DNA of 33,948 nt from an uncultured Verrucomicrobia subdivision 3 bacterium (lineage in GTDB: Bacteria; Verrucomicrobiota; Verrucomicrobiia; Limisphaerales; UBA11358). This document shows, one piece after another, positions 1 through 33,948 of this stretch (positions are counted from its first letter, which is position 1; every line of letters starts with the position of its first letter). The notes under the pieces were generated by a model that worked only from the letters and a program-made list of their open reading frames with translations, ran no database searches and was not told where the DNA came from. The translations under genes and the position numbers were made by a program. Location: NCBI GenBank assembly GCA_903833055.1, contig CAILDU010000071.1, forward strand, positions 1 to 33,948, read 5' to 3'.

Positions 1-2
1 AA

Positions 3-1220
3 ATGATCGGCATAAAAAATCTTCGCGTCGGCGGTAACACCGCTGACCGTCCAACGCTACCGGTTCCAACCGAAACGGATGTGGACAACCTTTTCGCCTT
101 CGCCAAAGCCGCAGATTTACAGGTGATTTACACACTTCGCCTCAACCACGGCGAAATGGCTACCGCCGTAAAGATGGCGAATTACATTTCACAGCATTAC
201 AAAAACGAACTCGACTGCTTCGCCATCGGCAACGAACCGAACGTCTTTTCCACCAACTACGACGCTTATATCACCGAATGGAAACGCTTCGCCGCACAAA
301 TTACTGCGCCCACCAATTCGCCGGACGCAAAATTCTGCGGCCCCAGCGTTTCGCCTGGCCACGAAAAATGGTCGGCGCGTTTTGCGGACGACCTCGCGAG
401 CAGCGGACTTTTGAAATTTATTTCGCAGCACGATTATCCCGGCGGCGACGCGCGCAAGTTCGCCACCAACGCCATCGGCGCGCGCGAAACAATTTTGTCA
501 GCCGACATGGCGAAACATTATGCGAAGTTCGCCGCCAACTTTGTTCCCGCCGTGATTTCCAACGGCCTCGCGTTCCGTTTCGAGGAGGCAAACAGCCTTT
601 ACGACGGCGGCGCGCTGGATGCGAGCGACACTTTTGCGTCCGCGCTCTGGGCGTTGAATTACCAATGGTGGTGGGCTAATCACGGCATGAGCGGCATCAA
701 TTTTCACACCGGCGACAAGGTGGCCGCGCGCGATGAGAACAAGCCGTGCCGCTACGCAACTTTTTGGACAACGACCAACGGCTACAACGTGCATCCCATC
801 GGCTACGCGGAAAAAATGTTTTCGCTCGGCAGTCACGGCAGAATTGTTCCCGTAAAAATTTCTCCAAATGAAAACACCAATTTGAATTTTGCCGCTTACG
901 CCATTATTGGCGACGACAAAAACTTTTACATCACGCTCATCAATCAGAGCCACGGCGCAACGACTACGAATTTGTCCATCGCCATCAACGCGCCAGAAAT
1001 CAGCAGCTTCACCAAAGGCAAAATCATCCGACTCACCGCTCCCGACGGCGATGTCACACGCAAAACCGGCGTGACGCTCGGCGGCTCGGAAATTTCGGAC
1101 GCCGCAAATTGGAATGGCAAATGGGAAAATATTTTGGTGCAGTTTGATAAAAACACCTTTGCGCTTTTAGTGGAACTGCCTGCCGCCAGCGCCGCTGTGG
1201 TGAAATTGACGCCGCGATGA
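3..1220 (+). CDS. GH79-like beta-glucuronidase/heparanase-type glycoside hydrolase, N-terminus truncated by window edge
   Basis: 405 aa ORF. It opens in mid-domain (IKNLRVGGNTADRP), has an acid/base-type motif (FAIGNEPNVF) and a GH79-style nucleophile region (RFEEANSLYDGGALDASDTFASALW). No signal peptide in the visible part. Confidence 0.75.
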   Translation: MIGIKNLRVGGNTADRPTLPVPTETDVDNLFAFAKAADLQVIYTLRLNHGEMATAVKMANYISQHYKNELDCFAIGNEPNVFSTNYDAYITEWKRFAAQITAPTNSPDAKFCGPSVSPGHEKWSARFADDLASSGLLKFISQHDYPGGDARKFATNAIGARETILSADMAKHYAKFAANFVPAVISNGLAFRFEEANSLYDGGALDASDTFASALWALNYQWWWANHGMSGINFHTGDKVAARDENKPCRYATFWTTTNGYNVHPIGYAEKMFSLGSHGRIVPVKISPNENTNLNFAAYAIIGDDKNFYITLINQSHGATTTNLSIAINAPEISSFTKGKIIRLTAPDGDVTRKTGVTLGGSEISDAANWNGKWENILVQFDKNTFALLVELPAASAAVVKLTPR

Positions 1221-2470
1221 AAATGAAATTCAAAACGATTTTGTCCGCCGTATTGCTTGTGTGCATCACGGCCACCGCGACGAACTACGACGAGGCCAAA
1301 GTCGGCAATTATGTTTTGCCCGACGCGCGGGTTTGCGCCGACGGCTCGCGTGTGACCAATTCGGAAACATGGCTCGCCAAACGCCGTCCGGAAATTTTGG
1401 AATTGTATCGCAAAAATATATTTGGCCGCAGTCCGGCGGCGGGAACGAATGTCACCTTTAACACCTGGGAAATTTCGACGAATGCGCTCGGCGGCACGGC
1501 TACCCGCAAACAAATTAAAATCAATTTTTCCGGCACGCCCAATGGCCCGTTCGCGCAACTGCTGCTTTACACACCGACCGGAAAAGTTTCAGCGCCAACT
1601 TTTCTGTGCCTGCAATTCAGCGGCAATTACACGGTGATTGACGATCCGGCCATCGCAATTTTTCCGGTGTGGAGTTGGAAAACTGGTGCACTCGCGATGC
1701 CAAAAAATCCCGTGCGCGGTTCGGCGGCGCAAAACTGGAAAATTGCCGAAACGCTGGCGCGCGGCTACGGCATTGCGTTCATAAATTATCAGGACATTGA
1801 ACCAGACCTGCCAGGCGGCGCGGGCGAAAAATTTGGTGCGCGTAAAAATTTTCCGCCACCGTCAACAAGTGACTGGGGCGCGATTGGCGCGTGGGCGTGG
1901 GGCGCGAGCCGCGCGCTGGACTATTTGCAAACCGATAAAGATGTGAACGCCCAGCGCGTTATTTTGTTTGGTCATTCGCGGCTTGGCAAAACGGTTTTGT
2001 GGGCGGGCGCGCAGGACGCACGTTTCGCTGCTGTCATCGCCAACTGCTCCGGCGAAATGGGCGCATCGCTTTCGCGCCGCGATTACGGCGAAACGGTGGA
2101 TGACGTGGCGAAACATTTTCCGTATTGGATGGCGAAAAATTTTCAGCAGTTCTCTAATCACTGGAATAATCTGCCGGTGGATTCGCATTTTCTGATTTCG
2201 CTCATCGCGCCGCGCCCGCTATTTTTGAATACCGGCAGCGAAGACAAATGGGGCGATCCGCACGGCGAATTTCTCGCTGCGCGCGCGGCCACGCCAGTTT
2301 ACGAATTGTTCGGTAAAAGTGGAATTGCCGAAACCAATTTCCCGCCGCTCGACCACGCGTTGCAGCACGACATCGGTTTTAATTGCCACACCGGCAAGCA
2401 TGACGTGTTACCGACGGACTGGGATAATTTTCTGGATTTTGCGGACGCGCATTTTATGCAAAAAAATTAG
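1217..2470 (+). CDS. CE15-like glucuronoyl esterase (alpha/beta hydrolase)
   Basis: 417 aa with an N-terminal signal peptide. Nucleophile elbow VILFGHSRLGKTVLWAGAQD, conserved IAPRPLFLNTGSEDKWGDPHGEF, and a C-terminal catalytic-His region NCHTGKHDVLPTDWDNFLDF. Overlaps the upstream gene by ATGA. Confidence 0.8.
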   Translation: MKMKFKTILSAVLLVCITATATNYDEAKVGNYVLPDARVCADGSRVTNSETWLAKRRPEILELYRKNIFGRSPAAGTNVTFNTWEISTNALGGTATRKQIKINFSGTPNGPFAQLLLYTPTGKVSAPTFLCLQFSGNYTVIDDPAIAIFPVWSWKTGALAMPKNPVRGSAAQNWKIAETLARGYGIAFINYQDIEPDLPGGAGEKFGARKNFPPPSTSDWGAIGAWAWGASRALDYLQTDKDVNAQRVILFGHSRLGKTVLWAGAQDARFAAVIANCSGEMGASLSRRDYGETVDDVAKHFPYWMAKNFQQFSNHWNNLPVDSHFLISLIAPRPLFLNTGSEDKWGDPHGEFLAARAATPVYELFGKSGIAETNFPPLDHALQHDIGFNCHTGKHDVLPTDWDNFLDFADAHFMQKN

Positions 2471-2485
2471 CAATATTTTCGTAAT

Positions 2486-2504
2486 CGCGGCTCGTTCTGC
2501 CGCG
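2486..2504. other. Short intergenic stem-loop (cgcggc-tcgttct-gccgcg)
   Basis: Perfect 6-bp GC stem with a 7-nt loop in the 78-bp gap between the CE15-like and GH78 genes; no following T-tract. Confidence 0.45.
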
Positions 2505-2548
2505 TCTGTGCCGACAACATTATTTCCGAATCCACAACTGACTGACTT

Positions 2549-5500
2549 ATGCCACGCCTCACTGTTCTCGCCTTGATTTTATTCACCGCCGTCCGCTCTC
2601 TTGCCGCCGTTTCGGTCGGCGAACTGCGCTGCGAACATCTGCAAAATCCGCAGGGCATTGATGTCGCGCAACCGCGTTTGAGTTGGCTACTGCAATCGGG
2701 CGAACGTGATTTGAATCAGTCCGCTTACGAAATTCTCGTCGCATCAAATGAAGCTAAATTGAAATCTGGCGAAGGCGACTTGTGGAGCAGCGGCAAAGTT
2801 GCTTCGGACGAATCTATTTTGATTCCTTACGCTGGAAAAACTTTGGTGTCGCGCGAGGAATGTTTCTGGAAAATCCGTGTTTGGGATGCGGACGGAAAAG
2901 TTTCCGCATGGAGCCAGCCCGCGTTGTGGACGATGGGCATTCTTGCTACAAATGATTGGCGCGCGCAGTGGATTGGCATGGATGGCGCGGATGCAACCAA
3001 TGTTTTGTCCGGCACGTCGTGGATTTGGTCGGATGACGCGGATGCGCAGACAAACTATTTTCGCCGCGTGGTGACAATTCCCGCAAACCGCAAAATCAAG
3101 CGCGCGATTTTTGAATACACCGGCGACAACGAATGCCGCGGCTGGATAAATCAATTTGATCTCGGCGCGCGGAACAGTTTCAAAACGGTCAAGTGGAACA
3201 ACATCACGACGCGGCTCGAACCGGGCAAAACATATTTGTTCGGCCTGACGGGAACACGCAATGGCAAAGGCGGTAATCCCGCCGGTGTCGTCGCTTTGCT
3301 GACGATTGAATTTACGGAAGGCGAACCGCTCGTCATTCAGACGGACGATAAATGGAAAATGTCGAACAGCCCGGAAGATGGCTGGAACACGATTGGTTTT
3401 GACGATTCAAAGTGGAGCACGCCGAAAATTCTTGGGCCGGCGGGAATGCAGCCGTGGGGCGAAACGCGCGTGCCGGAAGATCGCCGGCTCGCGGCGCGCT
3501 ATCTGCGAAAAGATTTTTCCGTCGAAAAGAAAATCGCGCGCGCGACGGTTTCGTTCAGCGGACTCGGCTTGTCGGAGCTTTATTTGAACGGCAATAAAAT
3601 TGGCGACGCCGTTTTGTCGCCCGCGTTCGCGCAATACGACAAGCGTGATTTTTATGTCACTTACGACGTGACGAAAGCGTTGCAGCGCGGCGCAAATGCG
3701 CTCGGCGTGATTCTCGGCAACGGTCGTTTTTTTGCCGACCGCAGCAAGGTTTACGCGGGCACGGTGAATTTTGGTTTTCCGAAATTGCTGCTGAATTTGC
3801 ACATCGAATACGCGGACGGTTCGACGGCAGAAATCGTCAGCGATGATTCATGGAAGCTTTCGACGAACGGGCCAATCCGGGCAAACAATGATTACGACGG
3901 CGAAGAATATGACGCGCGCAGAGAATTTTCCGGCTGGAGCAAAGCTGGTTTTAACGATTCAAAATGGTCGACGGCGGAAATCGTGGCCGGGCCCGGCGGA
4001 ATTATTTCCGCGCAAATGCAGGAACCGATTCGCGTGACAGGAACTTTGAAACCGATTTCCGTGAAGGAAATTAAGCCGGGTGTTTTTATTTACGACTTAG
4101 GACAAAACATGGTTGGCTGGTGTCGCCTGCACGTTTCGGGCGCGGCGGGAACGCAAATCACGTTGCGCCATGCGGAAACTCTGAAACCCGACGGCTCGCT
4201 CTACATGGCGAATTTGCGCGGCGCGGAAGTCACGGACACCTACACGTTGAAAGGCGACGGCGTGGAAACGTGGGAGCCGCGCTTCACTTCACACGGATTT
4301 CGTTTTGTCGAAGTCACCGGACTTCCCATCAACAGTCTGCCGCAACCGCCGCACATTATGATCGAAGGCCGCGTGGTGAATGATGATTTGCCGACGGCGG
4401 GAAATTTTCTTTGCTCGAACGATTTGATCAACCGCATTTACACAAACATCGTTTGGGGCACGCGCGGAAATTATCGTTCGATGCCGACGGATTGTCCGCA
4501 GCGCGACGAACGTCAAGGCTGGCTCGGCGACCGTTCGGAAGAATGCAAAGGCGAGGCGTATCTCTTCGACATCTCGGCACTCTACGCGAAATGGCGGCAG
4601 GACATGGAAGACGCGCAGCGCCCTAACGGCGTCATTCCCGATGTTGCGCCCGCTTACTGGCCGATTTATTCCGACAACGTGACGTGGCCTAGCAGCGCCA
4701 TCATCATTCCGAGCGCATTGGAACGGCAGTTTGGCGACAGCGAAAGCATTGGGAAAAATTACGATGGCGCGAAGTTGTGGATGGAGCACATGCTCACGTT
4801 GGCCAAGAATAATATTATTTCCAAAGACAGCTACGGCGACTGGTGCGTGCCGCCGGAAGAAGCGCATTTGATTCACTCGAAAGATCCGGCGCGACAGACG
4901 GATAAGGCTTTGCTCGCCACGTCGTATTATTACTACGATTTGTGTTTGATGGAAAAATACGCGAAGTCATTGGGCAAAACTGATGACGCGATACATTGGA
5001 AAAAACTCGCGGAAGATTTCAAAACCGCATTCAACAATAAATTTCTCGACCGCGAAAAAGGTCAGTATTCCAACGGCACACAGACTTCCTGCGTGTTGCC
5101 GCTGGCGTTCGGACTCGTGCCAGACGACATGAAATCAAAAATTTTCGCAACGCTCGTCGCCAACATTGAAAACGTGACCAAAGGCCACATCGGCACCGGT
5201 TTGATTGGCGGGCAGTATTTGAACCGCGTCCTCTCCGACAATGGTCGCGCGGATTTGTGTTACACCATTGCGTCGCAAAAAGTTTATCCGAGCTGGGGCT
5301 ACATGGTGGAGCAAGGCGCGACGACGATTTGGGAATTGTGGAACGGCAACACCGCCGACCCGACGATGAATTCCGGCAACCACGTCATGCTCATCGGCGA
5401 TCTCGTCGTGTGGTTTTACGAATACGCGGCTGGCATCGCGCCCGCGTCGCCCGGTTTCAAAACCATCGTGATGAAGCCGACGCCCGTCGGTGATTTGACC

Positions 5501-5734
5501 TTTGTCAAAGCCACGCACAATTCGCCTTATGGGTTGATCGCGAGCGAATGGCATCGCGACGGAAATAAATTTGACTGGCAGATTGAAATTCCAGCCAACA
5601 CGACGGCGGCGGTTTACGTTCCTGCAACAAAACTAGAAAACGTGAAAGTCAAAGGCGCAAAAGCGGCGCGTTTTGAAAATGGCCGCGCGATTTTTGAACT
5701 CGGCAGTGGTAAATACCATTTCATCAGCGAGTAA
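2549..5734 (+). CDS. GH78 alpha-L-rhamnosidase
   Basis: 1061 aa with signal peptide. Motifs MPTDCPQRDERQGWLGDRSEE and GATTIWELWNG are characteristic of the bacterial alpha-L-rhamnosidase catalytic domain. N-terminal region LRCEHLQNPQGIDVAQPRLSWLL. Confidence 0.95.
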   Translation: MPRLTVLALILFTAVRSLAAVSVGELRCEHLQNPQGIDVAQPRLSWLLQSGERDLNQSAYEILVASNEAKLKSGEGDLWSSGKVASDESILIPYAGKTLVSREECFWKIRVWDADGKVSAWSQPALWTMGILATNDWRAQWIGMDGADATNVLSGTSWIWSDDADAQTNYFRRVVTIPANRKIKRAIFEYTGDNECRGWINQFDLGARNSFKTVKWNNITTRLEPGKTYLFGLTGTRNGKGGNPAGVVALLTIEFTEGEPLVIQTDDKWKMSNSPEDGWNTIGFDDSKWSTPKILGPAGMQPWGETRVPEDRRLAARYLRKDFSVEKKIARATVSFSGLGLSELYLNGNKIGDAVLSPAFAQYDKRDFYVTYDVTKALQRGANALGVILGNGRFFADRSKVYAGTVNFGFPKLLLNLHIEYADGSTAEIVSDDSWKLSTNGPIRANNDYDGEEYDARREFSGWSKAGFNDSKWSTAEIVAGPGGIISAQMQEPIRVTGTLKPISVKEIKPGVFIYDLGQNMVGWCRLHVSGAAGTQITLRHAETLKPDGSLYMANLRGAEVTDTYTLKGDGVETWEPRFTSHGFRFVEVTGLPINSLPQPPHIMIEGRVVNDDLPTAGNFLCSNDLINRIYTNIVWGTRGNYRSMPTDCPQRDERQGWLGDRSEECKGEAYLFDISALYAKWRQDMEDAQRPNGVIPDVAPAYWPIYSDNVTWPSSAIIIPSALERQFGDSESIGKNYDGAKLWMEHMLTLAKNNIISKDSYGDWCVPPEEAHLIHSKDPARQTDKALLATSYYYYDLCLMEKYAKSLGKTDDAIHWKKLAEDFKTAFNNKFLDREKGQYSNGTQTSCVLPLAFGLVPDDMKSKIFATLVANIENVTKGHIGTGLIGGQYLNRVLSDNGRADLCYTIASQKVYPSWGYMVEQGATTIWELWNGNTADPTMNSGNHVMLIGDLVVWFYEYAAGIAPASPGFKTIVMKPTPVGDLTFVKATHNSPYGLIASEWHRDGNKFDWQIEIPANTTAAVYVPATKLENVKVKGAKAARFENGRAIFELGSGKYHFISE

Positions 5735-5735
5735 A

Positions 5736-6827
5736 ATGAAGTTATCTAAAACATTTTTCATTTTCGCAATTTCACTTGCGCCGCTTTTTTCCGGTTGCGC
5801 GACGGTGACCAATGAAAGTGCCATCGTGAAATCCGAATTCATTTACGAGACCGCGCCCTTTCCCTCGTGTCACGCCTCGACAATTGCGGAAACAGAATCC
5901 GGCCTCATCGCTGCTTGGTTCGGTGGAACGGCAGAACGTAATCCAGATGTGTGCATCTACGTTTCGCGAAATGAAAATGGAACATGGACTGCGCCCATCG
6001 CGGTGGCGGATGGCGTTGGTTTCGCTGCCAGCCGCTTGCCGACGTGGAATCCAGTTTTGTTTCAGCCGAAGAATGGGCCGTTGCTCCTATTCTACAAAGT
6101 CGGGCCAAAACCTGCTGAATGGTGGGGCATGATGATGGTTTCAAGCGACGATGGAAAAACGTGGTCGCAGCCGGTGCGTTTGCCGGATGGAATTCTTGGC
6201 CCGATTAAAAACAAGCCCGTGCAATTGGCGAATGGCGATATTTTTTGCGGCAGCAGCACCGAGGGAACTAACGGTTGGAAAGTGCATTTTGAGCGCACCA
6301 GCGATTTCGGAAAAACGTGGACGGCCACACCGCCGGTCAACGATAGTAAAAAAATCGGCGCGATTCAGCCGAGCCTTTTATTTCTGAAAGACGGCTCGCT
6401 CGCAGCGATTGGGCGCACGCACAACGATAAGATTTTTCAAATCACTTCGCGCGACGACGGCAAGACTTGGGGCGAAATGACGTTGACGGATTTACCGAAT
6501 CCCGATTCTGGCACGGACGCGGTGACGTTGCGCGATGGTCGGCAACTTTTGGTTTACAACCACAATGTCCGCACCGGCTCGAACAACAAAGGTCGCAGTC
6601 CGCTGAATGTCGCCATTTCGCCGGATGGAAAAAATTGGTTCGCCGCTTTGGTTTTGGAAAACGATCCGAATGCACCGAGCGGCTTTGCGTATCCTGCCGC
6701 GATTCAGACGAGGGATGGTTTGGTTCACATCACTTACACTTGGGAGCGCAGACGCATCAAGCACGTCGTGATTGATCCGGCGAAATTAAAATTGCAACCC
6801 ATCGTCAACGGCGCGTGGCCGGAATGA
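5736..6827 (+). CDS. BNR/sialidase-fold (six-bladed propeller) putative lipoprotein
   Basis: Start placed at the ATG at 5736, giving a lipobox signal (MKLSKTFFIFAISLAPLFSGC). Three Asp-box-like motifs: SSDDGKTWS, TSDFGKTWT, SRDDGKTWG. Conserved FPSCHASTIAETESGLIAAWFGGT. Confidence 0.85.
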   Translation: MKLSKTFFIFAISLAPLFSGCATVTNESAIVKSEFIYETAPFPSCHASTIAETESGLIAAWFGGTAERNPDVCIYVSRNENGTWTAPIAVADGVGFAASRLPTWNPVLFQPKNGPLLLFYKVGPKPAEWWGMMMVSSDDGKTWSQPVRLPDGILGPIKNKPVQLANGDIFCGSSTEGTNGWKVHFERTSDFGKTWTATPPVNDSKKIGAIQPSLLFLKDGSLAAIGRTHNDKIFQITSRDDGKTWGEMTLTDLPNPDSGTDAVTLRDGRQLLVYNHNVRTGSNNKGRSPLNVAISPDGKNWFAALVLENDPNAPSGFAYPAAIQTRDGLVHITYTWERRRIKHVVIDPAKLKLQPIVNGAWPE

Positions 6828-6830
6828 TTT

Positions 6831-8213
6831 TCAATTTGCCGCCGTAATTTTCTGCCGGCGCACTTCGAGTTCCGCGTGGATTTGCGGCTCCATCAGTTCG
6901 TATTTTTTGTAGAACAAGACCGGAATGATTGCCAGCGCAAAGCCGATTACCGGCAGCCAGATGAAACCCAGTTCAATCCCGAATAATGCCTGCGGCGTTT
7001 GCTCGACGGGAACTTGATGGACGGGCGGCGCGTAATGATACCAGTCGAGAATCCACGCGGGCACGGCGCTGCCCAGTCCCGCGCCAGCCTTCAAGCAAAA
7101 CGCCGCGCCAATCGCCGTGAGAAATCCCGCCGCGCGAATGCCGCTCTTCCATTCGCCGTAGTCCACGCTGTCGGACAAAACCGAAAACGGCATCGCCATC
7201 GCCATGCCACTGGCAAGAAAACCAAAAGTCCAGCCGGACATAATCCACGCCACGGACAAATTATTCTGCACGCCGAGATAGACGATAAGTTGTCCCACAA
7301 CCATGCCGAGCAAACCCAAAATCCAGACATTGCGTTTGGAAGTCCATTTGCAAAAAAATGGCAGGCAGAAAACCGTCGCGAGTGAAATGAAATCGAGCGC
7401 AAACGCCAGCGGAATCAAATCTTTGCGGTGCAGCGTGTATTCAAAAAAATACGGCGCGACGCTAACGCGGGCGATGAAAGCAATCCAGAAAAACAGGCTG
7501 CTCGCAAAGATGATGATCCACGGCCAATTATCTTTGATGGCGCGCAGGCTGTCCGCAAAAGGCAACGATTGTTTTTTTTGTTGGACAACTTCCTCCAAAT
7601 TTCGAAAGGCAAACAGATACAACAGAACTGTTCCCGTCGCATAAATCGGCATGACGGTCATGAAACCTTTTCGGTCATCGCCTTGACCAAAAAATTGCAC
7701 CAGTTTTAGCGCCGTCAGATTCACCAGCAACACGCCGAGCTTGGAGCCGAACATCCGGAAAGATGTCAACGTCACGCGTTCGCGCGGGTCGGGCGTTAGC
7801 GCGGACAAAATGGAAGTGACCGGCGTGTTGATGCCGGTGTAGAGCACGCTGCACATAATGTAAGTCACCGCTGCGTAAATGACTTTGGCCGTCTGACCGA
7901 GATTCGGCGTCAAAAAAGTCAGCACGCCGAACACTGCAAACGGCAGGCACAACCACAAAAACCATGGACGGCTCTTGCCCCATTTGCTGTGCGTCTTATC
8001 AAAAATAATTCCCCAAACCGGCGCGTCAATCGCATCCGTAAACCGCGCGAGCAACATGATGTTTCCCGCAATCGCCACCGGCAAACCATAAACATCCGTG
8101 TAGAAATAAAGCAGATAGTTTGAGACGACACAAAACACAAGCTGCCCGGCGGTGTCACTCGCCGCATAACTAAAACGCTTGGTGTAGGAAGTTTTGCCGG
8201 CGTTTGAGTTCAT
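6831..8213 (-). CDS. MFS transporter, glycoside-pentoside-hexuronide:cation symporter (GPH) type
   Basis: 460 aa with many hydrophobic segments. GPH-type motifs: FTDAIDAPVWGIIFDKTHSKWGKSRPWFLWLCLPF and MPFSVLSDSVDYGEWKSGIRAAG. Confidence 0.9.
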   Translation of the reverse strand: MNSNAGKTSYTKRFSYAASDTAGQLVFCVVSNYLLYFYTDVYGLPVAIAGNIMLLARFTDAIDAPVWGIIFDKTHSKWGKSRPWFLWLCLPFAVFGVLTFLTPNLGQTAKVIYAAVTYIMCSVLYTGINTPVTSILSALTPDPRERVTLTSFRMFGSKLGVLLVNLTALKLVQFFGQGDDRKGFMTVMPIYATGTVLLYLFAFRNLEEVVQQKKQSLPFADSLRAIKDNWPWIIIFASSLFFWIAFIARVSVAPYFFEYTLHRKDLIPLAFALDFISLATVFCLPFFCKWTSKRNVWILGLLGMVVGQLIVYLGVQNNLSVAWIMSGWTFGFLASGMAMAMPFSVLSDSVDYGEWKSGIRAAGFLTAIGAAFCLKAGAGLGSAVPAWILDWYHYAPPVHQVPVEQTPQALFGIELGFIWLPVIGFALAIIPVLFYKKYELMEPQIHAELEVRRQKITAAN

Positions 8214-9292
8214 TTTTTAAGCAGGCTGGTAAGGCCGTGGCGCGCGAGCACGTCCTTGATTTTCACCGGTGCGCCGCTCGCGCAGGATTCTTCCATCGCC
8301 TGCATCAGCGCGACGGTGACGACGCCTTCGCGCACGTCGGGCTTGGGTGTTTGTTTTTTTGCAAGGCAACGCGCGAAGTATTCAATGTAGTTTTGGTATT
8401 CACCCGCGTGATGCGAATGCCCGCCGAAACGGAAAAAATAAGCGTCCTGATCCTCGAACGTCTCGATGCAGGATTGCTCGCCCAGTTTCCACGCGTAACG
8501 CAAATCGTAGTAGTCGCCCTGACTTGCGCCGTTCGCGCAGCGCAGAATGCAACTCATGTTGCTGTCGCGTTCAAGCGGAATCACCGGACTATTGTAAGTG
8601 CCGCCGATACGCGCGGGAATTCCCGACGCAGACTTGAAAATAAATTGAAACGTATCGTCGTTTTTCAAACCAAGTTCGCGGCCGTTTTTGCTCAAGGATG
8701 AATAGCCCATGACTTCCGAAATGTCCGGCAGATACCAGCGCAACAAATCCACCGGATGACTCAGGCCGCCGTAAAGCCACTTGAACGCATCGGTCTTCGC
8801 CCAACCCTTTTTCAAAAACCAGCGGTGATCCGCGTTGTAATAAGCCTCCAGCGTGATGATGTCGCCGAATTTGCCGGCCTCAAAATGTTCCCGCTGGCGC
8901 GCGAACGGCGCGAAGAAACGTGAGCTTTGGCCGACCATCACGGCCTTACCGGATTTTTTTTGCGCGGCTAAAACTTCTTTGGCCAGCGACAAATCATTCA
9001 GAAATGGCTTGGTGCAAATGACGTGCTTGCCCGCGCGCAACGCCTGGATGACATGGCTCGCGTGCAAATGGTCCGGCGTGTAAATGCCGACAACATCCAC
9101 ATTTTTGTTTGCGAGCAATTCATCCATCGAAGTCGTAAAATTGTTCAGGCTGAATTCGTGGCAGCGTTCCCGGCCAAGTTTTTCACTCAAGTCGCAAAGC
9201 TGAATCACATCCCACAACTCGCTGTTCAACGCGCCGGAAATAATGCTGCGACCTTCGCCCAAACCCAGAACACCGAGACCAAGTTTTTTCAT
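8210..9292 (-). CDS. Gfo/Idh/MocA family oxidoreductase
   Basis: 360 aa without signal peptide. Rossmann N-terminus LGLGVLGLGEG, DVVGIYTPDHLHASHVIQALRAGKHVICTKPF, and GGLSHPVDLLRWYLPD. Confidence 0.9.
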   Translation of the reverse strand: MKKLGLGVLGLGEGRSIISGALNSELWDVIQLCDLSEKLGRERCHEFSLNNFTTSMDELLANKNVDVVGIYTPDHLHASHVIQALRAGKHVICTKPFLNDLSLAKEVLAAQKKSGKAVMVGQSSRFFAPFARQREHFEAGKFGDIITLEAYYNADHRWFLKKGWAKTDAFKWLYGGLSHPVDLLRWYLPDISEVMGYSSLSKNGRELGLKNDDTFQFIFKSASGIPARIGGTYNSPVIPLERDSNMSCILRCANGASQGDYYDLRYAWKLGEQSCIETFEDQDAYFFRFGGHSHHAGEYQNYIEYFARCLAKKQTPKPDVREGVVTVALMQAMEESCASGAPVKIKDVLARHGLTSLLKK

Positions 9293-9310
9293 AAGTAGAT
9301 TGTGAAAATA

Positions 9311-9937
9311 CTATTGAGCCACGGCATTCGTCGCGCCGACGGCTTTGTGTTTTTCGGATTGAATGCCTTGCTTGGAAAGGTAGTTGTTAATCTTGCCTTT
9401 CCACTTGGTGAACACCGCCGTCTTTTCCTGGGCGCTGCCGCCATCCATCGCGATTTCGCGAGCCTGTTTGAGTAATAGCAAAATCTCCGCCTTGTTCTCG
9501 TCCGTTAAATTTGGATAGGCCGCGAGGTAGCCGGCATACGTGAACTGCACCTTGCCATAGGTCATCTTGTCTTTGACTTGCTCAATCTGTTCCGGCGACA
9601 AATTTTCCGCGAGCTTGGCCAGAAAATCATTGTGCAGCACTTTTAACGACGCGTGGATTTGCGCGACGGCGTTGGTGTCCGCCTTGGCCGCCTTCAACTG
9701 GGCGTCATGCTCGTCATGCCAGGCCTTCAGCGCGCGATATTGCGCCATGATGACATCGTGAACTCTGGCCGCTTTAGCCGTGTCGGTTAATGTCAGCGAT
9801 CTCAAAATTTCCGCCGTGCGACCTTCGATGGCAGCGGTGTATTTCACCTCGGCTTGTTCCGGCGCAGCATTGGTTTCCGCCGCAAAAGTTGCCGTCGCAA
9901 TCAGCGCAAAAGCCACGACAATAAAGGTTTTTTTCAT
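9311..9937 (-). CDS. Exported DUF3826-like protein
   Basis: 208 aa with signal peptide (MKKTFIVVAFALIATATFAAE). Helical sequence with LSPEQIEQVKDKMTYGKVQFTYAGYLAAYPNLTDENKAEILLLLKQAREIAMDGGS resembles DUF3826 proteins found in pectin loci. Confidence 0.6.
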   Translation of the reverse strand: MKKTFIVVAFALIATATFAAETNAAPEQAEVKYTAAIEGRTAEILRSLTLTDTAKAARVHDVIMAQYRALKAWHDEHDAQLKAAKADTNAVAQIHASLKVLHNDFLAKLAENLSPEQIEQVKDKMTYGKVQFTYAGYLAAYPNLTDENKAEILLLLKQAREIAMDGGSAQEKTAVFTKWKGKINNYLSKQGIQSEKHKAVGATNAVAQ

Positions 9938-10902
9938 AGATTGGTTTTTAAGGTTGAATCTGAATTTTTTAATAATCCGTCCAAAATTTTGCGCGGCACT
10001 TGAATGGCCGTGCCGTGTTTATGACCTTCAGGAAACGAAACTTCTTTCGTGATGTCTGTAAAAATTTTGAAATCGCGCGTCTTCACCGCGCCGAAAATCT
10101 TCTCGCGATAGGCGTCGAAATAAATCAGCCAGTCAGCACCGACTTTCAGCGCGCACGGCCCTTCGGTGAATTTTTGCGTGAACGGTGCGGAAACATTTTG
10201 CCACGGGCCGAGCGGAGTTTGGGCGAACGCGACGCGCAGATTCAAATTTGTCCGCGAGTTGTCCTTGTTCACCAGCACATATTGTTTTCCATCTTTCAAA
10301 ATGAAACCGTCAATGGCGCTGTAACCGGCATCGAAAAATAATTTTTCGGGCGCAAAATTTGTGAAGTCAGTTGTCGTCGTAAAATACAAACGCTGGTTGT
10401 TGTCGTGCTTTTCTAGCTTATCGGGAAAACGGCCGGGAATGGTCGAAGCCCAGACGATGACGAACTGTTTTTCATTGTCATCGTAAAATAATTCCGGCGC
10501 CCAGACGTTCACGGTCGTCGGTTCGTTCGTCATTACGGGAACAAATTTCTGTTCCGACCAATGAATCAAATCGCGCGAACTCGCATAACCAAAGCCTTGA
10601 TCGCCGTGCCAGCCCGCCGTCCAGACGAGATGAAACGTTCCGTCCGGCGCGCGCAAGATGCTTGGGTCGCGGAATTGTTTGTTCGTGCTGACGTTCGCTT
10701 CGAGAAAAGTCCCCGGCGCGTTCGTCCAATGATAACCGTCGTAACTGTAAAGGAAGCGCAGAAATTTTTGGTCGGCATCATGGAATGAAGTGAAGATGTA
10801 GGCGGAATTTGACTTGTCCGCGCAAGCTGACTTCGTTGAACAGCCACCCGCCAGGATTGTGAATGCTAAAGCGCAGGCGATGAGGCTTATTTTTTTGCGC
10901 AT
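9934..10902 (-). CDS. GH43-like five-bladed propeller glycoside hydrolase, putative lipoprotein
   Basis: ORF extends to 10923. The start at 10902 gives a lipobox signal MRKKISLIACALAFTILAGGC. Motifs: FRDPSILRAPDGTFHLVWTAG, NVWAPELFYDD, FTEGPCALKVGADWLIYFDAY. Confidence 0.75.
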   Translation of the reverse strand: MRKKISLIACALAFTILAGGCSTKSACADKSNSAYIFTSFHDADQKFLRFLYSYDGYHWTNAPGTFLEANVSTNKQFRDPSILRAPDGTFHLVWTAGWHGDQGFGYASSRDLIHWSEQKFVPVMTNEPTTVNVWAPELFYDDNEKQFVIVWASTIPGRFPDKLEKHDNNQRLYFTTTTDFTNFAPEKLFFDAGYSAIDGFILKDGKQYVLVNKDNSRTNLNLRVAFAQTPLGPWQNVSAPFTQKFTEGPCALKVGADWLIYFDAYREKIFGAVKTRDFKIFTDITKEVSFPEGHKHGTAIQVPRKILDGLLKNSDSTLKTNL

Positions 10903-10950
10903 AGATGGTGTCGAGTTTATCAATGATTTTTATTCCGCGCCATTTATCAA

Positions 10951-13900
10951 TCAAGGCAAAGGCGGACCGGTTTTGATGCGGTAGAGCTGTATCGCGCTGC
11001 CGCTGGCATTGGTGCTCCAAGTAAAGGGCATCGGCGGTGAATTGGTGATGAAGAGCGTGTTCCAACTGGTCAGGTTGCTCGAAACCTGCACGGCGTAATC
11101 CGGTCCGGTCTGGCCGGTGATGGAAAAGCCGATTTGGCCGGCAGGCAAGGTTGGCAAATTAATTGTCGGCGGCGTCAACGGATTGACGATGACTTTGAAA
11201 GTCTGGGTCGCGCTCAAGTTCGGCGAACCGTTGTCCGTCACTACCACGGCAAATGGGTTGGTGCTGTTGGCCTGCGTGACGAGTGGACGCCAGTTGAGAA
11301 TGCCGCTGTTGGTGTTGAACACCGCATTCGTGGGCGCGGTCGGCAGGCTGAAGGTCAGGATTTGCGCGGGCGTGTCAGCATCGGTCGCGAGGTTGGTGAG
11401 GCTCAAGTTCACGCCAACATTGATGGTGCGGTTTGACACGGCTGACAAAACCGGCGCGGTATTGGTCGTCGGGATAAGGATGTGGACATTGACGGTGTTG
11501 GTGTAGGAAAAATTTGAGGCGTCGGTAACTTTGAACTGGAAACTGCCCAGCGCATTCGTGCTGACGGTCGAGGTGAACTGGGCGGTTTTCCCATTTCCGT
11601 TGGTCACGACCGTGCCGTTGACCGCGCCGAACACCGCATACGTCGGGCTGTTGTTCGTGAACCCGCGTGTGAATTGAGTCAGTTCCATATTCAGCGCCGT
11701 CCCGTTGGTGCAATCGCAGTGCGGCAACGCGAGCCAGTTCAGGTAGCGCTCCAGTTCAGTGTAACCATCGCCAACCAAATCAACATTGGCATCCGAGAAA
11801 TCGCCCGGTGCGGAATTGGTGTTCAATCCTTTCAAGCGTTCCCACCAATCCGGCAAGCCGTCATGATCTGAATCCGACCACGCGTTGTAAGTCTTGTAAG
11901 GCGGCCAGGGATAATTTGCGGAGTAATTCGGTTTGGTGATGTCGTTGGTGTAATCATGCACGTCGGCCTGCGAATCAATCATGCCCGGATAATCCGGGCC
12001 GGGCGTGTCTTGCACAAAACCATTGATCGTGTAGTGCGGGCCGTTTGTGCCTTCGTAATGCGTGGTGCCGTCAATCACTTCGCCGATGACGCGCTGGTCA
12101 ATCAAGTCGCGCGCGGGCAGGTTACATCCCACATCGGACAACACCACTTTGCAGGCGTTGGTGGCCGACTGGGTCGTGACGTAGGACGGGAAAATTTCTG
12201 CGTTGGTGATGGCCATTACCAACTGGTTGGAGGTGGCGTAGTTTGTGCCATTGCCGTAAGGAACAGAAATGCCGATCTGCCAGTTGTTGGTTAAATAATT
12301 TTTCCCCTCCATCACGTTACCGACCATGTAATAAAACGGTTTGGTCGCATTGTTGGTGTCGATCGGATCCAAGCGCAGCAGAAAGGTGGCGTAAGGGTTA
12401 GATGGAAATGGCTTGTAATAATTGCTCTCGTAATTGCAGCGCGCCACGCCGCCGTCCGTGCTGCGCGCCGTCCAGTTGTAAACAACATTGTTGCGGATAT
12501 CGAGCGAGCCGGCATACCTGACACTCTTGTCATATCCGCCCGCCAATGACCAACTGCGGTCGGTCGCATGCGCAATCAGGTTGTGATGGTAACTGCCGAT
12601 TTCGCCGCTGATGGACGCCGCGAATGCGTGTGCCTGAAAACAATTAGTGCAGCAGTTGTTGGTTTTGCAGGAGGCTGATCGTTCCGAATCGTTGTAGTGG
12701 TAGGAATAATTCAGCGGCTCGGAAATAATGTTATGTTGGTAACTAGTCATGGCGGACTGGCTGCCAACGCTCCCGCTTTGGAGCGAATTGCACGCCACGT
12801 CCAGCGACCAGCTTGACGAGCAATGATCAATAATTGTATGCGTCGCACTACCGGGACTCATCGCGTCCATGGATTGCTGCGCCCCGTCGCCGGTGCGAAA
12901 GTGCATGAACCGCATGATGACATCATTGGGTCCGCCCATGCCGGCGCGCCAGTTGGCGATACAAATGCCGTCACCCGGCGCCGTCTGGCCGGCAATGGTG
13001 ACGTAGCCGTTGTTGATGATACATTGCGACTGCAACCAGATCACGCCGGACACTTTGAATACGATTGTTCGCGGTCCGCTGGCTTCAATCGCCGCCCGAT
13101 AACTGCCCGGCCCGGTGTCATTCAAGTTTGTTACTTCCATCACCGCGCCGTTGCGGCCGCCACGGGCAAAACGTCCGTAGCCTTCCGCGCCCGGAAATGC
13201 CAGATGCCGCGTCCGAAACATCCAGACCGTGCCTGCGGTTACATTGCCCAAAGCATCAATTTCATCAATGCGCCAGTAGTAAGTCAGCCGACTGTTGAGG
13301 CTGGCCACAGTGTAATTGGTAGCAACCTGATTTCCTTTGAACTCTGGGGCAGCATGCGTGGCATTCATGACGGACGCTTGATTGGTTCCAAAATAAACAT
13401 CATGGGAAACTGCATTGCTCGCGAGCGCGGGACTCCAGACAAGAGCAAGACTGCCAGAATCCGCGTCCACATGTTCATCACCGCTCACCGGCACGGGCGA
13501 GTTGGCGATGTGCGCTGAATTGGGAGTATCAATCTCAAAGCCATTCAGGACGACGTTCTTGGTGGCGGCAGCCGAATTAGTATCAGCCGCGAAGAGCACG
13601 GTCGTCACGTCGTTGGTCGAGGCGGTGGTAAAATTGAGGTAAACTGTCGGCGTGGATAAATCATTCGTGCGTATCGAAGGCGTAACCGCAGTGACGTAAA
13701 TGCCGTTGAGATAAACTTTAACTGGAGCCATGGTGCCAAGGGAAGAAGCGGCGTCGCCAGCATTGTGAAAAGTAAGCAGGGAGTGGTCTCCCGCATCCAG
13801 ACCGGTAATGGTCATTTGAATCTGTCCGCCACGATTAGTCACCGCCGGATTCACGGTGACACCATCGCTGCAAAGTTTCCACCCTTCAGTAGTATTCACG

Positions 13901-14244
13901 GAGGAGTAGGTATAAGTTAGGCCAATACCGCCCACACCCTGCGCCGCCACCGTCATCGCCAAGGAGACTGTGACCGTAGAAACGCTGGTGGCTGTAGCGA
14001 GGATGTTCGTGAGGGAAAAACTTTGAGTGAGCGCATTCGTCCCGGAACTTGTGGTGCTGCTGCTCACCGTGTTGGTAGTCCACTGCGTGTAGCCAGTGGC
14101 CGTCGCGCCCGATGTGTTTTTGGAGGCTTCGCGGTTGATGTCCACTTTGAGTTCGCCCGCGCCGGCCGAGTTCGTCGCCCAGATCAACAAGCCAAGCCAG
14201 AGCATATTTCGCAAAAGAAACTTCATGGAATTCAGCTTCAACAT
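10951..14244 (-). CDS. Large multidomain PL1-type pectate lyase (N-terminal beta-sandwich, FN3-like domain, PL1 beta-helix, Ca-binding-like repeat, cadherin/Ig-like domain, C-terminal module)
   Basis: 1097 aa; signal peptide probably starts at an internal Met (about 14226). FPGAEGYGRFARGGRNGAVMEVTNLND, AGQTAPGDGICIANW, IIDHCSSSWSLD, DSDHDGLPDWWERLKGLN, LVGDGYTELERYLNWLA. C-terminus SITGQTGPDYAVQVSSNLTSWNTLFITNSPPMPFTWS...FYRIK-like. Confidence 0.85.
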   Translation of the reverse strand: MLKLNSMKFLLRNMLWLGLLIWATNSAGAGELKVDINREASKNTSGATATGYTQWTTNTVSSSTTSSGTNALTQSFSLTNILATATSVSTVTVSLAMTVAAQGVGGIGLTYTYSSVNTTEGWKLCSDGVTVNPAVTNRGGQIQMTITGLDAGDHSLLTFHNAGDAASSLGTMAPVKVYLNGIYVTAVTPSIRTNDLSTPTVYLNFTTASTNDVTTVLFAADTNSAAATKNVVLNGFEIDTPNSAHIANSPVPVSGDEHVDADSGSLALVWSPALASNAVSHDVYFGTNQASVMNATHAAPEFKGNQVATNYTVASLNSRLTYYWRIDEIDALGNVTAGTVWMFRTRHLAFPGAEGYGRFARGGRNGAVMEVTNLNDTGPGSYRAAIEASGPRTIVFKVSGVIWLQSQCIINNGYVTIAGQTAPGDGICIANWRAGMGGPNDVIMRFMHFRTGDGAQQSMDAMSPGSATHTIIDHCSSSWSLDVACNSLQSGSVGSQSAMTSYQHNIISEPLNYSYHYNDSERSASCKTNNCCTNCFQAHAFAASISGEIGSYHHNLIAHATDRSWSLAGGYDKSVRYAGSLDIRNNVVYNWTARSTDGGVARCNYESNYYKPFPSNPYATFLLRLDPIDTNNATKPFYYMVGNVMEGKNYLTNNWQIGISVPYGNGTNYATSNQLVMAITNAEIFPSYVTTQSATNACKVVLSDVGCNLPARDLIDQRVIGEVIDGTTHYEGTNGPHYTINGFVQDTPGPDYPGMIDSQADVHDYTNDITKPNYSANYPWPPYKTYNAWSDSDHDGLPDWWERLKGLNTNSAPGDFSDANVDLVGDGYTELERYLNWLALPHCDCTNGTALNMELTQFTRGFTNNSPTYAVFGAVNGTVVTNGNGKTAQFTSTVSTNALGSFQFKVTDASNFSYTNTVNVHILIPTTNTAPVLSAVSNRTINVGVNLSLTNLATDADTPAQILTFSLPTAPTNAVFNTNSGILNWRPLVTQANSTNPFAVVVTDNGSPNLSATQTFKVIVNPLTPPTINLPTLPAGQIGFSITGQTGPDYAVQVSSNLTSWNTLFITNSPPMPFTWSTNASGSAIQLYRIKTGPPLP

Positions 14245-14308
14245 AACACGACGAATAGAAATTTGTTTTATGAAATTCTGCGAAATAACTTGAGAAAACT
14301 GCGCCCGC

Positions 14309-16324
14309 TCAATACCCCGTCAGCGTCAGCCAGACTGACATCTCCGACGGCCCGCGATTTTGCCAGACGGAATACGGAATGAATTTTACGTTCACCGGCT
14401 TCAGTTCCGCCTGCTGAAATTCTCGATACAATTTGCCACTCCAGTTTTCCGGCGGACGCAAAAGCGCCTTACCTTCGAGCACCACAATTCCACCCAACAA
14501 TCTTTGGTCGTAACGCGCGGTCAGTTTCATGTCCGACGGAATCAGCGCGTCCGAAATTTTCACGCCGGCCGGCAGGTCCGGCGATTCGAGGCAATAAACA
14601 ATCGGTCCGCGCTGAATCGCGACTTGGTTCAAATCTTCCTCGACCAGCGGATTCGCCTCCATCAAACGCACCGGCATCGGCAAATCTAAATCCACAAAAT
14701 CGCCAGTCTTCCAGACGCGCTTGATTTCAAAATAACTTTCTGGCGACGGCGAAAAATCGGCGGGCGAATTATTCACCCGCACACTCGCGCCATTCGCCCA
14801 ACCTGGAACCCGCAGCTTCAGCGAAAATTCTTTTTTGCCGCACGCCTTAATTTTTATCCGCACCCGTCCGTTCCACGGATAATCCGTCTGCTGCGACAAT
14901 TTTATTTTTTTACCCGCCAATTCCGTTACCAACGAATTACCCCCGTAAAGATTGACCCAAATCGCGTCGCCTGATTTTGCATAAGCATAACCAGCCGATT
15001 CCGCAATCGTGCGAACGAGATTCGGCGGACAGCAAAACGAACTCACGAACGGCACGCGCGTGCGCGGCCAGCGCAAATTCACCGGCAACGGCTCCGTCAC
15101 GCGCAATGGATTCGTGTAAAAGAAATTGGTTCCGTCCAAACTCACGCCGGAAAGCACGCTGTTGTAAAATTCCAGTTCCACCACGTCCATGAACTTCGCC
15201 TCGCCCGTCGCCAAAAACATCCGCCAGTTCCACAGCGCATTGCCGATGTTCGCGCACGTCTCATTGTGCGCCGTGATGTTCGGTAGTTGAAAATTGCGCC
15301 CGTAAGCCTGGTGGATGCGCGTGATGTTCGTCTGTCCCTTCGAACCGTCTGGTGCCGCGCCGTCATAAAGCGCACCACAGCCGCCGGTGATATACATTTT
15401 TTCCGTAACCACGTTCGTCCAGATTTTTTCCAGCGGCTTCCACAAATTCGTATCGCCGGTTTCCAAAAACAAATCCGCCGCGCCCGCGTAAAGATAATTG
15501 GCGCGCACCGCGTGGCCTTCTGCCTCGGTTTGTTTTTCGAACGCAGTCCGGTCCTGATTATCCGCCGTGCCGTCCTTCACCAAATCGCGCATCGCCAGAA
15601 ACTTTTTCGCCAGCGCGAGATAACGCGGCTCGCCCGTCGCGCGATACATTTCCACGATACCCATGTAATGCGACGGGCACATATCCTGCAACGCCAGTTC
15701 CGGCGTCGGCGTTTTAAAAACTTCGTCGAGGCAATCCGCCGCCTTGCGCGCGACGGCGAGAAAATTGGTTTTGCCCGTCACGCGATAATGCACGCTCGCC
15801 GCCGTCATCAACTGGCCGAGATTATAGACTTCCCAATTATTTCGGTCGTGAAACGGAGCGACAGCGGAATTCGTCTCGCGCTGGCGCAACTGCACCCAAG
15901 TATCAATATAACCATTCGTCGTCTGCCCACGCGCAATGACGGCAATAATCTCATCGAGGTGTTTGCTCAAAACTTCGTCGTTCGTAACCGCCAGCGTCGC
16001 ACTCGCGCCTTCAAGAAATTTATAAAAATCGCCGTCGTTGAACGAAGCGCCGTGCGGTTTGCCCGGCACAAGGTCGGCGAGAATTTCAAAATTAAAATAA
16101 AACTGGCTGTAATTTGTCCCTTCCATCAAGCGCGTCATGCCGGGAATCATCTGCGTGCGACACATCTCAAAACGGTCGGCAAAAAATCCATCCGTCCAGC
16201 GCGCCTCGCCCAGCGCGAGCGGTTCGACTTTGGCGAACGGCCTTGAATCATTGGCGAGTGCCGCGTTTGCGACCAGACCGAGCATTGCGGCCAAAATCCA
16301 TTGCGCTGAAATCTTTCGTGTCAT
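14309..16324 (-). CDS. GH127-type beta-L-arabinofuranosidase (DUF1680 family)
   Basis: ORF extends to 16366. The start at 16324 (MTRKISAQWILAAMLGLVANAALA) gives a signal peptide. Retains ETC (HNETCANIGNALW) and adjacent CysCys (SSFCCPPNLVRTIAES), matching the Zn-cysteine catalytic set of GH127. Confidence 0.88.
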   Translation of the reverse strand: MTRKISAQWILAAMLGLVANAALANDSRPFAKVEPLALGEARWTDGFFADRFEMCRTQMIPGMTRLMEGTNYSQFYFNFEILADLVPGKPHGASFNDGDFYKFLEGASATLAVTNDEVLSKHLDEIIAVIARGQTTNGYIDTWVQLRQRETNSAVAPFHDRNNWEVYNLGQLMTAASVHYRVTGKTNFLAVARKAADCLDEVFKTPTPELALQDMCPSHYMGIVEMYRATGEPRYLALAKKFLAMRDLVKDGTADNQDRTAFEKQTEAEGHAVRANYLYAGAADLFLETGDTNLWKPLEKIWTNVVTEKMYITGGCGALYDGAAPDGSKGQTNITRIHQAYGRNFQLPNITAHNETCANIGNALWNWRMFLATGEAKFMDVVELEFYNSVLSGVSLDGTNFFYTNPLRVTEPLPVNLRWPRTRVPFVSSFCCPPNLVRTIAESAGYAYAKSGDAIWVNLYGGNSLVTELAGKKIKLSQQTDYPWNGRVRIKIKACGKKEFSLKLRVPGWANGASVRVNNSPADFSPSPESYFEIKRVWKTGDFVDLDLPMPVRLMEANPLVEEDLNQVAIQRGPIVYCLESPDLPAGVKISDALIPSDMKLTARYDQRLLGGIVVLEGKALLRPPENWSGKLYREFQQAELKPVNVKFIPYSVWQNRGPSEMSVWLTLTGY

Positions 16325-16342
16325 TTCGTGTATTTCACGGTT
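16314..16342. repeat. Solo arm related to the 25958-26032 inverted repeat, across the GH127 gene start
   Basis: tttcgtgtcatttcgtgtatttcacggtt has the same layout as tttcgcgtagtttgcatatttcgcgg: TTTCGYGT, NNTTT, TATTTCRCGG, with one 1-nt length difference. No opposite arm recognised nearby. Confidence 0.55.
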
Positions 16343-16346
16343 AAAA

Positions 16347-18998
16347 TTATTTTCCAGATTTCGCATCGCGCTTCTCCAATTTTGCTGATTGCGGCACGAC
16401 GCCGAGAATCACAAAACTGCCTTTGCCGATGAGTTCCAACTTATTTCGTCCCGCCTCAAAACGGAACGAGTGGACATCCACGACCGGACATTCCTGCACC
16501 GTCGCCGCATTTTCAATCAGCGTCTCCACACCGCCGCGGTCATCGGCCTGCGCGGCGAATTCCAGCTTCGGCACCTGCAGCCAGATGTTGCGTTCGTCCT
16601 TAAAATAACCGACCAACACCAGCACCGGCTTGGCGGCTTCAAATTCTATCGGCGCATCACTGCCATTTTTTGCCGCCTCGTGCGAAAAGCGGATGCCCGT
16701 CAAGCCACTCAACTCCGGCGCGAGTTTTTCAATGACGTATTTGCGGTCGGAAAAAACCTTCGCGCCGACTTCAACCTTGTAAGTTTCTGCGTTCGTGGAA
16801 ATCAATTTGAACTGCGCCGCTGGCCACGGCTTGATGCTAGATTCGTCAATAACGGCAATGGCATTTGTGCCTTCCTTCAATGCCGCCACCTTCGCCTGAA
16901 AATCTTTCAATTCTTTTCCGTAAAGCGGCACAAGCTGCGACCAGAGATAATTTGTGCCTTTGCCATTTTCGCCACCGCGCACCGGAATTTTCCGCTGCGA
17001 TGTCTGCATCGAGTTGGCGTAGTGATAAGTCTTGTCGGTTAATTCGGCGAGCCTCTTGAAGGACTCCAAACTTGCGGCAAGCAAATCCGCTGCGGCATCC
17101 ATTTCTGAAATGTCGTGGCTGTAATCATAGAGTAAAACCATTTTCGCTGCGCGCACTTTGCACGCATAATTTTGTGCCATACACCAGATGCAGGTCGTGT
17201 CATTTTGAAACCGTTTGAACTCCTCCTGATGTTTGGGAACGGATGGAATGTAATTCGCCAGGCCAGCGGCTTCGCGTGCCTCGTCCAAAACTTCGTTAAT
17301 AATTGAATCCGGCGTCTCGCCGATATGCGGTTCTTGATTCCATTCCTTTTTTACAAACTCATCGAGCCGTTCGCCCGGCGGCGCTTGCGAGAGCCACAAA
17401 TCTTCAATCGCACCGTATTTATTTGGATTCACCAATTGGTCGAGCGTCATGCCGAGCGACAGTGTTTGCCGGTTTCCTTCCGTGATTCCAAAACGACGGA
17501 TTAATCGCGGTGCGACTTCACCGGCGGCATTGTAAGCATCGAGAATTTCTCCGGCGGTGTTTGTGTCGCAGCCGTAAAAATTTTCCAGACGTGAAATCCA
17601 ATAGGCGCGGTCTTCATTCGTGTTCACGTCGGGATTCCACGCGTAACGCGCCCACGCCTCGAACCAAATCCAGTCGCGCTGCCATTGCAGCAACGGCGGA
17701 TCGGCAATGTCGGGCGCATACGGCCAGTTCCAATAACTTAACGGGTAAAGATGAATTCCGCTCGCACCTAAACGGTCGCGCGAGGCCAAAACGGATTTGC
17801 GGATGAACTCTGTGTCGCCGTAGCGAAACGGTTCGAGGTTCGAGAGGATGTGGATGTTGACGAGATGCGAGCCGAGCTTCGCCATTGCGAGGTGCGTGGC
17901 CTGATCTTTACCACGCGGCTCCCACGTCGTCAGCGATTCACCGTTGTATTTTGTCTCCGTGAATAGATTGGAATAAACCTGATAACACGCGGGCATGATG
18001 GCCTCGGCGTCCATCGCGTGCGTGCGAATAACGACGGGCGGCTGCTCTTTCAATCCGGCCGCCTTCATGCCGTCAAGCACGCCGGGCAAAATCGTTTTCG
18101 TCGCCCACTCAACTTGATTACTCGTGCCTTGCAACGCTTCACCCAAACAAAGCATCAGGCCGACGTTCGGAAATTCCTTCACAAATTCCGCGATGGATTT
18201 GCGCGTGTAATCCGCGACGAGCGGTGTCGGCGCGGAAAGCTGCGTGGAAATCCCATTCGTCTCCGCAAACGGTTTCGAGACGATGATGTTGTAAAACATT
18301 TGCACGAGCCAGATGCCGCGCTTGTCGCATTCTTGCGCCAGCCACCGAAACTGCTCCTGATTTTTTTGAAAAACGTCATCCGGCACCTCGACTGCATAAG
18401 GATAATCTTTCAATTTCACGAGCGACGCGAACGGATGACCGCTCCACAAATACAGCGTGTTCATGCGGTTCGCCGCAAGAAAATCCAGATACTCCGTCCA
18501 CAATTTTTTGTCGTAAAACCACGGGAACAATTCCGGCGTGTAGGGATACTCGTAAACCTTGCGTCCGGGCAAAATAAAAGTCTTCTGCATCCCGATGCAC
18601 GTTCCGCGCAAAGTAAGTTGAGGCGAATCCATGAAATGAATTTCGTCCGGGAATTTTTTTGAATCGCGAATTCGTTTTGCCATTTCCAAACAGCCATAAA
18701 ATGCACCTGAATCGTCGCCGCCAGTAATACCAAGTGCTCCAGAATCACCCGCCAGCGTGAAACCTTCCTTGCCCGGCCCACCCGCGTTGGCGATGACAAC
18801 TTCCTTGCCGGAGGTCGGCTGATGAACTGTCACCGCATTAAATCCAGCGACCTTGAGCGCCTCCGCAATTTTCTCCGCGCCAAATTGCACGCGCGGCGCG
18901 GCATTCGTCGGAAGCACAATTGAAACCGTTTCTGCGTTCAACCAACCGCAACTGGCGAGCAAAACTGCGAGAAATAAATTTTGCTGGAGAAATTTCAT
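16347..18998 (-). CDS. Alpha-glucuronidase-like glycoside hydrolase (zincin-like N-domain plus TIM barrel; family not assignable here)
   Basis: ORF extends to 19091. The start at 18998 gives signal peptide MKFLQQNLFLAVLLASCGWLNA. N-domain AEKIAEALKVAGF...ITGGDDSGAFYGCLEMAKRI, then SPQLTLRGTCIGMQ, FLAANRMNTLYLWSGHPF, GLMLCLGEALQGT. Confidence 0.65.
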   Translation of the reverse strand: MKFLQQNLFLAVLLASCGWLNAETVSIVLPTNAAPRVQFGAEKIAEALKVAGFNAVTVHQPTSGKEVVIANAGGPGKEGFTLAGDSGALGITGGDDSGAFYGCLEMAKRIRDSKKFPDEIHFMDSPQLTLRGTCIGMQKTFILPGRKVYEYPYTPELFPWFYDKKLWTEYLDFLAANRMNTLYLWSGHPFASLVKLKDYPYAVEVPDDVFQKNQEQFRWLAQECDKRGIWLVQMFYNIIVSKPFAETNGISTQLSAPTPLVADYTRKSIAEFVKEFPNVGLMLCLGEALQGTSNQVEWATKTILPGVLDGMKAAGLKEQPPVVIRTHAMDAEAIMPACYQVYSNLFTETKYNGESLTTWEPRGKDQATHLAMAKLGSHLVNIHILSNLEPFRYGDTEFIRKSVLASRDRLGASGIHLYPLSYWNWPYAPDIADPPLLQWQRDWIWFEAWARYAWNPDVNTNEDRAYWISRLENFYGCDTNTAGEILDAYNAAGEVAPRLIRRFGITEGNRQTLSLGMTLDQLVNPNKYGAIEDLWLSQAPPGERLDEFVKKEWNQEPHIGETPDSIINEVLDEAREAAGLANYIPSVPKHQEEFKRFQNDTTCIWCMAQNYACKVRAAKMVLLYDYSHDISEMDAAADLLAASLESFKRLAELTDKTYHYANSMQTSQRKIPVRGGENGKGTNYLWSQLVPLYGKELKDFQAKVAALKEGTNAIAVIDESSIKPWPAAQFKLISTNAETYKVEVGAKVFSDRKYVIEKLAPELSGLTGIRFSHEAAKNGSDAPIEFEAAKPVLVLVGYFKDERNIWLQVPKLEFAAQADDRGGVETLIENAATVQECPVVDVHSFRFEAGRNKLELIGKGSFVILGVVPQSAKLEKRDAKSGK

Positions 18999-18999
18999 T

Positions 19000-20586
19000 T
19001 TAATTTTCCACGCGCCGGATGCGAATGGCGATGTAAGGCTTGCCGGACAATGCGATTGAACGTCCGTCCCTGTCGGCGAAGGAATAACCACTTTTCTTAT
19101 TCAGCGTGAAAGTGCCATCCACCGGCGTGACCGTCATATTCCAAGCATCGAGAATTTCGGCAGTAAATTTCAAACCGTCGGCAGATTGAAGTTTGCCGAG
19201 CGGCGGCTTGGGAAGTTGAAACACCCAGTTCGTCGGCGACGTTTTGCCAAAATAAATGAGATAGTATTTTCCCGGCTGGCCGCCGATAGGCGAGTCCTGC
19301 CACTTGTCAATCGGCTCAATGCCTTCGGGCGGCGCAGCGTCCAAAACCTTTTTCAAAAACGCGAGGCGCGCGGGACTTTCGCCTTTAAGCACGCCGCCTT
19401 TTGACCACCATAAAACTTGGTCGGCGCTCTTGTAAGTTTCGCCGTGGCCACAATATGTTCCCGCGATGGTCGCGTTCCAAAAACGAAAAACCAATTCTTC
19501 CGCGCTCAATTGTCCCCAGCGATTTTCGATGTTGCCCTCGTATTTCACCTCGTCATACACGACTGGCTTGCGATACACATCGCGATACAACTCCGCGCGT
19601 CCGGGCTCTTCCACCGCCGCGCCATTTTGAATGCTCGCATGCGTAATCCACGGCAACGTCTGGTTGAAAATTTTCTGGCCGTTGTGAATCGAAAGCAAAT
19701 GATGATACGGGTCATCGTGCGAAACAATTTCGCCAAAGCGCACAAAGTCCGACTCTTTTTTCTCCTTCATGAAATCCCATTCGTTCGCCAGCGACCACCA
19801 GACATTGCGATACGCCGCGAGCCGCGCGATGACGTAGCGCAGATAACGGTCGTCCACCGCCGCTGGCATGCGGTCGAAGCCCCAATGGCCTTCGTCATAC
19901 GGATGAAACAAAATGATGTCCGCCTCGATGCCGAGCTTCTGCAAATCTGCGACGCGCTGTTCGAGGTGCTGAAAATATTTCACGTTGAACTGCGTGAAAT
20001 CCCAATTCGTCAGCGTGGCAAAATCATCTCTGCTCGCAAACGGATACAAAATCGGCTCGTTCGTGTTCCAGGTGTAGCGTTTGGGAAAAACGCAGAAGCG
20101 GATTTTGTTGAATGGCGAGGCCGCCAGCGTTTTCAACGTCTGTTCCTGCAACGCCTCGTCCTGCAACTGCCAGACATAACACGTCGTGCCAAGCTCCTCG
20201 TAAGGCGTGCCGTCGGCATAAGCGAAATGAAAAGTATTCGTCACGCCAACTGTGCCGTGATTTTTCGCCGCCGGTTTCGTCACGGCAAATTCGCCGGATT
20301 TGCCATTCAGTTTGCGCGCATTGCTGGCGGTTTTATAAGTCCACCGACCGGTGGTTTCCGGCATGAAACGCACGCGGTAAATTCCATCGCCATCGTAAAA
20401 ACCATTCGCCTCGACAACATTCGTTCCTTGCGTGAAGCGCGCAGAAAATTTCACATCAAGAAACGGATCCCCATTCGTCGGGCCGTTCAGCGCGACTTCA
20501 TAAACGCCCCACTGTTCCACCGAATCAGCCGCGTGCAAACCGGTGGCCAGCAACATAAGCGCGAAAAGATATGTAATTTTGTTCAT
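19000..20586 (-). CDS. DUF5060/DUF5605-like (GH140/DUF4038-related) clan-A glycoside hydrolase
   Basis: 528 aa with signal peptide. N-terminal beta-sandwich VEQWGVYEVALNGPTNGDPFLDVKFSARF, barrel with WWSLANEWDFM (acid/base Glu) and PVVYDEVKYEG / AGTYCGHGETY, and a C-terminal small beta domain. Confidence 0.75.
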   Translation of the reverse strand: MNKITYLFALMLLATGLHAADSVEQWGVYEVALNGPTNGDPFLDVKFSARFTQGTNVVEANGFYDGDGIYRVRFMPETTGRWTYKTASNARKLNGKSGEFAVTKPAAKNHGTVGVTNTFHFAYADGTPYEELGTTCYVWQLQDEALQEQTLKTLAASPFNKIRFCVFPKRYTWNTNEPILYPFASRDDFATLTNWDFTQFNVKYFQHLEQRVADLQKLGIEADIILFHPYDEGHWGFDRMPAAVDDRYLRYVIARLAAYRNVWWSLANEWDFMKEKKESDFVRFGEIVSHDDPYHHLLSIHNGQKIFNQTLPWITHASIQNGAAVEEPGRAELYRDVYRKPVVYDEVKYEGNIENRWGQLSAEELVFRFWNATIAGTYCGHGETYKSADQVLWWSKGGVLKGESPARLAFLKKVLDAAPPEGIEPIDKWQDSPIGGQPGKYYLIYFGKTSPTNWVFQLPKPPLGKLQSADGLKFTAEILDAWNMTVTPVDGTFTLNKKSGYSFADRDGRSIALSGKPYIAIRIRRVEN

Positions 20587-21482
20587 GGCTTTTGGAAAAC
20601 TGATTTCAAATACGCGGCATTCGCGCCGTAATTTTTCTTCACGTTATGCACGTCGTTGGTGTCACGCGAACGCTCAATAACCAGCCAGCCGCTCCAGTTT
20701 ATTTCGTCAAGCGCGGCCTTGAGATTGGGCGCATTAACTTGCGGATCATTCTGCAGCCAGAAACCATCCGTGTTCGAGCAATGAATCTGGCAGACGCGGT
20801 CTTTGCCGAGCAGCCGCAGTTCCTTGACGTAATCGCGCTGATGCTCAATCGCACTGGCAAGATTGTAATAAATTTTAATCGCGGGCGAACCGACTTCATC
20901 GAGCAACTTGATTTGTTCGCTCGCATCCAGTTCCGTTTCCACGCCGATGATGACTCCAGCTTTTTCCGCCAGCGCACCAACGAGCTTCAGCCGCTCGACT
21001 ACTTGCGCGCGCAACTCCGGATGCTTCAACAAGTCGCTGTTCACACCCAACGGCAGAAAAGCAATTTTCACATTCATCGCCTGCATCGTGTCCACGCAAT
21101 CTTGCACGAGACGTAAAACATTCGTCCGTTCGGCAAACGACTGCGCGTAAAAACCTGACATCGCGATGGAAGAAATTCCCAGATTCAACTCGCGCGCCTT
21201 CGCGAGAAACTGCTCACGATTCGCGGCGTTCGTCAGCGAACTCGCAAACGTCGCGCGCTGACCAAGTGAGCCCATATCCACTTCCACGCCGTCCGCGCCG
21301 ATGTCTTTCGCTAGTTGAAATGCGCCCAGTTTTTGTCGCTTCAAAATCATCCAGTCGCACACGGCAACTTGGTAGCGCGACGATAAAATGGAGTTCGTTA
21401 CATCTGCCGCAAAAGCGTTTTGCAGCGGCAAAAATAAAGCTGTCGCCGCAAACACCACCGTGAAAATCATTCGCAAATTCAT
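20583..21482 (-). CDS. Exported sugar phosphate isomerase/epimerase-like TIM barrel
   Basis: 299 aa. Signal peptide MNLRMIFTVVFAATALFLPLQNAFAA followed by AKDIGADGVEVDMGSLG, GVIIGVETELDASEQIKLLDEVGSPAIKIYYNLASAI, VCQIHCSNTDGFWL. Confidence 0.82.
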   Translation of the reverse strand: MNLRMIFTVVFAATALFLPLQNAFAADVTNSILSSRYQVAVCDWMILKRQKLGAFQLAKDIGADGVEVDMGSLGQRATFASSLTNAANREQFLAKARELNLGISSIAMSGFYAQSFAERTNVLRLVQDCVDTMQAMNVKIAFLPLGVNSDLLKHPELRAQVVERLKLVGALAEKAGVIIGVETELDASEQIKLLDEVGSPAIKIYYNLASAIEHQRDYVKELRLLGKDRVCQIHCSNTDGFWLQNDPQVNAPNLKAALDEINWSGWLVIERSRDTNDVHNVKKNYGANAAYLKSVFQKP

Positions 21483-21483
21483 T

Positions 21484-24400
21484 TTAATTTTTTGTCAGCC
21501 ACAGGATGCCGCCCGGCAATTTTACCTTGCCGCCGGCCTGAACAATTTGCGATTGATCGGAAACCGAACCCGAACTCGGATCAATGAATCGCAACGTAAA
21601 TACCCCGTTTTCATTGGACAAATCTAATTCCATATCGCGTCCACCGCAGACAAAAAATTGTTTTCCGGGTTCACGCAACGCCCAGATTTTTTTATCCGCA
21701 TCAGCCAGCCATGATTTCATTTGCGGAATCGCGGCCAGCAATTTTGCATCGGTCGTCGCCGGCAGATTCGGCATGGAACCGCCCGCACATACAAATGCCC
21801 ACGCGCCGCGATTTAGCGCCACATCTTCGCCGGATGCGATAACAACTTTGTTCGGAAATTTCTGACGATACTCCGCCGCCATCGCCGCCAGATTTTCGTC
21901 TGACGACGACCCACCTTTCCACGGGCGTTCCAATTGTCGCGGTGAAAGATTTTGCCCGCCGTCCGGTGCGAACAAACCCTTGTCCGTCTGCCACCAGTAA
22001 CGGAAACAAATCACGTCCACGACCGCCGCGCGCTTGGTATCGGCGAGAATCGCGTCCTGAACATTTTTAGTCGCCGCGAGCGCCACGAGCGGATGTTTTT
22101 TTGTCGCGCGTTCCCAATCGCCAATCGTATCCAGCCAGAATTGCTCGAACGCCAGCGGCCCGGTGAATTCCGCACTCGTGAACTGAATCACATTCGCGTT
22201 GTTCGTAAAGTTATTCAGGTTTTGCCGGATGAAACCCGCGTGCAGCTTGCGGCGAATTGGATTCGTCACGTCATAAAATTGCGGCGCCATCACAATCCGC
22301 TTTTCAATTTCAAACGGCGGTTCGTGAAAGCCAGTGTCGTTGATGTTGTTCGACGAACGCCACGGCCCATCAACCCAATGCGCGCCGTCTTCGAGAATGT
22401 TGTGCTGAAAATAATTTTCGTTGAACAAAACCAAGCCGCGTTCGTCGCAAATCTCCGCAAAGTTTTCCAGCCGCGACCAATACCACGGATTGAATTTCGT
22501 CAGGTCATATTTGCTCAAACCATCCCACGCCGTGCCGACACCACTGCGCGCAAACGGCTGCTCGTAAAACGGCGCCCACACATCGCCATCCATGCGGCGC
22601 GCGCGCTCGTGATCCTCACGACGGCGGTCATACCAAAGCCCGTAATGATGATCGAGCGCGACACAATTACTGAACACCAGACTGGTGGCAATTTTGTTCA
22701 AATCATCCGTCAAGCCCGCGCCCATCCGTCCCGGCGCGAAGCGTGTCAGATTGATGCCGTAATTTGTGACATCACTGGGAATCAAATTACCGCGCCACCA
22801 ATTGATGGACTTCACGCCGCCGACCAATAATTTCCCATCGCAAACCAACCAGCCGTTTGTAACTGAAATTAATTTTTGAATCGGCTGGATACGCGGCATC
22901 AAAATCACTTGCGGCGGAAAAATGTCATCAAAGGATTTTGCATTTTGGGGTTCAGTTGAAATTTGCGCGGGCGACAAAATTTGTTTTTGAGTTTCATTTC
23001 CCAAACGATCTCCAAGCTGCGCGAAGAAAAGGCTGCCCGGACTGGCCGATTCATTGGAACTACGCCAGATGCCGTCGCCTTCAAATTCGCCCCACGAACC
23101 GAACGCCCAGTTTTGCGCGCCCGGCGGATTTTCGCAGGAGGTTTTGGCGGAAACACAATTCCACAAGACGGAATTCGCCGCCGACCAGCCCGCGCCTTCG
23201 CCCGCACTACCGCGATTAATCAGGCTCAACGCATTGCCGTCAATCCGCACGTTGTCGAAAAGCGTGCCGCTCGACCAGCTTTCAATCGCGCCGCTGTCGG
23301 CGGTCGGCAAGATGGCATCGCAATACACGAACGCATTCGGCCCCGCAGCGCAATGACCGACGGAAAAATCATGGCGACCATGCTCCGCGTAACAGCGCAA
23401 AAATAAAGTCTGCTGCCCCATCGTGAAAAAAGTATTTCGCCGCCAACCGCCATCTTCGGAAACTGGCGCGAGCGAAAAACAATCCACCACCGTCACGCGT
23501 TTGCAACTTTCGTAAATCGCCACCGCCGAACCGGCAAAATGTTCAAATGTGATTTGTCGCACCCACGCGTCCGCAACATTTTCCATTGTAATTGCAAACC
23601 AGGAATGATTTTCGTCCGTCGGATTTTTCGCGTCGAAGGCCGATTCCAACCGCAGATTTTCCACGCCGATATTTTCAATCCGTCCCGGCCATGAATAGGT
23701 TTTTACAAAGCCACCACCAAAATTTGTTTCCATCGCCGTCGTGATGGGCGAGTCAACCATCACGCGATTGCCGTCAATTTTTTGAATGACGCGATCCCAG
23801 ACCAGATTGTAATTGTTCGTGTGCCAGACCAGCCGCCAGTCGTTCAAGCCGCCGCCAAAATCTGTCATACCAAGCGAGCTAATCCATTCCTGCGTGCTTG
23901 GACGAGTAACGAAAATTTTGTCACCAATCTTCAAACCGGTCGCATCCAGTAAACGAAAACTTATCGCGCCGACCGGAACGTAATCGTCCGTAATTTTCCA
24001 ATTTGGATTTGCGTCGGTCGAAAAATCATTTTTTCCGCAAATACGAATAAGTGTGCGCCGGTCAATTCCCGTTGCGACCAAAACTGTTCCATTAGTTTCC
24101 GCGCTTTCGCCGCGTAAAACCACGCCGGAATTGGTGATTTGCAACTGGCCCGAAATCTCATGGCGGCCTTTCAATAGTAAAACTGCGCCGCGAATTCCAT
24201 TCACATCGGCGGGCAGATTGCCGACGTAATCAATCGCCTTCTGGATGCGCGCCGTCTCATCGCCATTGATTGGTGAAACGATAACGCGAACCGGCGCGGC
24301 GGGAATTGGCTGGTCGCCACCAAAATAACCGGCGGTAGAAAAATCAAGAACACGGTTACCGCGGGCGTCCACGTCGTAAGCTAGCTTACCATCCACGCCG

Positions 24401-24489
24401 GCTGAAATGATTGGCGACAGAATTTTTTTTGGCGCGGCATTGAGAGCGAGTGACGTTCCCAGAAAAATAAAGATGAGGATTTTTTTCAT
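21484..24489 (-). CDS. Large beta-helix plus C-terminal putative hydrolase fusion (DUF6298/DUF4955-like)
   Basis: 1001 aa with signal peptide. Pectin-lyase-fold-like N-half (RIQKAIDYVGNLPADVNGIRGAVLLLKGRHEISGQLQITNSGVVLRGES). C-half with VICFRYWWQTDKGLFAPDGGQNLSPRQLERPWKGGSSSDENLAAMAAEYRQKFPNKVVIASGED. Confidence 0.6.
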   Translation of the reverse strand: MKKILIFIFLGTSLALNAAPKKILSPIISAGVDGKLAYDVDARGNRVLDFSTAGYFGGDQPIPAAPVRVIVSPINGDETARIQKAIDYVGNLPADVNGIRGAVLLLKGRHEISGQLQITNSGVVLRGESAETNGTVLVATGIDRRTLIRICGKNDFSTDANPNWKITDDYVPVGAISFRLLDATGLKIGDKIFVTRPSTQEWISSLGMTDFGGGLNDWRLVWHTNNYNLVWDRVIQKIDGNRVMVDSPITTAMETNFGGGFVKTYSWPGRIENIGVENLRLESAFDAKNPTDENHSWFAITMENVADAWVRQITFEHFAGSAVAIYESCKRVTVVDCFSLAPVSEDGGWRRNTFFTMGQQTLFLRCYAEHGRHDFSVGHCAAGPNAFVYCDAILPTADSGAIESWSSGTLFDNVRIDGNALSLINRGSAGEGAGWSAANSVLWNCVSAKTSCENPPGAQNWAFGSWGEFEGDGIWRSSNESASPGSLFFAQLGDRLGNETQKQILSPAQISTEPQNAKSFDDIFPPQVILMPRIQPIQKLISVTNGWLVCDGKLLVGGVKSINWWRGNLIPSDVTNYGINLTRFAPGRMGAGLTDDLNKIATSLVFSNCVALDHHYGLWYDRRREDHERARRMDGDVWAPFYEQPFARSGVGTAWDGLSKYDLTKFNPWYWSRLENFAEICDERGLVLFNENYFQHNILEDGAHWVDGPWRSSNNINDTGFHEPPFEIEKRIVMAPQFYDVTNPIRRKLHAGFIRQNLNNFTNNANVIQFTSAEFTGPLAFEQFWLDTIGDWERATKKHPLVALAATKNVQDAILADTKRAAVVDVICFRYWWQTDKGLFAPDGGQNLSPRQLERPWKGGSSSDENLAAMAAEYRQKFPNKVVIASGEDVALNRGAWAFVCAGGSMPNLPATTDAKLLAAIPQMKSWLADADKKIWALREPGKQFFVCGGRDMELDLSNENGVFTLRFIDPSSGSVSDQSQIVQAGGKVKLPGGILWLTKN

Positions 24490-26042
24490 GGCAGCTTTCC
24501 GGTCAGCTTCGCGAGTTTTTGGCCGCGCGCAATTTCATTTCCATCGGCCAACACAATCAAACCCGTGCCGCGATTATATTTGGTTCCGTCTTTGTCCCAA
24601 ATAATCGTGAGCGTGTGGCCGTGATAATTCACGCCATCGAGACAAAAATAATTCCAAACACCATCCGGCAGCAGCGGGAAAATTTCCACAACATTGTCCG
24701 TGCGCGGAACGAGACCAACGACGCCAGCGATGACCAAATCTGCAAACGTCGAGTGATTGTAATAACGGCTGCGACCAGCTTTGCCGTTAATCCATTGGCC
24801 GGTGGTCTCGTCGAGATACTCGCCGATGTAAGGCTTGCCGTCGGCAGATTGGCTGTGGACGTAAGTGAGAAAAGCGTTGAAATAATTGGCTTTTGTGACG
24901 ACAGATTGCTTGTAGTCGCGCAGAAAATTCGCGAGCGCGTCAAGCGTTTGTGAAGTCGCAAACGGCCAGACTGCGCCGTCCCATTCACAGTGTCCGTAGC
25001 CATGTGTGCGAAAAAATGGACTGCGTCGCTCGGCAGTCGTAATTCCAAATGGCGCGGAAAAACCCTTGGCATCCGTCAGTTGATTCCATGCCGAGCTATA
25101 ATTTTTATTGTCGTCCGGCAACTCGAACATCCACGGAATAAAACCAATTTGTTCACGCACGTTGGAAAACGTTCTATTGGTGTGGACGACTTCAAAAAAA
25201 TTCGCGCTGTCGTTCCACAAAGTTTTTTGGACGAGTTTTTTTAATTGTGCAGCTTTGGAATCAAATTTATCGGCCAGTTTTTTGTTGCCCGCGAGCCGCG
25301 CGATTTTGGCGATGGCCTGCGCGTTGCCGAACATATAGCTGTTGATTGTTGGCCGAATATTTTTCTCCGTGCGCGAGCCGCTGATGGATTCTTCCATCGC
25401 GTCACGCACGTCGAACTGCCAGAAAAGTCCGCCCGCAATCTGCTTTTCATTTTCCCATTGGCGATAGTCGGCGACCAAATTATCGAGCAGCGAGAGCAGA
25501 AAAGTTTTGTCGCCGGTGACGAGATAACGCTGATACAGCGCGGCTTCCAGCCAACTGCTGTAACGATGCAACTGCTGGCGGTGATTGTCGTCGCGCAGCC
25601 AGTAACGGACATAATCGTCGAGATAATTCTGGTCGTGCAGCCAGCGGCCTTCGGCGATGTGAAAGCCGAGCGCGCTGCTGATGGGCTGCGGTTTCGTGAG
25701 AAATTCGGTGAGGACAAATCCGTTCGTGGTCTGCTCGATGTGTTTGCGGAATGACCACCAGCGGAAATAATAAATCTCTTCCACCTCCTTGTCCGGGCAT
25801 TCGAAAAACGGAATTTCCTTTTGCAACCAGCTCCAGGAGTCCGCGTTGGAAACGAAGTTGGTGACGTTTTCGTCTTCCATCGAATTAAAATGGGCGACGC
25901 AGTTTGAAAAATTTGCCGAATCCAAAACCGTCAAATTTCCGGCAAAGGAATTTTGAACCGCGAAATATGCGAAACACGCGAAATAAAAAAACATAGGCAA
26001 TTTGCCTTTCGCGTAGTTTGCATATTTCGCGGCAAGAATCAT
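24486..26042 (-). CDS. MGH1-like (GH63/GH65-type six-hairpin) glycoside hydrolase
   Basis: 518 aa. YYFRWWSFRKHIEQTTNGFVLTEFL, GRWLHDQNYLDDYVRYWL, HCEWDGAVWPFATSQTLDALANFL, INGKAGRSRYYNHSTFADLVIAGVVGL. The start codon is uncertain: 26042, or 25994 (MFFYFACFAYFAVQNSFAG); see findings. Confidence 0.8.
   Translation of the reverse strand: MILAAKYANYAKGKLPMFFYFACFAYFAVQNSFAGNLTVLDSANFSNCVAHFNSMEDENVTNFVSNADSWSWLQKEIPFFECPDKEVEEIYYFRWWSFRKHIEQTTNGFVLTEFLTKPQPISSALGFHIAEGRWLHDQNYLDDYVRYWLRDDNHRQQLHRYSSWLEAALYQRYLVTGDKTFLLSLLDNLVADYRQWENEKQIAGGLFWQFDVRDAMEESISGSRTEKNIRPTINSYMFGNAQAIAKIARLAGNKKLADKFDSKAAQLKKLVQKTLWNDSANFFEVVHTNRTFSNVREQIGFIPWMFELPDDNKNYSSAWNQLTDAKGFSAPFGITTAERRSPFFRTHGYGHCEWDGAVWPFATSQTLDALANFLRDYKQSVVTKANYFNAFLTYVHSQSADGKPYIGEYLDETTGQWINGKAGRSRYYNHSTFADLVIAGVVGLVPRTDNVVEIFPLLPDGVWNYFCLDGVNYHGHTLTIIWDKDGTKYNRGTGLIVLADGNEIARGQKLAKLTGKLP
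25958..26032. repeat. Imperfect inverted repeat / long hairpin (26-nt arms, 23-nt spacer)
   Basis: Arm 1 25958-25983 ccgcgaaatatgcgaaacacgcgaaa. Arm 2 26007-26032 tttcgcgtagtttgcatatttcgcgg; its reverse complement ccgcgaaatatgcaaactacgcgaaa matches arm 1 at 23/26 positions. The spacer includes the mini-palindrome ggcaa-t-ttgcc (25996-26006). Confidence 0.85.
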
Positions 26043-26044
26043 TT

Positions 26045-26971
26045 TTAGAGATTCAGTTTGGACAATTCGTTTTGGATTTCCTTCAAACGAGTTTTGACAA
26101 GTTCGCGTTCCGGTTCACGAAAACGATGAAACGGCTCGGCCATGAAATCATCACAAATACCAAGGCAATTCAGCGCGCATTTGATGCCTTTGATGATAGA
26201 GGACGAATGTTTGCCGATGCGGTAAAAGGAATCGCTGACGCGCTGGATTTGCTTTTGCAGTTCTTCAGCGCGGGCGAGATTTCCGGTGCGATAGGCTTCG
26301 ACAAGTTTGACGTAAAGTTTGGGAAACAGATTTGCGCCGCCGCTCACGCCGCCGTTGCCACCAATTTGAAGTGTGGCTAAAAGTTTTTCTTCCGGTCCGC
26401 ACAGCAACGGCCAGTCGGGACGATGCTGCTGGATGAGTTCGGCGGCGGATTTGAAATAATTCAAATCGCCGGAGCTATCTTTGAGGCCGATGATGCGCGG
26501 ATTGTCCATCGCGCGACGAATGGTGTCGGCCTCGATGTGAACTTTCGTCAACGCGGGCATGTTGTAAATGTAAAGCGGCAGCGGCAGTTCGGGAATGAGA
26601 TGGTCAAGGTATTCCTGCAACTCCGGTTGCGCTTCGGGCAAATAATATGGCGGCGCAAGCACGACGGCGTCCGCACCAAAATCAGCGGCGGCGCGCGCGA
26701 CGTTCACGGATTCGACAAACGCGGTGTCGGTGATGCCGACAAGAACGGGCACGCGCTTTTTGATTTGTTTGCAGACGCGTTCAATCAATTCGCGGCGCAG
26801 GCGATAACTCAAACTCGGGCCTTCGCCCGTTGTGCCGAGAATGAAAAGCCCATTCACACCACCGGACAAAATGTGTTCAATTAGTTTTTCCAAACCGGCC
26901 ACGTCAAGTTCGTCACGACCTTTCAACGGCGTGATCATCGGCGGGACAATTCCAGTCAAAGACGGTTTCAT
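26045..26971 (-). CDS. Dihydrodipicolinate synthase/N-acetylneuraminate lyase (DapA/NanA) superfamily aldolase
   Basis: ORF extends to 26995; start at 26971 (MKPSLTGIVPPM) preferred. FILGTTGEGPSLSYRLRRELIE, LYIYNMPALT, and Schiff-base Lys region RIIGLKDSSGD. Confidence 0.92.
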   Translation of the reverse strand: MKPSLTGIVPPMITPLKGRDELDVAGLEKLIEHILSGGVNGLFILGTTGEGPSLSYRLRRELIERVCKQIKKRVPVLVGITDTAFVESVNVARAAADFGADAVVLAPPYYLPEAQPELQEYLDHLIPELPLPLYIYNMPALTKVHIEADTIRRAMDNPRIIGLKDSSGDLNYFKSAAELIQQHRPDWPLLCGPEEKLLATLQIGGNGGVSGGANLFPKLYVKLVEAYRTGNLARAEELQKQIQRVSDSFYRIGKHSSSIIKGIKCALNCLGICDDFMAEPFHRFREPERELVKTRLKEIQNELSKLNL

Positions 26972-26972
26972 T

Positions 26973-28211
26973 TTAAGTATTTTCAAAAGTTTCAACGCGC
27001 GGTTTCACCAATAAAATCAGGCCGACGCTCACCAAGGCTACTGCTGCGGACACCGCAAAGGCGATGGCAAATTTGACGTGATGATCGCGCATCCAGCCGA
27101 GTGCGACGGTCGCGCCCGCGCCGACGCTGATGCTGACGAGATTCATAAAACCGTAGCCGGTGGCGCGATGTTCAGGCCGCGCAATTTGGCAGAGGATGGG
27201 CATATTGTTGCAATCGAAAAATCCCCAGCCGAGGCCGAACAAAATCATCGCGCCAATCGCCACGGGTAAAGTCCACGCGTAACCGAGCAACAGCAACGCA
27301 GGCACGAGCAAGAATACACCGAGCGCGCTAGTGTAGATGCGTCCACGATTTGTTTTACGCATCCAAAAATCTGCAACTACGCCGCCTAGCAATACGCCGA
27401 CGAATGAAGCGATTTGAATATAGCCGGTCGCCGACAAACCGGCCGGACCTTGTTTCAAATTAAATGTGTCCGCGAGAAAAGTTGGCAGCCAGTTTTTTGT
27501 AACCCAACCGGCGATGGCGGGTAGCGTAAAATAAATTACCAAAACCCAAAACGCCGGTTGCGACCAGAGCGCAAAAAAAGTTTCAGAAATGGAAACGGAT
27601 TTTTTTGCAGCGGCATTTTTATTTTCAACCGACGCATCGCGTAAGGCCAAAATTAAAACTACGGCGTAAATAACTCCGGCCATTCCAAACCAAGTGAAAC
27701 AATTTCGCCACGAACTGGTTTGTGCGATGTAGCCGCCGATGCCGCCGAGCGCGAGGCCAACGTAAAGACCGCTTTGATGAATGCCAATCGCCTTCGCGCG
27801 CGTGCCGCCGGTGTGAAAATCCGCGATGAGTGCGAGCGCCGCAGGAATATAAAACGCCTCGCTGATGCCCATGAGCGCGCGGCACGTCAGCATTTGCGAA
27901 TACGTTTGCGCGTGGCCAGTCGCCCACGTCACCGCCGACCAGACAAACAAACTGCCAATGACCGTCCAACGACGATTAAATTTATCCGCGATAAACCCGC
28001 CGACCGGACTTAAAAGCGCGTAAACCCACATGAACACGGCCATGAGTGTGCCAAAATCCTGATCGTTCGCGATGCTCGGAATGTCGGCGCGAATCGAGGC
28101 GCGAATGGACGAAACCATCTGCCGGTCGAGGTAATTCAGCATCACCACCGGCCACAGCAACGCCACGACCGCCCATGCGTAGGAAGAAACTTTTTGCGCG
28201 CCGGTGTTCAC
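26973..28211 (-). CDS. MFS transporter, anion:cation symporter (hexuronate/ExuT-like) type
   Basis: 412 aa polytopic protein with GTG start (cac at 28209-28211). LNYLDRQMVSSIRASIRADIPSI, RWTVIGSLFVWSAVTWATGHAQTYSQMLTCRALMGISEAFYIPAALALIADF. Confidence 0.9.
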   Translation of the reverse strand: MNTGAQKVSSYAWAVVALLWPVVMLNYLDRQMVSSIRASIRADIPSIANDQDFGTLMAVFMWVYALLSPVGGFIADKFNRRWTVIGSLFVWSAVTWATGHAQTYSQMLTCRALMGISEAFYIPAALALIADFHTGGTRAKAIGIHQSGLYVGLALGGIGGYIAQTSSWRNCFTWFGMAGVIYAVVLILALRDASVENKNAAAKKSVSISETFFALWSQPAFWVLVIYFTLPAIAGWVTKNWLPTFLADTFNLKQGPAGLSATGYIQIASFVGVLLGGVVADFWMRKTNRGRIYTSALGVFLLVPALLLLGYAWTLPVAIGAMILFGLGWGFFDCNNMPILCQIARPEHRATGYGFMNLVSISVGAGATVALGWMRDHHVKFAIAFAVSAAVALVSVGLILLVKPRVETFENT

Positions 28212-29890
28212 TTCAAAGTGTTCACATTGCTCTGCAGATTTTTCCAGTCAATCTTCTTCGTCGGGTCGAGACCGGCGAGATACTTATCCATGACCGTGTA
28301 GCCGTCGCCTTGTAAATCTTTTTGCGCGAGCGCAACGTCGTTCACGTCCAAATTAAATTTCTTTTTCCACGAAAGCGGAATTCCATCCGCGCCTAAATCT
28401 TTGATCGGCTCGCCCTTGTAATCAGGATATCCGCCGACTTGCGAAATGTCCGTGATGATGCCTTTGCCAGCCTCGTAATCCACCTTGCCGGTTTTTGCTT
28501 CACGCGTAGCGCGTTCGTCCACGGAATCGCGCATCGGCAAAGCCGCGCCAGCATTGGCTAAAACCATTTCGCGCGCTTTCTTTGCAGATTGAATTTCAAT
28601 TACCGCCATCGGAAACGGATTCTTCGCACGGACTTTGGTGATCAGATTTTTGGTCGCATCACCGGCTTCGTAAGTCGGGTCTTCTTCCGTGCCGCCGCCT
28701 TTGAATTGGATGCCACCATTCCAATTATTTTTCGTCACCGCGTCGTTGCCTTCGACGATGTTGCCATCGGCAAACCATTTGCCGTAACGCACCGTCGGGT
28801 CGGGCTTGAACGTGGACGGCTGCGGCAAACCGATGCGATGACTCACCGCCGGAAGCGTCACCGGACCGGGCTGGTAATAATTATTGATGACGTTGACGCG
28901 GCTGCCCTGATCGCCGCCGTCGAGCGTGCGATGACGCCAGTTGAAAATCACGTTGTCCACGAAATTGAAATCGTAGCTCATGCCAATGCTCGGATTGCGG
29001 CCGGTGTCGCACGCAAAAAGATTGTGGTGAAAACTCGTGTTGTTGCCGCCCCATGTGCCGCCGAACGCGTGGCCGTAAGTGTTCAGCGCCTCGCTGGAAA
29101 TATTCCATTGCAGCGTGATGTTGAGCGTCGGATATTTCAAAAATTCCTTGCTGTCCTTCGGCTTGTAAACGTGGCGATACATCGAAAGATTTTCGTCCAA
29201 GCCCCAACTGCACGAGCAATGATCCACGATGATGTTGCCGATGGGTTGGCCGCCGAGACAATCGTCGCGGTCAAAAAGATTTGTCGCACCGCGCCGGAAT
29301 CTCATGTAGCGGATGACGACATCGTGCGTGTCCACGAGCGTGGAAAAACCCGCGATGCACACGCCGTCGCCGGGCGCGGTGTGACCGTCAATCGTGATAT
29401 ACGGCGCGAGAATGTGCAGCGGCTGCTTGAGATGAATGATGCCCGCAACGTTGAAAACCACGATGCGAGGTCCGGCAGATTCCACGGCTTCGCGAAAACT
29501 TCCCGCGCCAGCGTCTTCCAAATTCGTGACGACAAAAACTTTTCCGCCGCGTCCGCCGAAGGAAAATTTTCCGCCGCCTTCCGCGCCGGGAAACGCGGGA
29601 ACATTCGCCGACGGCAAATCGTTCGGGAAAATTGAGCGCGGCAAATACGGTTTGCCTTTCGTCGCCCACTCTTGAAGTTGCGGCTCCAATTTTTGCATGA
29701 GCTGTTCCTGATAGTCGTCCCAGCCTTTTTGTTCCGCTTTGGCGGCGGCGACTTGTTCCGGCGTCGGACGTTCGGCAGCGGGCATCCGCGAGATTTCCTT
29801 GTCCAGCATCAGCGCTTTGGCGGAAAATGAAACCGCCAAAGCGACAATCAATAAAGCATTGATTTTATTGGCTGAAAACGAATTTTTCAT
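28208..29890 (-). CDS. PL1-type pectate lyase, tandem paralog A
   Basis: Start at 29890 (MKNSFSANKINALLIVALAVSFSAKAL). VPAFPGAEGGGKFSFGGRGGKVFVVTNLEDAGAGSFREAVESAGPRIVVFNVAGIIHL, GHTAPGDGVCIAGF, IIVDHCSCSWGLDENLSMYRH; C-terminal DLQGDGYTVMDKYLAGLDP. Confidence 0.9.
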   Translation of the reverse strand: MKNSFSANKINALLIVALAVSFSAKALMLDKEISRMPAAERPTPEQVAAAKAEQKGWDDYQEQLMQKLEPQLQEWATKGKPYLPRSIFPNDLPSANVPAFPGAEGGGKFSFGGRGGKVFVVTNLEDAGAGSFREAVESAGPRIVVFNVAGIIHLKQPLHILAPYITIDGHTAPGDGVCIAGFSTLVDTHDVVIRYMRFRRGATNLFDRDDCLGGQPIGNIIVDHCSCSWGLDENLSMYRHVYKPKDSKEFLKYPTLNITLQWNISSEALNTYGHAFGGTWGGNNTSFHHNLFACDTGRNPSIGMSYDFNFVDNVIFNWRHRTLDGGDQGSRVNVINNYYQPGPVTLPAVSHRIGLPQPSTFKPDPTVRYGKWFADGNIVEGNDAVTKNNWNGGIQFKGGGTEEDPTYEAGDATKNLITKVRAKNPFPMAVIEIQSAKKAREMVLANAGAALPMRDSVDERATREAKTGKVDYEAGKGIITDISQVGGYPDYKGEPIKDLGADGIPLSWKKKFNLDVNDVALAQKDLQGDGYTVMDKYLAGLDPTKKIDWKNLQSNVNTLK

Positions 29891-31596
29891 TTGGTCAATT
29901 TTTCTCCAGCCAACGTGTTCACGTTGCTCTGAGCTTCTTTCCAATCAATCTTCTTCGTCGGGTCGAGGCCGTTCAGGAATTTTTCAATGACCGTGTAGCC
30001 GTCGCCTTGCAAATCTTTTTGCGCGATTGCAGCGTCATTCGCATCAAGCTTGAATTTATTTTTCCACCACAACGGAATGCCGTCCGCGCCGAAATCTTTG
30101 GACGGCTCGCCTTTGTAATCAGGATAGCCGCCAACCTGCGAAGGATCCGTGATGATGCCATCGCCCGCGATGCCAACATCGTTTTTGGCGAGACCCTTCA
30201 TCGGCGTCGGCGTAATTTTTTCGCCCTGCGACCAAACTTTTCCAGTCTTCACGGCTTTGATAATCCGCAAGTCAACCGGATCACGATGCGGCAAGGTTGC
30301 GCCGGCATTTTCCAAAACTAAATTGTAAGCGTCCTGCGCCGAAGTCACGGTCACAGTCGCCATCGGAAACGCTTTGTCCACGCGAACTTTTTCTATGAGC
30401 GCTTTGGTGGCGGCGGTGGCAGATGTGTCGGGATCATCTTTTGAACCGCCATTGGCAAATTGCACGCCGCCATTCCAATTGTCTTTTGTTACGTCGGTGT
30501 TGCCTTCGACAACATTGCCGGTGACGTAAGCTTTGCCGAAATACGAAATCAGATCCGGCTTTTTCGTTGTGGCTGACGGTTGAAAAACGCGATACGCAAT
30601 CGGACCGGGATTCACTGCCGGGCCAGGTTTGTAATAATTATTGATGATGTTGTAGGCGCTGTCCTTGTCGCCACCGTCCACCGTGCGATGACGCCAGTTG
30701 AACAGCACGTTGTTCACAAAATTAAAATCGTAAGTCATGCCAATGCTCGGATTGCGCGCCGTGTTGTTGGCAAAAAGATTGTGATGAAAACTGCTATTGC
30801 GTCCGCCCCACGTCGCGCCGAACGCGTGGTTGTAGGTGTTCAACGCCTCGCTGGAAATGTTCCATTGCAACGTGATATTGAGCGTCGGAAATTTTGCGTT
30901 CTCGCCATTGGTCTCGACGATGTGGCGATACATGGAAAGATTTTCGTCGCCGCCCCAACTGCACGAGCAATGGTCCACGATAATGTTGCCGATGGGATTG
31001 CCGCCGAGCGCATCGTCGCGGTCAAAAACGCTCGTATTGCCGCGACGAAATCTCATGTAGCGAATCACCACGTCGTGCGTGTCAATCAACGTGCTTTCGC
31101 CCGCGACACAGACGCCATCGCCCGGCGCGGTCTGGCCGGCAATAGTAAGATACGGCGCTTTGACGAACAGCGGCATCTTCAAATGAATGATGCCCGCGAC
31201 ATTGAAAACCACGATGCGCGGTCCGGCAGATTCGACGGCTTCGCGCAAAGTTCCTGGCCCGCTATCGTCGAGATTAGTGACGACAAAAACTTTTCCGCCG
31301 CGTCCGCCGAAGGTAAATTTTCCCGCGCCTTCCGCACCCGGAAACGCCGGAACTTCTGCCTGCGGCAAATCGGACGGAACCGCCGCGTTCACATAAAATG
31401 GCTTTCCTTTTTTCGCCCATTCCGCCAGTTGCGGTGCGATGTTCGTCAACACTTCCTGCTCATGCTGCTTCCACCCGGCCACGCGTTGCTTATCCGCGTC
31501 GCCCATCTGCGGCCAGCTTTCGCGGGCGAATCCCGTTGAGGCAGAAATCAAAACGGTTGAAAGAAAAGCTGCCGTTAAAATTGTGTTCGTTTTCAT
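29887..31596 (-). CDS. PL1-type pectate lyase, tandem paralog B
   Basis: 569 aa with signal peptide. VPAFPGAEGAGKFTFGGRGGKVFVVTNLDDSGPGTLREAVESAGPRIVVFNVAGIIHL, AGQTAPGDGVCVAGE, IIVDHCSCSWGGDENLSMYRH; C-terminal DLQGDGYTVIEKFLNGLDP. Confidence 0.9.
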   Translation of the reverse strand: MKTNTILTAAFLSTVLISASTGFARESWPQMGDADKQRVAGWKQHEQEVLTNIAPQLAEWAKKGKPFYVNAAVPSDLPQAEVPAFPGAEGAGKFTFGGRGGKVFVVTNLDDSGPGTLREAVESAGPRIVVFNVAGIIHLKMPLFVKAPYLTIAGQTAPGDGVCVAGESTLIDTHDVVIRYMRFRRGNTSVFDRDDALGGNPIGNIIVDHCSCSWGGDENLSMYRHIVETNGENAKFPTLNITLQWNISSEALNTYNHAFGATWGGRNSSFHHNLFANNTARNPSIGMTYDFNFVNNVLFNWRHRTVDGGDKDSAYNIINNYYKPGPAVNPGPIAYRVFQPSATTKKPDLISYFGKAYVTGNVVEGNTDVTKDNWNGGVQFANGGSKDDPDTSATAATKALIEKVRVDKAFPMATVTVTSAQDAYNLVLENAGATLPHRDPVDLRIIKAVKTGKVWSQGEKITPTPMKGLAKNDVGIAGDGIITDPSQVGGYPDYKGEPSKDFGADGIPLWWKNKFKLDANDAAIAQKDLQGDGYTVIEKFLNGLDPTKKIDWKEAQSNVNTLAGEKLTK

Positions 31597-33872
31597 TTTG
31601 AAGCTGTAATGGAATATTCACCGACGAGTGAGTTGAGATATTTCTCCAGATTCGTGTAGCCGTCGCCGTTCAAATCTTTATTCGCGTCGCTGGCGTCATT
31701 AGGATTCAAGCCGTGAGCCTTTTCCCAATCGTCGGAAATACCGTCGTGGTCGCTGTCCACTGGCACATTGTAAGTCTTGTAATCCGGCCACGGAAAATTC
31801 GGCGAACGCAACGCGCTCTTATCATCGGATTGCGTGTCAATGATGCCCGCGAAATTCGGGCTTGGCCGGTCGCCGTAAGTCGGCCCGCGCGTGCCGGTGA
31901 ATTCCGCCGTGCCGTCGCGCACATCCTTGATGATATGCAGATCAATCGCGTCGGACTTCGGAAAATTCGCGCCGACATTTTCCAGCACGTTCGTATAAGC
32001 TTCGCGAGCAGTGTGCGTTTTCACATACGACGGAAATAATTCCGAATCCACGCGCACTTGTTTTTCGACTTCTGCGCCATTGGCAAATGCGTTCCAGTTG
32101 TTCGTCTCGTCCACGAAACCTTCCAGCACGTTGCCGGTCATGTAATAACTTTCCGTGCCCCACGCGGGATTGATTGGATCAAGTTTCAATAGCCATTTCA
32201 CAAACGGATTGGGCGCGTGCGGCTTGTAGTAATTGTTGACGTAATTCAGCGCCTTCACGCCGCCGTCGGTCGTGCGCGCCGTCCAGTTGTAAACGACGTT
32301 GTTGCGGATGTCCAAGTAGCCGGCGTATTTTCCGCCCTGCGTCAGACCGCCAGCGAGACTCCAATTCCGGTCGGTGCAATCCGCGAGCAAGTTGTGATGG
32401 TAGCTGCCGATGTTGCCGCTGATGGAACCGGCGAACGCGTGCGTCTCCAACTTCGTGCGGTCGCTCGCGCGATAATGCGGCCCGTGATGCAACGCTTCGG
32501 CGACAATGTTGCGCTGGGAAGTAATGTTCTTCGCGCCGCGCGAACTCGTGCCTTCATCACTGCTCCAACTGATTGAGCAATGATCCATGATGCAATTATC
32601 GCAACTGCCCAAACCCGCGCCGTCCATCGCGCGATTCGCGCCATCGCCGACGCGGAAACGCATATAGCGAATGATGACATCGTGCGTGCCGTAAGCGCCC
32701 GCGCCGTAATCGGCGAGACAAATACCGTCGCCCGGCGCGGTCTGTCCGGCGATGGTGCAATAAGGATTATGCACGGCGCATGGCAGCTTGAGGTGAATGA
32801 TGCCGGAGACGCGGAAAATAATTGTGCGTGAACCTTCCGCCTCCACCGCCGCGCGGAAACTTCCGGGAATTACCGCTTCGCCTTTGCCTGCGTTGTAGTC
32901 TTCCAAATTGGTGACTTCAATAATTCGCCCATCGCGTCCGCCGCGCGCGAAACGCCCGTAACCTTCTGCCGTCGGAAAGGCAATCGAGCGCGTGCGGAAA
33001 CGCCAGACTTCGCCGCGCGTAACATTTTTTGTAGCGTCCACTTCATCCACGCGCCAAAAATAATTTTGCTGCGGATCGAGTTGTGGCAGCGGGTAATTCG
33101 CCGAACTTAAACTACCTTTGAACTCGGGCGATGAAGTCGTTGCGTTGGCAACCATGCTTGCATCTGTGCCGAAATAAAATTGATGCGAAACCGCTGTCGC
33201 CGGCACAGCCCACGTCAGCACTGATTCGTTCGGCCAATGTTCATCCTCGTTGGCGGGCGAGGGCTTGATGGCTTTTGTGCGCGGATTGGCGGAATCAATT
33301 TCAAAACCGTTGATGACAAAACTTTGATTCGCGCTGGAACTTTCCGGTTGAAAACGGATGACGACATCTTTTCCGGCGACAGCTTCAACTTCCAGGAATG
33401 TGCTGGCGACCTCGTAATCATTGGTGGCGCGATAAGTGGAAACCAAGCCTTTGACTTTTTTTCCGTCGCCGACAAATACATCCAAAACCGCCGGTGCAAC
33501 GTGATCGCGCAATTCATTGTGATAAGTAACGACGCTATGTTTGCCGGGCGCCAATCCGCTAATCACCATTTCCATTCCGCTGGCGTTGGTGGAATTTTTG
33601 AGAGCGATGCCATCCGCCGCCATCGTCGCGCCGGAATCGAGAATGCCTTTGAACCAAACGGGCGCGAGCACTTCATTCGTGGCCACGCGAAAAGTGACGG
33701 CGACATTGCCGAATGCCTGCGAGCCGGAAGCGCCTTCGTGCCATGCCCAATTTTCCCAATGCGGCGTCAGGATGTCCTTCCGTGTGTCCGGCGGATTCAA
33801 GTCCACCTTTAATTCGGCGGCACCGGCGGCGAAGGCGACCAGCAGGCAAAAAATTGTGGCGGCAAATTTCAT
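31593..33872 (-). CDS. Multidomain PL1-type pectate lyase (N-terminal beta-sandwich and FN3-like domain plus PL1)
   Basis: 759 aa with signal peptide MKFAATIFCLLVAFAAGAAELKVDLN. FPTAEGYGRFARGGRDGRIIEVTNLEDYNAG, AGQTAPGDGICLADYGA, CIMDHCSISWSSDEGTSS, DSDHDGISDDWEKAHGLNPND, DLNGDGYTNLEKYLNSLV. Confidence 0.9.
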   Translation of the reverse strand: MKFAATIFCLLVAFAAGAAELKVDLNPPDTRKDILTPHWENWAWHEGASGSQAFGNVAVTFRVATNEVLAPVWFKGILDSGATMAADGIALKNSTNASGMEMVISGLAPGKHSVVTYHNELRDHVAPAVLDVFVGDGKKVKGLVSTYRATNDYEVASTFLEVEAVAGKDVVIRFQPESSSANQSFVINGFEIDSANPRTKAIKPSPANEDEHWPNESVLTWAVPATAVSHQFYFGTDASMVANATTSSPEFKGSLSSANYPLPQLDPQQNYFWRVDEVDATKNVTRGEVWRFRTRSIAFPTAEGYGRFARGGRDGRIIEVTNLEDYNAGKGEAVIPGSFRAAVEAEGSRTIIFRVSGIIHLKLPCAVHNPYCTIAGQTAPGDGICLADYGAGAYGTHDVIIRYMRFRVGDGANRAMDGAGLGSCDNCIMDHCSISWSSDEGTSSRGAKNITSQRNIVAEALHHGPHYRASDRTKLETHAFAGSISGNIGSYHHNLLADCTDRNWSLAGGLTQGGKYAGYLDIRNNVVYNWTARTTDGGVKALNYVNNYYKPHAPNPFVKWLLKLDPINPAWGTESYYMTGNVLEGFVDETNNWNAFANGAEVEKQVRVDSELFPSYVKTHTAREAYTNVLENVGANFPKSDAIDLHIIKDVRDGTAEFTGTRGPTYGDRPSPNFAGIIDTQSDDKSALRSPNFPWPDYKTYNVPVDSDHDGISDDWEKAHGLNPNDASDANKDLNGDGYTNLEKYLNSLVGEYSITASK

Positions 33873-33895
33873 TGTGCAGTTACAGACGCATTGAA

Positions 33896-33923
33896 AATAT
33901 ATTGGTTATTAAAAAACTGATAA
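33896..33923 (-). promoter_or_regulatory. Candidate sigma70-like promoter for the minus-strand run
   Basis: On the minus strand TTATCA (33918-33923), 16 nt spacer, TATATT (33896-33901), upstream of the ATG at 33872 in AT-rich sequence. Motif match only. Confidence 0.3.
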
Positions 33924-33948
33924 TGGTTTGGTGAAAATTGATTTTTGT

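Follow-up and report, generated by a model that had tools for sequence, protein, structure and literature searches.

A dispersed palindromic repeat in the 5' end of an MGH1-like glycoside hydrolase gene probably supplies a Sec-type signal peptide with its basic n-region and its hydrophobic core, read from a start codon at position 26042. We propose that a palindromic repeat typical of the genus inserted just behind the start codon of this beta-L-arabinofuranosidase-type gene, in a phase in which the left arm would read T-A-K-Y-A-K-Y-A-K and the right arm F-A-Y-F-A-Y-F-A-V. Read-through from the ATG at 26042 would then yield an n-region with positive charge, followed by the hydrophobic core; translation from 26042, recognition by Sec and cleavage after Ala34 are the inferred steps.

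The gene lies on the minus strand (24486..26042) of the window, the 33,948-nucleotide stretch of DNA analysed here, which is contig 71 of a draft genome of 2.75 Mb (labelled G000); uncultured Verrucomicrobia subdivision 3 MAGs are the nearest relatives that bear a name. Its product matches PF22422 (E 4e-87, 293 bits against a cut-off of 27), and among solved structures the closest is the C-terminal half (residues 619-1101) of the beta-L-arabinobiosidase in PDB entry 5mqr (E 8e-166), a part that corresponds to GH142 of the rhamnogalacturonan-II system. A DHDPS-family gene (26045..26995, minus strand) lies directly upstream, and the repeat adjoins it at the gene junction, where the sequence-only reading had placed the insertion. 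More widely, positions 2549-31596 of the window hold a cluster of GH127, apiosidase-like, GH142-like MGH1-domain, DUF6298, DHDPS-family and MFS genes. This cluster looks like a locus for the degradation of rhamnogalacturonan-II or of an arabinose-rich glycan, and the DHDPS-type protein could act as an aldolase on a keto-deoxy sugar.

The palindrome consists of two inverted arms of 26 nt each (25958-25983 and 26007-26032), complementary at 23 of 26 positions (88%) and separated by a 23-nt spacer; arm length and complementarity are as first described. Its minus-strand RNA folds at -40.4 kcal/mol, compared with -18.95 +/- 2.9 for shuffled sequences (z = -7.4), and none of 200 shuffles folded as well. 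All three of its parts lie on the minus strand: the left arm, 5' in the mRNA (CCGCGAAATATGCAAACTACGCGAAA, 26007..26032), encodes (A)AKYANYAK, the basic n-region; the loop (GGCAAATTGCCTATGTTTTTTTA, 25984..26006) holds an alternative in-frame ATG; and the right arm (TTTCGCGTGTTTCGCATATTTCGCGG, 25958..25983) encodes FACFAYFA(V), the hydrophobic core. Translated from 26042, the open reading frame begins MILAAKYANYAKGKLPMFFYFACFAYFAVQNSFAG, in agreement with the N-terminus originally given. Its first 34 codons form a predicted signal peptide, MILAAKYANYAKGKLPMFFYFACFAYFAVQNSFA/G (25941..26042, minus strand; the slash marks the putative cleavage site here and below), with cleavage placed by the -3,-1 rule. 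The layout runs from AKYANYAK (n-region, left arm) through FACFAYFA (h-region, right arm) to VQNSFA/G, with lysines at codons 6, 12 and 14, a mean Kyte-Doolittle (KD) hydropathy of 1.96 over FFYFACFAYFAV and an SFA/G site. Thus a basic n-region, an h-region of about 12 residues and small residues at -3 and -1 are all present, as in substrates of signal peptidase I. The c-region and the putative cleavage site (NSFA/G) lie 3' of the repeat; among orthologs the alanine at -1 is conserved and the residue at -3 is mostly small (SFA, SSA, SFA, AVA, SHA). The repeat arms appear now to serve as the enzyme's predicted export signal, and the proposal that the repeat encodes a signal-peptide-like N-terminus is upheld in that its n- and h-regions both come from the arms.

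The palindrome belongs to a multi-copy family. A 91-nt query matched several related places in its own metagenome-assembled genome, so the segment is not single-copy; the copies there read AACCGCGAAATACACGAAATACGCGAAA - loop - TTTCGCGTGGTTCGCGTATTTCGCGGTT. The 13-mer AACCGCGAAATAC occurs 12 times in the same genome, compared with once for its reversed control, and is found in 42 of 49 genus genomes, all draft assemblies, with 278 exact matches in total against 5 for the control; these surveys used short queries, which miss diverged copies. Across the class it is sporadic (21 of 188 sampled genomes, the sample including genus members). In the consensus, inverted arms of 28 nt each, built on a 9-nt period, flank a variable loop, and loops of intergenic copies are unrelated to one another, the arms alone being common. 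Because the period is 9 nt, each frame is a tripeptide repeat: TAKYAKYAK, NREIREIRE and PRNTRNTR for the left arm, and FAYFAYFAV, FRVFRVFRG and SRISRISR for the right. Direct reading of the consensus arms gives no stop codon in any of the six frames. The AKYAKYAK- and FAYFACFAV-type strings named in the sequence-only reading as spurious frames over dispersed repeats are explained as translations of one repeat.

Paired elements extracted from six genomes were mostly intergenic, often just beyond gene ends, in keeping with the dispersed and mainly intergenic family that had been suspected. Long frames over intergenic copies are antisense, short or extended, with the conserved domain starting well downstream, and copies upstream of genes often yield spurious open extensions (e.g., L176, L179, L225, L234, and L238). 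One intergenic copy occupies the same place, at about 1500-1580, in two species (L002 in G000 and L245 in G067); its arms are nearly unchanged and its loop has diverged, as if intergenic copies had some role at the level of DNA or RNA. In G006, several near-identical frames of 51-57 aa are made of an extended form of the repeat (L302, L305, L307, and L308; e.g., METAKYAEYANRPGF...HRLALALVFAGLAGFAVYPNCGV), each basic at its start and hydrophobic at its end.

Orthologs of the MGH1-like gene show the repeat in several states. A repeat-derived in-frame N-terminus, with an ATG, two codons and then [AG]CCGCGAAATA, is present in G000, G067, G007, and G023 (arms only). The closest ortholog, G067 (80% identical), begins MNLTAKYTKAAKILVVLRSVFLIACFVSFAVQNSSA/AD, and the more distant G007 begins MKPTAKYTKYANAVLVWRFVFLLAGLAYFVVQNSFA/AD. 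G068 carries a worn version, MRRTGKHGEQTNGQWRLRQLLWLACFMGFLVQGAVA/VE, in which DNA resemblance to the repeat is gone and a gapless alignment over 36 codons persists. Partial remnants occur in G023 and G018 (right arm only in G018), and G022 has at best a decayed copy. Five relatives (G014, G028, G008, G069, and G064) lack the repeat, and the signal peptides that they have at this site are of an ordinary, unrelated kind, in line with the sequence-only reading. Two MGH1-like orthologs, L141 (G018) and L151 (G021), carry a different repeat-like string (SLSAHRLGGEGRGEVG / SLSAQRMGGAGRGAVG) in frame within their long n-region, as if the MGH1 gene junction repeatedly received repeats.

We next consider how these N-termini are related. 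Those of G067, G007, and G068 align gaplessly over 36 codons, and each pair scores better than shuffles that preserve composition within each half (p <= 5e-5). The loops of G067 and G007 are identical at 22 of 33 positions (p 9e-5), G000, G067, and G007 all carry the same 3' flank, QNSFA, and the frame is open in all orthologs despite near-saturated synonymous sites in the mature domain (dS 1.2-2.4). To judge from these alignments, the insertion is inherited by several orthologs. On the mature-domain tree, however, the clear repeat carriers are split rather than forming one clade and two changes are forced, so that a single old insertion must since have been lost or replaced in some lineages; transfer, or insertion more than once, might account for the same distribution. 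Several independent insertions of the same family behind the start codon, a reading to which we give a minor share of the probability, would agree with this split and with the frequency of copies just outside gene ends. It is opposed by the loop sequence and length common to G067 and G007, by the gapless similarity that reaches G068 and by the shared QNSFA flank.

Where translation starts bears directly on which parts of the repeat are read. The preferred ATG (26040..26042, minus strand) lies 2 nt after the DHDPS stop codon. The 3' end of a DHDPS-family gene precedes the MGH1-like gene in most inspected orthologs of the genus, which usually open with an ATG a few nucleotides past that stop; an ATG at the position equivalent to 26042 is present in repeat-bearing orthologs and in most others. 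Two codons separate this ATG from ACC GCG AAA TAC in G067 and G007, and from ACC GCG AAC TAC in G023. The sequence-only reading had also offered the in-loop ATG (25992..25994, minus strand) as a start, from which the right arm alone would give the signal peptide. That ATG is in frame and has an AAGG stretch upstream, the resulting short form MFFYFACFAYFAVQNSFA is hydrophobic, and G023 and G018 likewise have an ATG in the loop region. This short form lacks any basic residue, however, and G067, G007, and G068 have no ATG there, whereas the one behind the DHDPS stop is common; moreover, the left-arm AKY motif is retained in G067 and G007. We consider a start at 25994 unlikely. Since ortholog starts follow the DHDPS stop, ahead of the left arm, and the position of the in-loop ATG is not shared, both arms are most likely translated, from 26042.

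It is also conceivable that the repeat is an untranslated leader, with a frame that is open merely because the arms are stop-free and a start further down. Consensus arms are indeed free of stops in six frames and spurious extensions arise at many copies upstream of genes. Against this, ahead of the next ATG (codon 55, MEDENV) the mature region is conserved among orthologs and has to be translated; without the repeat no signal peptide remains, yet orthologs have one; and in G067, G007, and G068 the frame crosses the loop with no gap, the upstream ATG being conserved. We consider an untranslated leader very unlikely. Similarly unlikely is that selection keeps the hairpin itself, for translation control or mRNA stability, with an incidental coding effect. 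Its appeal is that a very stable hairpin begins about 10 nt past the start codon, that synonymous divergence of the segment is low and that the arms of the intergenic L002/L245 copy are strongly conserved and its loop is not. In G067, G068, and G023, however, the stability is gone while hydropathy stays.

This contrast between peptide and hairpin was seen in the orthologs. Hairpin z scores were -5.2 in G000, -2.6 in G007, -1.7 in G067, -0.6 in G068, and +0.5 in G023; the hairpin is strong only in G000, and we rejected a conserved translation-control hairpin, which the sequence-only reading had put forward with a "perhaps", as it fades in orthologs. Among 46 intergenic arms in the same reading, 28 contain a stop or a charged residue. 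The 38 stop-free intergenic readings have a mean KD of 1.38, with top values of 2.8; the six genic copies range from 1.8 to 2.9, with a charged residue only in the G023 window. Genic h-regions are more hydrophobic than the 38 stop-free intergenic readings (Mann-Whitney p 0.002 for six genes and 0.004 for the four best), the intergenic readings being partly non-independent as both strands of each element were counted. The right arm is hydrophobic in the FAY frame in most copies anyway, and the G000 h-region, at 1.96, tops only 29 of the 38. Changes in genic copies retain or increase hydrophobicity while the RNA hairpin decays, and hence signal-peptide-like hydropathy is what persists; it appears to be the peptide, rather than the hairpin, that is maintained. 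Synonymous divergence points in the opposite direction: over codons 1-36, compared among G067, G007, and G000, the repeat-derived segment has diverged less at synonymous sites than the mature domain (G067-G007: pS 0.30 vs 0.65, Fisher p 0.001; pairs with G000: p 0.03 for G067 and 0.11 for G007). This lower divergence could stem from recent replacement, from conversion by other copies or from a residual constraint on the DNA or RNA.

The arms are open in all frames and one loop phase encodes a complete basic-plus-hydrophobic export signal, which raises the idea that the family is a portable N-terminus cassette whose insertions behind start codons repeatedly create or replace signal peptides. 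We regard this idea as possible but doubtful. Under it, the GH127 (beta-L-arabinofuranosidase) gene of the window (14309-16366) would be a second case: a half-copy, AACCGTGAAATACACGAAATGACACGAAAG (16313..16342, minus strand), lies at its start, and a candidate in-arm ATG (16322-16324) opens MTRKISAQWILAAMLGLVANAALA/N. GH127 orthologs with a like arrangement are L318 (G021; NHETHE-MTRKISSRL...) and L323 (G062; NRETHE-MTQNSFF...). A tblastn-style survey of 293 genomes of the order (E <= 0.003) returned, besides the two MGH1 copies, only one frame, which was short and broken. In the genus survey, those open frames that were inspected, a part of the total, were intergenic copies or spurious extensions, the genes having good downstream starts. 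Thirty-one sites have an in-frame ATG before an arm, and none of the 20 fetched beyond the two known MGH1 genes convincingly enters a conserved protein. Neither survey gave a further clear case in the AKY/FAY phase, which leaves a general cassette role unproven. A QNAFAA string after half-arms (L169 and L172) was put down to a selection effect of the query.

The MGH1-like gene is a case in which selfish or structural repeat DNA of a bacterium appears to have been recruited as a functional component of an enzyme gene. Related species show stages of this process, from a fresh palindrome through a diverged one to one in which the palindrome is gone and the peptide kept, and how repeat DNA gives rise to new signal peptides becomes directly testable. 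For annotators, a single repeat explains the recurrent AKYAKYAK and FAYFAYFAV strings, with the warning that they may at times be real.

Comparison with described repeats gave likenesses of several kinds. At gathering score no Rfam family matched the palindrome; the sub-threshold matches were eukaryotic microRNA precursors only, that is, generic hairpins. A literature search for the repeat strings returned unrelated papers only, none describing the strings as a repeat. REP/BIME and TIR families are associated with Y1 (RAYT/TIRYT) transposases, and O. terrae, a Verrucomicrobium, is REP-rich (PMC3733652). The present repeat family resembles REP/BIME elements as short palindromic intergenic repeats in many copies; the REP tag (GTAG or CGTC) is absent from the consensus AACCGCGAAATAC...GTATTTCGCGGTT. 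The Y1 transposase genes inspected have no flanking arm, single arms lying at least a few hundred bases off in G065 and G004, and G007 has many repeat copies and no Y1_Tnp match; we therefore rejected mobilisation by a Y1 transposase. As for MITEs, inverted arms are present in the family. Rickettsia palindromic elements are 105-146 bp long and belong to another lineage, and their described insertions lie mostly within proteins, whereas the MGH1 repeat supplies a predicted targeting signal. In both, dispersed palindromes occur in intergenic DNA as well as, in frame, within protein-coding genes; here, a many-copy palindromic family has an in-frame copy in a conserved gene whose homologs include some without it. 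The Rickettsia elements are cited in PMC2229807 as palindromes of coding sequences (Ogata 2000, 2002). On present comparisons, which for the Rickettsia elements concern features rather than consensus sequence, we would assign the palindrome to no named repeat family.

The closest precedent is YPO1552, which carries an in-frame fusion of the Yersinia palindromic sequence, or RU-2 (Delihas 2007, PMC2759123; PMC2229807). There too a signal peptide is derived from a palindrome, at the level of prediction, and homologs likewise carry unrelated signals. The Yersinia element is 168 bp long and unrelated to the MGH1 palindrome, and YPO1552 is a small putative exported protein of Y. pestis and Y. pseudotuberculosis only, whereas MGH1 is a recognised enzyme family. 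Further differences from YPO1552 are that one arm provides the n-region and the other the h-region, and that the segment has persisted in orthologs over dS > 1. The kind of event is thus already known, and the MGH1 case is better supported than YPO1552, its sole precedent; what it adds to known cases is that orthologs of a recognised enzyme gene can be seen at several different degrees of divergence.
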